From positions 1 to 64,000 of the forward strand of contig OMWK01000003.1 of the NCBI GenBank assembly GCA_900314745.1: a stretch of 64,000 nucleotides of DNA, written 5' to 3'. Position numbers and translations under genes: made by a program. The DNA comes from an uncultured Eubacteriales bacterium (GTDB taxonomy: Bacteria > Bacillota > Clostridia > Saccharofermentanales > Saccharofermentanaceae). Each line of letters begins with the position of its first letter. Position 1 is the stretch's first letter. Below, one piece after another: positions 1 through 64,000 of the stretch. A model generated the notes under the pieces. The model was given only the letters and a program-made list of their open reading frames with translations, did not search any database and was not told the origin of the DNA.

Positions 1-182
1 TCGCCGAGAGAATTTACGAAGCCGCCGTCAGCATACGATAATGAGGCAGGGTCATCTATGATCCTCTTGATCTCCCACGGATCCGTAACTGCGATTCCGT
101 CCGCGCCGATCTGTGCGAGCATCTCTGCTATGGCATCAGATGCCTCTTCGGTAGTGATAATAGTAAACTCTGCCCATTTCAT
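1..182 (-). CDS. prmA: Ribosomal protein L11 methyltransferase, N-terminal part only
   Basis: Only the first 60 or so codons are in the window; the gene runs off the left edge. The start ATG at 182 is preceded by GAGGACA six bases upstream on the minus strand. The protein begins MKWAEFTIITTEEASDAIAE and continues with an IGADGIAVTDPWE stretch, the pattern of the N-terminal substrate-recognition domain of PrmA, which trimethylates L11 using S-adenosylmethionine. The methyltransferase domain is not visible. Its place directly after dnaJ is the common Bacillota arrangement and supports the call. Confidence 0.85.
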   Translation of the reverse strand, partial: MKWAEFTIITTEEASDAIAEMLAQIGADGIAVTDPWEIKRIIDDPASLSYADGGFVNSLG

Positions 183-202
183 AAATACTGTCCTCGTAAA
201 AT

Positions 203-222
203 GCCCCGGTAACAACCGGGGC
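203..222 (-). terminator. Hairpin between dnaJ and prmA
   Basis: GCCCCGGT, a four-base AACA loop, then ACCGGGGC form a perfect 8-bp GC-rich stem. On the minus strand it is followed by ATTTTACG, a short and poor U-tract. It could be a partial terminator lowering prmA expression relative to the chaperones, or an RNA-processing hairpin. Confidence 0.5.
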
Positions 223-235
223 GATCGTTAATAAC

Positions 236-1384
236 TTATCTGAATATCTTCTTGACCTTCTCGAAGAAGGAATTCTTCTTCGTATAGTTCTTATCGGTCA
301 ACGTCTCTTCAAACGCCCTGAGCATTCTCTTCTGCTCATCGGACAATTTCTGAGGTATCTCGACTACGAACCTGATCGTGTGGTCTCCCCTGTAGGAAGG
401 AGAGTTCTTATCGACGATACCGCGGTTCTTGAAGCTGACCTGGTCGCCCGGCTGTGTGCCTTCCTTGACCTGATACTTCATAGGACCGTCGATGGTGGGA
501 ACATCGATTTCCGCACCGAGCGCTGCCTGAGCGAGAGTGATCGGAACCTCACAGAATGTATTTCTTCCCTGACGGACAAATACATCGTGCTTCTTGACCT
601 TGAACTCGATGTAGAGATTACCCTTCGCTCCGCCGTTACGTCCGGGTTCACCTTCACCCGGAACAGGGAGAAGATCGCCGGTATCAACACCTGCAGGGAT
701 CTTAACATGAAGATTTCTCTTCATTATCTTACGCCCCTTACCGTTACAGTCAGGGCAGGGTGTTCTGATTACCGTACCGCGGCCTCCGCAGGCAGGACAG
801 TCCTTGGTAACCATCGTCATACCGAAGAGTGTCTGCGTCTGTGTCTGGATACGTCCGGATCCTCTACAGGAAGGACATGTCTCGGGAGCCGTACCGGCCT
901 TGGCGCCGGAACCCTTACATGAAGTACAGAGGTCTTCTCTTGAGAAAGAGATATCCTTCTCGCAGCCGAATGCTGCCTCCATGAATTCGAGAGTCATTCC
1001 GTACTTAAGATCGGCACCCTTCGAAGGTCCGTTCCTTCTTCTCGAAGAACCGCCGAATCCTCCGAACCCGCCACCGAAGAACGAGTTGAAGATATCCATC
1101 GGGTCGAACTCGGCACCGAATCCTCCGTAACCTCCGCCGCCTCCGAATCCGCCGGATCCGTCGACCGCGCCCTTGCCGAACTGATCGTACTTTCTTCTCT
1201 TATCGGCATCGGACAGAACGGAATAAGCCTCGTTTACGTCCTTAAACTTCTGCTCCGCAGTCTTATCACCCGGGTTAAGATCCGGGTGATACTGCTTAGC
1301 AAGTTTACGATAGGCTTTCTTGAGTTCCTCGTCAGAACAACCCTTCTGAACGCCTAATATCTCATAATAATCGCCAGAAGCCAT
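236..1384 (-). CDS. dnaJ: Chaperone protein DnaJ (Hsp40)
   Basis: Co-chaperone that delivers substrates to DnaK and stimulates its ATPase. The domains are complete and in order: a J domain with the HPD tripeptide at residues 33-35, a G/F-rich linker (about 73-115), four CxxCxGxG zinc repeats at about 153-160, 170-177, 196-203 and 210-217, and the C-terminal substrate-binding domain. Length (382 aa) is normal. The start ATG has AAGGAGA upstream, which overlaps the dnaK stop region, so the two genes are one transcript. It is expected to be repressed by HrcA through the CIRCE operator in front of hrcA. Confidence 0.97.
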
Positions 1385-1396
1385 CAGTCAGTCTCC

Positions 1397-3256
1397 TTAG
1401 AAGTCTCCGCCTGCACTCTTGAATCCTTCGTCAGGACCTGCACCTGCTGCTCCGCCTGCCTGGCCTGCATCGCCGTAGCCTGCGAAGTCCTCAGGGTTAG
1501 GAGCGCCCTGTGCACCTGCTGCACCGGATGCCTGGTAGAACTTCTCACCGAGCTTCATGAGTACGTTGCTTACGTTCTCTGTCTCAGTCTTCATTGCTTC
1601 TGTATCATCCTTAGCGATTGCATCCTTGAGCTTTGTGAGAGCGTCGTTGATAGGAGCCTTATCTTCCTCGGATACCTTGTCGCCGAAGTCTGTGAGAGCC
1701 TTCTCTGTCTGGAATACAGTTGACTCAGCCTTGTTCTTGATGTCAACCTTCTCCTTACGCTCCTTATCCTCAGCTGCGTGAAGCTCTGCTTCCTTGATAG
1801 CCTTCTGGATATCCTCCTCGCTCATGTTGGAGGAAGCTGTGATCGTGATCTTCTGCTCACGGCCTGTGCCCTTATCCTTAGCGGATACGTTTACGATACC
1901 GTTTGCATCGATATCGAAAGTAACTTCGATCTGCGGTACTCCACGGGGTGCGGGTGCGATTCCGTCAAGGATGAAGTTACCGAGGGACTTGTTGTAAGCT
2001 GCAATCTCACGCTCACCCTGGAGAACGTGTACGTCAACCTGTGTCTGGTTGTTTGCAGCCGTGGAGAATACCATCGACTTCTTAGCAGGGATAGTTGTAT
2101 TTCTCTCGATCATCTTTGTGAAGATACCGCCCTCTGTCTCGATACCGAGTGAAAGAGGTGTAACGTCGAGAAGTACGAGGCCCTTAACATCACCTGTAAG
2201 AACAGCAGCCTGGATAGCAGCACCGATAGCAACGCACTCATCAGGGTTGATGCCCTTGAAAGGCTCCTTGCCGAAATAGTTCTTAACTGCTTCCTGTACT
2301 GCAGGAATTCTTGTGGAACCGCCGACGAGAAGGATCTTATTGATATCGCTTGTTGTCATCTTTGCATCTGCGAGAGCTCTCTTAACAGGCTCCATTGTCT
2401 TTGCAACAAGGTCAGCTGTGAGCTCATCGAACTTAGCCTTTGTGAGAGTGATGTCCATGTGCTTAGGACCTGTAGCATCAGCTGTGATGTAAGCAAGGTT
2501 GATGTTGGAGGAAGCAACACCGGAGAGCTCGATCTTAGCCTTCTCAGCAGCTTCACGAAGTCTCTGCATTGCCATTCTGTCGCCTCTTAAGTCAACTCCA
2601 TCAGAAGCCTTAAATGTCTCTACGAGATAATCTACGATCTTGTTATCGAAGTCATCACCGCCGAGTCTGTTGTTACCTGCTGTAGCAAGAACCTCGAATA
2701 CGCCGTCGGAGATATCGAGGATGGATACATCGAACGTACCGCCGCCCAAGTCGAATACGAGAATCTTCTGGTCCTCTTCCTTATCGAGACCGTAAGCCAA
2801 AGAAGCTGCCGTAGGCTCGTTTACGATACGGAGAACCTCGAGTCCTGCGATCTTACCAGCATCCTTAGTAGCCTGACGCTGTGAGTCTGTGAAGTAAGCA
2901 GGAACCGTGATAACTGCCTGTGTTACGGGCTGTCCAAGGTAAGCCTCTGCATCACTCTTGAGCTTGCTTAAGATCATTGCAGAGATTTCCTGAGGTGTGT
3001 ACTTCTTATCTGCAATGCTTACCTTATAGTCAGAACCCATCTCTCTCTTGATGGACTGTATTGTACCGTCAGGATTAGTTACTGCCTGACGCTTTGCAAC
3101 CTGACCTATAAGTCTCTCTCCGTCCTTTGTGAACGCAACGACAGAAGGTGTCGTTCTGTTGCCTTCCGGATTAGGTATTACTACTGTCTCCGAACCTTCC
3201 ATAACTGCTACGCATGAGTTGGTTGTACCAAGATCAATTCCGATTACTTTTGCCAT
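1397..3256 (-). CDS. dnaK: Chaperone protein DnaK (Hsp70)
   Basis: ATP-dependent Hsp70 chaperone acting with GrpE and DnaJ. Visible hallmarks are the phosphate-1 loop GIDLGTTNS at residues 4-12, the [14 protein letters not shown] phosphate-2 motif, [11 protein letters not shown], and the substrate-binding domain. It has 619 residues, about the Gram-positive length. The C-terminus is glycine/alanine rich and ends GFKSAGGDF, not in the acidic EEVD/EEVKDD-like tail of many bacterial DnaKs. The ATG start has GGAGG upstream. It lies between clpP and dnaJ in the HrcA operon. Confidence 0.98.
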
Positions 3257-3287
3257 TTTTATATTCCTCCGTTAGTTGTAGTTTCTA

Positions 3288-3896
3288 TTATTTCTTGCTC
3301 TCGAGAATCTTATCTACGATTCCGTAGTCGAGAGCTTCCTTGGCTGTCATCCAGTGGTCTCTGTCAGTATCCTTCATGAGGTCCTCGAGAGGTCTGTTAC
3401 AAGCATCTGCCAGGATCTGGTTGAGCTTTGTTCTTGTATCCTTGATGTGCTCAGCAGCAATGAGGATCTCTGTTGCCTGACCCTGAGCGCCGCCCAGAGG
3501 CTGGTGGATCATTACTTCAGCGTTAGGCAGGATGCATCTCTTTCCCTTTGTACCTGCTGCGAGAAGTACGGAACCCATTGAAGCTGCCATACCCATGCAG
3601 ATCGTCTGTACGTCAGGCTTTATGAGCTTCATCGTGTCGTAGATCATGAGACCGTCGGATACGGATCCTCCGGGGCTGTTGATATAGAACTGAATGTCCT
3701 TATCGGGATCCTCTGCTTCGAGGAAGAGGAGCTGAGCCGTGATAAGGCTTGCAGTTACGTGGTTAACCTCTTCAGAGAGGATAACGATACGCTCCTTCAA
3801 AAGTCTGGAATAGATATCATAAGCTCTCTCGCCTCTGGATGAGGACTCGATAACTGTAGGCACCAGTGATGATCTTAAATCGTAAATACTTTCCAT
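3288..3896 (-). CDS. clpP: ATP-dependent Clp protease proteolytic subunit
   Basis: Serine peptidase that forms the tetradecameric barrel fed by Clp ATPases. The catalytic triad can be placed at Ser106 (GMAASMGSV), His131 (VMIHQPLGG) and Asp180 (DTDRD), with spacings matching Bacillus ClpP. Length (202 aa) is normal. AAGGAGA stands upstream of the ATG. It sits inside the hrcA-grpE-dnaK-dnaJ operon between grpE (25 nt) and dnaK (31 nt). In most Bacillota clpP is elsewhere and controlled by CtsR; here the position implies HrcA/CIRCE control. Confidence 0.97.
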
Positions 3897-3921
3897 GTTA
3901 ATCTCCTTTATGTATTAGTTA

Positions 3922-4518
3922 TCAGTTTGCTACCTGAACCACCGCATGTCTTACCACACGGTCCTTGAGTATGTACCCCTTCTGGAAGACCTGAGCTACC
4001 TCATTCTCGCCGAGAGTGTCATCCTCTGTATGCATTACAGCCTCGTGCAGGTTAGGATCGAATGCCGTACCCCTTTCGCAGGGAATCTCGGTTACATTGA
4101 TCTTCGTAAGCACGTCTGCTGCCTGCTTCTTTATGAGTTCGAGACCCTGGAGCATCTTGTCCTCAACCTCTTCGTCAACTCCGTCACCCTGCTGAGCCTT
4201 CGCGGCATCAATGGCGCGGTCGATATTATCGAGGACTGCGAGCCACTGCTTTGTAACCTCAACAACGGCACTTGAATACAGGTCCTCCTTCTCCTTCGCG
4301 GTTCTCTTGCGGAAGTTATCGTACTCAGCGAAAAGCCTTACGTACCTGTCCTCCAGCTTCCTTATCTCTTCCGATGCATCGGATCCGTCATCAGCTTCAG
4401 ACTCATCATCCTCATCCTCAGTAACCTGAGCCTTATCCTCTGCGGCATCCTCTTCGGCTTCGAATACTATCTCCTCAGCCTCATCAGAATCTATGTGCTT
4501 GTCTTCATCTTTTTTCAA
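3922..4518 (-). CDS. grpE: Nucleotide exchange factor GrpE
   Basis: Exchanges ADP for ATP on DnaK. A very acidic first 50 residues is followed by the long dimerising helix (with FRKRTAKEKEDL) and the beta-wing domain ending FQKGYILKDRVVRHAVVQVAN-like. It has 198 residues, normal for GrpE. The start codon appears to be TTG at 4518, with GGGAGG about nine bases upstream and no better in-frame ATG nearby. It follows hrcA by 14 nt. Confidence 0.96.
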   Translation of the reverse strand: MKKDEDKHIDSDEAEEIVFEAEEDAAEDKAQVTEDEDDESEADDGSDASEEIRKLEDRYVRLFAEYDNFRKRTAKEKEDLYSSAVVEVTKQWLAVLDNIDRAIDAAKAQQGDGVDEEVEDKMLQGLELIKKQAADVLTKINVTEIPCERGTAFDPNLHEAVMHTEDDTLGENEVAQVFQKGYILKDRVVRHAVVQVAN

Positions 4519-4532
4519 GACTGTTGCCTCCC

Positions 4533-5582
4533 TTATCCGTTAATTTTCTTTATCTTCTCGTTGATCTTGTATCTGACAAAATCAATCTGCGAGATTACCT
4601 TGCTGTAGTCCATTCTCTTAGGACCTATTACGCCGATATTGCCGGAGATCGTATCGCCGACCTTATACGTCGTTGTTATGAAACTGCAGTCCTCCAAGCC
4701 CTCGAGTGCTATCTCCTGTCCGATCCTTATCATGTAGGTATCGTCTCCACCGGTCTTCTCCCTCTCTATCTCGTTGACATACCCTGCGACCATGCCGTCA
4801 TGGGAAAGTGTTCCGAGAAGGCTCTGCGCACGTCTTAATTCCGAGAAGTCGGGGAGTTTCAACATGTTGTGCTCACCTTCGAGGAAGACATCGAGTCTGT
4901 CCGCCTGCTTGATCGCCGTGTATGTCTCGTACAGAACCTGATTAAGCAGTGTATCGGGGATCTTCGTCTCCTTGACTGAAGTCGCCAGAGTGATAAGCGT
5001 TATCTCGTCCAGAGGCTTGCCGTTGAGGCTCTTCTCTACCGAATCGGATATCTCCTTCAACTGTTCGGGTGTGAGGAAATTAGGGATCCTTACGACCTTG
5101 TCCTTAACGACTCCTGCAGAGAGCACCATTACCACGAGCGCCTTGCCGGGTTCGATCATGAGAAGCTTCAGCTGTAGAAGTGCGCTGCCTGCAAGTCTGG
5201 GGGTCATTACCAGGGACACCATGCCTGTTGCTTCAGAGAGTACGGAAGAAGCATTCTTAAGAAGGTCTCCCGCCTCATCAACGCACTCGTCGATCCTCTT
5301 GGATATCTCCTCGCGCTCTGCCATAGAGAGTTCATCGATCTTCATAAGAGAATCAACGTATTCCCTGTAGCCTCTGTCAGAAGGTATCCTTCCTGCGGAT
5401 GTATGAGGCTTCTCGATAAGTCCCATACGCTCGAGCTCAGCCATATCGTTACGGAGCGTCGCGGAACTTACGGGAAACTTATGACGCTCTATCAAAGCCT
5501 TGGATCCAACGGGCTCATTAGTTGTTACATAATCATCTACTATAGCCTGCAAAACCTGCATCTTACGGTCGTTTGCCGCCAT
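4533..5582 (-). CDS. hrcA: Heat-inducible transcription repressor HrcA
   Basis: Represses the dnaK operon by binding the CIRCE inverted repeat; its activity depends on chaperonins. An N-terminal winged-helix domain (about residues 1-75, with SKALIERHKFPVSSATLRND) is followed by the HrcA dimerisation domain. The frame extends upstream to 5612, but that would start inside the CIRCE element. The ATG at 5582 (MAANDRKMQ) has AGGAAAGGAG ten bases upstream and is the likely start, giving 349 residues. It is first in the operon, so the repressor is autoregulated. Confidence 0.96.
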   Translation of the reverse strand: MAANDRKMQVLQAIVDDYVTTNEPVGSKALIERHKFPVSSATLRNDMAELERMGLIEKPHTSAGRIPSDRGYREYVDSLMKIDELSMAEREEISKRIDECVDEAGDLLKNASSVLSEATGMVSLVMTPRLAGSALLQLKLLMIEPGKALVVMVLSAGVVKDKVVRIPNFLTPEQLKEISDSVEKSLNGKPLDEITLITLATSVKETKIPDTLLNQVLYETYTAIKQADRLDVFLEGEHNMLKLPDFSELRRAQSLLGTLSHDGMVAGYVNEIEREKTGGDDTYMIRIGQEIALEGLEDCSFITTTYKVGDTISGNIGVIGPKRMDYSKVISQIDFVRYKINEKIKKING

Positions 5583-5605
5583 TTTCCAACGCTCCTTTCC
5601 TGTAA

Positions 5606-5632
5606 TTAGCACTCGAACCCTCTGAGTGCCAA
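5606..5632 (-). promoter_or_regulatory. CIRCE operator for HrcA
   Basis: TTAGCACTC, nine bases, GAGTGCCAA. This is the CIRCE consensus (TTAGCACTC-N9-GAGTGCTAA) with one mismatch in the second arm. It lies between the promoter and the hrcA ribosome binding site, the usual place for repression of the whole chaperone operon. Confidence 0.96.
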
Positions 5633-5636
5633 GTAC

Positions 5637-5665
5637 AAGATAGCATTATGGTCAAATAATGTCAA
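5637..5665 (-). promoter_or_regulatory. Sigma-A promoter of the hrcA operon
   Basis: On the minus strand a perfect TTGACA (5665-5660) is separated by 17 bases from TATCTT (5642-5637), immediately upstream of CIRCE. Spacing is ideal and the -10 box matches four of six positions. Confidence 0.85.
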
Positions 5666-5752
5666 ATGAATAATTGAGGCAAGTCTTAGGCACAGATTAG
5701 TGATATGATATATGAGTATGATTATTAATAATCAGTAGAGAGGAGTCGAATA

Positions 5753-6529
5753 ATGGGCAATAAACTCTCAATCGTCATACCTACTTACAATGAAAAAGGC
5801 AATATTGAAACTTTGGTATCAAGGATTGAAAACACCCTTAACGATATCAACTACGAAATATTCTTTGTTGATGATTCAACGGATGAGACTCCTGATATCC
5901 TTGAAAAAGTATCCCAAAGAGACGAACACGTTAAGTATATTCACAGAAACAATGAGAAGGGGCTCGCTACCGCTGTCCTTCTAGGATTCCGTTCCGCAAA
6001 CGGAGATTATCTCGCTTGCATGGATGCAGATCTTCAGCACCCTCCGGAAATCCTTCTTCCCATGTACGTCACTCTCGAGAACGGTGCAGATATGTGTATC
6101 CCATCAAGACACATCCCCGGTGGCAGCGACGGAGGACTAAATTGGTACAGAAAATTCGTTTCAAATACCGCCAAAAATATCGGAAAACTATTATTGCCTT
6201 GTTTGAGAAAAATCTCTGATCCGACGAGCGGTCTTTTTATGTTTAGAAAAGAGATAATCAAAGAAGCTGATTTGAGACCTATCGGTTGGAAAATTATGAT
6301 TGAAGTAATAGCAACATCGAGGTTTAGGTATATTACGCAAATACCTTATACATTCTCTGAAAGACAAAGCGGCACTTCCAAGATTGATACAAAAGTAACC
6401 TTCCAATACCTAGAGCAATGCATGGGTCTTCGCAAACGCTACATAAAGAACTCGATAGAAGTAAAGAATTGGACCTTGGAGGAAACTGAAGCTAATGTCA
6501 GATCATACATTAATTCCCAAAGGACATAA
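5753..6529 (+). CDS. Family 2 glycosyltransferase, polyprenol-phosphate sugar synthase-like
   Basis: GT-A fold glycosyltransferase of the DPM1 type. The N-terminus has SIVIPTYNEKGNI, then FFVDDSTDET and ACMDADLQHPPE, which are the nucleotide and metal-binding stretches typical of dolichyl/polyprenyl-phosphate mannose or glucose synthases. No transmembrane segments are apparent in its 258 residues, so it resembles the soluble class. AGAGGAG precedes the ATG. The next gene overlaps its end by 35 nt and encodes a membrane protein that could use the lipid-linked sugar. Base composition is more AT-rich than the flanking hrcA and hemW genes, consistent with acquisition. The sugar is unknown. Confidence 0.8.
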   Translation: MGNKLSIVIPTYNEKGNIETLVSRIENTLNDINYEIFFVDDSTDETPDILEKVSQRDEHVKYIHRNNEKGLATAVLLGFRSANGDYLACMDADLQHPPEILLPMYVTLENGADMCIPSRHIPGGSDGGLNWYRKFVSNTAKNIGKLLLPCLRKISDPTSGLFMFRKEIIKEADLRPIGWKIMIEVIATSRFRYITQIPYTFSERQSGTSKIDTKVTFQYLEQCMGLRKRYIKNSIEVKNWTLEETEANVRSYINSQRT

Positions 6530-7952
6530 TGCATTAGGATCAAAGAGATCTTTTCTTCTTTTTATCTTACTGATTTCCATACTTTCAGTTTCATGGGAAC
6601 TGACGACTGTACTCGGAGACATGGATGAAATCAGGAACTTTAATCTGAGTCGAGGAATAGTCATGGGTTATGTACCATATAGGGATTTTAATATGGTAAT
6701 GACCCCTCTGTTTAATCTACTATTTGCAATTCCTCTTATATTTTCAAAAACGCTTATAGTATATCGAGTGACATCAGCTTTGATGTGGATTGCCACCTAT
6801 ATCTGTTTTTATAAATTGTGCACGCATTACTTTGATAACAGAGCAGCCACCCTATTATGCGTTTCTTCAATTTTGCTATCAACTCAGTTTACATATAATT
6901 CATTGGTATTCCTTTTCGCAATACTAATGTTGCTTATTCTTACAAATGAAGAATCATATAAAAATGCATTTCTTATAGGACTATTAGGGATACTCGCAGC
7001 TCTTTCCAGACAAACTTCAGGAACCTTTCTGCTAATTCTCGGATTCTTCTTTGTCTTAAAGAAGTCAAAAAGCAACAAAGCAAAACACTTAGTCAGTTAC
7101 TTTGCGGGAATCGGCTCGATTGGTATACCGTTTTTGTTTTACCTGCTTTTTACAGGCTCATTCATTCAATTTTGGGATTATTGTCTCTTTGCACTATTTC
7201 TTCCAGGAGGCAACGGGTCAGTTGTCGATGACTATGCTTTACCTGCAATTATAATCTCACTTGCAGGAATTGGTATGGATATTTACTATTATGTTAAACA
7301 TAAAGAACCTGACAGGATTTACCATCTGCTGATAGGATTATCCTTATCTACTATAGCTATTCCCCGTGTGGATTTTATGCACGTTACATTTATGGGAATG
7401 TGGTTTATTATGCCCATTATTGAATTTGCCTGCAGTTTAACTAAGAGGAATGCTGTATATGTTCTGGTTACATTAACTACAGTATTCATATCTCTTACTA
7501 TTCTTATAACCGGCTATTTCAGAACTAAAGAAGCCATCTTTTCAGACGAATTCAAGGCGTTCAGATTCATTCCTATGACGGAAAACATAGCATACGGATA
7601 TGCTACAGTAGCCTCACAAAACAAGTTGTATGAAGTCGGTGGATATCATGTTACATCAATAATTCATGAGGCAGCTCTAATTAGTATAATGAACGAGGAA
7701 TTCAATCCGCCATTCGATCTGTTTCTTAATGGAAATTTGGGGACCAACGATCCTATTTATTACCTTGAAGAAGCATGTAATAAAGATCATGCTATCATCC
7801 TTTGTTCTGATGAATTAGGTTGGCAGATGCCGGATGGCATAAGAGAATACATTGAAGAGCATTGCGAACCTATCGCTACGTATGCACAATTCACATGGTA
7901 CATACCAACTGATGACAATACGCAATCAACGTTAGCCACAATAAGCCGGTGA
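6495..7952 (+). CDS. Polytopic membrane protein, GT-C glycosyltransferase-like
   Basis: 485 residues with about ten or more hydrophobic segments. After the first membrane segment comes a loop with GDMDEIRNFNLSRG and VPYRDFNMVMTP. Acidic residues in the first extracytoplasmic loop followed by a YRDFNM-type motif are typical of GT39/GT83-like lipid-linked sugar transferases. The start at 6495 overlaps the preceding glycosyltransferase by 35 nt and has TTGGAGG about 14 bases upstream; no later in-frame ATG occurs until the loop itself. It is probably a functional partner of the upstream polyprenol-phosphate synthase-like gene. The acceptor is unknown. Confidence 0.65.
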   Translation: MSDHTLIPKGHNALGSKRSFLLFILLISILSVSWELTTVLGDMDEIRNFNLSRGIVMGYVPYRDFNMVMTPLFNLLFAIPLIFSKTLIVYRVTSALMWIATYICFYKLCTHYFDNRAATLLCVSSILLSTQFTYNSLVFLFAILMLLILTNEESYKNAFLIGLLGILAALSRQTSGTFLLILGFFFVLKKSKSNKAKHLVSYFAGIGSIGIPFLFYLLFTGSFIQFWDYCLFALFLPGGNGSVVDDYALPAIIISLAGIGMDIYYYVKHKEPDRIYHLLIGLSLSTIAIPRVDFMHVTFMGMWFIMPIIEFACSLTKRNAVYVLVTLTTVFISLTILITGYFRTKEAIFSDEFKAFRFIPMTENIAYGYATVASQNKLYEVGGYHVTSIIHEAALISIMNEEFNPPFDLFLNGNLGTNDPIYYLEEACNKDHAIILCSDELGWQMPDGIREYIEEHCEPIATYAQFTWYIPTDDNTQSTLATISR

Positions 7953-7988
7953 TATACACAACTGTTCTGCAATACTTTTTCAAGATTG

Positions 7989-9077
7989 TTAAACAAAATC
8001 CATGAATACTAGATTCGCGAAGTCGAGGCCTTTACGGGTAAGCCTGTAACCGTTCCCGTCCTCCTCAAGATAGCCGAGATCTACATTCTTTACGACCGCA
8101 TCCATGAAGTCTTTGCAAAGCTCGCGGCTCATTCCCGCGCTTGTCCGAAGCGCCAGCATGCACTTCTCTTTGATCTTATCTTCTTCCGTGAGCACCTCTT
8201 CCGTGATGCGCTTCATCGGATCCTTTATATATTCATCAATACTTTCAGGGTGGGCAAATCTTACGGAATCAAGATACCCGTGCGCCCCCGCACCGTAAGC
8301 ATAGTACTCCGACCCGCTCCAGTACGACAGGTTATGCCTGCTCTCGTACCCCGGGAAGGCACAGTTTGATATCTCATACGGAATGAGTCCCTCTTTCTCA
8401 AGGAATGCCCGAAGGCCGTGGTACATCTTCCTCTCCAGGTCCTCATCGACAAACTCATCGAGTCTTCCGCCGTACAGCTTCTCATAAGGAGTCTCCTCCT
8501 CGATCATGAGGGAGTACATGCTGATGTGCTTTGCTCCCGCGTCAATGAGTGTCTTCGCGTCTTCATAAAGGTCCTCTTCCTTCTGCCCCGGGACGCCAAG
8601 CATCAGGTCGCACGAGATGTTGGTGAAGCCTGCTTTTCGAGAGGCTTCCACTGCAAGCAGAGCCTCCTTCCTGTCGTGAAGCCTGCCTAATGTCTTCAGC
8701 GTGTCATCATGAAGAGACTGCACGCCTATCGATATCCTGTTAAAGCCGGCCTCCCTGTAACGGCGGGCCTTGTCCTCATCAAACGAATTCGGGTTGACCT
8801 CAATCGTGAACTCCCCGTCTTCGATGCTGAACATGTCCTTTATGTACCGGAGCGCATCGCACACATAAGACGCATCAACAAATGACGGTGTTCCCCCTCC
8901 GAAGTATATGGTCTTCATGCCGCCATCCTTCTTTGCCGAACAGTAAACCTGTTGCTCGAATATCTCCTTCTTAAGCGCGTCAAAATACGCCCCGGCATCG
9001 GTACATCCGGCAACGGAATAGAACCCGCAGTACGGGCATTTTCGCGCGCAGAAAGGGATGTGAACGTAGATATGCAT
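7989..9077 (-). CDS. hemW: HemW-type radical SAM protein (heme chaperone, coproporphyrinogen oxidase-like)
   Basis: Radical SAM protein of the HemN/HemW family. The cluster motif CARKCPYC puts cysteines at residues 10, 14 and 17, following HIPF, and the GGGTPS motif follows. At about 362 residues it has HemW length and lacks the extra N-terminal region of true HemN oxidases, so heme trafficking is more likely than oxidase activity. A TTG at 9080 could extend it by one residue. The ATG at 9077 is preferred, giving a TGATG overlap with the preceding gene. Upstream ribosome binding is poor, so translation is probably coupled. Confidence 0.92.
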   Translation of the reverse strand: MHIYVHIPFCARKCPYCGFYSVAGCTDAGAYFDALKKEIFEQQVYCSAKKDGGMKTIYFGGGTPSFVDASYVCDALRYIKDMFSIEDGEFTIEVNPNSFDEDKARRYREAGFNRISIGVQSLHDDTLKTLGRLHDRKEALLAVEASRKAGFTNISCDLMLGVPGQKEEDLYEDAKTLIDAGAKHISMYSLMIEEETPYEKLYGGRLDEFVDEDLERKMYHGLRAFLEKEGLIPYEISNCAFPGYESRHNLSYWSGSEYYAYGAGAHGYLDSVRFAHPESIDEYIKDPMKRITEEVLTEEDKIKEKCMLALRTSAGMSRELCKDFMDAVVKNVDLGYLEEDGNGYRLTRKGLDFANLVFMDFV

Positions 9078-9781
9078 CAAAAAGAAGTCCGGTGAACGCC
9101 GGCGCGCTTAACTTCCGGAATGGGTGCGGAATTATGAAGTGCGGCAAGAAGCGCATTCTTAAACGTCATGAAACTCGGCGAGACATTCTCCGAAGGCTCC
9201 ATGAACGGCGATATCTTATCTGCCCATCTCGCCTTGTAGTGTCCGATGGCGGGGTAGCCGATGTCTATCATATCCTCGTAATTATCTGGCGACGTCACAC
9301 GGCAGAGCATCTCCCATGTGCCGCATATGCTGTCCTGTACGTACTCTTGATAGGCCTTGAGGTCACAATCGGGGTACGCCTTCATGATCGCTTTGACATC
9401 GCCCAATATCCACGCTTCAACTTCCTCAGTACAAAGGCCGATGACAGAGCGGACATCGCGGGCATATTTCTTGCACACGCGGTAAAGCTCCTTGCGAAGC
9501 TCATCGGGATCATTGCTGTCAGAATCCATTATCACAACGAGTATTGTATCCGTGTTGCCGTAAACCTTATTGTATGCACGGCATTTCGCGGGGAGCAGGT
9601 CGAGAAGGGAACTCGCGAACTTGACCGGACGCATGTCCCAGTCCTTCGGAAGACTGCCGCAGCCTCTGTGAGGTCTGACGGCTACGGTTGCCTCGACACC
9701 CTCGTCCTCGAGGAGCCTTCTCACAAGGCGGTCGACTACAACGGATCCGGACCTGTCCTCAGTTAAGATCTCAATGTGCAT
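9077..9781 (-). CDS. DUF4276-family (TOPRIM-like) protein, partner of the upstream ATPase
   Basis: 234 residues. The pattern fits DUF4276: an early acidic LTEDRSG (Glu8), a hydrophobic strand ending MDSDSND (Asp86, Asp88), and LCTEEVEAWILGD (about 117-128), the E-x-E-x-W-hh-x-D signature of this family. This arrangement of acidic residues resembles a TOPRIM metal site, which suggests nuclease or related phosphotransfer activity; that is inference. The gene overlaps the P-loop ATPase upstream by 11 nt and hemW by one base. ATPase plus DUF4276 or similar TOPRIM-like proteins occur as two-gene phage-defence pairs, the AbiL- and PARIS-like systems. Function here is unproven. Confidence 0.7.
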   Translation of the reverse strand: MHIEILTEDRSGSVVVDRLVRRLLEDEGVEATVAVRPHRGCGSLPKDWDMRPVKFASSLLDLLPAKCRAYNKVYGNTDTILVVIMDSDSNDPDELRKELYRVCKKYARDVRSVIGLCTEEVEAWILGDVKAIMKAYPDCDLKAYQEYVQDSICGTWEMLCRVTSPDNYEDMIDIGYPAIGHYKARWADKISPFMEPSENVSPSFMTFKNALLAALHNSAPIPEVKRAGVHRTSF

Positions 9782-10982
9782 TATTCACGCCTTCTTCATC
9801 GTACTCGCTCGAACCCTGGTCGAGGTGACCGCCGTACCATATCGCGCCCATGCCCACGCCCTGCTCGAAAAGCGCCGTCACAACAGGATCAGAACCCGCG
9901 CAGCTTATCTTGACGTCTTCGGCTTCTTCGTCCGTCTCCTCATCGTAATCTCTTGAGAACACCCATATCTCCTTGGGTGACATCGTCTCAACAATATAAG
10001 GATTATGTGTGGAGAATATTATCTGCGAATATGGATTAAGCAGAGTGAAGTCTCTCATCTCGTCTGCGAGAACATCTACCATGTCGTGATACAGATCCCT
10101 GTCCGGAGTCTCGATGAAGATGGTCGTCTTCGGCTCGGGGTCCCTCAGAAGGAGAAGGTACTTGAACAGCTTCTCCGGACTTCCCTGAAGGTTTGTGGGA
10201 AGGTTCTTTTTCTTCTTGTGAAGAGACGGGATCTTAGCATTGATATCGTCTATGAGCTGCTCGTAGATATCGTCCCCGAGGCTCTTAATGTAATCCAGAA
10301 CATTTCCGATATTCGAGCCTTCGGAATTTAAGTGCTTATGTGCACCGGGGGCATTGCCAGCCGAATAATAATCGGAAGATTCCTCTGCCGAGAAAGCACA
10401 GAAGAACCAGCGGTTGATCTCATCGAATATCTGCTTTATGGGTGTATCACTTCCGTTAAGCCTTCCGAGAAGAGACAGTGCGGTAACGCGCTCATCGCTT
10501 ACAAGTCTTGCTTCTTCAGAGTTATCGAAGATCTCCTTAAGTTCTATCTTGCCGTCTTCTCCTCTGACTGAGGATAATATCCTCTCGTCCTTAATGACGG
10601 GGCTTCCCATGGCACTCGCACCTATCGTAAGTTCATACTGAAGAAAGTCGGACTTCTTAGTCTCCTCATCCCTTATCCTGAAGAATATCCTGAATACTGC
10701 AGGTTCCTTCTTATCCATGAGAAGGTTCATGAAGCCCGGACGGTTATCGGTCGTGGATGCCTTGCCGACATCCGTAAGGATACATCTTTTGACAAAAGAC
10801 AATGCTCTTATGAACGAGCTCTTGCCGGTATTGTTCCTGCCTATGAGGGCATTGAGATTACGAAGTCTTATTCCGCGTTCAGACTGTGACTTGCCTGCAT
10901 ACTGCGCAGAATCCTCGATCATGAGACCGATGGTATCGTCCTTGAATACGTCGAAGTTTCTGATATTAACACCCAGTATCAT
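9771..10982 (-). CDS. OLD/ABC-type P-loop ATPase paired with a DUF4276 protein
   Basis: 403 residues. A Walker A motif GRNNTGKSS lies at 48-56 after a strand-rich N-terminus (NIRNFDVF), as in AAA_15/AAA_21 ATPases. Near the C-terminus are a Walker B-like FIETPDRDLYH (about 289-299) and a conserved-type FSTHNPYIVE switch histidine (about 323-332). A middle region with KKKKNLPTNLQGSPEKLF stands where the ABC signature normally lies. The usual D-E-P-E of Walker B is E-T-P-D here, so the catalytic glutamate may be missing. The ATG has GGAGGAAG upstream and overlaps the permease gene by 17 nt. It is probably the sensor or ATPase half of a two-protein module. Confidence 0.75.
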   Translation of the reverse strand: MILGVNIRNFDVFKDDTIGLMIEDSAQYAGKSQSERGIRLRNLNALIGRNNTGKSSFIRALSFVKRCILTDVGKASTTDNRPGFMNLLMDKKEPAVFRIFFRIRDEETKKSDFLQYELTIGASAMGSPVIKDERILSSVRGEDGKIELKEIFDNSEEARLVSDERVTALSLLGRLNGSDTPIKQIFDEINRWFFCAFSAEESSDYYSAGNAPGAHKHLNSEGSNIGNVLDYIKSLGDDIYEQLIDDINAKIPSLHKKKKNLPTNLQGSPEKLFKYLLLLRDPEPKTTIFIETPDRDLYHDMVDVLADEMRDFTLLNPYSQIIFSTHNPYIVETMSPKEIWVFSRDYDEETDEEAEDVKISCAGSDPVVTALFEQGVGMGAIWYGGHLDQGSSEYDEEGVNNAH

Positions 10983-12093
10983 GTTTCTTCCTCCGGTCTT
11001 CCAGCGCTGTGATTATGTAAGTTCTGTATATGTAGTCAATAACGGCAACTACGGGGATCGCGAGAAGGATTCCCACGACTCCGAACATGCTGCCTCCGAT
11101 GATTACACCAACTATTATCCAAAGACCCGACACTCCGAATGTATCACCGAAGAGCTTGGGCTTGATGACATATCCGTCGATAAGCTGAAGGATCAGTGTA
11201 AATATGACGAAGATAAGTGCACTCTTAGGACTCGTCATAAGGACAATGAATCCGCCGATGGCAGCTCCGACAAAAGGTCCGAATGTCGGAATAAGGTTAG
11301 TTACCGCTACGACGAAGGATACGAGTACCGTATTCTCCATCCCCATTATTGTCATGAAGATGAAGTTAACTACGCCTACGATCAGCGCATCAATAAGACT
11401 GAAGATGATGTATCTTTTGAATATGTTATTGCACTTACGCAGAAAGTCGCTGACGTTCTGATATTTGGCATCATCCAACAGAGCCTTAAGAAAACGCTTG
11501 AGCCCGGCCTTGAGCTTGGGCTTCTCGGCTACAAAATAAACCGCGACTATGATGGCAATTATCCACTGAAGAACACCCTTGCCGATATTTGTCGTCTCGG
11601 CGAGGATCGTGCTCGAATTCTCGGAAACATAATCAGAAACGGATTTGAGTATATCCTCGGAAGACTCCACAACACTCGACAGATCGAAGGTATTCTTCGA
11701 TACACCGAGATTAACCAGCATGGCAGTAAGCGTACTGACATATCCGTCAAAATTCTTGATCAGGCTCTCGACGCTGCTGACCAGCTGAGGAACGAGCGTA
11801 ACAAGAGCGAAGCCGAGAAGGATTATCACGCCCACGAACGAGAAGAAGATCGCCAGGATAGAACGGAACTTGTTATTCTTGATTCCCCTGAACAGTTTCT
11901 CAAGGAACTCGGTCAGCGGATTAACGATATAAGCGATGATGCAACCGAATATTACGGTCTCGAAGTATCCGAGAAACGTCTTAAGTCCGGACCAGAACTC
12001 GGGGAATCTCCAAAGCAGTATGAATACGATAATTGCTGTACAAAGCACGCCCACCTCAAGACGCCAAAGTCTCTTCGATTTACGCTTATCCAT
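10966..12093 (-). CDS. AI-2E family transporter (YtvI/PerM-like permease)
   Basis: Polytopic inner-membrane protein of the AI-2E/PerM family (PF01594 type). It has roughly eight membrane segments, with NPLTEFLEKLF after the second and a characteristic C-terminal half (GPFVGAAIGGF and IDGYVIKPKLFGD). The frame opens at 12117, but the ATG at 12093 (MDKRKSKRLW) has GGAGG nine bases upstream and is preferred (375 residues). Family members export small molecules or act as Na+/H+ antiporters; the substrate is not predictable. It heads an overlapping operon with the ATPase, DUF4276 and hemW genes. Confidence 0.88.
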   Translation of the reverse strand: MDKRKSKRLWRLEVGVLCTAIIVFILLWRFPEFWSGLKTFLGYFETVIFGCIIAYIVNPLTEFLEKLFRGIKNNKFRSILAIFFSFVGVIILLGFALVTLVPQLVSSVESLIKNFDGYVSTLTAMLVNLGVSKNTFDLSSVVESSEDILKSVSDYVSENSSTILAETTNIGKGVLQWIIAIIVAVYFVAEKPKLKAGLKRFLKALLDDAKYQNVSDFLRKCNNIFKRYIIFSLIDALIVGVVNFIFMTIMGMENTVLVSFVVAVTNLIPTFGPFVGAAIGGFIVLMTSPKSALIFVIFTLILQLIDGYVIKPKLFGDTFGVSGLWIIVGVIIGGSMFGVVGILLAIPVVAVIDYIYRTYIITALEDRRKKHDTGC

Positions 12094-12174
12094 ATGCTTT
12101 AGCCTCCGGATCCTCAAACTACATTTTGATTATATCACCGATAGTTGACCATTGATTTAATTAACCGTAAATAA

Positions 12175-12208
12175 AACACCCGGAACTATAGGCACTGTTC
12201 CGGGTGTT
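12175..12208 (-). terminator. Rho-independent terminator of the ftsZ-to-coaD operon
   Basis: AACACCCGGAAC (12175-12186), ten-base loop, GTTCCGGGTGTT (12197-12208) form a perfect 12-bp stem. On the minus strand it runs into TTTTATTT, giving a good U-tract 67 nt after the last gene of the operon. Confidence 0.9.
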
Positions 12209-12274
12209 ACGCGGTGTTTTGTGAGTCAAGTTGCGTGAGTTACAAGAACTTACTTCACAATGAGTTAACTTAAA

Positions 12275-12781
12275 TTACATGGATTCGATTGTTGTATCGA
12301 TCTCCGACAGGTTTGTCTGGATCTTTGCAATGCTCTCAGACAATGTGTTGTTGGCATCAGAAAGAAGCTGCTTAACATAGATGTGAGCGCTCTTACGGAG
12401 TTCATCAGCCTGATTCTCGGCTGCCGCAAGGATGTTGTCAGCCTCATCGCGGGCGCCTCTTGTGATCTCGTGATCATTAACCTTGGAAGCATACTGGCGG
12501 TTGGCATCGTCGATGATCTTCTTGCTCTTCTCACGGGCTGTAGTGATTATCTCCTGAGCTCTTACAACGATGTCGTTGCTCTGAGCGATAGATGCCGGAA
12601 GATGATTCTTAAGCTCCTCCAAAGAAGCAATCATGTCATTACGGTCTACTGCACAGTTAGACGAGAACGGTACTCCGCTCGCTGCGCGCAGTGTCTCGAT
12701 CATATCGTTGATATTGCTGATAAGATCGTATCTTTCAACCTTACGCTGCTGGGGTATCTGCCCGTAGTTGCTGTTATCCAT
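12275..12781 (-). CDS. Coiled-coil protein of unknown function, downstream of coaD
   Basis: 168 residues, no signal peptide or membrane segment. A polar N-terminus (MDNSNYGQIPQQRKVERYDL) precedes a nearly continuous, alanine/glutamate/aspartate-rich helical stretch from about residue 70 onward (for example AQEIITTAREKSKKIIDDAN), like DivIVA-type or V-ATPase subunit H-like coiled coils. Proteins of this kind next to coaD in Clostridia are often annotated as ATPase subunits without evidence. It starts two bases after coaD ends and is last before the terminator. A cytoskeletal or division-site role is possible from the ftsZ-led operon but not shown. Confidence 0.75.
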   Translation of the reverse strand: MDNSNYGQIPQQRKVERYDLISNINDMIETLRAASGVPFSSNCAVDRNDMIASLEELKNHLPASIAQSNDIVVRAQEIITTAREKSKKIIDDANRQYASKVNDHEITRGARDEADNILAAAENQADELRKSAHIYVKQLLSDANNTLSESIAKIQTNLSEIDTTIESM

Positions 12782-12783
12782 GA

Positions 12784-13272
12784 TTATGTCCTGCCTTTCC
12801 TTAATCTCAACTTTACTTCTTCTGCTATCTCAGCCGGGATCATACCGGAGATATCGCCTCCGAGCGCTCCGACTTCCTTGACTATGCTCGAGCTTATGAG
12901 CGACAGATCGTCGCGGCATGGCAGGAGCGTTACATCGTAAGAAGAATACAGCATTTTGTTGGCAAGTGCCATCTCTGCTTCGTATCTGAAGTCAGTCTCA
13001 GACCTTATTCCTCTCACAACTGCATTACAACCCAAGTCCTTGAAGATGTCAACAAGCAGTCCGTCACTGCCGATTACCTCTATGTTGGTGTAATCGGAGA
13101 GAACCTTCTGCGCCATCGCGACGCGCTCATCCAAAGTGAACACATTGTTCTTGGAACTGTTATTCATTACAGCGACATAAAGTCTGTCACAAAGATTCGC
13201 AGCTCTTCTCGCGATATCCCTGTGTCCTCTCGTAAAAGGATCAAAACTTCCGGGGAAAAGAAGCGAAACCAA
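12784..13272 (-). CDS. coaD: Phosphopantetheine adenylyltransferase
   Basis: Penultimate enzyme of coenzyme A synthesis, converting 4'-phosphopantetheine and ATP to dephospho-CoA. The nucleotidyltransferase signature FPGSFDPFTRGHRD is at the N-terminus (a T-x-G-H version), and the ISSSIVKE motif is near residue 130. Length (162 aa) is typical. The start seems to be TTG at 13272 because AGCGGAGGG stands eight bases upstream and the conserved strand begins at once; no in-frame ATG is available. Confidence 0.95.
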   Translation of the reverse strand: MVSLLFPGSFDPFTRGHRDIARRAANLCDRLYVAVMNNSSKNNVFTLDERVAMAQKVLSDYTNIEVIGSDGLLVDIFKDLGCNAVVRGIRSETDFRYEAEMALANKMLYSSYDVTLLPCRDDLSLISSSIVKEVGALGGDISGMIPAEIAEEVKLRLRKGRT

Positions 13273-13290
13273 CTACACTACCCTCCGCTG

Positions 13291-13860
13291 TCAACCATAC
13301 TTCGAGAAGAATGTTATCATCGCCAAACCGTATCTGCAAGAACGATTGAGTTTCATGTTCATTACATCTGTTACAAAAGGCAATTCCGATGAATGCTCGA
13401 CTATGAACAGCCCGTCATCCTTAAGAAGATCCTTCTCAACAATTATCTTAGATGCTTCGATACACGCCTTCTCTGCCATCCTGTACGGCGGGTCCATAAA
13501 GATGATGTCAAACCTTCTGCCCTCTTCTGCCAGCGTGATCAATGCGGCATCGTAACCCGCCTTCATGAGCTTAATGTCATCATCTTCTTCAAGACGGAGT
13601 TTATTGAGATTGGACTTAATGATGCCGCACGCCTGCCCCGCCTTCTCGATAAGCACGACAGAGCTCGCGCCGCGGCTTAAAGCCTCGATGCCGATACCGC
13701 CGGTACCCGCGAATACATCGGCAAAATCCGACCCCGGGATACGCGTCTGAAGTATTGAGAACAGTGCCTCCTTTACCTTGTCCCCCGTGGGCCTCGTGTT
13801 GTCACCCTTGGGTGCATCAAGAACAATCCCCCTGAATCTTCCTGCTACTACTCTCGGCAT
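13291..13860 (-). CDS. rsmD: 16S rRNA (guanine-966-N2)-methyltransferase RsmD
   Basis: SAM-dependent methyltransferase modifying the small-subunit rRNA. It has the RsmD N-terminus (MPRVVAGRFRGIVLDAPKG), the SAM-binding FADVFAGTGGIGIEALSRGA and the catalytic FMDPPYR motif. Length 189 aa is normal. It overlaps the recG stop by one base (TAATG) and precedes coaD, a very common Bacillota gene order (recG-rsmD-coaD). Confidence 0.95.
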   Translation of the reverse strand: MPRVVAGRFRGIVLDAPKGDNTRPTGDKVKEALFSILQTRIPGSDFADVFAGTGGIGIEALSRGASSVVLIEKAGQACGIIKSNLNKLRLEEDDDIKLMKAGYDAALITLAEEGRRFDIIFMDPPYRMAEKACIEASKIIVEKDLLKDDGLFIVEHSSELPFVTDVMNMKLNRSCRYGLAMITFFSKYG

Positions 13861-16025
13861 TATAATGTCCCCATCTTATCTGCAAATCTTAACCTGAACA
13901 GACGCTCTATGTTATCCATGACGGTCTTTGCTTCTGCTCCGCCCCGCTCGAAAAGCTTATTCACCTCATCGCATGCAGTCTTCGCAAGAGGCGCATCGGT
14001 GAACAGATTGGCAGCCCGAAGTGTCGGTATTCCATGCTGCCTCGTTCCGAAGAAATCTCCCGGTCCTCGAAGCTCCAGATCCTTGCCCGCGAGTTCGAAT
14101 CCGTCGGAGCATTCGCACATCAGCTTCATCCTGGAAAGTGCGAGTTCAGTCTTCGAATCGGAGCACAAAACGCAGTAGGACTGCTTGTCTCCTCTTCCTA
14201 TTCTTCCGCGCAGCTGATGAAGCGTCGACAATCCGAATCTCTCTGCATTCATGACTACCATCATGGTGGCATTCGGATTATTTACTCCTACCTCGATGAC
14301 CGTTGTTGATATGAGCACCTTGATCTCACCGTTTAAGAAGCGCTCCATTACCTCAAGCTTCGCGGTCTCCTTCATCGAGCCGTAGAGAACTGCACTCTCG
14401 TATTTCTCTGAGATACCGTGGTCATCAAGTCTCTTCTTCATGGCCTTCACGCTGACGGCATCAGTCTTCTCCTCTTCATCCTCAAACAGGTCGTCAAAGT
14501 AGTATTCGTCTGCCGCGAGGTCCTCGGAGTCATCGTCTATCCTCGGGCACACGATGTATGCCTGCTCTCCTTTTCGAAGTTTTGCCAGAAGCACATTATA
14601 AATGTCGTCACCGTCTGTATAAGGCAGGAAGTGCGTCTTGATCTCCTTACGCCCCGCGGGCTTCTCCCTGATAACGGAAGTTGCCATGTCGCCGTAGATC
14701 ACCATGGCGAGAGTACGCGGTATCGGTGTCGCCGTCATGACGAGATTATGCACGGCGTTGATGCCGTCGGTGCCGTCACGCGAGATAAGAAGCTTCTCGC
14801 GCTGCTTAACGCCGAAGCGGTGCTGCTCGTCTGTTATGACTAGCGAGAGGTCATTGTATTTAACATCATCCGTAAGCACTGCGTGTGTACCGATAATAAC
14901 GGAAGCTTCACCCTCACGGAGCTGCTCCTTGATCTCTTTCTTAAGAGACGCCTTCGTCTTACCGAGAAGAAGTGCAACATTTATTCCCGAATCCTTAAGA
15001 AGCTTCATGGCGGAATCGTAATGCTGCTTCGCTAGTACCGAAGTAGGCGCGAGAAGAACCGACTGCTTGCCCATGATTGCAGTCATGGCCATGGTAAGAA
15101 TCGCGACCGCAGTCTTACCCGATCCGACGTCACCCTGCACGAGACGGTTCATGGGCTTGCTGTTCATAAGGTCATGCTGTATGTCAGCAATCGCCTTCTT
15201 CTGATCCCCGGTAAGTCTGAACCCGAGATTGCCTATGACGGTCTTCCATCTTCTCTCAGCATCAGGAGAAAGCGCTGTTGAAGGAACGACAACGGGAGCG
15301 ACTTCATCAGGGCCGCCCGTAGCCATGAAGTACTTCATGCCTATGCCGAGAAGGATCAGCTCCTCATAGGCTATCCTTCTTCTTCCCTCCGCCGCATGAT
15401 TTATAGTATCAGGTGAATGAACCCATTCGTATGCTTCCGTCACACTGCAAAGATTCTCACGGTTTCTGAGAGATTCCGGTATGATGTCCGGAATCTGGTC
15501 CTTAACGAGCTTCAATGCAGTTAAGGCCCACTTGTTTATCATATTGGATGTTATGCCCGCAGTAAGACGGTAAACAGGTCTTACGAGCTTCACATCCCCT
15601 AAGGTCTCCGCCTTCTCACAGAAAGGGTTCACTATCTGCGCGCGAGTGCCGTAGTAGTCAACCTTGCCGTGCACGAATATCCTGTCACCGACGAGAAACT
15701 TATTCATGATGTAAGGAGCATTGAAATAAGACAACTCAATGCGTCCCGTTCCGTCGTTTACGAAGAACGATACGGGGGACTGTTTCTTAAAACCCTTCTT
15801 AACGGGTGCGCTTGTGACAGTGCCGAGGAAGGAAATCTCCTTACCCTCTTCGCACTGATCTATACGGCTTATATCCGACCAGTCGTTATAACGGCGCGGA
15901 AGATAGGAGATCAGATCATAGATACTCGTGATCTCGAGTCTGGCAAGTTTCCTTCCTGCCTCCGGACCTACTCCGTAGAGCACCGTAACGGGGCTTCCAA
16001 GTGTTATCTTAACTGCCGTACTCAT
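13860..16025 (-). CDS. recG: ATP-dependent DNA helicase RecG
   Basis: Branch-migrating helicase that reverses stalled replication forks. The order is an N-terminal wedge (OB-fold) domain, then helicase motif I (QGDVGSGKTAVA), motif Ia/II with DEQH (TDEQHRFGVKQR), motif III (MTATPIPRT), and the C-terminal RecG TRG-like region (QLRGRIGRG, ELRGPGDFFGTRQHG). It is 721 residues. The start ATG overlaps the nth stop by four bases. Confidence 0.97.
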   Translation of the reverse strand: MSTAVKITLGSPVTVLYGVGPEAGRKLARLEITSIYDLISYLPRRYNDWSDISRIDQCEEGKEISFLGTVTSAPVKKGFKKQSPVSFFVNDGTGRIELSYFNAPYIMNKFLVGDRIFVHGKVDYYGTRAQIVNPFCEKAETLGDVKLVRPVYRLTAGITSNMINKWALTALKLVKDQIPDIIPESLRNRENLCSVTEAYEWVHSPDTINHAAEGRRRIAYEELILLGIGMKYFMATGGPDEVAPVVVPSTALSPDAERRWKTVIGNLGFRLTGDQKKAIADIQHDLMNSKPMNRLVQGDVGSGKTAVAILTMAMTAIMGKQSVLLAPTSVLAKQHYDSAMKLLKDSGINVALLLGKTKASLKKEIKEQLREGEASVIIGTHAVLTDDVKYNDLSLVITDEQHRFGVKQREKLLISRDGTDGINAVHNLVMTATPIPRTLAMVIYGDMATSVIREKPAGRKEIKTHFLPYTDGDDIYNVLLAKLRKGEQAYIVCPRIDDDSEDLAADEYYFDDLFEDEEEKTDAVSVKAMKKRLDDHGISEKYESAVLYGSMKETAKLEVMERFLNGEIKVLISTTVIEVGVNNPNATMMVVMNAERFGLSTLHQLRGRIGRGDKQSYCVLCSDSKTELALSRMKLMCECSDGFELAGKDLELRGPGDFFGTRQHGIPTLRAANLFTDAPLAKTACDEVNKLFERGGAEAKTVMDNIERLFRLRFADKMGTL

Positions 16026-16663
16026 TTCTTTATCCTCTTACGGCAGATATCAGTAAGCGGGCATTCACCGCACTTAGGAGACCTCGAATCACAATAAGTC
16101 CTTCCGAGATCCACGGCCTTGTGTCCCAGTGATATCCACGTATCCTCCGGGAAGACTTTCTCAATGTCCTCTTCAACCTTAAGCGGATCCGTATTATCAC
16201 TTATGCCGGTCCTGTACATGACCCTCTTGCAGTGAGTATCCACGACGACTGCAGGGATTCCATAAACTTCACCGACTATGAGGTTAGCTATCTTCTTCCC
16301 GACTCCCGGGCACCTCATAAGTTCGTTCACGTCAGACGGAACCTTCCCGTTCCACTCATTGCAGTAAAGCTCCGCGAATTGTCTTATGGATTTACCCTTC
16401 GATTTATAAAGACCGCAGGGCCTTATGATCTCGATAAGCTCATCCTCAGGAAGCTTTACTATATCCTCCATCGAAGGACACTTCGTGAACAATTCCGCTG
16501 CCGTGATATTTACTCTCACATCAGTGCACTGTGCAGACAGGATACCTCTTATCGCGAGTCTTTCCGGCTCGTCCCTGTCGAGTGAACACGACGAATTCGG
16601 GAAAGCCTCTGTCAAAGCCTTCCACATGAGGTCTGCAAGTTCCTTACGGGCTTTTACGGACAT
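16022..16663 (-). CDS. nth: Endonuclease III (DNA glycosylase/AP lyase)
   Basis: Base-excision repair enzyme that removes oxidised pyrimidines. It has the helix-hairpin-helix (CPGVGKKIANL) with the catalytic Lys, the catalytic Asp in VVVDTHCKRV, and a 4Fe-4S cluster with Cys-x6-Cys-x2-Cys-x5-Cys spacing (CDSRSPKCGECPLTDIC). 213 aa is the usual length. It starts three bases after the histidine kinase gene ends. Confidence 0.96.
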   Translation of the reverse strand: MSVKARKELADLMWKALTEAFPNSSCSLDRDEPERLAIRGILSAQCTDVRVNITAAELFTKCPSMEDIVKLPEDELIEIIRPCGLYKSKGKSIRQFAELYCNEWNGKVPSDVNELMRCPGVGKKIANLIVGEVYGIPAVVVDTHCKRVMYRTGISDNTDPLKVEEDIEKVFPEDTWISLGHKAVDLGRTYCDSRSPKCGECPLTDICRKRIKK

Positions 16664-16666
16664 GGA

Positions 16667-18163
16667 TCAGTCCTTCTTGGGAGGAAGAGGAAATGTAAAT
16701 ACGAACATGGCTCCGCCGAGTTCAGGGCTCTCATCGAGTCTGATCGTCTGCTCATGTCCTGTCAGTATCTGCTTACAGATATAAAGTCCGAGACCAAAAC
16801 CTTCCTGCTTACGTGAAGAATCAACCTTATAAAAGCTCTCGAAAACCCTGTTGCGCTTCTCAGGTTCAACGCCTGGACCCGAATCCTCGACGGAAATCAC
16901 GCGGGCATTCGCCTTGCTGTCCTGATAGGATGAAACAATTATCTTACCCCCGTCAGGCGTGAATTTTATTGCGTTTGTAACAATGTTAAACAGCACGCGG
17001 CACAGCAACTGGATCTCTCCGTAGACCAAAGTCCCGCCTGTCTCGTCGATCTTCTGCTCTATCGTTATGTTCTTGGATCTAAGCTGAGGCTCGAGGTCCG
17101 CGATCATCTCATCACAGGCTTCCTTAAGATCAAAAGTATCCATGAGATCCGGAGATACATTCGACAGCGAAGACGCTTCAGTCATGGATACGACCAGACT
17201 TCTGATACGGTCAACCTCGGATTTGATCCTGGTAAGATACTTCTCGTATAGTTCCGGAGGGATCGTGCCGTCGAGCATGGCGGTTACAAAGCCGTTTATG
17301 GATGTGAGAGGTGTTCTGATATCATGAGCGACCGATGAGATGAACATCGATCTGTCGTTCTCCTGATTCTCCAAAGACTCGATCATCGAATTGACATTAC
17401 GGGCCATCTCAGTAAGATCCGAGGAGAGTGTAAGCATTCCGGACCTGTCACCTATCATGGTGTATTTCTCATCTACTCTTGCAGTAAGATCACCTGCTGC
17501 AACGCTGGACATCGTTCTCGATATATCTCGAAGGGGCCTGATCGTTAGTCCGACGAATCCGATGAACAGAGCTATTGCAGCAACTAAAGATACAAGGACA
17601 GGATAGAAGATTATGTTCATGTATTCACTGACATAAGCTGATGACTGAATCTCAGAAACAACTATTGCATAGAGGCCAGTATCCCCTATGGCATCAGCAG
17701 AAACAAGTCTTGAAGTAGTTCCGGTAATCTCTGTATAAGACTGGTATATTTTTCCATTAGAATTATTGACACCGCTTATTGCCAATCTAATCTCGCCATT
17801 AATATCATCGGTAGCAATAAGAGAGTGGGAATTGGAGAACAGCACTCCCCCCTCCCCATCGGTAATATATATCGAGCCTTTATCGTTTATAACGTTGGAA
17901 CTAAGAAGAGTATTAAGCAAAGAATTGCGTACTTCTTCATCCTCATATTGCTGTGAGACCATAAGATAGTCTCGAACTGCATCGGCACAGACGCTTCCGC
18001 TGTCGGACATGGAGTTGCTTATGAACTCATTGTTTACGTTCTGATACGAGATAAAAACAAGCACAGCAAATACAATCACTGTGCTTATTATCAGAAAAGT
18101 ATTCAGGAATACGGCAAAATCCGTTGAGACCGACTTGTACTTATAGGGTTTACCCATAATCAC
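16667..18163 (-). CDS. Membrane sensor histidine kinase
   Basis: Sensor of a two-component pair with the response regulator just upstream. It has a membrane segment at about 18-40, an extracellular sensor domain (41-184), a second segment at 185-207, a HAMP linker, a HisKA domain with His280 (SSVAHDIRTPLTS), and an HATPase_c domain with N box (NIVTNAIKFTPDGG), DSGPGV and GFGLGLYICK. The start may be GTG at 18163, overlapping the regulator stop as GTGA, or ATG at 18157; neither has a strong ribosome binding site. The stimulus cannot be read from the sequence. The C-terminus is complete. Confidence 0.93.
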   Translation of the reverse strand: MIMGKPYKYKSVSTDFAVFLNTFLIISTVIVFAVLVFISYQNVNNEFISNSMSDSGSVCADAVRDYLMVSQQYEDEEVRNSLLNTLLSSNVINDKGSIYITDGEGGVLFSNSHSLIATDDINGEIRLAISGVNNSNGKIYQSYTEITGTTSRLVSADAIGDTGLYAIVVSEIQSSAYVSEYMNIIFYPVLVSLVAAIALFIGFVGLTIRPLRDISRTMSSVAAGDLTARVDEKYTMIGDRSGMLTLSSDLTEMARNVNSMIESLENQENDRSMFISSVAHDIRTPLTSINGFVTAMLDGTIPPELYEKYLTRIKSEVDRIRSLVVSMTEASSLSNVSPDLMDTFDLKEACDEMIADLEPQLRSKNITIEQKIDETGGTLVYGEIQLLCRVLFNIVTNAIKFTPDGGKIIVSSYQDSKANARVISVEDSGPGVEPEKRNRVFESFYKVDSSRKQEGFGLGLYICKQILTGHEQTIRLDESPELGGAMFVFTFPLPPKKD

Positions 18164-18879
18164 TTAGTCTCGAACTTATATCCTCTGCTCCAGACAGTCC
18201 TGATGCACCAGTCGCGGTTTGCCTCAGGAGTCTCGATCTTCTCACGGATCCTCTTGATATGAACATCTACGGTTCTTGACTCACCGAAGAAATCATAGCC
18301 CCATACATTCTCGAGAAGCTGCTCTCTCGAATATACCCTGTTGGGATTGGATGCGAGGAAGAACAGAAGCTCAAGCTCCTTGGGGGGCATGTATACTTCT
18401 TCGCCGTCTACTGTTACAACATACTTGACCTTATCCACGGAAAGACCGGGGAAAGTAACGACATCTGGCTTGGGAGCGGCATCGGTCTGAACCTGCTCTG
18501 TGACCGCCTGAGCCTTATCGGTTCTTCTTAAGACTGCCTTAACTCTCGCGAGAAGCTCCTTCGGCTCGAAAGGCTTCGGCACATAATCATCAGCACCAAG
18601 CTCAAGACCTACGACTCTGTCGAGCGTATCGGTTCTTGCTGTAAGCATGATAATCGGAACATCGGAGACCCTTCTAATCTCTCTGCAGACATCATTGCCG
18701 TCCATGCCGGGAAGCATGAGGTCAAGGATGATGATGTCAGGCTTTGTGACATTGAATGTAGCTACAGCCTTATCACCCTGCATGCAGGATACCACTTCGT
18801 ACCCTTCCTTCTCGAAATAGAGTTTCTCGAGTTCGATGATATCTGCATCATCATCAATAACAAGTACTTTCTTTCCCAT
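18160..18879 (-). CDS. OmpR/PhoB-family response regulator
   Basis: The receiver domain has acidic residues at 10-11 and the phospho-acceptor Asp53 (IILDLMLPGMDG), followed by Thr and Lys switch positions. A proline/alanine-rich linker (about 125-145) joins it to a winged-helix DNA-binding domain (YMPPKELELLFFLA, ENVWGYDFFGESRTVDVHIKR). 239 aa. AGGGGGAG precedes the ATG. It overlaps the histidine kinase by four bases. Position after ftsZ-nrdR suggests co-transcription with division and DNA-metabolism genes. Confidence 0.94.
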   Translation of the reverse strand: MGKKVLVIDDDADIIELEKLYFEKEGYEVVSCMQGDKAVATFNVTKPDIIILDLMLPGMDGNDVCREIRRVSDVPIIMLTARTDTLDRVVGLELGADDYVPKPFEPKELLARVKAVLRRTDKAQAVTEQVQTDAAPKPDVVTFPGLSVDKVKYVVTVDGEEVYMPPKELELLFFLASNPNRVYSREQLLENVWGYDFFGESRTVDVHIKRIREKIETPEANRDWCIRTVWSRGYKFETK

Positions 18880-18899
18880 AAGAGTCTCCCCCTTATCCT

Positions 18900-19355
18900 T
18901 TATGATTCATTATCTATCTTCTCTACTTCAGCCGTAAACGACTTGATATCCGTAAAGTCCCTGTACACAGAAGCAAACCTTACGTATGCGACCTTGTCGA
19001 GCTTCTTAAGCCTCTCCATTACGATCTCGCCGATCGCATTGGTAGATATCTCGTGATTGCGCTGATCGTTAAGGGCATTCTCCACCTCATCAACGATCTT
19101 CTCAAGATTGGCATTCGACACAGGACGCTTCGAACATGCGGATGCGAGACCTGCCATGAGTTTCTCTCTGGAGAAGTCCTGACGTGTGCCATCCTTCTTG
19201 ATGACCTTCATTCCGAGGACTTCGGCTCTCTCCGTGGTCGAATATCTGTATTCACATTCAATACAGACTCTTCTGCGCCTAATGGCACGCCCCTCATCAG
19301 AGGGGCGTGTATCAATCACTTTATCGTTATCAGCTCCGCATCTGGGACACTTCAT
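18900..19355 (-). CDS. nrdR: Transcriptional repressor NrdR
   Basis: Nucleotide-sensing repressor of ribonucleotide reductase genes. It has a four-cysteine zinc ribbon (MKCPRCGADNDKVIDTRP with a CIECEYRYSTTE second half) followed by an ATP-cone domain (VIKKDGTRQDFSREKLMAGL). 151 aa, standard length. Its ATG overlaps the ftsZ stop by one base (TAATG). Confidence 0.97.
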   Translation of the reverse strand: MKCPRCGADNDKVIDTRPSDEGRAIRRRRVCIECEYRYSTTERAEVLGMKVIKKDGTRQDFSREKLMAGLASACSKRPVSNANLEKIVDEVENALNDQRNHEISTNAIGEIVMERLKKLDKVAYVRFASVYRDFTDIKSFTAEVEKIDNES

Positions 19356-20758
19356 TACTGATTATTATCCTTGTTGCCGAACATGAACCAGGGCTTAGCA
19401 GTTCTAGGAGCTGCAGGAGCCTCAGCAGGTGTTACGTTAACCTGAGGCTTTCCGCCGTACTGTCCGGGAGCAGGTGCAGGCTGCTGTGCGGGCATTGAAT
19501 ATGTTCTGCTCTGTACCGGGATAGGCTGGGGCTGGGGTGCCGGCTCAGCTTCAACAGGTGCAGGTACAGCTTCAGGCTCACGAGCTGCCTGAACACGTGA
19601 ATTTACGGAATCATCACCAAAGAGGAATCCCGGAGCGGACTGCCTGGGAGCAGGTGCCGGTGCGGGCTCAGGTCTGCCATAGGAGCTTCTGCTTGTTGTT
19701 GTAACAGGAGCGGGCTGTCTGGGCTCACCTACGAGCTGAGGATTATTCCTCGAGAGGATGGATGTGCTTGCTCTGTGGTTAGAGGAAGCATTAACTGTAT
19801 TGTCAAATCCGGAAGCGATAACCGTTATCATGATCTCGTCCTCGAGGGAAGCATCGATAACAGCACCGACGATGATCTCAGCCTCAGGTGCTACAGACTC
19901 CTGAACGAGCTTAGCGGCAGCATCGATCTCCTGGAGCTTCATGTTCCTTCCGCCTGTGAAGTTGATGATTACGCCGTTAGCGCCTTCAATTGTTGTATCA
20001 AGGAGAGGTGAATTGATAGCCTGCTTAACAGCAGCTGTTGCTCTTCCCTCACCGCTTGCACGGCCGATACCCATATGGCATACGCCGGCCTTTGTCATTA
20101 CTCTTCTTACGTCTGCAAGGTCGAGGTTGATAAGTCCGGGGATAGCAACGAGGTCGGAAATACCTGCGACACCGAACTTCAGTACCTGGTCAGCCATGTT
20201 GAATGCTTCTTCGAATGAAGTATCATCATCAACAACCTCGAGGAGCTTATCATTAGATACGACTACGAGTGCATCTACGTACTTCTCGAGCTCGCGGATA
20301 CCTCTCTCGGCGTTCTGTGCTCTTCTTGCACCCTCGAATCCGAAAGGTCTTGTAACTACGGCAACTGTAAGGATACCGAGCTCCTGAGCGATCTGAGCTA
20401 CGACAGGAGCAGAACCTGTTCCTGTACCGCCGCCCATGCCGGCTGTGATAAAGAGCATATCAGTATTGGAAATAGCCTCGGCGATCTCGTCCTTGGACTC
20501 CTCGGCAGCTCTCTCTCCGACGCTGGGATCAGCACCGCATCCGAGACCTCTTGTCACCTTCTCACCAATCTGAACCTTGATAGAAGACTTGGTTCTGGCA
20601 AGTGCCTGATTATCACTGTTTATAGAAATAAACTCAATTCCCTGAACTCCGCTGTCGATCATTCTGTCAACGGCATTACATCCACCGCCGCCGCAACCGA
20701 TTACCTTAATCGTGGCGAAATGGTCCTCGTCCAGAACAAAACCTCTCTTATCAGACAT
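19355..20758 (-). CDS. ftsZ: Cell division protein FtsZ
   Basis: Tubulin homologue forming the Z-ring. GGGGGCNAVDRM near the N-terminus and the tubulin signature GGGTGTGSAPVVA are intact. After the GTPase core (about residue 325) comes a long proline/alanine/glutamine-rich linker. The tail is unusual: instead of the common DIPxFLR peptide it ends KPWFMFGNKDNNQ, and a similar PGFLFGDD occurs earlier in the linker (about 376-383). GGAGG precedes the ATG. It has its own upstream promoter region, separate from ftsQ. Confidence 0.98.
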   Translation of the reverse strand: MSDKRGFVLDEDHFATIKVIGCGGGGCNAVDRMIDSGVQGIEFISINSDNQALARTKSSIKVQIGEKVTRGLGCGADPSVGERAAEESKDEIAEAISNTDMLFITAGMGGGTGTGSAPVVAQIAQELGILTVAVVTRPFGFEGARRAQNAERGIRELEKYVDALVVVSNDKLLEVVDDDTSFEEAFNMADQVLKFGVAGISDLVAIPGLINLDLADVRRVMTKAGVCHMGIGRASGEGRATAAVKQAINSPLLDTTIEGANGVIINFTGGRNMKLQEIDAAAKLVQESVAPEAEIIVGAVIDASLEDEIMITVIASGFDNTVNASSNHRASTSILSRNNPQLVGEPRQPAPVTTTSRSSYGRPEPAPAPAPRQSAPGFLFGDDSVNSRVQAAREPEAVPAPVEAEPAPQPQPIPVQSRTYSMPAQQPAPAPGQYGGKPQVNVTPAEAPAAPRTAKPWFMFGNKDNNQ

Positions 20759-20823
20759 TGTCAGATCCTCCGTGTATCTGTTTAATGTACGTAATTTCCT
20801 ATATATAGTACAATCAAATGAAT

Positions 20824-20850
20824 TTTATACTAAATGTTGTACGTCCACAA
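20824..20850 (-). promoter_or_regulatory. Possible promoter for the ftsZ operon
   Basis: In the 167-bp gap between ftsQ and ftsZ the minus strand has TTGTGG (20850-20845), a 15-base spacer and TATAAA (20829-20824). The spacer is short, so this is tentative. No terminator hairpin for ftsQ is visible, so read-through from the dcw cluster is also likely. Confidence 0.4.
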
Positions 20851-20925
20851 TAGAAAACTCATATATTTCCCGTCTAATGTTAAACTTTTTTGGGTTCTAA
20901 TGCAAATAACATATATATTACATAA

Positions 20926-22020
20926 TTATGAGCTGTATGCCCTGTATATCTTCTCTTCCTCCGTCATGTCGAGCGATCCTGCCGGAAGTCCTTCGAACGC
21001 ATCGGCCCTTATGGCATAAAGAAGCCACTGCATGTTCTCATCAATATTCTCCACTCCGTCAAGCTTGACCTGAAGCTCTGTTCCGTCCGGAAGTTCAACA
21101 GTAAGGAAGATGAGACCCGAGGCTACTACCCTTATCTCCTGCACGCTGTCGTAGAAATTGTAACCGTCATCCCTGATGGAGCCTCTCTCCGCATCGAGCA
21201 CCGCACCGAGCACGAGAATCATCTTGCGGAATTTCAATGAATCCGTGATGTCAGTCCTCTGCCCTATTACCACGCTGTCGAGATCAAGACCGCACAGCAC
21301 GGGATGCACATCGGCGTCAGCAAATGTCGAGAAGTCGAGTATCATGCCCTCCTGATCGATGACGGCATAACCGTCCGGCACCTTGATGTAGGCAAGCCTG
21401 TGTCTCTCGACCACGTTTATGACGATGGCGGAAGGGAAATCAAGTCTTACGTCTATGTCATCTATATAAGGCGTACTCTCTTCGAGAGCTCTTGCATTGA
21501 ACAAAGTAGGCTTCAGCACATGATCGCCGACGTGAATGTTGAGAGCATCAAGTATCTCTTCGTCGGAGAACTCGTAGTTGCCGTTGATCGTAATGTTCTC
21601 GATCCTCATGGACGGATGGAATATCAAAGACCAGATGAACACAATCATAGAGATCGCGAACAGGAACAAAAGCACGGTCTTGAAGTCAAAAGGAAAATCC
21701 GGAAGGTATTCCTTCTCCGGAAGTATGCCCGCCTTTCTCTTCCTCTGATATTTCTTATGCTTGGGCAAAGGCTTGGAGGGCTTGGTTTCCGGTTCGGAAG
21801 GTGTCTCTTCCTTATCCGGCTCCTCCGATGAGGATTCCTCTCCCTTCAAATCCGAAGATGATTCAGAAGTTTCTTCGGAACCGACTTCGACAGCAGCTTC
21901 AGCTTCGGATTCAGAAGATTCGGGCATGTCTTCGCTGACGAATACAGCTCCGTCCTTACCCTCGATATTCTCCGCAGTCTCGTTCTCTTCTACGGAATTG
22001 TTCTTCTCTTCCTCACTCAA
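20926..22020 (-). CDS. ftsQ: Cell division protein FtsQ/DivIB
   Basis: Divisome scaffold that links FtsL and the septal synthase. An acidic, serine/glutamate-rich cytoplasmic region (about 1-80) leads into a lysine/arginine-rich stretch (KHKKYQRKRKAG), one membrane segment at about 117-137, a POTRA domain (MRIENITINGNYEFSDEEIL) and an FtsQ beta-domain. 364 aa. The start is TTG at 22020, overlapping the murG stop as TTGA. The long acidic N-terminus is larger than in Bacillus DivIB. Confidence 0.9.
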   Translation of the reverse strand: MSEEEKNNSVEENETAENIEGKDGAVFVSEDMPESSESEAEAAVEVGSEETSESSSDLKGEESSSEEPDKEETPSEPETKPSKPLPKHKKYQRKRKAGILPEKEYLPDFPFDFKTVLLFLFAISMIVFIWSLIFHPSMRIENITINGNYEFSDEEILDALNIHVGDHVLKPTLFNARALEESTPYIDDIDVRLDFPSAIVINVVERHRLAYIKVPDGYAVIDQEGMILDFSTFADADVHPVLCGLDLDSVVIGQRTDITDSLKFRKMILVLGAVLDAERGSIRDDGYNFYDSVQEIRVVASGLIFLTVELPDGTELQVKLDGVENIDENMQWLLYAIRADAFEGLPAGSLDMTEEEKIYRAYSS

Positions 22021-23117
22021 TTCCCGACAAGTTCCTCTATGGCTTTTACTATCTTCTCATCGCAGTCAAGCACTGCAAGTTTCTTCGCGTTCTCACGCAT
22101 GCTCATGCGCCTGTCCTCATCGTTAAGAAGGCTTCCGAGCACCTCGAAAAGCTTACCATCAACAACATCAGCATCAGACATCAGGATACATCCGCCTATC
22201 TTCTCGAATGTTGATGCATTATAAGTCTGATGATCATGAGCGGCATGCGGATAAGGGATCATGATCGAGCACGATCCGATGGCTGCAGTCTCAGCACATG
22301 TGACGGCACCTGATCTCGTGATCGATACATCCGCAGCACACATGTACTCATTGGTATTGGAGATGTATTCAAACATCTGAAGATTATCAGGGATCTTAAT
22401 CCCTTCAGTAAGCTTTGCCGTCTGCTGCTTACCCGAACCCAAGACAAACTTAATGTCCTTAAACTCCGGCCTTCCGGCAGCATCTATTATGAAATCATTT
22501 ATGGTCTTCGAACCGAGGCTTCCGCCCATTGCAAACACCATCTTATCCGAAGGATCAAGACCAAGCTTCTTCCTGCATTCATCGCGGTCATTTCCGATCA
22601 TTATCGATCTTATCGGATTGCCGGTATGTATGATCTTATGAGCCTTGGGGAAATCCTTTTCGATGCCGGGGAAACCCGTAAGCACCAGATCCGCCTTCCT
22701 TCCCATGTAGCGGTTTGCCCTGCCGGGGAAGGCGTTAGCCTCATGTATTACAACCGGAACCTTAAGAGACGAAGCGGCATCCAGAAGAGGAGCGCAGACG
22801 TAACCACCCGTACCGATGACGGCGTCGGGCTTAAAGTCCTTAATGATCTGCATACACTGCTTCTTGCCCTCGTTAAGAGCGATGAAGGCCTTGATCATAC
22901 GAAGCGAAGGCTTCATAGGGAAAGGCTTCGCAGTGATGCTTCTGAGTTCATAGCCAGCCTTGGGAACGAGCTCTCCCTCGAGCCCTTCCTTACGTCCCGT
23001 GAAGATAATCTCGCAGCCTTCAGAAGGACCGTAGTGAGCCATCAGTGCATCTGCTATCGTGATAGCGGGATTTATATGGCCGGACGTGCCTCCGCCCGTT
23101 ACTATAAAACGCTTCAT
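22017..23117 (-). CDS. murG: Lipid II synthase MurG
   Basis: Transfers GlcNAc from UDP-GlcNAc to lipid I. It has the N-terminal GT28 motif TGGGTSGHINPA, VIGTGGYVCAP and VIHEANAFPGRANR, and a C-terminal GT28 domain with MGGSLGSKTIND. 366 aa, complete. Its ATG overlaps the ftsW stop by four bases. Confidence 0.97.
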   Translation of the reverse strand: MKRFIVTGGGTSGHINPAITIADALMAHYGPSEGCEIIFTGRKEGLEGELVPKAGYELRSITAKPFPMKPSLRMIKAFIALNEGKKQCMQIIKDFKPDAVIGTGGYVCAPLLDAASSLKVPVVIHEANAFPGRANRYMGRKADLVLTGFPGIEKDFPKAHKIIHTGNPIRSIMIGNDRDECRKKLGLDPSDKMVFAMGGSLGSKTINDFIIDAAGRPEFKDIKFVLGSGKQQTAKLTEGIKIPDNLQMFEYISNTNEYMCAADVSITRSGAVTCAETAAIGSCSIMIPYPHAAHDHQTYNASTFEKIGGCILMSDADVVDGKLFEVLGSLLNDEDRRMSMRENAKKLAVLDCDEKIVKAIEELVGN

Positions 23118-24349
23118 TGAACCGCCTCCCGCTTCTCTTTGATCTTAATCGATGTGCCTGATCTTGATACACAGAGAATGAGTCCGTATGCAGCAAGAAG
23201 AATGATCTGTGCGGAACCGCCGTAACTTATGAACGGCAGCGTAACACCCGTGGACGGAATTACCTGAAGCTCAACGGCGATATTGAGCACGACCTGAACT
23301 ATGATCAGCGTCGTACAGCCCGTGGCAAGCATCCTCGAGAACACTGAGTTCGCCCGGAGAATTACCTGCACGAACATCGCGAACATTCCAAGATACATGA
23401 ATATCAGAACGGCACCGCCGACGAATCCCGTCTCCTCAACATAGATGGAGAAGATGTAGTCATTCTGTGCCTCGGATACGTAGTTATACTTTGCACGGGA
23501 ACTTCCGATTCCTCTGCCCCACATGCCGCCTGAACCAAGTGCATTATGGGCATTCGTAACCTGACGCGTCTCGTCCTCCGTTACCTCTATCTCCTCATCA
23601 CCGCTCGTAGCAGCGAAGATGTTAAGTCTCTGGTAAACGTGTGCGAAGTTCTTACGGAAATTCGGGTTAAGAGCTACGTAAGCAGAACCTACTATGATGC
23701 CGACGAGAAGTATCGACAGGCCTCCGAGGAACCACGCCCTGATGCCCGCACCGGAATTCAGCGTGCACACAAATACGATGATGCCGATGATAAGGAAGCA
23801 CGAGAAGTGGGGCTCGAAGAGGATGAATACGTCAACCAGAAGACATGCCGCGACGGGAATGATAAAGTCGAAGAACGCATGGTTCCACGCCTGTGCTTTG
23901 CCGGTCGCCGACTTAAGCTTGCCCTGCGCACGCATGTGCACTATGTATTCCCTGTAGCCCGCAAGCGCGACTATGAGTCCGACCTTACAGATCTCGGAAG
24001 GCTGTATCTCTATGCTTCCGATGAATATCCATCGTCTCGCACCGTTGATCTCACGTCCTATGAACTTAACCGCAATCGCAAGCGCCAGACTCACAAAATA
24101 CGATGTCATGAATATCGCCGGATGCTTGAAGAAATTAACCGGTATGAATGATATGCCGAGCGCTGCGCCGATACCTATGAGTGTGAATATGATCTGCCTC
24201 TTAAGATAGTACGCCGAATCGTGCGAGGACTTCGCATAGCCCGCAGGACCCGACACCGAATAAAGAATGACAAGGCCGAACATGACGATGGCGAACATCA
24301 TCAGTATCAAAGGTATATTGCTCTTCTGCTGTGCCTTGATCTTAGTCAT
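23114..24349 (-). CDS. ftsW: SEDS-family septal glycosyltransferase FtsW
   Basis: Membrane peptidoglycan polymerase acting with the class B PBP. It has ten or so hydrophobic segments, with the SEDS signatures EIQPSEICKVGLI, NAHNALGSGGMWGRGIGSS and IPSTGVTLPFISYGGS. 411 aa. It overlaps the murF end by eight bases and has only a weak AAGGAA upstream, implying coupled translation. In other Clostridia mraY and murD usually lie between murF and this gene; both are absent here. Confidence 0.94.
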   Translation of the reverse strand: MTKIKAQQKSNIPLILMMFAIVMFGLVILYSVSGPAGYAKSSHDSAYYLKRQIIFTLIGIGAALGISFIPVNFFKHPAIFMTSYFVSLALAIAVKFIGREINGARRWIFIGSIEIQPSEICKVGLIVALAGYREYIVHMRAQGKLKSATGKAQAWNHAFFDFIIPVAACLLVDVFILFEPHFSCFLIIGIIVFVCTLNSGAGIRAWFLGGLSILLVGIIVGSAYVALNPNFRKNFAHVYQRLNIFAATSGDEEIEVTEDETRQVTNAHNALGSGGMWGRGIGSSRAKYNYVSEAQNDYIFSIYVEETGFVGGAVLIFMYLGMFAMFVQVILRANSVFSRMLATGCTTLIIVQVVLNIAVELQVIPSTGVTLPFISYGGSAQIILLAAYGLILCVSRSGTSIKIKEKREAVQ

Positions 24350-25778
24350 TATCTATATATTCCTTCGCGAGTTCCTCGAAGCCGAACGAATGCGATGCCT
24401 TGAAGAGCACCGTATCTCCGGGCTTGATGATATCTCTTATCTTCATACGAACTTCATTCGTGTCTGCGCATGATACCACATCGGCTCCGGAACTGACACT
24501 TCTTAAGCCCTTAATAAAATCTTTCCTGTCTTCACCCGTAACGACGATCTTATCAAAACCGTAGATGCCGCATTCCCTTCCCGTCTGCTCATGAAGGCTG
24601 GCCGATACGTCGCCTAATTCCAGCATGCCTCCGAGAACAGCGATCTTACGGCTGCCGGGATTGGTTGCATCAAGATTTCTGAACGCCGCCGCCATGGATT
24701 CCGGTGAAGCATTATAAGCATCGTTTATAACCGTGTAATTTCTGCCGTGATACGTCTTGCCTCTGCCGTCCATCGGCGCATATGAAGCGAGGGCCTTCCG
24801 AGTCTTGTCCATGTCGGCTTTAAGAATGTCTGCGCAGAGGATGGCAAAGCAGGCATTACGCACGTTGTGCTCTCCGCCTATGGATATGTGCACGTTCTCC
24901 ATGCTCCTGCGCTTCTCCCCCATCGAGAAGGCAACGTCAAAATCCATGCCGTTGTTCTCCTTGAGGTTATATGCACTCACGCACACAGGGCAGTTCATCA
25001 CGGCGCCCTCCAGCTTATCGTTCACCGACACTGCTGCAAGGCCGTTATTAAGCGGGATGATGTTTCTCACATAATCGAAAAGGAAATCGTCATCACCGTT
25101 TACCATCAGGATGCCCTGCTCGGTAAGCCCGTTTATGATCTCCGTCTTCGCTGCCCTGATCTCTTCCCTTGAGCCCAATATTCCGATATGTGAATAACCG
25201 ACATTGGTAATAACTGCGATATCGGGATGAGCGATATTCGTAAGATAATTGATCTGTCCTCTTCCTCTCATTCCCATCTCGAGAACGAGGATCTCCGTGT
25301 TCTCGGGAGCAGACAGGATCGTCTTCGGAAGACCTATCTCATTATTCAGATTATTCTTCGTTGACCAGACATTGAACGAAGGCTCGAGTGCGGCCTTGAT
25401 TATCTCTCTTGTGGTTGTCTTGCCAACTGATCCGGTTACTGCTATGACCTTGCATCCGAGCTTGAATCTGTAGTGGGATGCGATGTCGCCCAAAGCCTTA
25501 AGCGTATCCTTAACGACAATACCGATCGAATTCGAAGGAACCTTGGTGGCGCTGTTTACGATAACGGCGCACGCACCCTTCTCAACTGCCTGGGATGTGT
25601 AGTTATGTCCGTCAAAATTCTCTCCCTTAAGAGCGATATAGACATTTCCTTCCTCTATGGTTCTGGTATCCGTTGATACTCCGGATATGAACAGTGTACC
25701 GCCAATGGCCCCCTTGCGATTAACAACCGTTCCGCCTACTGCGGCAACTATCTCATCGAAAGAGAACATTCTTCTCAT
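24342..25778 (-). CDS. murF: UDP-MurNAc-tripeptide--D-Ala-D-Ala ligase MurF
   Basis: Adds D-Ala-D-Ala to the UDP-linked tripeptide, completing the stem pentapeptide. It has the Mur ligase P-loop AVTGSVGKTTTRE, the central-domain NLNNEIGLPKTIL and GMRGRGQI, and the C-terminal domain with NDAYNASPESM. 478 aa, normal. Its ATG overlaps the murE stop by four bases (ATGA). Confidence 0.95.
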   Translation of the reverse strand: MRRMFSFDEIVAAVGGTVVNRKGAIGGTLFISGVSTDTRTIEEGNVYIALKGENFDGHNYTSQAVEKGACAVIVNSATKVPSNSIGIVVKDTLKALGDIASHYRFKLGCKVIAVTGSVGKTTTREIIKAALEPSFNVWSTKNNLNNEIGLPKTILSAPENTEILVLEMGMRGRGQINYLTNIAHPDIAVITNVGYSHIGILGSREEIRAAKTEIINGLTEQGILMVNGDDDFLFDYVRNIIPLNNGLAAVSVNDKLEGAVMNCPVCVSAYNLKENNGMDFDVAFSMGEKRRSMENVHISIGGEHNVRNACFAILCADILKADMDKTRKALASYAPMDGRGKTYHGRNYTVINDAYNASPESMAAAFRNLDATNPGSRKIAVLGGMLELGDVSASLHEQTGRECGIYGFDKIVVTGEDRKDFIKGLRSVSSGADVVSCADTNEVRMKIRDIIKPGDTVLFKASHSFGFEELAKEYIDND

Positions 25779-27280
25779 GACCTGCTCTCCTTTATCTTCC
25801 TTGCTTCATCGCAAGCAACCTCTGCATCATCAAAGTGAATGGTCCTGTCCTTGAAGATCTGATAGTCCTCGTGACCTTTGCCCGCGATGAGAACGATATC
25901 TCCGGGCTGCGCTATCTCGATGGCTTTATGAATAGCTTCAGTCCTGTCTTCGACTGCCTCGAACTTACCTTCAGTCTTCTCTATCGCAGAGACTATATGA
26001 CCGATGATTACCTGGGGATCTTCAGTCCTCGGATTATCTGATGTGACTATCGTGTAATCGGACTTATTGCCTGCGACTTCGCCCATCTCGAATCTTCTCG
26101 TATGCGAGCGGTCGCCGCCGCATCCGAACACGGTTATCACTCTGCCTTTCGATGTCTCCTTAAGCGTATCGAGAACATTCTCAAGGCTTGCAGCGTTATG
26201 CGCATAATCAACGAGGATAGTAATGCCGAGGTCATTCTTAACGGGCTGAAGTCTTCCGGGAACTTCAATCCTCGCGAGACTTTCTTTGACGGCGTCTGCA
26301 CTCACACCCGACAGGAATGCTGCCGTAAGCGCACAGAGGGCGTTATAGACATTGAACTTACCCGGAATTCCGACAAAGAGCCTGCCGTTATACCAGGGGC
26401 TCGTAAGATCAAAGAATGTTCCGGCGCGGCCGTCATTCATCCCGTTCTCGAGATTAGTTGCCTGAATGTCGCACAGATCCGACAGTCCGTATGTGATGAT
26501 TCCGCATCCGCTTTCCTCAGCCTTACTTATCACAGTCGCACTGACCGGTGTATCCATATTGATGACGGCGAGCTTGGACTGCGCCCAGAGCTTCATCTTG
26601 CAATTGAGATAATCCTCCATGTCGGGATGCTCGTTCTTGCCTATGTGATCTTCGTATAAATTGGTGAAGCAGCCGATGTCAAAGTTAATGTAATCAACTC
26701 TGTCGAGCTTAAGGCCCTGGCTGCTTACTTCCATGACGCATGAATCAGATCCGCAGTCTACCATCTTCGACAGAAGCTCGAAGTTATCCCTCGCTTCAGG
26801 AGTAGTGTGATTCGCGTGAATCTTCTGATCTCCCACGATATCGTATACGGTTCCAATAAGACCGCTTCTCTTGCCTGATGCCTCGAACATATCCTTAACC
26901 ATGAATGAGACTGTCGTCTTACCCTTGGTTCCGGTAATACCTATCATCTTAAGCTTCGACTCAGGGCAGTCATAGAAGGATCTTGCAAGCTTCGCGCACT
27001 CTCTTCTGGTATCCTTAACAGATACGATGCAGGCACCGGTCTCCTCCGCCATCACCTTAAGCTCCTCATCGGAATAAGGGCAGTCATCCGCATCCGTAAC
27101 GATCATGGATGCACCCTGGGAGAGGGCCTGCTTAATGAAGCTGTGTCCGTCTGAATTAAAGCCCTTAACGGCAACGAATATGCTGCCGGGAATTACCTTA
27201 CGCGAATCAAATTCCACCGAAGCAATCTGCTCCTCCGGGATGGTGCCGGTTATTATCCTGTAATCACTCTCGAATTTCAT
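25775..27280 (-). CDS. murE: UDP-MurNAc-dipeptide ligase MurE, probably meso-diaminopimelate-adding
   Basis: Adds the third stem-peptide amino acid. It has the P-loop GITGTKGKTTVSFM, NHTTPEARDNFELL in the central domain, and a C-terminal DNPRTEDP with DNPR at residues 415-418. DNPR is the motif of meso-diaminopimelate-specific MurE enzymes, while lysine-adding forms differ there, so the peptidoglycan is probably of the DAP type. 501 aa. It starts one base after the PBP stop codon. Confidence 0.94.
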   Translation of the reverse strand: MKFESDYRIITGTIPEEQIASVEFDSRKVIPGSIFVAVKGFNSDGHSFIKQALSQGASMIVTDADDCPYSDEELKVMAEETGACIVSVKDTRRECAKLARSFYDCPESKLKMIGITGTKGKTTVSFMVKDMFEASGKRSGLIGTVYDIVGDQKIHANHTTPEARDNFELLSKMVDCGSDSCVMEVSSQGLKLDRVDYINFDIGCFTNLYEDHIGKNEHPDMEDYLNCKMKLWAQSKLAVINMDTPVSATVISKAEESGCGIITYGLSDLCDIQATNLENGMNDGRAGTFFDLTSPWYNGRLFVGIPGKFNVYNALCALTAAFLSGVSADAVKESLARIEVPGRLQPVKNDLGITILVDYAHNAASLENVLDTLKETSKGRVITVFGCGGDRSHTRRFEMGEVAGNKSDYTIVTSDNPRTEDPQVIIGHIVSAIEKTEGKFEAVEDRTEAIHKAIEIAQPGDIVLIAGKGHEDYQIFKDRTIHFDDAEVACDEARKIKESRS

Positions 27281-27281
27281 A

Positions 27282-29696
27282 TCAACCTACCGCTCCGCTT
27301 GATGTCTCTTCAGAAGCGTCACCTTCCTCGGACACAACGCCATCCTCGCCCTCAGGTTCAGTAGGAGCCACGTCTGAATCAGGCACTACATTTGTATCCT
27401 CCAAAGTTACGGTAACTACCGTTCCCGAGAAGACCGTACTGTTCGGAAGTTCGCCCTGGCTTACGCATATACCCATGACATCACCCTCAATATAGCAGTT
27501 GAGGTTGGCGTCTCTTAATGCCTCCATGCACTCAATGGCAGTCTTGCCGGACAGATTCGGGACGGTACTCGTGAGCATCTGTGTATTCTCTCCCTCAGGA
27601 TAGAGCATTACTATGCCGCTGCTGTAAAGCTGTGCATCCGTGGAAGGATATGTATAACCTACTATCGTCTCGGCCGTCATGTTCGCAGCGCCGTATACGC
27701 ATGATATTCCGTTATAACCGATTCTTGAAGCAGCCTCGGTGGCACTTAAGCCTACTACCGGCTGAACCCAGTATCTTGTCGTGAGCTGATCGTAATCCTC
27801 AGCTGTAAGTATTCTCGGAACACCCATGTAACGGAGAGTTCCTTCAACTATTCTTGCAGCCGTGGATGCAGCGGCAGATGAACCGACCGAGTTCTCTGCA
27901 GGCTTGTTAAGTACTACGAGAACAGCAATCTGAGGGTCGTAAGAAGGGGCGAAGCATGAGAACGAGAGAACGTGTGCACCCGCAAGCTCACCGTTCTCGA
28001 TCGTTGATGTTGAAGTCTTACCTGCAACATAGTATCCCGGAACCTGACCCGCAGAACCTGTACCTTCGTCTACAACGTCTACCATCAATTGTCTTACTCT
28101 CGCGCATGTGTCCTCGGAGAATATCGTTCTTATTACTTCGGGCTCGATCTCATCAACGATATTGCCGTTCTCATCCGTGATGTAACGGACGATGTGAGGA
28201 ACCATCAGGTTGCCGCCGTTAACTATGGCGCAGTAGGAGTTGATGAGCTGGATAGGAGTAACTGTCGCGGACTCACCGAAAGAAAGACAGCTCATATCAA
28301 TGACGCTCGGATCAGTATGGAAGATACCGGTTCCTTCAGCAGGAAGATCGATACCGGTAGTCTCGTAGAAGCCGAACATGTGAACATATCTGTAGTATCT
28401 GCTGACGCCGATTCTCTGTGCGAGCTGAACGAAGATAGGATTGCATGAATTCTCGAAGCCCTCGCGGAGCGACTCCATTCCATGGTTGCCGCCATACTGC
28501 TTCTGCATCCAGCAGGAGATCGTATCTATGTCGGATACCTGGATAGGAGCATCCGAGAAGACCTCATTCTCATTTGTAAGATTCTCTTCGAATGCAATGC
28601 ATGTGGTCAGAGCCTTGAATGTGGAGCCCGGCTCATAAGTATCGGATATGCATCTGTTTCTCCATACATTACCCATCAGGTACTCGACCTGGGCATCATC
28701 ATCCATCGAATTCCAGACGATGGCATCCATGCCGTACGGGATACCGTAAGGATCATTGAGGTCGTAATCGGGGAGCGATACCATCGCGAGTACCGCACCC
28801 GTATAAGGATTCATTACGATGGCGCATATACCGTCTCTCGGAGCATACTGAATGTATGCACTCCTGCAGACCTCCTCTGCGATCCTCTGAATATTAATAT
28901 CTATGTTAAGGACGAGGTTATTGCCGTTGACGGCAGGCTGTGTGATGGCATCGGAATAAGGAAGAACTCCCTCCGTTCCCTGGTCAACCTCCGAATACCT
29001 GTAACCGTCCGTACCGGAGAGAACGCCGTTGTAATAAGCCTCCAGTCCGTATACACCGTTAAGACTGACACCGTCGTTGCTAGCATATCCTATGATCTGC
29101 GCCGCAAGGCTTCCGTAGTTATAGTATCTCTGGGGCACTGCAAGGAAAGATATTCCTGCAAGTTCATGCTGCTGACAGTAAGTCTTCGCAGGCTCTGCAA
29201 GTTCAGCCTCTACATTTCTTATGAGGTCCATACCTGCGACGTTGTTTCTCTCGTCCGTCGGATCTTCAGGATCTACGGGAAGAACTTCGTCTATCTCCTC
29301 CGAAGGCATCTGAAGAAGCTGCGACAGATCCGAGATAAGCTGTGATCTCGTCAGTGTTCCCGAGGCGATCTCTGAGCTGCTCATAAGAATCTTGGGCGAT
29401 ACAACAACCGTATAGTTATATGTATTAGATGCGACCGGCATGTTGTTCGCATCATAGATAACGCCGCGGTCAGCTTCGTATGACATAAGTCTCCACTGCT
29501 GGTTGGACGCGGCTCTCGCATAGATATCGTAATCAATGACGGTTGTCTTATAAAGATTGCCGACCAGATAAAGCGCGAACACCCCGATAAGCGCATAAAT
29601 ACCGAGAGTCAATCCTAACGATATCCTCTCGTTGCTGCTCTTCTCAGGCTGTTTATGATTTTGTTCTTCTACTGAAGTATTCCTGTCGTCACTCAT
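27282..29696 (-). CDS. Class B penicillin-binding protein with PASTA domains (FtsI/SpoVD type)
   Basis: Septal transpeptidase with one N-terminal membrane anchor (about 28-48), a dimerisation/pedestal domain, and a transpeptidase domain with STFK at 358-361 and SCN at 417-419. The third motif is KTS (560-562) rather than the common KTG. Two PASTA-like repeats follow (about 650-770), and the C-terminus is acidic. 804 aa. Its place between ftsL and murE is that of ftsI/pbpB or spoVD; the sequence alone does not settle whether it serves vegetative division or sporulation. Confidence 0.9.
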   Translation of the reverse strand: MSDDRNTSVEEQNHKQPEKSSNERISLGLTLGIYALIGVFALYLVGNLYKTTVIDYDIYARAASNQQWRLMSYEADRGVIYDANNMPVASNTYNYTVVVSPKILMSSSEIASGTLTRSQLISDLSQLLQMPSEEIDEVLPVDPEDPTDERNNVAGMDLIRNVEAELAEPAKTYCQQHELAGISFLAVPQRYYNYGSLAAQIIGYASNDGVSLNGVYGLEAYYNGVLSGTDGYRYSEVDQGTEGVLPYSDAITQPAVNGNNLVLNIDINIQRIAEEVCRSAYIQYAPRDGICAIVMNPYTGAVLAMVSLPDYDLNDPYGIPYGMDAIVWNSMDDDAQVEYLMGNVWRNRCISDTYEPGSTFKALTTCIAFEENLTNENEVFSDAPIQVSDIDTISCWMQKQYGGNHGMESLREGFENSCNPIFVQLAQRIGVSRYYRYVHMFGFYETTGIDLPAEGTGIFHTDPSVIDMSCLSFGESATVTPIQLINSYCAIVNGGNLMVPHIVRYITDENGNIVDEIEPEVIRTIFSEDTCARVRQLMVDVVDEGTGSAGQVPGYYVAGKTSTSTIENGELAGAHVLSFSCFAPSYDPQIAVLVVLNKPAENSVGSSAAASTAARIVEGTLRYMGVPRILTAEDYDQLTTRYWVQPVVGLSATEAASRIGYNGISCVYGAANMTAETIVGYTYPSTDAQLYSSGIVMLYPEGENTQMLTSTVPNLSGKTAIECMEALRDANLNCYIEGDVMGICVSQGELPNSTVFSGTVVTVTLEDTNVVPDSDVAPTEPEGEDGVVSEEGDASEETSSGAVG

Positions 29697-29698
29697 TC

Positions 29699-30241
29699 CT
29701 ATGCTTCTTCTTCGAGGTAGTAGTTCGTCAGAGCCTCAACAGCGCTGTTATACGCCTCCTCGCTGATTCCGAACTCCTCGTCATATGATATCATAGTGAC
29801 GAGTTTGTCATCCTCCGGCATCGGAATAATCACGACCTGATTTGTGTTCGGGTCCTGCATACCGAGAGCGAGTGCCTGCGCTCTGATACTGTCCATGTCA
29901 GTTATACCGTTTACGTCCTCCTCGGAATCAAGGATATTTCTCTTCAACACCGCTATATCATCCTTGAGATCCGAATTATCTTTTGCAAGTTCCGCAAGGC
30001 CTACCTGCGGATTGATAAGTAACATAAAGAATACACCAACAAACATAATAAGACCAACAGCAATTATGGTCTCAAAGGCTCTGCTTCTTGCAGCCTTCCT
30101 GATGAGCTTCATCTCCTTCTCGTGCTCTTCCTTCTTACGGTCTTCTTCGGAAATATTGAGCGCAGGATACTCGTATACCTGCCTTGTGAGTGGCACATAT
30201 ACTTCTGTATAAAATTCGTTTGTCTTAACTGAAGACATCAT
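29699..30241 (-). CDS. ftsL: FtsL-like cell division protein
   Basis: 180 residues with a charged cytoplasmic part (EEDRKKEEHEKEMKLIRK), one membrane segment at about 57-77 (IIAVGLIMFVGVFFMLLI), then a coiled-coil periplasmic segment (AELAKDNSDLKDDIAVLKR) and a short C-terminal region. This is the layout of FtsL/DivIC-type divisome proteins. It is assigned from architecture and from its place between rsmH and the class B PBP, since FtsL sequences are poorly conserved. The N-terminal region is longer than usual. Confidence 0.75.
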   Translation of the reverse strand: MMSSVKTNEFYTEVYVPLTRQVYEYPALNISEEDRKKEEHEKEMKLIRKAARSRAFETIIAVGLIMFVGVFFMLLINPQVGLAELAKDNSDLKDDIAVLKRNILDSEEDVNGITDMDSIRAQALALGMQDPNTNQVVIIPMPEDDKLVTMISYDEEFGISEEAYNSAVEALTNYYLEEEA

Positions 30242-30252
30242 TCCTGCCCCCT

Positions 30253-31209
30253 TTATACTTCTTTTTCAAAGACCCGAAGCTTCGCGCTGTGTGATCTGTT
30301 GTTAATCTTCAATTCTTCCTTACTCGCCGTTATGGGCTTTCTGGTAATAATCTTTCCGATGCTCTTCTTCCCGCATACACACACGGGGAAATCCTTCGGA
30401 CAAGTGCAGGGATCCTGTAGAGTACGGAACTCCTCCTTTACAATGCGGTCCTCGAGTGAATGGAAGCTTATGACTGCCATCCTTCCGCCCTTCGTAAGTC
30501 TCTTGGGTCCTTCCTGCAGTAAAGTTCTGACGGAATCAAGTTCATGGTTGACCTCGATCCTTATCGCCTGGAAGCAACGCCTCGCCGGATGCTGATCCTC
30601 ATACCTTGCTTTCGAAGGCATGTAGGAAGCGATGCTTTTCGCAAGTGCGAGCGTGGAGTCAAAAGCCTTCTCCTTCCTGTCTCTCACGATGCCGGCTGCA
30701 ATCCTTCCCGCATAACGCTCCTCGCCGTAAAGCCTGAATATCTCCTCAAGCTTCTTCTCGCTGTAGGTATTAACCACAACATAAGCCGAGAGCGTCTGTG
30801 TCTCATCCATCCTCATGTCGAGAGGACCGTCGATGGCGTAGGAGAAACCTCTCTTTGCCGTATCGATCTGGTGAGACGAGACACCGAGGTCTGCAAGTAT
30901 TCCGTCTACCTTGTCAATGTTCATCTCATCGAGGACTTCCGCTATGCGCGAGAAATCCGATTTTACAGTCTTCCAGTTCTTATCCGGATGTGTCGCTGCC
31001 TTCGCATTGCATACTGCAAGAGCCTCGTCATCCTTATCGAGCGAGATGAGAAGACCTTTGGAACTTAATCTTCCGAGTATCCCCTCGCTGTGGCCTCCGC
31101 CGCCCGCCGTGCAGTCTACGTAGATACCGTCAGGCTTAATGGCAAGTGCCTCCATGCACTCCTCAAAGAGCACCGGGATATGAGAGAACTCTCCTGCACC
31201 CGTCTCCAT
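30253..31209 (-). CDS. rsmH: 16S rRNA (cytosine-1402-N4)-methyltransferase RsmH (MraW)
   Basis: Methylates the ribosomal decoding centre. HIPVLFEECMEAL at the N-terminus, VDCTAGGGGHSEGIL (SAM binding), ADLGVSSHQID and the C-terminal SFHSLEDRIVKEEF are diagnostic. A GTG at 31212 is in frame, but the ATG at 31209 gives the usual TGATG overlap with mraZ and is preferred (318 aa). Confidence 0.96.
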   Translation of the reverse strand: METGAGEFSHIPVLFEECMEALAIKPDGIYVDCTAGGGGHSEGILGRLSSKGLLISLDKDDEALAVCNAKAATHPDKNWKTVKSDFSRIAEVLDEMNIDKVDGILADLGVSSHQIDTAKRGFSYAIDGPLDMRMDETQTLSAYVVVNTYSEKKLEEIFRLYGEERYAGRIAAGIVRDRKEKAFDSTLALAKSIASYMPSKARYEDQHPARRCFQAIRIEVNHELDSVRTLLQEGPKRLTKGGRMAVISFHSLEDRIVKEEFRTLQDPCTCPKDFPVCVCGKKSIGKIITRKPITASKEELKINNRSHSAKLRVFEKEV

Positions 31210-31643
31210 CACAGGCCTTCTACGATGTACTTAGTCTCAAGACCTTCAGTGATCGACGAGATATCGTGATCCTCAGCCTCGTAGTGTGCCTTAGTGCATA
31301 TATCAAGCTTGCCGTCGATGTCGAATACGCAGATCTCATCGCCCGGCTTGGCTCCAATTCTCTCCCAGAGCTCATCGCTGACCTTGATCCTGCCCTGAGA
31401 ATCAACGCTGCATTCAAGAGCCTCACCTACGATAACTCTTCTGAGCTTACGTACCTGAGGATCCATGGAATTGAGTTTGCTTAACTGCTCTGAGACTTTG
31501 CGGAAACTCTCGGCTGTATAGACACTTAAATAACCTGAATCGAGGCTGTTGGTAACTACCAGTTCCTCTCCCAGTTCCTCTTTGTGCTTAGTGGGAATGA
31601 AGAATCTCCCCTTAGCATCAATTTTCTTAGTGTCTCTTGCCAT
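31209..31643 (-). CDS. mraZ: Transcriptional regulator MraZ
   Basis: First gene of the dcw cluster; a ring-forming DNA-binding protein with two AbrB-like SpoVT repeats. DAKGRFFIPTKHKEEL is in the first half and DSQGRIKVSDELWERIG in the second. 144 aa. No strong Shine-Dalgarno is visible before the ATG at 31643. Candidate MraZ boxes stand 48-93 bp upstream, consistent with autoregulation. Confidence 0.96.
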   Translation of the reverse strand: MARDTKKIDAKGRFFIPTKHKEELGEELVVTNSLDSGYLSVYTAESFRKVSEQLSKLNSMDPQVRKLRRVIVGEALECSVDSQGRIKVSDELWERIGAKPGDEICVFDIDGKLDICTKAHYEAEDHDISSITEGLETKYIVEGL

Positions 31644-31690
31644 AAACCCGCTTTAACTGTGTTATATTGTTACGTTTGTGCGATATACTG

Positions 31691-31736
31691 ACACTTTACT
31701 CCACTTATATGCAATCCAGTGCCACTTTCCGCCACA
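31691..31736 (-). promoter_or_regulatory. Putative MraZ operator: two pairs of GTGG boxes
   Basis: On the minus strand one pair reads GTGGCGGAAAGTGG (within 31736-31721) and a second reads GTGGAGTAAAGTGT (within 31706-31691). In each pair the boxes repeat every 10 bp, and the pairs are 31 bp apart. MraZ proteins are known to bind short direct repeats of AAAGTG[T/G] or TGGG type before mraZ. The match is by eye. Confidence 0.65.
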
Positions 31737-31743
31737 TATCTGA

Positions 31744-31772
31744 ATTATATGTGTAACTTTTTTGTTATGCAA
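31744..31772 (-). promoter_or_regulatory. Likely promoter of the dcw cluster
   Basis: On the minus strand TTGCAT (31772-31767), 17 bases, then a perfect TATAAT (31749-31744). The transcript would start just upstream of the GTGG boxes, so MraZ bound there could block initiation or early elongation. Confidence 0.65.
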
Positions 31773-32027
31773 GGACTTTTCTCGATTTTTCTTGATTTTT
31801 GTGTTGGGTGGGTTGATTTTTGTGTGGCAGCGGCTGGTGGTGGGGTGTTTTGGGGGTGGTCTTGGGTAGTTTTGGAGTGTTTTTCCGTTGTCGGATGACG
31901 TAATTACACTTGTTGAACGCCTCCACCGCCCCACTTCCCCTTCTTCAGTTGGCAACTGGAGCGGATGAAAGATAAAATGAGAAAGATATAATTAGTAAGT
32001 AATAATAAATAAGAAACTGAATAGTAT
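31773..32027 (+). other. Gene-free stretch with a G/T-rich, G-run-rich strand
   Basis: This completes the 384-bp gap between mraZ and the DUF1294 gene. From about 31785 to 31880 the plus strand is almost entirely G and T, with G-runs at 31806-31812, 31842-31845, 31852-31856 and 31864-31866 that could form a G-quadruplex. No credible open reading frame or known structured RNA was seen. A TATAAT-like box near 31987 may serve the plus-strand gene, but no good -35 box accompanies it. Confidence 0.6.
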
Positions 32028-32294
32028 ATGAAATATCTTCTGATCTACTTACTTGCAATGAGCGTAGTCACATTCGTGGTCTATGGCATAGACAAATACA
32101 AAGCCAAGAAGAATCTCTGGAGGATTCCCGAGAAGGTGCTCATCCTTCTCGCATTCATCGGCGGATCTCTCGGAGCACTCATCGGTATGGGAGTCTTTCA
32201 TCATAAGACCAGAAAGATAAAGTTCAAAGTACTCGTGCCCCTGGCACTGATAATTCATATAGGATTACTTATTGTTGTTGCTACACAGGTTTAA
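32028..32294 (+). CDS. DUF1294 family small membrane protein
   Basis: 88 residues. An N-terminal membrane segment (LLIYLLAMSVVTFVVYGIDK) leads into the family-typical YGIDKYKAKKNLWRIPEK, then LLAFIGGSLGALIGMGVFHHKTRK and a last hydrophobic segment. The GGxxGAxxGMxxFxHKTxK pattern is the DUF1294 signature. Function is unknown. It is a single-gene unit convergent with the glycan operon. No obvious ribosome binding site is present. Confidence 0.85.
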   Translation: MKYLLIYLLAMSVVTFVVYGIDKYKAKKNLWRIPEKVLILLAFIGGSLGALIGMGVFHHKTRKIKFKVLVPLALIIHIGLLIVVATQV

Positions 32295-32310
32295 GAATAA
32301 TAACGAGAAG

Positions 32311-32334
32311 AAGACCGCGGATACACGCGGTCTT
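32311..32334. terminator. Probable bidirectional terminator
   Basis: AAGACCGCG, six-base loop GATACA, CGCGGTCTT: a perfect 9-bp stem midway between two convergent genes. Both flanks carry only short T-rich tails (TCTTTGC on plus, TCTTCTTCTC on minus), so efficiency in either direction is uncertain. Confidence 0.6.
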
Positions 32335-32347
32335 TGCTATAGAGTTA

Positions 32348-33385
32348 CTATGTATTATTAATTGAGGATCGATACTTCTCGGAATCCCAATTCGTCAGGT
32401 AATCAATTTCTTCTCCACTTAACTCAGACGTACATTTACCACTAAGATATATTTTTGCAGAGTAGTCTAGTAGACTTACCGTATCGCGGGCTTTCTTCAC
32501 GTTCTCCGCTACAGCGAAACAACAACCATTCGCAACCACAGCTTTGATTTCACCATATCTGTTCCTGAATTCCTGAAGTGTTCGAACATAATCATCAGTA
32601 AGCAACGCAATCTTTGATCCGCAGTAAACAACACAATCAGGAGAATAAGCAAACTTCCACGCTCCTCCCGATCTTCCTACAGCTTCAGTAATAGCCGGAG
32701 TATCGGCTTTGTAAGCTATTGCTCCTGGCTGAACAGCCTGCAGAGCCTTGTAAAGCTCTATTCCAATCCGAGACACCTGCGAATCGAGACCTAACTCGCC
32801 GTTTATCCTATCCATTACCTCCTGATGCATTGCTATGACATCATCCATTGAATCAGCACTGACCAATAGACCATGACTGGCAAGAAAAACAACTTGTGCC
32901 TCTTTGTTGCGGAGCAGCGAATCATAATACACTTTGGCAAGTCGGATTCCCGGTGTTGCATATGGAATCTGGAGACAGTTTGGGAATATCTCCTTCAGAC
33001 GGCTCATCCCGTCATCTGAAGATGCAAGCAAAAGTACGCCCAAAGGATGGGTATGGATCGTATACTTGCGTGTAAGCGCATGAAGAAAAGTCTCTATAGA
33101 AGGACGCCTGCCGTCGATCAAAGATTTCTCAAGGATCATCTGTTCCTTATTATCTTCAATGGTTCCAACCGCAAACTGATCAGCAATGTATTTATAATCT
33201 ATAAGCGAATATCCACTCTCGGGAGTAACTTCAGTGAGTTGAACTCCTGAAGACTTGACGATCATATGACTATCATCAAGTTTTACGGATGTATTTCCTC
33301 CACCGGCCTGGACATAATCCTCATCCTGACCCACAAGTTTTGACATATAGGATAACTTCTCAGCCGCAGTTCGGTTATTAGACAT
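32348..33385 (-). CDS. Class II aldolase/adducin-fold protein
   Basis: About 345 residues. The N-terminal half has the class II aldolase pattern: DYVQAGGGNTSVKL (phosphate-binding GGGN), VKSSGVQL, and a zinc-type histidine pair in TIHTHPLGVLL. The C-terminal half resembles the rhamnulose-1-phosphate aldolase/dehydrogenase-like N-domain proteins. The frame extends to 33451 into the preceding gene, but the ATG at 33385 has GAGGTGA five bases upstream and is preferred. It is last in the nine-gene glycan operon. It may make or break a C-C bond in an unusual sugar or polyol precursor; the substrate is unknown. Confidence 0.8.
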   Translation of the reverse strand: MSNNRTAAEKLSYMSKLVGQDEDYVQAGGGNTSVKLDDSHMIVKSSGVQLTEVTPESGYSLIDYKYIADQFAVGTIEDNKEQMILEKSLIDGRRPSIETFLHALTRKYTIHTHPLGVLLLASSDDGMSRLKEIFPNCLQIPYATPGIRLAKVYYDSLLRNKEAQVVFLASHGLLVSADSMDDVIAMHQEVMDRINGELGLDSQVSRIGIELYKALQAVQPGAIAYKADTPAITEAVGRSGGAWKFAYSPDCVVYCGSKIALLTDDYVRTLQEFRNRYGEIKAVVANGCCFAVAENVKKARDTVSLLDYSAKIYLSGKCTSELSGEEIDYLTNWDSEKYRSSINNT

Positions 33386-33395
33386 ATGCGTCACC

Positions 33396-33998
33396 TCAGT
33401 CAAAGTATCTCTGCCACAATGGAATGTTATACGCCTTTGTGCAGATAGCATCGGGGATTATTCCCTGGCTGTTAAGCAATACAGCATGACTCTCGATATC
33501 TTCCGGCCTCCCCTGGAGTTCAGGAGATACGATACACAATCTGTAACCCAGATCTTTGATTTCCTTGTAATTCTCTGGAGTGAGTATGCATCGGGTAAAG
33601 CAATCAGCCCACACCCACTTGGCCTTGCCCGCCATATTACGAATGGTATCTATTCCTTCATATTCCGAGAAGCGTAATGCAGTATCTGTTATTCCATTCT
33701 GAGCTAAAAGGAATATCATTGGGAAGGAACTATCCAGGAAGAAATAATCCTTAACCCCTGCCTGCCTTACCATCTCTAGTGCTTTCCATTCAATCCTCTC
33801 GCTCTTAATATTCAGAATCATCGTTCCATGACGATATGACTTAAGATATGACTCAAAATCTTCGCCGTCTTTGAACGGATCATGTTCCATGTATATACGT
33901 CCATTAAGGTCGTCGCGAAGGTCTATCTCAACCCCATAGTTCTCCGGAATGTTATCGAGTTCAGAACTCTTATTAATGCGATGACAAATATACTGCAT
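33396..33998 (-). CDS. GDPD/PI-PLC-superfamily TIM-barrel-like protein
   Basis: 200 residues. The start ICHRIN, then GVEIDLRDDLNGRIYMEHDPF, matches the HR...E.D.......HD pattern of glycerophosphodiester phosphodiesterases, although it is shorter than the usual 240-260 residues. KYNIK-like (LNIKSER) and a late WADCFTR stretch fit the barrel core. It sits directly after a GT2 gene (adjacent stop and start) within the surface-glycan operon. Family members cleave phosphodiesters; here it may act on a glycan substituent or a nucleotide-activated intermediate. That role is inference. Confidence 0.65.
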   Translation of the reverse strand: MQYICHRINKSSELDNIPENYGVEIDLRDDLNGRIYMEHDPFKDGEDFESYLKSYRHGTMILNIKSERIEWKALEMVRQAGVKDYFFLDSSFPMIFLLAQNGITDTALRFSEYEGIDTIRNMAGKAKWVWADCFTRCILTPENYKEIKDLGYRLCIVSPELQGRPEDIESHAVLLNSQGIIPDAICTKAYNIPLWQRYFD

Positions 33999-34706
33999 TC
34001 ATTCCACCTTCCTTCTCTTAAGCCTAATACTGTAATCAAGAGTGCGTCTAATAAACTTCATTTTTGCAGAAGCACCTGTGTTCCACTTCGAACTGCCGTG
34101 TATACGCTCCGGAAATAAAACCGGGAACCTTATAATACGAAGACCACGCTTCTTTGCCATGTAAAAAGCGTACAGATCAAGAGAGAAATCGTCTGGCGGA
34201 TTCTTCCACTGTTCAAAAAAGCTGCGGCTGAACAAGTTAGGCTGAGCATTGATATCATTCATCCATTTCCCTGTAAGCAGTAGCTCAAGCACACTCATTC
34301 CAAAAGTAAAAAACACATCGCTCTTTGGTCTGCCCTTGCGATTACCCTTAACATAAAGCTCCTTGTCATAGGATTCATCAATAACTATATCCGCAGCATG
34401 CAGAACATCAGAAGGATCTGTCTGAAGATCCGCATGGGTCCACCCGAGATAATCTCCTTTGGCAGCACGAAGGCCGCTCATGATTCCAAAACCGTAACCC
34501 TGGTTCACGGCAACTGTCGTCTTCACAGCAAAAGGATACTTTTGTATCTCTCTATCGATAACCTCACCACTTCCGTCTGTCGATCCGTTATCGACTACTA
34601 TGAGTTCGATATCAGTTCTCTCCCCTATACTCTCAGAGAAACGCGCTAAAAGAAGAGGGATATTCTCTCGCTCGTTATAGCAGGGAACAACAATAGAAAA
34701 CAACAT
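33999..34706 (-). CDS. Family 2 glycosyltransferase
   Basis: GT-A enzyme with FSIVVPCYNERENIPLLLAR, then LIVVDNGSTDGSGE and GWTHADLQTDPSDV, the nucleotide and metal-binding strands of DPM1-like GT2 enzymes. It has about 235 residues and no C-terminal membrane segments. The ATG at 34706 overlaps the GtrA stop as TGATG; a GTG at 34712 is an alternative. With the GtrA-like flippase gene upstream it forms a Gtr-style pair (lipid-linked sugar made inside, then flipped out). Confidence 0.85.
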   Translation of the reverse strand: MLFSIVVPCYNERENIPLLLARFSESIGERTDIELIVVDNGSTDGSGEVIDREIQKYPFAVKTTVAVNQGYGFGIMSGLRAAKGDYLGWTHADLQTDPSDVLHAADIVIDESYDKELYVKGNRKGRPKSDVFFTFGMSVLELLLTGKWMNDINAQPNLFSRSFFEQWKNPPDDFSLDLYAFYMAKKRGLRIIRFPVLFPERIHGSSKWNTGASAKMKFIRRTLDYSIRLKRRKVE

Positions 34707-35104
34707 CAGCACGAATCTCCTCTCTTCGAAAAGACAAAGAATTTCTGACCGAGATAATTAATTATAGTACTTGTTCCGGTGGCTGCCAAAAAAGCGATTA
34801 TGCTGATATCAAGCCAATCCAAAACGGTGCGATTGATGAGCGCGTTGACCATAGCAGAGAACGCATACAGAATTATGTATTTAACAATTTCCATCGTCAA
34901 GAAAGTCCTGCTTTCAAACGTCCAAAGTTTATTAATAATGAATCCAACAGCTGCTCCCAACACATAAGATACAGCTTTCGAAGGCGTCACTGGAATACCA
35001 ATATACATCAGCAGGTGATAGCTCAGAAAATCAACAGCAACGGCTGATCCTCCGCCGACGAGGAATCGAAAGATTTCTTTTAAACTGAATCCGTTCCTGC
35101 TCAA
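34706..35104 (-). CDS. GtrA-like membrane protein
   Basis: 132 residues with four hydrophobic segments, starting FRFLVGGGSAVAVDFLSYHLL, the typical GtrA family opening, and with FIINKLWTFESR after segment two. GtrA proteins are thought to flip polyprenol-phosphate-linked sugars. The start is TTG at 35104 with AAAGGGG eight bases upstream; it overlaps the HAD gene stop as TTGA. Confidence 0.88.
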   Translation of the reverse strand: MSRNGFSLKEIFRFLVGGGSAVAVDFLSYHLLMYIGIPVTPSKAVSYVLGAAVGFIINKLWTFESRTFLTMEIVKYIILYAFSAMVNALINRTVLDWLDISIIAFLAATGTSTIINYLGQKFFVFSKRGDSC

Positions 35105-35784
35105 CCTATCATCCCCTTTAAAGCTTTCTCGAGTTCATAGAAATCCGAGACACGAACACTGTCATCTGATCCATTTCCAAACAGTATAGCCTTCATCCCA
35201 GCGTTTATAGCCCCCTGATAATCCTTAAGAGGATCATCACCAACCATTACTGCTTCTGAGGGATCACATACTCCCAGTTTTTTGAGTATCATTCTGAACG
35301 GAACTTCAGACGGCTTCTCGGCACCGCATTCCTCACTCGTTACAACCGCATCCGGATACTCATCAATACCTAGTCTTACTATTTTACGCATCTGAATATT
35401 AGCTGTAAGGTCCGTGCAAAACCCGATCTTTATCCCAGATAAACGAAGACTCTCAAGAACCTCGCAGACATTGTCATAGAGTTCTATGTTCTCAAGAAAT
35501 GCATTCCAATACGAATCGTACAGATCAAGAACATTAGCTGAGCTGTAGCATCCGGACAATTCACATATTCTCTGGGCATAAAGAAGCCTGTTATGACAAG
35601 CCGCAGTACCGGCGGTAATCGATTTGATATCTCTCTTTGCCTCTGCTAGCAGAGCATTAAACCCATCCCGTGTACAATCTGCTATCTTAGTGAAAGAAAG
35701 ATACATATTCTCAATTCCGGCACGATCACACGGATCATACGGATAAAAAGTATTATCTATGTCAAAAATAACCGCCCGTATCAT
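35101..35784 (-). CDS. HAD-superfamily hydrolase (subfamily IA-like)
   Basis: 227 residues. Motif I is VIFDIDNTFYPYD, with the nucleophile and acid aspartates at about residues 8 and 10. Motif II is FCTDLTAN, motif III has a conserved Lys (GAEKPSEVPF), and motif IV is MVGDDPLKDYQGA. A helical cap lies between motifs I and II, as in pyrimidine nucleotidase or sugar-phosphatase types. In the glycan operon it could dephosphorylate a sugar phosphate. It overlaps the upstream fusion gene by four bases. Confidence 0.85.
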   Translation of the reverse strand: MIRAVIFDIDNTFYPYDPCDRAGIENMYLSFTKIADCTRDGFNALLAEAKRDIKSITAGTAACHNRLLYAQRICELSGCYSSANVLDLYDSYWNAFLENIELYDNVCEVLESLRLSGIKIGFCTDLTANIQMRKIVRLGIDEYPDAVVTSEECGAEKPSEVPFRMILKKLGVCDPSEAVMVGDDPLKDYQGAINAGMKAILFGNGSDDSVRVSDFYELEKALKGMIG

Positions 35785-37913
35785 GACTCTTCCTTAAGTT
35801 TGGAATAGATAGACTGTACCAGAATCAGTTTCAGAACACCGTCGAAGGAAGTGTCAGCATAGAACTGTCTGCTTAAAAGATCATAACCGTTATCAAAGAT
35901 ATCCATAAATAAACCAGAGAAATCCACAGTCTCCATATGCTTATTCAAAGATGGCTTATATTCTATGATCTGATATCTGAAGTCATCCGACAACTCATAA
36001 GTAAACTCTGCCCCGGCGTCATGAAGGACAACCAAGAATCTGTTCATGTCAATCTGAGTGTTGAGCATAGCTCTCACTCCTACAGAGCCTGTTTTCTCAT
36101 CATCAATGAAATAATGAAGGATAACATCCGCAAAATCCTTCTGAGGATAAATATACTTATTTGCGTCTTCGTATCTGGATCTTATCTGACGGAGTATTTC
36201 TTCCCTACTATACCCTCTGGAATCCGCATCTCTATTGGTCTTCCACATAACACGGAGATCTTCTTCAGCCTCAGTATAGATCTTCAAATCTACAATACTT
36301 CGAAGTTGAGGCAGATAGAAGATATGCAGTCCTCCGATAGATATAAATCTGCAGGGACGGTAGGTATGTTTTTGGGTAAACTGGCCAGTATGGTGATCAT
36401 AATCTACTCTCTTGACCGATTCACCGTTTTTAAGACTTCGAATATCCATCGCCTGTCTGTACAGATAATTCGCCTGAGGATTAAGATGAGTATAATTTTT
36501 CCAGTTACTGTCTCCCCGCTCCCACTTATGGTCTCCGTCTCCTTCTATCTGAAGCAGATTATTAGGGCTGAACATGCTGCTAATGTGCTGAAGCAGTGTG
36601 CTCTTTCCCGTTCCACTATCTCCACAGATACCGATAACAAATGCGGAATCATGGAAACGGTATAGCCCGTTTCCGGCAATACAGAACTTGTGCATCAGAA
36701 AAATCATGTACACCATCACCGCGCTTAGCATTGTAAAAGATATATTTCTGAACAGTTCCGAATCACTCTTAAGGAAGCTGCAATCCGTTGTGAGATAGTA
36801 CAGATCGACAGAACCGTCAGACGCACTGTGAAAGAACACGAAAAACACCAAATAGAAAAGGTTCAGGGCAAAATAACAAAGATATGCATGACGATATCCG
36901 TTAGACCTGATCACAAAATCGGCAATAAACAGTAACACCCACATATACCATCCCGGCATTGGGACACACAATACGAGAAAGATAGAAAAGGTGAGGCCGC
37001 CTAGACCGAATAGGAGTTCATTGTTAATGAAATTAAGATTCATCACATAAAGGTAAAGCAGCAGGATGGCGCCTATAGATACGTAGAATCTCAAACTGCC
37101 AAATGACAGGAACAAAGAGAACACAGTTGACTGTGCTGTATTGAATACAACTCCATCAAGAAAGCCGGCTCCATAGAACGGCAGTAATCCAACAACCGTA
37201 AGCGCTGTCACCAGAGTCAAATAAACTGCTGCTCTGCTAAATCCTCTCTGTTTATACAGATACAGAACTATCAGCGGCACAACTACCGCTACATGAAATT
37301 TCGATAATAAGGCAAGTGCAAGAAACAGAACAGAGAGGTAATAATGCTTCTTCGACTGATCAATTGTAAGATATAAGAAAGACAGGAACAAAAAGGTCAT
37401 CGGAACTATGTCAAGCTGACCATGCATATAAGTCGCATACAAGGTAATCGGTGACATGAAGTACAGAACCAAGACTCTGAGTTTCTTTTCAGGAAAAGTC
37501 CGACAAAGCTGAATGAAGACAATAAGATCCATAACCAGCAAGGGAAGTTTAAATAGTATGTTATGCCAAAATAATGGAATCCCGCTCAGTAAAAGACACA
37601 GAGTTTCACTGACGGACATTACAAACAGCATTACAGGAGGATATGGGAAATCATAACTCAAACCTTGCTGATAAAACCACTCGTACGGATTCTTCAGTCC
37701 ATTGGTAAGGAAAGTCTGAACAAAAGGTTCAAACATCCGATTCTGATAATCGGATGAAAAAGCGCCGGCCATGACGAGCTTTACAAGCACCGCAAAAACG
37801 ATAAGTACATAAAGTACTCTCGTCTTATGCAAAGCCTCATAGATATTTTGGTAAAAACGCTTTGCTGTGTGTAAACCCATTCCAATAGGCAATTGTGTTC
37901 TCGTATCGCTCAT
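35781..37913 (-). CDS. Fusion: GT-C-like membrane glycosyltransferase with uridine-kinase-like domain
   Basis: 710 residues in two parts. Residues about 30-410 form a polytopic membrane domain with SSDYQNRMFEPF after the first segment and YMHGQLDIVPM in a loop, motifs of GT-C mannosyl/glucosyltransferases that use lipid-linked sugars. Residues about 424-650 form a soluble P-loop domain with VIGICGDSGTGKSTL (Walker A 431-439), HLNPQANYLYRQAMD and a basic RVMWKTNRDADSRGYSREE stretch, as in the phosphoribulokinase/uridine kinase family. A kinase fused behind a GT-C domain is not an arrangement I know. The start at 37913 overlaps the nucleotidyltransferase by 77 nt; later starts at 37880 or within the first 30 codons are possible. 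Confidence 0.75.
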   Translation of the reverse strand: MSDTRTQLPIGMGLHTAKRFYQNIYEALHKTRVLYVLIVFAVLVKLVMAGAFSSDYQNRMFEPFVQTFLTNGLKNPYEWFYQQGLSYDFPYPPVMLFVMSVSETLCLLLSGIPLFWHNILFKLPLLVMDLIVFIQLCRTFPEKKLRVLVLYFMSPITLYATYMHGQLDIVPMTFLFLSFLYLTIDQSKKHYYLSVLFLALALLSKFHVAVVVPLIVLYLYKQRGFSRAAVYLTLVTALTVVGLLPFYGAGFLDGVVFNTAQSTVFSLFLSFGSLRFYVSIGAILLLYLYVMNLNFINNELLFGLGGLTFSIFLVLCVPMPGWYMWVLLFIADFVIRSNGYRHAYLCYFALNLFYLVFFVFFHSASDGSVDLYYLTTDCSFLKSDSELFRNISFTMLSAVMVYMIFLMHKFCIAGNGLYRFHDSAFVIGICGDSGTGKSTLLQHISSMFSPNNLLQIEGDGDHKWERGDSNWKNYTHLNPQANYLYRQAMDIRSLKNGESVKRVDYDHHTGQFTQKHTYRPCRFISIGGLHIFYLPQLRSIVDLKIYTEAEEDLRVMWKTNRDADSRGYSREEILRQIRSRYEDANKYIYPQKDFADVILHYFIDDEKTGSVGVRAMLNTQIDMNRFLVVLHDAGAEFTYELSDDFRYQIIEYKPSLNKHMETVDFSGLFMDIFDNGYDLLSRQFYADTSFDGVLKLILVQSIYSKLKEES

Positions 37914-38649
37914 AATCTGCCGGGGTCCCCCATCCTATATATCGGTCAATCTCAAATACCTTTGTATTCAATCCCGCTTTAACACAATAATCAATCACTT
38001 TGTCTACATAAAACTCATTATTAACACGATCATTTGCTTCTATCATCTCTTCTGCACATCTAACAAAGTCACACCCACGCCTGAACCAGAAAGAAGCAAC
38101 TACTGCATGGTCGTTCAGAGGGTTATCGGATATTGGTTTCTTAACAGATACACCTGTTACCGTATCACTGTCCTCCTCTGTACGCACCCAACCGTATGCA
38201 TTGGGATTGACTAATACCGAATCGTCATGTCTGTAAGTAAACACCAGAACATCAGAGTCCGAACAGGCAGCGTCAAATCTTTCTTTGTCCCAAACCATGC
38301 CATTATCGCATCCTGCAATAAACAACGGATCATTGTTATTGATCATGTCTTTGGCCAGAAGGCAGGTACAAGCCTGACCTTCAGTAAGGTAGCCTACTCC
38401 AATAATCTCAGCATCCGGATAGTATTTCAACAGTTCGGGGCGAATATCGCATACATAATCCGTACGTATGATAAAGATCCGCTTATCAGCAGTCCCTGTA
38501 CTTTCGGGAACATCATGCATAGCACACACTACCATAGGGTAGCGTTTCCCATCTCGACGTTCCGTTGTGAGGATCAGAGGTTTCAATTGAGGATATCCGG
38601 CATCTGCGAACCTTTTACCCGCTCCTGCCATTGGCATAAGAATATTCAT
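37837..38649 (-). CDS. Sugar-phosphate nucleotidyltransferase-like protein
   Basis: 270 residues with the NTP-transferase N-terminus MNILMPMAGAGKRFADAGYP, then LKPLI, a metal-binding FIAGCDNGMVW and a C-terminal IGWGTPADYERYE. It should activate a sugar or polyol phosphate with a nucleotide. It is a paralogue of the gene just upstream and probably arose by duplication with divergence. Its ATG overlaps that gene's stop by four bases, with AGGAGA upstream. The nucleotide and sugar are unknown. Confidence 0.85.
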   Translation of the reverse strand: MNILMPMAGAGKRFADAGYPQLKPLILTTERRDGKRYPMVVCAMHDVPESTGTADKRIFIIRTDYVCDIRPELLKYYPDAEIIGVGYLTEGQACTCLLAKDMINNNDPLFIAGCDNGMVWDKERFDAACSDSDVLVFTYRHDDSVLVNPNAYGWVRTEEDSDTVTGVSVKKPISDNPLNDHAVVASFWFRRGCDFVRCAEEMIEANDRVNNEFYVDKVIDYCVKAGLNTKVFEIDRYIGWGTPADYERYENTIAYWNGFTHSKAFLPKYL

Positions 38650-39425
38650 TGATCATATCTCCTGGTATATTCAGTCCAAAACAAATAATCTTTAAGATCT
38701 TCAGGGGTACCCCATTGACAGAAGTATCGTAATACAACAGGACACCAGACCTTAAGTCCATCCTGAACCATAAACTGATACGGCAAACTTGCATAATGCT
38801 CGCCGTTTAAAGCCAATCCGTCATCGATCTGTCTTTTGAAATAAGTCTTTAGGATCTCACCGGTTCTAAAATAATAAACTCCGGGAGAATGTCTCGACTT
38901 AGTCTTGTCCGACTCAAATGAATACTTCTCCCTTATCTCGATAAGGTTATCCTGTTCATCAGTAAGGCATGATGCATACAGATTCTTAATCGGTATAAGA
39001 TTAGGATGAAATCCGCTATAACATGGAACCGCACCGTCACACCCCCGCCCTAATGCGGCCTTACAAAACGAATCATAATCCCAATCCTGATAGAAATCAC
39101 AATAATTTACTATACATGGCTCATCGTTCTTTATCCTGTCAGAGGCCCTTAACACATCATATACAGGGCCTTTCTTCACCCAGTCTCCAAGTGCGACTAT
39201 CTGCCCTTCAGGGGCAATACGGCGAAGCGTCGCTTCAAGATCAGGTATCGTGTTCAGATGCTCCTCCCGGCAAATGAACGTAAAATTGTTCTCCCCAGGA
39301 TACATGCCTCTTACTATCCATTCTATAATGGGCATACCCTGAACACGGATCAGAGGCTTGAGGACCTTATAACCGGCAGCAACAAAACGCGATCCATAAC
39401 CTGTCATTGGAATGATAATATTCAA
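38646..39425 (-). CDS. Sugar-phosphate nucleotidyltransferase-like protein (second copy)
   Basis: 259 residues with MNIIIPMTGYGSRFVAAGYK, LKPLIRVQG and a metal site IVNYCDFYQDWD; the C-terminus has CQWGTPEDLKDY. The first metal-binding motif differs from the paralogue (CDFYQDW against CDNGMVW), so substrates may differ. The start is TTG at 39425 with GAGAGGTGATAG upstream, overlapping the membrane protein stop as TTGA. Confidence 0.82.
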   Translation of the reverse strand: MNIIIPMTGYGSRFVAAGYKVLKPLIRVQGMPIIEWIVRGMYPGENNFTFICREEHLNTIPDLEATLRRIAPEGQIVALGDWVKKGPVYDVLRASDRIKNDEPCIVNYCDFYQDWDYDSFCKAALGRGCDGAVPCYSGFHPNLIPIKNLYASCLTDEQDNLIEIREKYSFESDKTKSRHSPGVYYFRTGEILKTYFKRQIDDGLALNGEHYASLPYQFMVQDGLKVWCPVVLRYFCQWGTPEDLKDYLFWTEYTRRYDQ

Positions 39426-41599
39426 TTACTATCACCTCTCTTTATCGATGATATCCGCACCATGAAGATAATAATGGCAGCAGTAAGTACTATTTCAAAT
39501 CCAAATGCAACAGTACAAACAGGATCCTTATAGGTCAGATATACTGTACCTCTTTGTCCATCAGGAGATATTATTATCGTATTACCGGCATCATTCTCCT
39601 TCGTCTCCAGTGAATACGTTCCATCTTCATTGACTACATATGCATAAAGAGCAGGATCGTATATGAATGAGAGCGTATATTCATCAGCTCCTGTAGACTG
39701 AAAGGATAACTTGTCCATTCTCTCTGACAGAAGTGGAATGGCATTCTCCCCATCTGTACAGAGACTATCGATACCACCAAGAACTATCACATCAAACTTA
39801 TCATCGGCAGGAATGACATCTTCAACTGTTATCGAAGGCAACGAGTTGAATGCTTCCAGTAACTCTGGAGTCCTGTAACTCGGAGTCCCATCCTCCGACA
39901 AATAGTCAATCCTTTGAACAAAGATATAGCGAACTGCATTCTGACGAAGCTGCATTTCCAATTCTTCAGGATACCTATCTGCGTTGTTAATGAAATAATT
40001 GTTATTCCCGATATTCATACGTCTGGTATAAGAATCCAAAGGTGAATAAATCAATGAAAAACTTTCAAGACAATCAGTACTTGCCGGAATCTCATAAGCA
40101 CTAAGGGAATAAACCCCCATAGTAGTAGAGAAATTACGAGTGAAACCATTCCAATAGTGGAAAGGCTCTACTGATTTAGAATATGAGGCATAACGGTATA
40201 ATGAAGTATCCCAGTTTATCCTTGAGATTGTTTCTTGGCCATATGAATATTCCTCTTCGACAGTAAGATATTCAGTGTCACGAAAAATACCCGTCACTAC
40301 CTGAACAACAAAGTAATTGTTTATCAAACCTAAAACTATAAACAGGCTGCCTACAGCGATGGCAGCTTTATATAGTTTTGTAGGGAAACTAGGAACGAAC
40401 AATACAGTCATTACAGCCAAAAGCGGTTCAACTACAAATATGACTTTGAAAAGGAATCTGAATTTACCAATCACCGGAAGTTTGGATAACAAGATCGCGA
40501 TTATCCCGCCCGAAGAAAATGATATGAAGAAAAGCAGACAAATAACCATCCCCACCATCAGCTGACTATTGGGTGTATTGCAAACAGATTTATACCAACC
40601 CTTAACGTCTATCTTTCTATAGTCTTTACGTAGGAAATATACGATCATTCCGATAATAGTTACCAGCCAAAATGCAGCAAAGAAACCATTGAACAACCAC
40701 GTATAGTCCGTTCTTCCAATTAGGGAACTGATGAAATGAAGATGCAACACATCAAATGTTTCAAAAATACCCATAGGCATTAATGCACCTAATGATAATT
40801 CAAAAACAGGTATCTCTGATGACAAAAACTGATTACTGCCAAACGATTCAGAAGAACGCATCAACAGCAGAAAGAACGGAGAAGAAAGAATCAAACCAAT
40901 TACACCGTTTGAAATCAATACTTTTATCATTCTGTAGTTACGAAAAACAACAAATGATAAACACAAAATGCCATATAACATATAGTGATAACAAGTATAT
41001 TGAACATTCCCGAATAGAATTTCAAAAGCCAATACTAATCCACATCCAAAATACTCAGATTTGGTTCCCCTTAACTTTATAAACACATACAGCAAGAGCG
41101 GGATAAAAAACTGATTGTTGAATGCATAATACCAATAACAAACACTGAAAAATGAAGATATTACTGAATATGCAAGTGTGAAAATAGCACACTCGCGGAT
41201 ACTACGTTTCAATTCATAGCACAACCAAAAGAAAACTGTATTTCCCATACCAAACAACAGAGCCAGATATACAGTTATTGTATTGATTGAACTTGAGATG
41301 GAATGGGATAACAAATAAGAAACCAGCATTAGAGGATTCATAATGCTGTAATATCCGGGATTAGCTATCGAAAAGCCTTTCAGCTGAAAGAAATCATAGA
41401 TTGGCATATGACCTGTGTGAAAAAAATCACTATATGCCCGTTCAATAACAGGGAACCACTGAGTACGATTGTCATCGATAAGGAATGCTTCAGGATCAAA
41501 ATGCCCCCAAATACCGATGAGCAGTAAAGAGACGCACATAACGCTTATTGAATAAAGCCACTTTTTCCATCTCTGCAATTCAATATCACAATTATTCAC
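39422..41599 (-). CDS. Large polytopic membrane protein, YfhO/GT-C-like
   Basis: 725 residues. It has about 12 membrane segments in the first 430 residues, a large extracytoplasmic domain (about 440-690) and a last segment at about 700-716. The first loop has LIDDNRTQWFPVIERAY, then MPIYDFFQLKGFSI, like YfhO and related GT-C proteins that glycosylate wall polymers. The start appears to be GTG at 41599, with GAGGTG about ten bases upstream. It is the first gene of the glycan operon. The sequence is AT-rich relative to its neighbours. Confidence 0.7.
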   Translation of the reverse strand: MNNCDIELQRWKKWLYSISVMCVSLLLIGIWGHFDPEAFLIDDNRTQWFPVIERAYSDFFHTGHMPIYDFFQLKGFSIANPGYYSIMNPLMLVSYLLSHSISSSINTITVYLALLFGMGNTVFFWLCYELKRSIRECAIFTLAYSVISSFFSVCYWYYAFNNQFFIPLLLYVFIKLRGTKSEYFGCGLVLAFEILFGNVQYTCYHYMLYGILCLSFVVFRNYRMIKVLISNGVIGLILSSPFFLLLMRSSESFGSNQFLSSEIPVFELSLGALMPMGIFETFDVLHLHFISSLIGRTDYTWLFNGFFAAFWLVTIIGMIVYFLRKDYRKIDVKGWYKSVCNTPNSQLMVGMVICLLFFISFSSGGIIAILLSKLPVIGKFRFLFKVIFVVEPLLAVMTVLFVPSFPTKLYKAAIAVGSLFIVLGLINNYFVVQVVTGIFRDTEYLTVEEEYSYGQETISRINWDTSLYRYASYSKSVEPFHYWNGFTRNFSTTMGVYSLSAYEIPASTDCLESFSLIYSPLDSYTRRMNIGNNNYFINNADRYPEELEMQLRQNAVRYIFVQRIDYLSEDGTPSYRTPELLEAFNSLPSITVEDVIPADDKFDVIVLGGIDSLCTDGENAIPLLSERMDKLSFQSTGADEYTLSFIYDPALYAYVVNEDGTYSLETKENDAGNTIIISPDGQRGTVYLTYKDPVCTVAFGFEIVLTAAIIIFMVRISSIKRGDSN

Positions 41600-41616
41600 T
41601 GCGCGTCACACCTCAG

Positions 41617-41645
41617 TGGATATTATAATACACACAAGCTATAAT
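41617..41645 (+). promoter_or_regulatory. Promoter placing the transcription start at the tadA start codon
   Basis: TGGATA (41617-41622), 17 bases, then a perfect TATAAT (41640-41645). The start codon of tadA begins six bases later, which is where transcription normally starts. A second TATAAT at 41624-41629 has no matching -35 box. Confidence 0.6.
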
Positions 41646-41651
41646 CGCATC

Positions 41652-42128
41652 ATGGAAGATATTCACAACAAGTTCATGAAGGCCGCGCTCAAAGAAGCGC
41701 AGAAAGCTTACGAGAAGAAGGAATGTCCCATCGGATGCGTTATCGTCAAAGACGGCAAGGTGTTCGTTAGGGCACACAACCTTAAACTCACTAAGTCAAA
41801 TGCACTGATGCACGCAGAAGTAATTGCTATCGACAAAGCGTGCAAGAAGCTCGGCGACTGGCGACTTAATGATATGGATATGTATGTAACGCTCGAACCT
41901 TGTACGATGTGTTCGGGTGCAATCGTTCAGTCGAGAATCCGCAAGGTCTACTTCGGAGCATACGAACCCAAGTCAGGAGCGGTATGCTCATGTAACGATA
42001 TCTTCAATGTCGAGCACGGCCATAACCACAAGGTCGAGTTCGAAGGCGGAGTCATGGAAGAAGAATGTAGCGAATTGATGCTCAAATTCTTCCAGGAGAT
42101 GAGAGAAAGAAACCGCCGCAATAAATAA
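41652..42128 (+). CDS. tadA: tRNA-specific adenosine deaminase
   Basis: Converts A34 to inosine in tRNA-Arg. Zinc and catalytic residues are His54 and Glu56 (MHAEVIAI) and Cys84 and Cys87 (LEPCTMCSG). About 158 residues from the ATG at 41652. The frame opens with a GTG at 41616, but the family N-terminus begins at the ATG (MEDIHNKFMKAAL). No Shine-Dalgarno is present before the ATG, and the promoter lies so close that the message may be leaderless. It is convergent with addA. Confidence 0.93.
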   Translation: MEDIHNKFMKAALKEAQKAYEKKECPIGCVIVKDGKVFVRAHNLKLTKSNALMHAEVIAIDKACKKLGDWRLNDMDMYVTLEPCTMCSGAIVQSRIRKVYFGAYEPKSGAVCSCNDIFNVEHGHNHKVEFEGGVMEEECSELMLKFFQEMRERNRRNK

Positions 42129-42133
42129 GACTC

Positions 42134-45100
42134 TTAGACCTCTATAACCATATACTTCCTCATTAGATATATATATCGTCCTTTAACATGTATTCCGGAC
42201 GCCTCGACCGCGGCCGCATACAATTCAAGCTGAGCACCATGGCGCTTCCTTATCACATCCGTTATCTCAGCTTTATCATCAACATTAAGATAGTCTGTCT
42301 TATAGTCGATGATCACAGCCTTACCATCATCATCTATATACATCGCATCGATAGCGCCCTGCACCAACTCATAATCATTGCGTTCGGGGTTGATCCTGAT
42401 CGCACATTCGATCTGCCGTTCACGTTCAGCGAGCCCTTTACTGTCAGCTTTTATAAACGCCTGTCCAATGTCACTCTTAGTAAATATATCTATACTCTTC
42501 TCGAATCTGCCGACTGCAGCTCTCTCAGCTGATGACAGTATTCCTTCCTGCTCCAAAGCATCGAGTTCATCGCTTGCAGATGAAGTAAAGTCAATAAATC
42601 TCATAGCCTTATGCACTGCACTACCAAGAGAAGAGCCTGACAGCCCACCCTTATCACCGATATATGTATCAACATCAGGAACATAGAAATTTATTCCGAG
42701 GTTATGTTCAGATTCCGATGCATCATCAGCAATAAACATAGCCTCTTCCTGTTTCTTCATCATAGAAACAGATGTCTTGGCAGGCGCATTCATCGAATCC
42801 TTATATCTGTACTCTACGAAGTTCGGATCGTCGCTCTTATCATCGGTAAGACCATATACGGGAAGATCAGGACTGACATCAATCGCAGGTTTGACATCAG
42901 AAGCACCGGAAGAATCAGTAGTTCCCGTTATCACCTCAGCATCTATACCCGCTTTCACATCCTCAATAGACTTAACACTCACCTTAACCTTATCAAACTC
43001 AGATATATATTTGAGATCAAATTCATGCAGACCGCATGCTTTACGAAGGTCATCTGAATCCGGAGCGCATCTCATACGAAGAAGAGCACTGAGCATAAGT
43101 TCTTCAATTCCCTTGCACTTAAGGTAGTAATCGCGTGAAAGATACTTATCCTCATACTTAAGAGACTCAAACAGACGATCTCTTCGGTTATCGTCATCAA
43201 GGTCAACCAGACCAATAAAACACATCTTCTCTTCAGCTCTTGTCAGCGCGACATATAAAAGCCTCATATTCTCAGCAAGAGTCTCAAGTGAATACGCCTC
43301 CTTGATAAGTCCATCCTCAAGGGATTCCTTAGAATGTTTTATATCATCAAGGTAATCACTCACGAAGAACTTGGGACCGTCATTATGATCAGCAAACAAC
43401 GAGCTGCCAGGCTTAAATACAACAAAAGGACTGACATCGCGGCTATTGCCCTTCGAATCAACATCGGCAACAATGACACATTTCTTCTCCAGTCCCTTAC
43501 TCTTGTGATAGCTCATACAACGGACGAGATCTTCTCCTCCGAAGTCATTCTCAAAAGCTGCATTGTCCTTGAGTTTAGTCTGCATCTGCTCAATTACTGA
43601 AGCAATCTCCGTAAGCTCACATCCCCTGCTTAAGAAGATGCTGCTTAACCAATCCTTGAAGATAACAAGATTATCAAGCTCACCCGGATCTTCATTCTTC
43701 ACCGTGGCTTTGATTCCTGTCATATCATATACCATCTCAAGAAGGTCATTGACATCACAGATAACGCTTCGTGACCGCATATCATCAACCGCATTCATCA
43801 GGACAATACACTTATCCCTGACTGCCTCATCAGTACCATTCTCAATATAGTACTTAACCTTCGTAATAAGGTTCATCTTAAGATAATCTGATGGCGCAGA
43901 AGAAACGATCTCTGCAATCTCGTCCAACTTGAAATTCGAGAAGCGGTAAGGAGACAGCATGACACCCGTAAGGAACTCATCTCTGTATGTATTTGCCAGA
44001 AGCATAATGAGGTTACAGATACCGGCAATAACAACATCCTTGAACAGCGCAGTCTTATCACCACATCTTGAAGGGACGCCATTGTTCTTAAGTTCACCTG
44101 CTATCTTCTGCGCTATATCATTAGTACGTGAAAGAACATATATGTCACTGTATTTATATCCCTCAGCAAGGTAAGAATTGACTCGGTTCTTTACCTCATG
44201 AACAATCAGATCCAATCCAATAATATTCTCGGTAACAGCATCTTCACCAGAACCATCTGATTCCGCTTCAACAGGCATCTCATTCTTATTCTTGTTTGCG
44301 TTGATAAAAATAACTTCAGGGATGCAGCCGTCTTTAGCTTCTTTAGATTTATTCAGCTTATGATTACCGCCATCATAATCTATCTCGGATGCGCCGCCGT
44401 TCATAAGCTGGGAGAATATCTCGTTAACAAAATCCAATATCTGTGGAGTGCTTCTAAAGTTGCAGTGCAATTCCATGAGTTTACCCTCATCCGGATTACT
44501 ACTGTACTTCTCAGCTTTATTGATAAACATTGCAGGATTAGCATTTCTGAACTTGAATATGCTCTGCTTCACATCACCTACACAGAACACATTGTTGTCT
44601 GATATCTGAGCAATGATCTCATCCTGAAGCGATGTATTATCCTGATACTCATCAATATATATTTCCTTAAATCTGCTCTTGTAGAGACTGCGGGCTTTCC
44701 CGCTCTTAAGAACCTGAAGGCACATATGCTCCTGATCGGAGAAATCAATGCCCCTTAACGCCTTCTTCAACTTGGCATATCTCAAATCCAAGTCCTTAAG
44801 AAGTCTGACAAATGCCCTCGAACACGAAGTCCTTCTCATCTGCATCTTAAGGATGTCGGATTCACTACACTCTAAGAATAATTCAAATACGTCATTAAAC
44901 GCATAGGGCATCGCCGACTCTGAGAAACCCCAGGGACTATTCTTCGGACATTCTGTATCCCCATTCAACTTATGATACTTAAGATTCATTACGCATATAC
45001 GTGCTATAGGTCCAAACGCCTTAAGGAAAGCTTCGTTCTTATTCTCCTTCGAGATATAAAGTCTCATATATTCCTTCGGCGATGGATTATCATATATTCC

Positions 45101-46006
45101 CTTAAAGAACTCCTTCTGTCCTTCCAGCATCTCATCAAAATCTGCATCAGGCGGAACACGGTCAGTATATGACTTTGCATGAATTCTCATCATGTCGATA
45201 AGACTTCTAAGATTATCCTTCTTCTTAACATCATCCTTATCCTTGTTTGCCAAAACAAGATCATCGACCAAAGCCTCAGATCCTGCACAGGCGTTCTCCA
45301 CTTTACGGATAACTGAATCAACAAGCTCAACAAAACGATCCTGACCTATGAGTATTCCATCATTATCGTTCTGTTCTCTCACCTCAATAATCTTATCGAT
45401 TATTGAAATGTAATCGGGCAAAGCGCGCAGTTTCCCGTAGGCAGCAACAAGGCCATCGATCAGATCATCATCCTTCTTTCCGTTGCCTGTAGAGAACAGA
45501 AGATTAAGAAAATCATCCTGTTCAGAAGAAGAGATTGCTCCCTCGGCGATTGCCTCATACACAGCCTGTATGGCATCAGCCGCAGCCTGCTTATTCAGTA
45601 TCGCAAGTGTAGTTCCGTCAAGGACAGAACTTCCGGGATTCATAACAGAGTCATCATCAAGAAGATGTCCGGATTCATTCACCACTCTATTGCAGAACGA
45701 GTTCATCGTCTGAATATATGCACCCGGAAGTTTATCAATCTGCGACTTGATATAATCTCTGTCCGCACCTTCTTCAGCAAGAGCCTCGCGAAGACTCTTC
45801 TCTATCTTCTCTCTCATATGAGCTGCAGCATCATTCGTAAATGTCGCGACCAGCATCTCATCTATCTCAAGTTCTTTCTTTACTATCTTCGAAGTGATCC
45901 TTGCCGACAACACTGCCGTCTTACCGGAGCCTGCCGCTGCGGATACAAGTATGTTAGATCTTGGGGCGATAATGATATCTTTCTGTTCTTCTGTGGGAAA
46001 GGGCAT
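42134..46006 (-). CDS. addA: Helicase-nuclease AddAB, subunit AddA
   Basis: ATP-dependent helicase and nuclease that resects double-strand breaks for recombination. UvrD-like helicase motifs are visible: AAAGSGKTAVLSARI (Walker A), IYIDEYQDNTSLQDE (Walker B), CVGDVKQSIFKFRNA, and YVALTRAEEKM. The C-terminal RecB-like nuclease has IDAMYIDDDGKAVIIDYKTD. 1290 aa, within the range for AddA. It overlaps the addB stop by one base. Confidence 0.96.
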   Translation of the reverse strand: MPFPTEEQKDIIIAPRSNILVSAAAGSGKTAVLSARITSKIVKKELEIDEMLVATFTNDAAAHMREKIEKSLREALAEEGADRDYIKSQIDKLPGAYIQTMNSFCNRVVNESGHLLDDDSVMNPGSSVLDGTTLAILNKQAAADAIQAVYEAIAEGAISSSEQDDFLNLLFSTGNGKKDDDLIDGLVAAYGKLRALPDYISIIDKIIEVREQNDNDGILIGQDRFVELVDSVIRKVENACAGSEALVDDLVLANKDKDDVKKKDNLRSLIDMMRIHAKSYTDRVPPDADFDEMLEGQKEFFKGIYDNPSPKEYMRLYISKENKNEAFLKAFGPIARICVMNLKYHKLNGDTECPKNSPWGFSESAMPYAFNDVFELFLECSESDILKMQMRRTSCSRAFVRLLKDLDLRYAKLKKALRGIDFSDQEHMCLQVLKSGKARSLYKSRFKEIYIDEYQDNTSLQDEIIAQISDNNVFCVGDVKQSIFKFRNANPAMFINKAEKYSSNPDEGKLMELHCNFRSTPQILDFVNEIFSQLMNGGASEIDYDGGNHKLNKSKEAKDGCIPEVIFINANKNKNEMPVEAESDGSGEDAVTENIIGLDLIVHEVKNRVNSYLAEGYKYSDIYVLSRTNDIAQKIAGELKNNGVPSRCGDKTALFKDVVIAGICNLIMLLANTYRDEFLTGVMLSPYRFSNFKLDEIAEIVSSAPSDYLKMNLITKVKYYIENGTDEAVRDKCIVLMNAVDDMRSRSVICDVNDLLEMVYDMTGIKATVKNEDPGELDNLVIFKDWLSSIFLSRGCELTEIASVIEQMQTKLKDNAAFENDFGGEDLVRCMSYHKSKGLEKKCVIVADVDSKGNSRDVSPFVVFKPGSSLFADHNDGPKFFVSDYLDDIKHSKESLEDGLIKEAYSLETLAENMRLLYVALTRAEEKMCFIGLVDLDDDNRRDRLFESLKYEDKYLSRDYYLKCKGIEELMLSALLRMRCAPDSDDLRKACGLHEFDLKYISEFDKVKVSVKSIEDVKAGIDAEVITGTTDSSGASDVKPAIDVSPDLPVYGLTDDKSDDPNFVEYRYKDSMNAPAKTSVSMMKKQEEAMFIADDASESEHNLGINFYVPDVDTYIGDKGGLSGSSLGSAVHKAMRFIDFTSSASDELDALEQEGILSSAERAAVGRFEKSIDIFTKSDIGQAFIKADSKGLAERERQIECAIRINPERNDYELVQGAIDAMYIDDDGKAVIIDYKTDYLNVDDKAEITDVIRKRHGAQLELYAAAVEASGIHVKGRYIYLMRKYMVIEV

Positions 46007-49000
46007 TACTTCTTTCCTCCCTTCTGCTTAACCTCTTTGGGAATGATCCAAGACTCCGCAAGTTTCTCCGCCTCAGATCCGTCAGGCCTCTCCTGTCCGG
46101 ACTTCCTGCCGCACAGTCCTTTGAAATTACAGAAAGTACATGCTTCCTCAAATTCACTCGAAGTCAAAGTGGCCGTTGCCTTACCTTTGGCAATGTTCGA
46201 ACAAGCCTCTTCAAGTTTCTTGTAGGAGTGTGCTATAGCAGGCCTGATATCGTATTTCATTTTACTTGCATTCTCGGCACTTATATATTCAAAGTGATCC
46301 TTACCTGCACCCTTGGAAGTTGCTAGATATGTCTTAATATACCCGATCTTATCCACCTTGTTGCCGGGCTGCAATTCAAGTCCGTAAGCATAAGCAAAAA
46401 GCTGTATCTGCACACCCTCTGCGACCTTTGTATATTTCAGTTTCTTCTCATATGTCTTATAGTCAACGACTCTCAGAGTTCCATCCGGATTCTTGTCAAC
46501 ACGGTCAATAGAACCTTTGAATTCGAACACTAACTCTTCACCGCTAATTTTGGTCTTAATATCCATCTTCTTCGGCTGATCCTCGAGTTTAACCTCAAAT
46601 CCTTCAGGCCTGCATCTCTCTTTCAGATAATACTCGAGAAAGGTAGGATACGCCTCCTTGAATACCCTTTTAGCTTTAAGACCGGGATTTACCGCATACC
46701 TTGCAGAGTATTTCTCAGGATTAGTGATCTGAGGTTCGCTAATAGCCTTCCTGAAATACTCATCAGCCAATCTGCTTATCTCGGCTTCATCTGCTTTTGC
46801 AATTATTTCATCTATAGTAGCACCGGCATCAAGCGATGACTTAACATCCTTCATAGAGTTCTCGAACATCGAATGGCACAGACTTCCGAACTCCCCTGAC
46901 TCAGCCTTCGTCCCATCCTTCCTTACCTTGATCCTTAGAGCATAATCAAGCATGTAACTTAAGGGACATCCGTTGTACTTCTCGATTGAGGTTACACTGC
47001 AATTCATACGACCATTAAGCAGAGCTCTCATGTGTTCCGGAGTAATATAAGTCTTAGTACTGTCTTCAGCCACATGTTCTCTGATTACCGGAACTCCGTA
47101 AACAGGAGTTGAGAAGGTTCCCTGCACTACAGGATATTCGATAGGATTGTCTTTACTTCCCCTCTTAAAAGCGTTGCGGTAGTAATAAAAGACAGAACTT
47201 GGCACCTCACTTGCCGGGGTTATGAAATACAGCACATCTTCTACGGAATTGAGAAGCATTGAAGCATTGATGAACTCCTGCTTCGATCTCATCTTCGACT
47301 TATCAGGAAGACCCAGCATCTGAAGCTTACCTGATGGTATGATTCCTTCCCTAGATGAACCGTGAGGAAAATTCGATGACGTTGCACCGAGAATGAACAT
47401 CACTTTACAAGGCGTATAGATTGAAGATTCCATTGATGATATCTCAACTGAATCAACACAGAAAGGAATACTGCCTGTGGCCTTATTCTTCATATCCATC
47501 CTGATAAGTGAAGCAAACTGTTCAGATGAGATATCCACATCATTCAGTTCGCCGGTAAGAGATGACAGAAGTTCCATGACCTCGGTATATCCCTTAACGA
47601 TTGCAAGGGCAGTATCTTTATCGCGGTCATAATACTCATCTCTTAACGCCTCAACCTCAGACTTGAGGCTTCCCAAATACCGGGCCAAAACTTCTGCCTT
47701 CCGCGATATAGTCTTCGCTTCATCTATTGCATCTGTTGTCTCTTTGGTCTTAAGCAGGATATTCTTAACAACATTCTCATACAGGTATGCAGCACCGTCA
47801 TAGATCAGTTCCCCGTTATCGAATATCTTAAACGCATCCTTAGTAATAACAGATTCTCCGTCATCATCTTCGACCTCATAAGTAAGCTTATAGAATTCCT
47901 CGTTGAACAGACGGTTCTTGTCCCTGATATTCTCCCTGATAAGATAGTTATCGAAGAAGTCGACGAGGTCTCTTCTGGCTCCTGTCAGCACACCGGTTCT
48001 CAGAAACTTCAGGACATCATTCACATTGTAATTATGAATAGACAGATCAAGAAGATTAAGAACGAATCTGACCACCGGAGTATTCATGAGGATCACCTTA
48101 TTATCGATAAACGCACTCAGGTCAAATAGCTTGAATATGCTCCTGGTGCGCTCCTTATAATCATCATCAGCACAGAAAATCCTGATGTCGCTGAACCTGT
48201 ACTTATTCTCGGTTCTTACAAGTCTGTTGATTTCATTCGCGACATAGGCGATCGAATCATCGGCAATGGCATACGACATCAACTTAACCGAACCATCTTC
48301 ATCCATAGGACAGTTATAACCCAACTCATCCATAGCATAGTGAACGGATACATCATTCAGTCTGTTATTTACCGCACTATTAAGCTTAACGGGATCGGAA
48401 ACTATGCTTCCGCCAATCTGCTCAAGAGCGTCTATTGTATTCTCGCCGAACTCAGAGAAGCTGGATCTGCCGGCATCGTCTCTTACAGACGCATATACAA
48501 CAACCTCTGCACCGGCATCCGACAACATCTTTATAAGTCTTAATTCCTGTGGGGTAAGATTCCTGGTACTTCCAAGACCAATAATCACAAACTTCGACTT
48601 AAGGTAAGACAGCAGCGGCTTCATCGTCCTTCTGCCAACAGATCCTTCCTCCGAGATCACCGAAGCAATGATCCCGCAAGCCTTGTCCGGCAAAGTCTCA
48701 TTCACAGGAAGGCAATACTCAGCACCAATCCGTTCAATGCGTTCAAGGAGAAGTACGATCTCTGACAGTTTGCCATCGTCATCACCCTCACTGTCTATCA
48801 GTTCGCTTATTCTGTCGGTACCTATACCATAACGTCGGAAATCACCGATCAGATCGACAAGCATGTCGATATATTCAAAGTGAAAGCGAAGTTTATTAAA
48901 ATTAGGAAAGTCCGACGGATGATCAGTCAATACCCGGTAGATTACATTACGAAGCAGTGTGTTATCCGATTCTGAGGCCCGGCCTGTCATGGTAAGTATC

Positions 49001-49260
49001 TTGTATGAAAGTCTTACAAAACTTAACACATCATACTTAAGACTTCCGGCGCTGACATTGCCGAACGTGGTACTGATATCAGAATCTGCACTTCTACCCT
49101 CCGTCAGCCTGTCAAATACAAGTCTCTCGACTGAAGCCTTAACCGCCTCAGGTACAATAAAGACAACATCACGATTATCATCGCCGGCACTTCCCATCTG
49201 CTGGGTTACGGCGTATTCCGTTACTGGCTTATATGATGTGTAAGGGATTATCTTAATCAT
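46006..49260 (-). CDS. addB: Helicase-nuclease AddAB, subunit AddB
   Basis: Inactivated-helicase plus nuclease subunit. The N-terminus (MIKIIPYTSYKPVTEYAV) lacks a canonical Walker A, whereas many Clostridia AddB have GxxGxGKS; this suggests loss of the P-loop. The C-terminal nuclease has FKGSIDRVDKNPDGTLRVVDYKT. The iron-sulfur cysteines are seen as one upstream Cys (NGCPLSYML) and a C-terminal cluster (EEACTFCNFKGLCGRKS). 1084 aa. GAGGTGG precedes the ATG. It has its own promoter embedded in an inverted repeat. Confidence 0.93.
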   Translation of the reverse strand: MIKIIPYTSYKPVTEYAVTQQMGSAGDDNRDVVFIVPEAVKASVERLVFDRLTEGRSADSDISTTFGNVSAGSLKYDVLSFVRLSYKILTMTGRASESDNTLLRNVIYRVLTDHPSDFPNFNKLRFHFEYIDMLVDLIGDFRRYGIGTDRISELIDSEGDDDGKLSEIVLLLERIERIGAEYCLPVNETLPDKACGIIASVISEEGSVGRRTMKPLLSYLKSKFVIIGLGSTRNLTPQELRLIKMLSDAGAEVVVYASVRDDAGRSSFSEFGENTIDALEQIGGSIVSDPVKLNSAVNNRLNDVSVHYAMDELGYNCPMDEDGSVKLMSYAIADDSIAYVANEINRLVRTENKYRFSDIRIFCADDDYKERTRSIFKLFDLSAFIDNKVILMNTPVVRFVLNLLDLSIHNYNVNDVLKFLRTGVLTGARRDLVDFFDNYLIRENIRDKNRLFNEEFYKLTYEVEDDDGESVITKDAFKIFDNGELIYDGAAYLYENVVKNILLKTKETTDAIDEAKTISRKAEVLARYLGSLKSEVEALRDEYYDRDKDTALAIVKGYTEVMELLSSLTGELNDVDISSEQFASLIRMDMKNKATGSIPFCVDSVEISSMESSIYTPCKVMFILGATSSNFPHGSSREGIIPSGKLQMLGLPDKSKMRSKQEFINASMLLNSVEDVLYFITPASEVPSSVFYYYRNAFKRGSKDNPIEYPVVQGTFSTPVYGVPVIREHVAEDSTKTYITPEHMRALLNGRMNCSVTSIEKYNGCPLSYMLDYALRIKVRKDGTKAESGEFGSLCHSMFENSMKDVKSSLDAGATIDEIIAKADEAEISRLADEYFRKAISEPQITNPEKYSARYAVNPGLKAKRVFKEAYPTFLEYYLKERCRPEGFEVKLEDQPKKMDIKTKISGEELVFEFKGSIDRVDKNPDGTLRVVDYKTYEKKLKYTKVAEGVQIQLFAYAYGLELQPGNKVDKIGYIKTYLATSKGAGKDHFEYISAENASKMKYDIRPAIAHSYKKLEEACSNIAKGKATATLTSSEFEEACTFCNFKGLCGRKSGQERPDGSEAEKLAESWIIPKEVKQKGGKK

Positions 49261-49265
49261 GCAAA

Positions 49266-49310
49266 AACCACCTCAGGATAATACTAATTACATTATACCT
49301 GATGGTGGTT
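49266..49310 (-). terminator. Long inverted repeat before addB: terminator of the upstream gene overlapping the addB promoter
   Basis: On the minus strand AACCACCATCAGG (49310-49298) pairs with CCTGAGGTGGTT (49277-49266), with further ATAAT/ATTAT pairing inside, and is followed by TTTTTGC directly before the addB ATG. It looks like a terminator for the acyl-CoA synthetase gene. The 3' arm contains the addB ribosome binding site. Confidence 0.6.
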
Positions 49311-49319
49311 ATTTGTCAG
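49292..49319 (-). promoter_or_regulatory. Promoter of addBA
   Basis: On the minus strand CTGACA (49319-49314), 16 bases, then a perfect TATAAT (49297-49292). A transcript from here lacks the 5' arm of the surrounding inverted repeat, so it would escape that hairpin. Confidence 0.75.
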
Positions 49320-49336
49320 TCCGAATAATAGTATAA

Positions 49337-51175
49337 TCAGATCTTATCGATATTCTTGCCGTTGATCTCACGAAGCGTTACGCCTGCGGCATTAAGCTTG
49401 TTCTCGATAGCCTCCTGCTCCTTGGGACGCTTGATCTTCAGTGTCGTTGTCTTGATCATGTCCTCTTCAGAGAATACATAGTTATGAACGATCTTATACG
49501 AAGGCATCTTGTGGTTAACAGTCCTCATCTGATCGTCGAGATAATCTGCAACCTTTTCATCCGAAGGATCGGAATCCAGTCCCAGCTCTCTTCCGATTGC
49601 TGATCTGTCGATGAGAAGCTTCGCGCTTATGTCGATCTGGCCTCTGTCATTTCCTGCTCCCCAGACGAATGCCTCGGTTACACCCTTGATCTCGGCGATA
49701 AGCGACTCGATCTCCTCAGGGAACGCCTTCTTGCCTGATGTAAGCACGATCATGGACTTAACGCGGCCTGTAATGTGGATAGAACCGGTCTTGTCGATAT
49801 AACCCATGTCACCGGTATGGAACCAGCCGTTCTCATCGATTACTTCTTGGGTAGCTTCTTCGTTCTCGAAGTAGCCCTTCATGACACAGTCGGACTTGGT
49901 TATGATCTCGCCTATTACATTGGGACCCTTCTCCTCTGTGTCTATAGCAGCAGTTACTCCGACAAGAGGACGGCCTACGCTTCCGTGCACATTGCAGGCT
50001 TCGTTGGTAACGGAAATAACGGGAGCAGTCTCCGTCAGACCGTAACCCATAAAGAAGTCGATACCGAAGTTAGTGAAAGCATCGATATACTTCTTGTCGA
50101 TACCGGCGCCTCCGATAACTATCATTCTCATGTCTCCACCGAGGTTATCGAGAATCTCCTTGAAGACGGCACGCCTCACATCAAGACCGCACTTCTTCAG
50201 GAACTTGGTAACCGGCACCATAATGCTGATAAGCTTCTCCTTGCCGGAAGCCTTGATACCCTCTTCGATCTTGGAGTAGATATTCTCATAAAGAAGCGGA
50301 ACTGATATGCACACTTCGGGATGCCACTCCTTCAGGTTCTTTACGATATAGCGAAGTCCGTCTGACAGACAAAGGCATCCGCCGACATACAGGATAAAGA
50401 AGTCACATGTATTCTCGAAAGTGTGATGCAAAGGCAGTATCGAGAACGCACGGTCTCCTGCAAATACCGGCAGCGTCTGCTGTATGCAGTAAACGTTAGT
50501 GCAGATATTTCTGTGAGTAAGGAGTACACCCTTACTCATGGAAGTCGTACCTGAAGTAAACAGGATGATACGGGGCTCATCGGATGAGATGGGAGTCTTC
50601 ATGAATGAGTCGTCACCCTTTTCGCGCAGAGCCTTGCCCTTGGCGATAAGCTCGTACAGATCCTCGAAGCCGTCGATGGAAAGATCCTCGCCCTTGCCGA
50701 GGCCGTCCTTGTACATGCATACGAACTTCTCGATGCAGGACTTGATCGTGCCTTCCTTCTGCTTAGTCGCGATCGACACCATCATGGCGTGGTGCTTCTG
50801 CTGATAGAAAATGACCTTAGCCTGAGATCTTTCAAGCAGTGCGATGAGCTCGTCCTCGGGAAGCATCCTGTCGAGAGGAACGCCGACAGAATCCGTGTCG
50901 AGGATCGCGTTGTAGCAAAGGTGCCACTCATAAGAGTTCGCGCCTACTACCGCAAGGCGCTCGCCCTTGTACTTGCTGTTAAGGATATATGTGCCGAGGC
51001 TCTTGATATCATCACCGTACTCAGCGAAAGTTCTGTGTGTCTCGGATTCCTTGGGATTTCTTCTGAATATAAAAGCATCGAGAGCTGCATGTTTCTCGCA
51101 GGCACTCATCATCAGGTCGCGGATGTTCTCGTGGTACTCCGCCTTATATATAGCTGTGCCGGTTATCTCGCGCAT
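49337..51175 (-). CDS. AMP-binding long-chain acyl-CoA synthetase-like enzyme
   Basis: Acyl-adenylate-forming enzyme. A3 motif LFTSGTTSMSKGVLLTH, A5 region MGYGLTETAPVISV, A7 GWFHTGDMGYID, and A8 with ITGRVKSMIVLTSGKKAFPEEIE, plus the C-terminal Lys in KTTTLKIKR. 612 aa, close to FadD/FAA1-type lengths. GGAGG stands upstream of the ATG. It is divergent from plsC, so the two may channel fatty acids to phosphatidic acid; whether the product is acyl-CoA or another acyl carrier is not clear. Confidence 0.88.
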   Translation of the reverse strand: MREITGTAIYKAEYHENIRDLMMSACEKHAALDAFIFRRNPKESETHRTFAEYGDDIKSLGTYILNSKYKGERLAVVGANSYEWHLCYNAILDTDSVGVPLDRMLPEDELIALLERSQAKVIFYQQKHHAMMVSIATKQKEGTIKSCIEKFVCMYKDGLGKGEDLSIDGFEDLYELIAKGKALREKGDDSFMKTPISSDEPRIILFTSGTTSMSKGVLLTHRNICTNVYCIQQTLPVFAGDRAFSILPLHHTFENTCDFFILYVGGCLCLSDGLRYIVKNLKEWHPEVCISVPLLYENIYSKIEEGIKASGKEKLISIMVPVTKFLKKCGLDVRRAVFKEILDNLGGDMRMIVIGGAGIDKKYIDAFTNFGIDFFMGYGLTETAPVISVTNEACNVHGSVGRPLVGVTAAIDTEEKGPNVIGEIITKSDCVMKGYFENEEATQEVIDENGWFHTGDMGYIDKTGSIHITGRVKSMIVLTSGKKAFPEEIESLIAEIKGVTEAFVWGAGNDRGQIDISAKLLIDRSAIGRELGLDSDPSDEKVADYLDDQMRTVNHKMPSYKIVHNYVFSEEDMIKTTTLKIKRPKEQEAIENKLNAAGVTLREINGKNIDKI

Positions 51176-51200
51176 TACGACCTCCGTTCAAAACTATAAG

Positions 51201-51229
51201 ATAATATCATTTTGAGATTTTTAAGTCTA
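51201..51229 (-). promoter_or_regulatory. Promoter of the acyl-CoA synthetase gene
   Basis: On the minus strand TAGACT (51229-51224), 17 bases, TATTAT (51206-51201), 26 bases before the start codon. It lies back to back with the plsC promoter. Confidence 0.6.
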
Positions 51230-51234
51230 TAAGT

Positions 51235-51262
51235 TTGACTAAAGAGCAATAAACGATATTAT
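51235..51262 (+). promoter_or_regulatory. Promoter of plsC
   Basis: TTGACT (51235-51240), 16 bases, TATTAT (51257-51262); five of six matches in each box. The leader to the start codon is about 40 bases. Confidence 0.65.
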
Positions 51263-51306
51263 AAATGTATCATTTAGTGATAATTAACATTGTTACAGAG
51301 GCGCAT

Positions 51307-52038
51307 ATGGCTGAAGATAAAGCAAACAACACCACCGGCAAGGATCATCACAAGCATCTGGATGAGAAGTACCCTACCAAGAGAGGAATCAGAGGCAAGC
51401 TTGCGAAGTCAGGCTTCCTTTTCCTTACGAGCATCCTCACCGACTTCAAGTGTGTCGGCCGTGACAACTTCCCCAAGAACAATCCTTATGTAGTAGCCGC
51501 CAACCACCAGTGCTTCGCTGACGGTGTTCTCATAGACAAGTTCCTCCCGAGGGGACACTTCAAATGGATGTGCGCTCTCGTAGGTGCAGATCTCGAGACT
51601 GATTACGGCGCACTCGGAAGGCTCATCATGGAGGTAGGCCGCGGCATCGCCGTCGACAGATACGGCAACCCCGTAAGAGGACTCATCAAGGCCAAGAAAG
51701 AAGTCGAGAAGGGCAACATCTGCTTTGTCTTCCCCGAAGGAACACGTACACACGACGGCAAGCTCGGTCCCATGAAGGACGGTGCTGCCTATATCGCAGT
51801 GAAGGCTGATGTTCCTCTCGTTCCCGTCTACATTTCAGGCGCATACCAAATCTGGCCGAGAACACAGAAGTGGCCGCATCCCTGGAAGGCACCTTTCAAG
51901 AGGAAGAAGCTCATCATCTATGTAGGCGAGCCACTGTACGGCAAGGATTACGACAACGACGCCCATAAACTTACAGATGCATTCAGCAAGTGGATGCACG
52001 ACATGGAGAAGCTCCATCAGGATCCCGATCTGGAGTAA
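51307..52038 (+). CDS. plsC: 1-acyl-sn-glycerol-3-phosphate acyltransferase-like
   Basis: Acyltransferase of phospholipid synthesis. The catalytic H-x4-D is in AANHQCFADG, the substrate loop FPEGTRTHDGKLGPMKDGA follows, and VPVYISGA is block IV. 243 residues from the ATG at 51307 (MAEDKANN), which has AGAGGCG upstream; a frame opening at 51265 lacks such a site. It runs alone on the plus strand, divergent from the acyl-CoA synthetase gene. Confidence 0.9.
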   Translation: MAEDKANNTTGKDHHKHLDEKYPTKRGIRGKLAKSGFLFLTSILTDFKCVGRDNFPKNNPYVVAANHQCFADGVLIDKFLPRGHFKWMCALVGADLETDYGALGRLIMEVGRGIAVDRYGNPVRGLIKAKKEVEKGNICFVFPEGTRTHDGKLGPMKDGAAYIAVKADVPLVPVYISGAYQIWPRTQKWPHPWKAPFKRKKLIIYVGEPLYGKDYDNDAHKLTDAFSKWMHDMEKLHQDPDLE

Positions 52039-52050
52039 ACACAATATACG

Positions 52051-52959
52051 TCAAATGTACTTGGAGATTATGTATCTGGGGCGCCTTTTTACTTCATCGT
52101 ATATCTTTGATATATAGAGACCTAAAACGCCGATCCCCAACATGAGGACGCTTCCAAGCAAAAGCATCAGGATGATTACTGTCGTAAACCCTTCTGCCGA
52201 GGCACCGATAAAATAGCGTATCAAGGTCTGAATACTGACTACAAACGCTATTATAAAAGTAACAATCCCGGCCACAGTAACTATCTGCATCGGAGCGGAA
52301 GAAAACTCCAGTATGTTGTTAACGGCATATTTTATCAGTGCTCTTGTAGACCACTTACTCTCTCCTTCTTCCCTATCCGCAACATCAAATTCCACAGAAG
52401 TACTGTTGAAGCCCACCCATGAAGATAAGGCTCGGAAGAATGAATGGTACTCAGGCATGGCCATCAGTATATCTACGACTTTGCGATCTAACAGTTTAAA
52501 ATCCGAAGACCCCGACATATCGAGTCCAGTAGTCTGAGTCATAATCTTGTAAAACATTCGGGAACTGAACTTGTGCATAACACTTTCTTCACCCCTTGTT
52601 TTCTTAACTCCGTTCACTACCTCATATCCGGATTCCCAAAGCCTGTACATCTGCACAAGCACTTTCGGCGGGTGCTGAAGATCCCCGTCCATAACCGCTA
52701 CACATTCTCCTTTCGACAAAGCGAGACCTGCCGCTATAGCGGACTCTTTGCCGAAGTTCCTCGAAAACATAATGACATGAATATGCGGATTCAAGGATGC
52801 TTCCTGTTCCAAAATCCTCTGAGTATTATCATTTGAACCGTCATTAACAAACAACAATTCGTAATCGATCTGCTCTTTCTCAAGAAGTGAACATAATACA
52901 GAAATAGTCTTGCGAATAATCTTGTCTTCGTTATAGGAAGGGATCACCACAGTCAACAT
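52051..52959 (-). CDS. GtrB-like membrane-anchored family 2 glycosyltransferase
   Basis: 302 residues. N-terminal GT2 domain with MLTVVIPSYNEDKIIRKTI, LLFVNDGSNDNT and VAVMDGDLQHPPKVLV, and two C-terminal membrane segments (about 228-250 and 262-285) followed by ISKIYDEVKRRPRYII, the layout of GtrB/bactoprenol glucosyltransferases. It probably makes a polyprenol-phosphate sugar. GAGGTG precedes the ATG. It follows the large membrane protein gene by 12 nt and is likely the donor maker for it. Confidence 0.88.
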   Translation of the reverse strand: MLTVVIPSYNEDKIIRKTISVLCSLLEKEQIDYELLFVNDGSNDNTQRILEQEASLNPHIHVIMFSRNFGKESAIAAGLALSKGECVAVMDGDLQHPPKVLVQMYRLWESGYEVVNGVKKTRGEESVMHKFSSRMFYKIMTQTTGLDMSGSSDFKLLDRKVVDILMAMPEYHSFFRALSSWVGFNSTSVEFDVADREEGESKWSTRALIKYAVNNILEFSSAPMQIVTVAGIVTFIIAFVVSIQTLIRYFIGASAEGFTTVIILMLLLGSVLMLGIGVLGLYISKIYDEVKRRPRYIISKYI

Positions 52960-52971
52960 AAAAACACCTCA

Positions 52972-54588
52972 TCAGTCATCCAGAATATACAGATATTCAC
53001 TGAGATCATCCTCATAGTACATAACCTCATATATACCGAACACGCGGTCCTCGTCCGGTTCACCTGCGATCTTAATAAAATCCGATCTTTCACCGTCTAC
53101 CGCATATGCATCATCTTCATCAGAGAGCAAAACAATGTAATGAATGTCAGTCACATCATACCAATCGGTGTTGATAAGAACTTTATGATTAAACAGGACA
53201 GGACGGCCATTCCACCAAACCGGAATCATGAGAGTTCTAAAATCCGTATAACTCGATATCGTGGTATATGTCCATAAACAGGAGTAACCCGTGCCGCCGC
53301 CCAGTTCGTCTATATAAGCGGCAACCGCTTCACCGTCATCTCCGTAATTCGGTGCCTTAGAAACGTCAATGAGATTATGCACCGAATAACTTGCGGACAG
53401 GATGAGAACAAAGCCAAAGATCAGATTTCTCATCAAGCGGTTGCTCTTAAAAACAGATAACAACATCTTTATCAGCAGCGCAACTCCGAAGAACGGAACC
53501 GACAGGATATACCTTGAAGATACCACTCCCTCCATATAGATGAACACTACGCCTATAACATTAGATACAATTCCGAGCGAGAGCAACAGACCTAACCTGT
53601 CGGGTTTTGATCTGATAGCCTGTACAATCTGATACAAGACGGACATTGCTATCATGCCGACGATCAGACATACTGTGATCACATAGCCATCAATATGAAT
53701 TCCGAATGATGTATCATAACCGAAGAGGATCATCATTTTGATTATCATCATCTTCAAATTGATCAATATTCTTTCCGGCGTGTTTAAGGCCATCCCAACA
53801 CCGAATATCTCCATCCCGCCCAGATTAGATATCAGTTTATTTATCAACGAAGCAGAAACTACTATGAATATGCTGTCGCAGATCAGGAATAAGTCTTTTT
53901 TCCTTCTTTTATCAACATCGGGCCAGATAATGAAATAAAGACTATAGATGCATAAAGGGCCGAAGAACACCATCAGCGGGGTGCTGTCAGATATTTGTCC
54001 GAGTATTCCGTAAACGGTAAACACGATCGGCAGGACTTTGTTCTTATAATCTGATTTACGCCAAAGATATAAAAGAAGGATCTCAACTGCTATAAACAGA
54101 TAGGTGCCGGAATGCTCATTCAGATTAAGATAGATGTAAGTAGGATTCTCGATGGTATACCCTTCATACGGAACAATCGCAAATAGCAAAAGATACACCG
54201 CGACAGCAATTATCGCATAAGAGATCTTATTGATATTACCCCTTTGATATTCATCTGTAATAACAAGCCAAAGCATTATTGCAATAAACCCTGCATGGAA
54301 AAACGCTCCGCAAATACTCATAATGACCGGATAATGAACACCGGCTAAGACAAACGGAACGCACCATATAGTGTCAGTAAATGCAAAGGAACCCGAACCG
54401 ATAACCCAGCCTTTCAATAAACAGTTCCCGCCCAAGAAATCCAACAACATCGGAAACATTGAAGAATTATCGGCAGCCATTAACTGAGTATTCTGATGAT
54501 ATAAATAATAAACAACAAAGAGAACGATAAATAAAGCAGTGCACGCTACTGTAACGCGCGTCGTATTCCTGCTTCGGGAAGCCTTCAT
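52972..54588 (-). CDS. Polytopic membrane protein, possible GtrC-like glycosyltransferase
   Basis: The frame reaches 54720, but the ATG at 54588 (MKASRSRNTTR) has CGGAGA upstream and is followed at once by a first membrane segment; the extra 44 codons would encode a hairpin region and are probably not translated. That gives 538 residues with about 11 hydrophobic segments and an extracytoplasmic C-terminal part (about 400-530). It is paired with a GtrB-like gene, as in the three-component Gtr glucosylation system where GtrC is poorly conserved. The acceptor is unknown. Confidence 0.65.
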   Translation of the reverse strand: MKASRSRNTTRVTVACTALFIVLFVVYYLYHQNTQLMAADNSSMFPMLLDFLGGNCLLKGWVIGSGSFAFTDTIWCVPFVLAGVHYPVIMSICGAFFHAGFIAIMLWLVITDEYQRGNINKISYAIIAVAVYLLLFAIVPYEGYTIENPTYIYLNLNEHSGTYLFIAVEILLLYLWRKSDYKNKVLPIVFTVYGILGQISDSTPLMVFFGPLCIYSLYFIIWPDVDKRRKKDLFLICDSIFIVVSASLINKLISNLGGMEIFGVGMALNTPERILINLKMMIIKMMILFGYDTSFGIHIDGYVITVCLIVGMIAMSVLYQIVQAIRSKPDRLGLLLSLGIVSNVIGVVFIYMEGVVSSRYILSVPFFGVALLIKMLLSVFKSNRLMRNLIFGFVLILSASYSVHNLIDVSKAPNYGDDGEAVAAYIDELGGGTGYSCLWTYTTISSYTDFRTLMIPVWWNGRPVLFNHKVLINTDWYDVTDIHYIVLLSDEDDAYAVDGERSDFIKIAGEPDEDRVFGIYEVMYYEDDLSEYLYILDD

Positions 54589-54620
54589 ATTTATTGATTT
54601 CTCCGTACAATAAGATATAT

Positions 54621-54649
54621 GAGAGCGCTGCTCCACAAGCAGCGCTCTC
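54621..54649 (-). terminator. Strong hairpin in the leader of the GtrC-like gene
   Basis: GAGAGCGCTGCT (54621-54632), CCACA loop, AGCAGCGCTCTC (54638-54649): a perfect 12-bp GC-rich stem between two divergent genes. On the minus strand it is followed by ATATATCTTATT, which is only partly U-rich. It may be a leader attenuator, or a spacer hairpin insulating the two promoters. Confidence 0.45.
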
Positions 54650-54731
54650 TGTGTTAGCCGTAGGATAACATCGCATTTTTCATCGATATTTGAGAATTTA
54701 CATACTGTTTTCCATTTCAATATTTAGTAAC

Positions 54732-54740
54732 TGCTATTAT
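54732..54740 (+). promoter_or_regulatory. Extended -10 promoter of the DHH-EAL genes
   Basis: TG, one base, then TATTAT (54735-54740) forms an extended -10 element; no good -35 box precedes it. The transcript would start near 54747, and AGGAGG at 54762-54767 leads to the ATG at 54775. Confidence 0.55.
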
Positions 54741-54774
54741 TAAAAAAGATACAACTCTCTCAGGAGGTTTTAAT

Positions 54775-55707
54775 ATGGAAGACAAGATGCGTCTCGTAAC
54801 CAGAAGTGACTTTGACGGATTGGTATGTGCAATGCTCTTCAGAGAGCTCGATGTCATCGGAGAGATCAAGTTTGTTCACCCTAAGGATGTTCAGGACGGC
54901 AAGGTTGAATTATCCAGTAACGACATCACCACTAACCTTCCTTTTGATCCTCGCGTAGGTATCGCTTTCGACCATCATGAGAGTGAACTCTCACGTAATG
55001 ACATGGAAGCCATCAAGGAGCAGTATATCTGCTACGTAGCGAAGTCAGCTGCACGCGTAGTATACGATTATTACGGTGGCGCTGAGACATTCAAGACAGT
55101 TACAACTGAGATCATGGAAGCGGTTGATAAGGGCGATTCCGCTGATTTCACAGCAGAAGAGATACTTAACCCCACAGGCTGGGTACTTATGAACTTCCTC
55201 ATGGACGCGAGAACAGGTCTCGGACGTTTCCATAACTTCAGGATCTCCAACTACGATTTAATGATGGAGCTCATCTCCTTCTGTACAAATCACACTATCG
55301 AAGAAGTCCTCGCTCTCCCCGATGTTAAGGAGCGTGTAGATCTTTACTTCGAGCAGCAGGAACTGTTCAAGCAGCAGCTCAAGGATACGGTCGTAATCCA
55401 CGATAAGGTTGCTGTCATCGACTTAAGACCTCTCGAGACGATCTACGCAGGCAACAGATTCATGGTATACGCTATGTGGCCTGAGGTAGAGATGAGCGTT
55501 CACGTAGCATGGGGATTCAAGAAGCAGAACACCGCAGTCATGATCGGCAAGTCTATCATCAACAAGGCGGGAACTCTTGATATCGGCCAGCTCTGTCTCG
55601 ATTACGGCGGAGGCGGACATCCCAATGCAGGAACTTGTCAGCTTGATAACGACAAGGTAGACGAGATGCTCCCCGATATTATTGCAATGCTGAACACTCA
55701 CCCGTAA
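54775..55707 (+). CDS. DHH-family phosphoesterase
   Basis: 310 residues. DHH motifs: Asp12 and Asp14 in TRSDFDGLVC, then FDHHES (Asp66, His67, His68), and the DHHA1 glycine motif GGGGHPNAG near 278-286. Members hydrolyse short nucleotides, cyclic dinucleotide products or pAp; this subgroup is often called exopolyphosphatase without proof. A strong AGGAGG precedes the start. The EAL gene follows by 12 nt, so the two are probably one transcript. Confidence 0.85.
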   Translation: MEDKMRLVTRSDFDGLVCAMLFRELDVIGEIKFVHPKDVQDGKVELSSNDITTNLPFDPRVGIAFDHHESELSRNDMEAIKEQYICYVAKSAARVVYDYYGGAETFKTVTTEIMEAVDKGDSADFTAEEILNPTGWVLMNFLMDARTGLGRFHNFRISNYDLMMELISFCTNHTIEEVLALPDVKERVDLYFEQQELFKQQLKDTVVIHDKVAVIDLRPLETIYAGNRFMVYAMWPEVEMSVHVAWGFKKQNTAVMIGKSIINKAGTLDIGQLCLDYGGGGHPNAGTCQLDNDKVDEMLPDIIAMLNTHP

Positions 55708-55719
55708 TCAAACTTTTCG

Positions 55720-57666
55720 ATGTTTGAGATTTCTTCGGAGAGTACGGTCTACAGTCTGACCTTCACGTTAGCCGTAGCGGCTACCGTGGTGTGCCTCGCT
55801 AACCTCCTCTTCATTGCAGTTCAGGGAAGAATGGGCAAAGCGCAGAACAAGTTATTTGTTCTGCTCCTTTGGATAGTCGCAATTAACGGAATCTGCAACA
55901 CCATAACCGGTTATGTAACTCCGTATATGGCGGATTCCCCTTTGGCTTTGAGAGTCAGTGATATTGCAAGGTATCTCTACTTCATTTTCCATACGGCACT
56001 CGCGCCGTCATTCTTCTTCTACGTGTCACACGTCTGCGGCGTTGTATTCAGGGCGCAGCGCGGCAAGGGCATATCGTACTATCTCATAGCTATTGCAACA
56101 GAAATTCTCGTACTGGTGAACCCTTTTACCCGCTGGGTTTATTACATCAATGAAGAGCGTAATTTTGTCCGCAACTGGGGCGAGATCCTGATCTATGTTG
56201 CGGCGGCTTACTTCCTTACGATATCGTTCTGGAAGCTCGCGACATCATGGAGCGCATTAACTCCCAAGAGACGTTCCGGGCTTATTATGTTCACTACCAT
56301 CACGATGGTGGGAATCCTGACGCAGCTTTGCTTCCCGGCACTGAAGGTCGAGCTTTTCGCAGAGGCCATAGGTCTTACCGGAGTCATGATGATCATCGAG
56401 AACGAAGACGACAGAATTGACGGCGAGACCGGACTTTACAACCGCCAGGCGTTCATAATGGACCTCGGCGGATATCTTCTTAACAAGATCCGTCTTCACG
56501 CGATAAGCCTCAGGATTGACACTCCGGAGATCATCTCCAGAAGCCGCGGTGCTGCCAACAGGGAATTAGTCGAGAAGAGAGTTGCCGCCTACCTCGAGAG
56601 CGTTTACGTAAAGCACCATATTTACAAGATTGGAAGAAGGACTTACGTTCTCATTCTTTTCAACAAAAGCGATGAAGAGACACTGTCGCTTGCTGAGACA
56701 ATCTGCAGAAGATTCGATAAACCGTGGCAGCTCGCTGACACTCTGGTTCTTCTCTCCTGCTCCCTGCTTGTAGCAGATATTCCGAAGCAGCTCGACTCAC
56801 TGAACGATGCTCTTTACATGTTCGACAGCTTCAGAACAGACAAGGACAAGAAGAAGATTCTCTCTGGAAGTGATCTCGATAACATACTTCGAGGCTCCGC
56901 CATCGAGAAATCAATCTCCAACGGTCTTGCCGAGGGCAAGTTCGAAGTCTACTATCAACCGACGTATTCGATCGACGGCAAGACTTTACACGGAGCCGAG
57001 GCGCTGGTAAGACTGCACGATGATGAGATGGGTCTTCTGTACCCTGATGAATTCATTCCTGTCGCCGAGAACATAGGTCTTATCGACGCCATCGACGACT
57101 TCGTTCTTATGGATGTCTGCAAATTGATCAATGAGCAGAATCTCAACGACGGCACCATAGACTGCATCAACGTCAACCTCTCGGTAATCCAGCTTATGAA
57201 GCCCGGATTCGTCGAACATATCAATGGCATTGTTGAGATGAGCGGAGTCGATAAGAAGCTCATCAATTTTGAAGTAACCGAATCCATCTCAGCTGACAGT
57301 TACGAGATAATGAACTCCGCGATCAACGCACTTAAGAAAGAGGGCTTCCTCTTCTCAATGGACGATTACGGGACGGGTTACTCCAACATGAGAGCACTCG
57401 CATCCATGAATCTCGACTGCATAAAGATCGATAAGAGCATACTCTGGGAAGCCGAGAAGAGCGACCTGGGCTTGATCATTCTCGAGAACAGCATCCGCAT
57501 GATTCATCAGATGAAACTGGACATTCTGGTGGAAGGCGTCGAGACTTACGACCAGATCAAGCTTCTCCAGCCTCTCGGTATCAACTATCTGCAAGGTTTC
57601 TACTTCTCGAAGCCTGTCCCTAAGGACAAGTTCCTGGAATTCATCAATACTGCAAGGAACAGCTGA
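55720..57666 (+). CDS. EAL-domain cyclic-di-GMP phosphodiesterase with membrane sensor region
   Basis: 648 residues. Residues about 1-215 carry seven or so membrane segments; a degenerate GGDEF-like domain follows (LYNRQAFIMDLGGYL but no GGDEF). The EAL domain (about 405-640) keeps its catalytic set: Glu427 (GAEALVR), Asn486 (INVNLS), Glu518 (FEVTES), Asp548/Asp549 (MDDYGTG), Lys569 (KIDKS) and EGVE at 605-608. It should convert c-di-GMP to pGpG. No clear ribosome binding site precedes the ATG, so translation may be coupled to the DHH gene. Its stop codon directly abuts that of the next gene. Confidence 0.9.
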   Translation: MFEISSESTVYSLTFTLAVAATVVCLANLLFIAVQGRMGKAQNKLFVLLLWIVAINGICNTITGYVTPYMADSPLALRVSDIARYLYFIFHTALAPSFFFYVSHVCGVVFRAQRGKGISYYLIAIATEILVLVNPFTRWVYYINEERNFVRNWGEILIYVAAAYFLTISFWKLATSWSALTPKRRSGLIMFTTITMVGILTQLCFPALKVELFAEAIGLTGVMMIIENEDDRIDGETGLYNRQAFIMDLGGYLLNKIRLHAISLRIDTPEIISRSRGAANRELVEKRVAAYLESVYVKHHIYKIGRRTYVLILFNKSDEETLSLAETICRRFDKPWQLADTLVLLSCSLLVADIPKQLDSLNDALYMFDSFRTDKDKKKILSGSDLDNILRGSAIEKSISNGLAEGKFEVYYQPTYSIDGKTLHGAEALVRLHDDEMGLLYPDEFIPVAENIGLIDAIDDFVLMDVCKLINEQNLNDGTIDCINVNLSVIQLMKPGFVEHINGIVEMSGVDKKLINFEVTESISADSYEIMNSAINALKKEGFLFSMDDYGTGYSNMRALASMNLDCIKIDKSILWEAEKSDLGLIILENSIRMIHQMKLDILVEGVETYDQIKLLQPLGINYLQGFYFSKPVPKDKFLEFINTARNS

Positions 57667-59379
57667 TCAGCCCTTGAACTCGAGGCAGAGCATAGTCAGG
57701 TCATCGAACTGCTCAGCACCATTAACAAACGCCATAATATCTTCACTTACATTACGGAGCATCTGATCCGGAGTGGCATCGGCATCCTTGTTAAGAGCAG
57801 CAAGCATCCTCTCCTCACCGAAAAGCTTATGTGACTCATCAGATGCTTCGGGAACACCGTCAGTATAAAGGAAGAGCTTCGATCCGGGAGTCATTGTTAC
57901 CTCATACTCTCTATAAGTTGTATCATCCATGGCACCGACTACGAGACTGTGTCTCTCCTTCTTCATCTCGAATTCACCATTGCCATATCTTATTGCGGGA
58001 TACTCATGACCTGCATTCGCAGCCGTGAGTTTGCCCGTGGATATCTCGAGAACACCGAGCCATACAGATACGAACATCTCCTCCTGGTTGTTCTCACAGA
58101 TTGCCTTGTTAGTAATGTTAAGAACATCTGCGGGAGAATGACCCATCTTTGCATAATTCGCGATGATGATCTTAACAGCCATCATGAACAGGGCTGCCGG
58201 AACACCCTTACCGGATACGTCCGCCATAACGAGACAGAGATGATCATCGTCGATAAGGAAATAGTCGTAGAAGTCACCGCCGACTTCCTTGGCGGGATCC
58301 ATGGTCGCATAGACATCAAATTCGGATCTGTCCGGGAACGCCGGGAATATATGAGGAAGCATCGCAGCCTGGATCCTTGTGGCTAACGAGAGCTCTGTGC
58401 TGATACGCTCCTTCTCAGCGGTAACTGAAGCCAGGTTCTGAACGAAGTCTGCCATCTCGCCTTCCATCTCCGACATGGTCAGGCTCAGATTCTCGATCTC
58501 ATCCCCAGTATGTATATCAAGCTTTGAGAAGTGCTGTCCGCCCCTCTTGCCCGCCTTCCTGTCATCGACATAGGCCTGGGCCGCATCTGCAATCAGGTTG
58601 ATCGGCTGAACGAGATGCCTCTCAATATTACGCACGGTAACAAGCATCAGCACCAGAACGATAAGTATGAGCATAAGCGTTATCTGTGTAACGTAAGTAC
58701 GCATTCCCTGCCACAGTTCATCTATTGTAAGATCGACAAGCACAAAAGCAACTATCCTGCCGTCGTCATCAAGAAGCGGAGTGCCAACGGTGCACATCCA
58801 GCCGTATTTGGCGGTGTGATCAATATCATACAGAATGCCGTCGCCGCTGTAGCTTAAGAACTTCTCCATTCCGTCATAGGTAACATCCTCCCACTCTCCG
58901 GGATAGAGTGTCTCCTCGGTATCAGGGTCGACAATATAAACCATCCTGCATGTCTGCTCGTCATACATGGCTATATAGACATCAGAAACCTCATCGAAAG
59001 TGATGTACTGAGCGAGAATCTTTACCAGCATATGATAGTCATAATCCTGCTGACAGTCCGCAAAGAGAGCCCGGTATTCATCGGTGCCGATCATATTTAT
59101 CTGCTCGTCGGTAAGACTCCTGTATCTTGCCATGACAGCGTCAGACATCTCAAGAATATCAGTTCCGTGAGAAGCGGAAGATGCGGCTATGTGCGAGAGA
59201 TAATGTGCATCTCTGATATATTGCCTGCCAATAGAATAGGTATACAAACCCAGTCCGGTAGCAAGAAGTGCAATTCCAAGGAAAATACTTATTGTGATAA
59301 GACCTCTGATGGTCTTGGCCTCAAGAGATTTGCTCCTTCTCTCAATTGCACTCATCTCACGATATGATTTAGCTTTCAT
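57667..59379 (-). CDS. SpoIIE/RsbU-type serine phosphatase with membrane sensor
   Basis: 570 residues. A membrane segment at about 29-50, an extracytoplasmic domain (about 51-225), a second segment (about 228-250), a HAMP-like linker, then a PP2C phosphatase of the SpoIIE class with KEVGGDFYDYF, MADVSGKGVPAA, FLYTDGVPEASDE and QFDDLTMLCLE aspartates. Such proteins dephosphorylate anti-anti-sigma factors. GGGGGAG precedes the ATG. No cognate anti-sigma pair is in the window. It is convergent with the EAL gene with no spacer. Confidence 0.9.
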   Translation of the reverse strand: MKAKSYREMSAIERRSKSLEAKTIRGLITISIFLGIALLATGLGLYTYSIGRQYIRDAHYLSHIAASSASHGTDILEMSDAVMARYRSLTDEQINMIGTDEYRALFADCQQDYDYHMLVKILAQYITFDEVSDVYIAMYDEQTCRMVYIVDPDTEETLYPGEWEDVTYDGMEKFLSYSGDGILYDIDHTAKYGWMCTVGTPLLDDDGRIVAFVLVDLTIDELWQGMRTYVTQITLMLILIVLVLMLVTVRNIERHLVQPINLIADAAQAYVDDRKAGKRGGQHFSKLDIHTGDEIENLSLTMSEMEGEMADFVQNLASVTAEKERISTELSLATRIQAAMLPHIFPAFPDRSEFDVYATMDPAKEVGGDFYDYFLIDDDHLCLVMADVSGKGVPAALFMMAVKIIIANYAKMGHSPADVLNITNKAICENNQEEMFVSVWLGVLEISTGKLTAANAGHEYPAIRYGNGEFEMKKERHSLVVGAMDDTTYREYEVTMTPGSKLFLYTDGVPEASDESHKLFGEERMLAALNKDADATPDQMLRNVSEDIMAFVNGAEQFDDLTMLCLEFKG

Positions 59380-59446
59380 GTCGTATCTCCCCCGGCAAAT
59401 ATTAATTTATTCTATCTTAAAAAACTTTTAATTAAAATAAGGAAAA

Positions 59447-59471
59447 GGGCCGCCTTGCAATCAGGCGGCCC
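59447..59471 (-). terminator. Rho-independent terminator of the GH53 gene
   Basis: GGGCCGCCT (59447-59455), seven-base loop, AGGCGGCCC (59463-59471): a perfect 9-bp stem followed on the minus strand by TTTTCCTTATTTT, located 26 nt after the stop codon. Confidence 0.88.
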
Positions 59472-59496
59472 ATCAGGATGGGGGTAGAAGTGAGAA

Positions 59497-62400
59497 TTAT
59501 TCCAATGAAAGTCCGTATGAAGCCGCTATTGCAGCAAATTCCTCCGAATCAACAAACCCGTCAATTACTTCTTCTCTTTCCATTCCGGAAGCCAGACAGT
59601 CGAGCCAGTGTTCCATTCCCTTCTCATCAGGCTCTCTTCTTAAGAGTGCATGATAAAGATCAGTCAGGAACTCTTCGTCCGTCTTATCTGAAGTAAGATA
59701 TTCCTCACTTAAGAAGAATCCTTCAACGAGTCCGTTAACCGTGAGATTACCTGACTCGTACTCAGTGAGCCAGTAATTCATTCCCGTCTCGTCCGCCTGA
59801 CGGCCGAGAGATTCGGAATACAGATTCTCTATATATGCAACGAGTGTTAACTGGACAGGTGCAACAAGAGAAACGGTTGTTACAGCAGCTGCAGCGGCGG
59901 AAGATGAAGATTCACTGACAGGCTCTTCATTATCTTCTGCCGGAACGACAGGCTCAACAACGGGATCAACTATAGGATCAACAACAGTATCAACGTCGGG
60001 TTCAGTTCCGAGTTCTGCAGCTGCTTCAAGGAACAGGCACAGATCATCAACCGTTCCCCAGCCGCCTGCAGCATAATCAAGTTCCACAACCAGGATTACA
60101 CTTGTTTCACCATCGATGTCAAAGGATACAGAAGGTGACAGCCATTCATTCCAGCCGGCAGTAGTTACAGCATCTCCACGTGCTATTACTTCTCCGCTAC
60201 CGGCATCAATTACTGCAAATGTAACGTTTGAACCCTTATCGGCATCACCCTGAACGTAACCTGTGAATGTATAAGTACCTGCTTCAGAAAGCTCGATGGC
60301 TTCGCTTAATGCAATCGATCCGACAACCGCAGTAGAAGACCACCAGTGTGCAGCATATGATCCCGTTCTGGCATCACCGTTATAGTGAACATTTATGCCG
60401 TCTCCCTCTACAGCATACGCACTTGCATAATCAGTTGTCTCGAACCCCGCGATGTCTTCCGGGAGCAGATTATTCTCGAGGACGGTGAGTGTGTATGTTG
60501 TATTAAGTCCGCCTGCAACACCTGATACAACGTATGTGCCGGATACACCCGTGTCGATTGCCGCTGCCTGCTCTTCATTCCAGGCTATTTCCACGGAAGC
60601 TGTGCTGCCGTCGCTATAAGTTACAACAGCCGTTGCGGGAAGCTCGTACTCGCCACCGATCTCAACAGACGCTTCGAACGCCTCTACAGTCTCGGGAGTG
60701 ACGTCGTTGGAGTATTCACCTGTTCTTATGTTTCTGTATACGTCCCATGCTGCAGTAGCCGTACCGTCTGCATAGAACAAAGCCTCATTATCTACAGCAG
60801 AACCGCCGTACCATCTGACTGCGTCAATGGGATCGTATGTACCTGCAAAACTTGAAGCCCAGCCGCATCCGTACGTCTCCCACAAAGCGCGGTTTGCTGC
60901 AACCTGCGCATCATAATCGGAACCTGTAAGACCGATTGTGCTGCCTACTGTTATCCACGCGGGCTCCCAGTAAAACATTCCGATTCCGCCTGCTCTGTTA
61001 ACTGAATTAACAACATCTCTGACGGCTCTAGCCTGTCCCTGTACCGTGAAGGGCTGCAGGAGGTTATCGCCGGAATCGTTGATTCCGGTTCTTACGGTGT
61101 TGTCGTGTCCATCAGAATCCTCAATTGTGTAAGCATATGATGTCTCTGCAACCATTACGTCAAATCCATATGTTCTTGCACTGGAAAGTTGTGCCTCAAG
61201 GTTTGCAAGAGAACCGTGCCAGTAAGGGTAGTAGGATGTCGCGAGCACGTCAGCGGAAACGTCCGCACTGCTCAATGTGGAAGCCCAGTTCGCGAGCGTT
61301 CCTCTCTCAGGGTTTGTGAAGTGTATTACGGCACGTACGGAGCTGTTCCAGTCATGAACTGCATCGCATCCCGCGTCGAAAAGCATACACATGTCGCTGC
61401 TGTTGCTTACGCCGCATATAGCGCCGTTAGTCTCGTTTCCAACCTGAACCATAGCAACAGTATTGCCGTTAGGATCTATGGTATTCAGGGAATCCGTGAT
61501 AAACGCTGCGATGGCATCTGCCTTCTGTGAAGCTGTCAGCGAAGACCATGCAACAGGAGCATACTGCTTGCCGGGATCGCACCAGAAATCGGAAAGATGG
61601 AAATCAACGAGCATCGTGATGCCTGCGGCCTCACAGGCGTCTGCAATTATCTTGGCGGTTTGAACGTCGTTATTGCCTCCGCCGAATCCGTTGCCTTCGG
61701 AATCGTAGGGATTATTCCATACTCTTACACGAACGCAGTTAACGCCCTGAGAAGCAAGGAATCCTATGAAACTGTTTACCGTGTTAAGTGCATTGCCTTC
61801 ATAATCGTAATAGACTACACCGGCATTAAGTTCTGAGACTACGGATGAGACGTCTACACCCATGAAGAAATCATCAGGGAGAGTCGGGACTCCGTCAAAA
61901 TTGATCCTTCCTTCTACAGGCTCAACTGCATCAGTAACGTTAATTGTAAGGAATTCAATTGCAACTCTCTCAGAACCATTCTTAAGCTCTGCTGCAATGT
62001 AATACATACCTTCGGAATTGAAAGTAATGCGGTCTACAAGTGTTGAACCGGAATCTGTCTCTACTGTTATGTCTGTGCTTCCGTCATCATGTCCGTCAGA
62101 CCAGATATCTGCCCAGAACCAAAGCTCATAACCGTCAGGAAGATCTGTCAGTTCCTCACCGTCAACAACATACCTTGCGGTGATCGTAACGGTATCATCA
62201 GTATGAACTTCGTAACTGTCGATGCTTACGTTCAATCCTTCTTCAAGCTCTTCGGATTCTTCGGTAACCTCGACAGTGATGAAAGCTATGTCAACTCTGC
62301 TGCCTCCGCTCTTAACTTCAGCAGCGATATAGTATGTACCCTCGGAATTAAATGTGACCGTGTCACTTAAAACAGAACCGGAGTGTGTTCCTACGGTGAT

Positions 62401-62745
62401 ATCCGTGCTTCCGTCATCATGTCCGTCAGACCAGATGTCTGCCCAGAACCACAACTCATATCCGTCGGGAAGTACTGTGACTTCTTCGCCGCCAACGACA
62501 TAATCAGCAGTTATGTTGACAGTATCGCCGACATGAACAGACTCGCTGTCGATGCTGACCGTAAGACCGTCAGTTAATTCTTCTACTGAAGTCTCGTCCG
62601 GCTCAACTGTAATTGAATCCGGAGTTACAGAAACGCTGTACTCGTCTTCAACTGCCATGACAAAAGAACTGCCGAGCGGCGACAGCAGTAACGCTGCTGT
62701 TGTAAACCCGGCAACGGCTTTTTGAAAGTGTTTCATTAACGACAT
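59497..62745 (-). CDS. Secreted GH53 endo-beta-1,4-galactanase, multidomain, with DUF4214
   Basis: 1082 residues from the ATG at 62745 (MSLMKHFQKA), chosen because AGAGG stands six bases upstream; an ATG at 62766 lacks this. A signal peptide covers about 1-31. Two near-identical modules (61-161, 171-271) precede the GH53 barrel (about 290-690): VRVWNNPYD, DFHLSDFWCDPGKQ, acid/base Glu438 (QVGNETNG) and nucleophile Glu534 (VAETSYAYT). Then come an Ig-like domain (about 700-760), a probable carbohydrate-binding module (about 770-900), a proline/serine linker and a C-terminal DUF4214 domain (about 960-1080). It should cut pectic galactan side chains outside the cell. DUF4214 may be a surface-attachment module. 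Confidence 0.9.
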   Translation of the reverse strand: MSLMKHFQKAVAGFTTAALLLSPLGSSFVMAVEDEYSVSVTPDSITVEPDETSVEELTDGLTVSIDSESVHVGDTVNITADYVVGGEEVTVLPDGYELWFWADIWSDGHDDGSTDITVGTHSGSVLSDTVTFNSEGTYYIAAEVKSGGSRVDIAFITVEVTEESEELEEGLNVSIDSYEVHTDDTVTITARYVVDGEELTDLPDGYELWFWADIWSDGHDDGSTDITVETDSGSTLVDRITFNSEGMYYIAAELKNGSERVAIEFLTINVTDAVEPVEGRINFDGVPTLPDDFFMGVDVSSVVSELNAGVVYYDYEGNALNTVNSFIGFLASQGVNCVRVRVWNNPYDSEGNGFGGGNNDVQTAKIIADACEAAGITMLVDFHLSDFWCDPGKQYAPVAWSSLTASQKADAIAAFITDSLNTIDPNGNTVAMVQVGNETNGAICGVSNSSDMCMLFDAGCDAVHDWNSSVRAVIHFTNPERGTLANWASTLSSADVSADVLATSYYPYWHGSLANLEAQLSSARTYGFDVMVAETSYAYTIEDSDGHDNTVRTGINDSGDNLLQPFTVQGQARAVRDVVNSVNRAGGIGMFYWEPAWITVGSTIGLTGSDYDAQVAANRALWETYGCGWASSFAGTYDPIDAVRWYGGSAVDNEALFYADGTATAAWDVYRNIRTGEYSNDVTPETVEAFEASVEIGGEYELPATAVVTYSDGSTASVEIAWNEEQAAAIDTGVSGTYVVSGVAGGLNTTYTLTVLENNLLPEDIAGFETTDYASAYAVEGDGINVHYNGDARTGSYAAHWWSSTAVVGSIALSEAIELSEAGTYTFTGYVQGDADKGSNVTFAVIDAGSGEVIARGDAVTTAGWNEWLSPSVSFDIDGETSVILVVELDYAAGGWGTVDDLCLFLEAAAELGTEPDVDTVVDPIVDPVVEPVVPAEDNEEPVSESSSSAAAAAVTTVSLVAPVQLTLVAYIENLYSESLGRQADETGMNYWLTEYESGNLTVNGLVEGFFLSEEYLTSDKTDEEFLTDLYHALLRREPDEKGMEHWLDCLASGMEREEVIDGFVDSEEFAAIAASYGLSLE
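61933..62235 (-). repeat. Second copy of the N-terminal module repeat in the GH53 gene
   Basis: Encodes residues 171-271. It repeats residues 61-161 with a 110-residue (330-bp) period, including an identical LPDGYELWFWADIWSDGHDD core. Parts are near-identical in DNA, which suggests recent duplication or gene conversion. Confidence 0.9.
62263..62565 (-). repeat. First copy of the N-terminal module repeat in the GH53 gene
   Basis: Encodes residues 61-161, a beta-rich Ig-like module with a tryptophan-rich WFWADIWSDGHDDGST stretch that could bind carbohydrate. It pairs with the copy at 61933-62235. Confidence 0.9.
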
Positions 62746-62785
62746 ACGGATACCTCTCGCCAACATAGACTGTAATGCGCAATTT

Positions 62786-62806
62786 GTTGCGCAACCGGTT
62801 GTTCAA
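62786..62806. promoter_or_regulatory. Putative LacI-family operator
   Basis: CAACCGGTTG at 62792-62801 is a perfect palindrome with a central CG, the LacI/GalR operator type, and GTTGCGCAAC at 62786-62795 overlaps it. It lies 41-61 bp before the galactanase start, where repression would be effective. No LacI-type gene is in the window, so the regulator is inferred. Confidence 0.5.
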
Positions 62807-62837
62807 ATATAAAATAACAAATCGGTTTGCCCGTGAG

Positions 62838-62861
62838 CAATTATCAACTCATCGATAATTG
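62838..62861. repeat. Inverted repeat in the divergent galactanase/GH3 promoter region
   Basis: CAATTATC, eight bases, GATAATTG: a perfect 8-bp AT-rich inverted repeat followed on the plus strand by ATTTTGTTTTTTG. It could be an operator or a weak terminator. Confidence 0.45.
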
Positions 62862-62945
62862 ATTTTGTTTTTTGTCTAAAAAGTGGAAATGCGACATCTT
62901 TTTGCGCATAATGCAATTACTACAAACATTATTGGAGTGAATTAA

Positions 62946-64000
62946 ATGAAAAAGACAAAACTTACAGCTTTGCTGCTTGCAGGTGCGCTCGTCCTCACCT
63001 CCTGTCAGCAGACCGTGACTGAAGAGAGCGAGAGTCTCGCAGAATCAGCTGAGGTTTCCGAGGCTTCTGAAGCGGAAACATCGTCAGAAGAAACCGAAGC
63101 TTCTGTTCTCGAGGTGGACCTTGCCGATTACACAGGAATGAGTGCGGAAGAGATCGTTGCCTCACTCACCCTCGAGCAGAAGGCAGCTCAGATGGTACAG
63201 GGAGCGCTTTACAATCTCGATTACAACGATATGAGCGAGCAGTGCTACGGCTCAGTATTAAGCCATTACGACATCGTACCGGGTCCCTCAGTTGAAGATT
63301 GGAGAGAGATCACCGACGCCTATCAGGATGCCGCACTCTCTGCCCCTGCCGGCATACCGATGCTCTACGGAAACGACAGTGTTCACGGTGTCAACTTCAC
63401 AGGCGGCTGTGTCATATTCCCTCAGAACATAAACATCGGTGCCGCCCGCGATACTGAACTCACCGAGACTTACGGTGCAATTGTCGCGAGCGAGATGATA
63501 CATGCAGCTCAGATATTCAACTTCGCTCCTGTTGTAAACAACTGTCTTGATCCCCGCTGGGGCCGTGCATACGAGTGCTACTCCTCCGAGAATTCAATCT
63601 GCGATGAGATGGCAGCCGCTTTCATTACGGGACAACTCTCTGAAGGCGTCATTGTCTGCCCCAAGCACTTCTTCGCTGAAGGCTATGTCGTCTACGGCAC
63701 AGGCGAGAACTCAGACGGTGTGAACAGACTCATAGACAGAGGTGATTCACACCCCACACAGGAACAGATCGACGAGTGTCTCGCAGTGTATCAGCACATG
63801 ATCGAACTCGGCGCTCAGACCATCATGGTATCGCACACATCTTTGTGGGGCACCAAGATGCACGAGAATGCAGACTCGCAGTTAATGCCGGCATCGATAT
63901 GCTCATGGAGGCATCCAACTATGAAGCAGCACGTCAGTGCATCGTGGAAGCTGTTGAGAACGGCGACATCCCTGAGGAGCGCGTAGATGACGCGGTAAGA
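62946..64000 (+). pseudogene. GH3 beta-glycosidase lipoprotein gene, disrupted by an internal deletion/frameshift
   Basis: A lipoprotein signal (LVLTSCQQ, lipid-modified Cys20) and an acidic serine/glutamate linker precede a GH3 N-terminal barrel: LTLEQKAAQMVQG, NDSVHGVNF, FAPVVNNCLDPRWGRAYE, CPKHFFAEG, IMVSHTSLWGTKMHEN. After KMHEN (about 63870) homology is lost and the frame stops at 63984-63986. GH3-like sequence resumes two bases out of frame from 63878 as AVNAGIDMLMEASNYEAA and runs off the window. The region that should hold the catalytic Asp (SDW) is missing, roughly 35-45 codons. GGAG precedes the ATG. A real pseudogene or an assembly error are both possible. Confidence 0.75.

Follow-up and report, generated by a model that had tools for sequence, protein, structure and literature searches.

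A minus-strand gene in the analyzed window (64,000 nucleotides of DNA from an uncultured Eubacteriales bacterium) encodes a polytopic GT-C-like glycosyltransferase domain joined in one frame to a P-loop kinase domain, and the kinase is of the phosphoribulokinase (PRK) lineage, not of uridine kinase descent. We propose that the fusion is an enzyme with two functions, encoded in an operon devoted to surface glycosylation, in which an active kinase and the transferase serve one shared pathway, and we put the probability of this reading at about one half. Each half is of a known kind. Their combination, and the placement of a kinase of PRK lineage within a glycan operon, were found undescribed in the open literature; the initial annotation had likewise known of no protein of this design, and no description of one was found in open-access publications.

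Architecture of the fusion protein

The coordinates first assigned to the fusion gene are correct, but its strand had been left out: the plus strand across 35781–37913 contains stop codons throughout, and the open reading frame lies on the minus strand. Translation from the first ATG creates a 77-base overlap with the upstream gene. Since relatives start ~25 codons downstream of this ATG, the window protein is probably ~685 residues long (Table 1). The predicted design, a polytopic domain with an HGQLD motif followed by a complete P-loop kinase domain, is borne out by the reading frame, the Pfam match and the AlphaFold2 folds alike, and both motifs are where they had been placed, with the P-loop GDSGTGKST at residues 431–439. 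The AlphaFold2 model, made with 37 relatives, has a mean pLDDT of 89 over both domains.

Table 1. Features of the fusion gene and its operon in the window
Feature	Position	Strand	Remarks
Large polytopic membrane protein, 725 aa	39422..41599	-	Optional upstream member; in 7 of the other loci; no Pfam family
Nucleotidyltransferase 1, 259 aa, MobA-like NTP transferase	38646..39425	-	Fused to nucleotidyltransferase 2 in many relatives
Nucleotidyltransferase 2, 270 aa	37837..38649	-	G-x-G-x-R-F and KP motifs
GT-C/PRK-like kinase fusion gene	35781..37913	-	710 aa from first ATG; probable true start near 37832-37841
GT-C membrane domain	36660..37838	-	HGQLD at ORF residues 164-168 (bases about 37410-37424); fold match; weak PMT_2
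PRK-like kinase domain and PRK-type C-terminal region	35784..36650	-	Walker A at ORF residues 431-439; PF00485; PRK PDB matches to 1.8e-34
HAD phosphatase closest to ribulose-1,5-bisphosphate 5-phosphatase	35101..35784	-	NCBIfam NF053830
GtrA-type polyprenyl-phosphate-sugar flippase	34706..35104	-	PF04138 1.7e-20
GT2, dolichol-phosphate-mannose-synthase/ArnC-like	33999..34712	-	PF00535 1.6e-20; ArnC model 54 bits
200-aa protein, glycerophosphodiester-phosphodiesterase (GDPD) fold	33396..33998	-	AlphaFold2 pLDDT 96; GDPD Z 17.4
Class II (zinc) aldolase	32348..33451	-	Likely start about 33385; PF00596 1.8e-17
Terminator-like hairpin, 9 pairs, right after aldolase	32311..32334	-	Consensus match; hairpin number in region not above shuffles

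The membrane half of the model matches ALG3 (Z 26.6), GPI mannosyltransferase I (Z 26.0) and ALG6 (Z 24.4). A GT-C fold is common to the fusion and to ALG3, PIG-M, ALG6 and the bacterial ArnT and PimE (Z 18–27), but sequence identity to these enzymes is only 11–16%, and the fusion differs from them in its C-terminal kinase. ALG3, PIG-M and ALG6 use polyprenyl-phosphate sugars (Dol-P-sugars), a likeness that fits the DPMS-like GT2 and the GtrA in the operon. These two adjacent genes suggest an Und-P-sugar as the GT-C donor, supplied by partner GT2 and flippase genes as for the Dol-P-sugar GT-C enzymes. The Asp of HGQLD is invariant among the fusions, and the acidic residue of the first external loop is Asp in 35 of 43.

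Hydropathy yields 13 candidate helices, a count that alone does not place the C-terminus. However, a basic stretch ahead of the kinase (K+R 2.8, D+E 0.4) and an acidic loop preceding that stretch favor a cytoplasmic kinase; judged by this charge pattern, the cytoplasmic location proposed in the initial annotation is the most likely one.

A conserved operon surrounds the fusion gene

The main evidence on function is a conserved operon that had gone unmentioned in the initial annotation. In the window, its genes occupy the minus strand from 41599 to 32348, each overlapping or abutting the next, with addAB-like genes flanking the island at one end and the mraZ cell-division cluster at the opposite end. 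The operon (32000–42000) has 36–43% GC, like the addAB-side flank and below the 47–51% of the cell-division cluster, and it is missing from nearly all same-genus genomes searched.

The partner genes co-occur in order across 42 loci that carry relatives of the fusion. Nucleotidyltransferases are neighbors at 39 of these, the aldolase and the GT2 (once fused) at 38 each, the GDPD-like gene at 37, the HAD gene at 32, and GtrA at 25; many of the gaps are contig ends. GtrA is missing from some complete operons. For three loci that lack a GDPD-like neighbor, such a gene lies elsewhere in the genome, and in one case (L062) the region around it forms a second operon that includes a fusion of its own.

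Several variants of this arrangement are seen. The two nucleotidyltransferases are fused (524–560 aa) in many Lachnospiraceae, and a Melainabacteria MAG (L078, 12819–15119) encodes both of them and the GT2 in one 766-aa frame. At two loci (L069, 472–1413; L073, 9051–9992), the gene directly before the fusion encodes an NAD-dependent epimerase that resembles UDP-glucuronate decarboxylase. A further kind of operon (L089, 7226–10277; L090, 9653–12729) has a GDPD homologue along with an HAD, a pair of nucleotidyltransferases and a cupin in the vicinity of LicD-like genes, and it may share a sub-module with the fusion operon.

The best model for the window HAD is NF053830 (ribulose-1,5-bisphosphate 5-phosphatase), on which it scores about 201–202 bits, under the cut-off of 330; the next HAD of the same genome scores 46 bits, and all 14 operon HADs tested match this model. 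The aldolase is nearer by model scores to rhamnulose-phosphate aldolases than to ribulose-1-phosphate aldolase. Residues E97, H110, H112 and H170 are invariant among its relatives, and the three His and the Glu presumably have the role they have in the FucA family. The 200-aa protein, of GDPD fold, has no match by sequence in Pfam or the PDB, and its HR, ExD and H residues are invariant; its family (33396–33998) is linked to this operon in those genomes that were checked.

Adjacent genes for a DPMS-like GT2, a GtrA and a membrane transferase also make up the three-component GtrA/GtrB/transferase systems. The fusion operon goes beyond these in its kinase, HAD, aldolase, two nucleotidyltransferases and GDPD-like protein and, unlike them, is not always accompanied by GtrA.

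A proposed route to a surface sugar

Membership of the operon genes in one pathway is well supported; the sugar and the order of the reactions we infer. The kinase, HAD and aldolase are proposed as precursor makers because they resemble enzymes of pentulose phosphates and bisphosphates, and a polyprenyl-phosphate glycosylation route is proposed because the GT2, GtrA and ALG3-like GT-C are parts of one. On the cytoplasmic side, the kinase would add a phosphate at the primary hydroxyl group of a pentulose-5-phosphate-like sugar, giving a bisphosphate; the HAD would take off the other phosphate, leaving a ketose-1-phosphate on which the class II aldolase would act in either direction. The two nucleotidyltransferases would make a nucleotide-activated unit, to be loaded by the GT2 on undecaprenyl phosphate and flipped by GtrA, and the GT-C domain would transfer this unit to a glycan or other acceptor outside. 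Through the fusion, supply of the precursor would be coupled to the last transferase. Besides the changes in the kinase described below, points that count against the proposal are the HAD score under the cut-off, the affinity of the aldolase to rhamnulose-phosphate aldolases, the incomplete conservation of the Asp in the first external loop of the GT-C domain and the complete operons that have no GtrA.

Within this scheme, the pentulose-bisphosphate chemistry especially is tentative. It is possible, and we put it forward with the same reserve, that a PRK-lineage kinase acts here outside carbon fixation, with a pentulose-bisphosphate-type intermediate becoming a nucleotide-activated, undecaprenyl-linked unit that the fused GT-C transfers at the surface; if true, this would be a new route to a surface sugar. 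In haloarchaea, a ribulose-1,5-bisphosphate 5-phosphatase and then a FucA-type class II aldolase act in sequence (PMC9700705). That non-carboxylating pentose bisphosphate pathway shares with the fusion operon a class II aldolase and the lineage of its HAD phosphatase. Unlike the operon, it serves nucleoside catabolism, uses a ribose-1-phosphate kinase and R15P isomerase, and includes neither PRK nor glycosylation genes (PMC9700705).

The kinase domain

The initial annotation had allowed that the C-terminal domain might lack a kinase fold. Domain search and structure prediction, the checks it had proposed, identify one: Pfam PRK (PF00485) matches residues 426–600 (E 1.3e-33), and the kinase half of the AlphaFold2 model superposes on PRK 9qkp over 282 residues (Z 29.9, 2.4 Å). 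The fold of the kinase and its C-terminal region is common to PRKs of cyanobacterial, archaeal and plant type (9qkp, 5b3f, 6hzk; Z 22–30), and the PRK motifs Walker A, D-x-x-H...R, Y-x-H, GLH and K..RD...R are kept. Using the ribulose-5-phosphate- and ATP-binding residues of Kono et al. (PMC5241800), we find the equivalents of MhPRK H55, R59, Y98, H100, K151 and R154 invariant in 42–43 of 43 fusions, and those of D42 and D169 likewise. No scorable fusion keeps the Walker-B glutamate (IEGLH in PRK); C, S, G, N, V or I stands in its place. A deep clade (L076–L079) has the P-loop GDSGSGKHT, with His at the metal-binding Ser/Thr place, and is without the EGDGDH glutamate.

Given the glutamate loss and the P-loop of L076–L079, kinase activity may be altered or lost. 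The PRK-like domain could then serve as a sensor, with weak or no catalytic activity, that gates the GT-C transferase and binds ATP together with a sugar phosphate. We regard this as doubtful: both changes would suit a sensor, but the catalytic Asp, the Lys and the Arg, His and Tyr substrate residues are among those invariant in 42–43 of 43 fusions, and Arg takes the Walker-B position in L005 and L007, two stand-alone PRKs from genomes with Rubisco. Thus, loss of this glutamate is no proof of inactivity, nor is the residue strictly defining. It is unlikely that the kinase instead works at the cytoplasmic face on a sugar that is lipid-linked or serves as acceptor, decorating it with a phosphate that would later stay in place or be taken off by the HAD. 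Tethering of the kinase to the membrane is compatible with such a substrate, as is the presence in the operon of two phosphate-removing folds (GDPD-like and HAD), but the residues that form the pocket for a small sugar phosphate are invariant as in PRK.

The assignment of the kinase to the PRK lineage follows from sequence scores, structure and phylogeny together. The fusion kinase scores 172 bits on NCBIfam PRK07429 versus 69–75 bits on the udk models, reaching neither the curated PRK cut-off (NF005655, 236 bits) nor those of udk (180–220). Fusion kinases form a single clade (support 0.87) joined to stand-alone PRKs, and the two together split from uridine kinases with support of 0.98–1.0. 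The domain had been called uridine-kinase-like, with regeneration of UMP or UDP for the transferase as one suggested role. A uridine/cytidine kinase would belong to the same Pfam family and does account for some model score, but we reject this reading as very improbable on the higher PRK score and the tree, and the sugar-phosphate residues of PRK are retained as well. The source cell encodes another protein of the PRK/uridine kinase family.

PRK is viewed as a hallmark of carbon fixation through ribulose bisphosphate (PMC5241800), and the five nearest stand-alone PRKs are all in Rubisco genomes, within about 2.5 kb of Rubisco in four. Despite its lineage, the fusion kinase almost certainly does not provide Rubisco with ribulose-1,5-bisphosphate as a Calvin-type PRK would: none of the four fusion genomes tested (G000, G355, G923, G946) has Rubisco, and the kinase is joined to a membrane glycosyltransferase within a glycan operon. 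The finding of a conserved PRK-lineage kinase fused to a surface glycosyltransferase in Rubisco-less genomes suggests a further use of PRK chemistry, and labeling the domain as a uridine kinase or as phosphoribulokinase would mislead metabolic reconstructions.

Distribution of the fusion

We searched 84,980 species genomes with two query peptides taken from the membrane half and found relatives at the 42 loci noted above, in several phyla and essentially all with the same fusion. Hosts are mostly Lachnospiraceae and Oscillospiraceae, together with Cohnella and MAGs labelled Cloacimonadota, Omnitrophota, Melainabacteria and Deltaproteobacteria. Every locus includes the kinase half, and most are single frames of 636–746 aa. 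One gene is split by a frameshift (L074), in one (L075) tblastn places the kinase part in frame but a stop interrupts the ORF, and one ends at a contig end (L079). This survey, which the initial annotation had envisaged for fused or adjacent split genes, returned no GT-C relative without a kinase. That a sequencing or assembly error joined two genes, a concern raised with the original description, has a negligible probability and is rejected, as the same fused order at 42 loci in public genomes recurs across many independent assemblies, isolates included; by these comparisons the fusion is judged genuine.

The fusion is rare: there is one further full-length case among 398 genomes of the phylum, and across 188 genomes of the order nothing matched at full length outside its own genome. 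This rarity suggests horizontal spread. Phages gave only weak kinase-domain matches, and plasmids, queried with the aldolase, gave only distant aldolases. Gut Clostridia carry the operon, including the isolates Ruminococcus sp. YE71 and Velocimicrobium porci; since so compact an operon recurs in isolates, its product can be sought directly.
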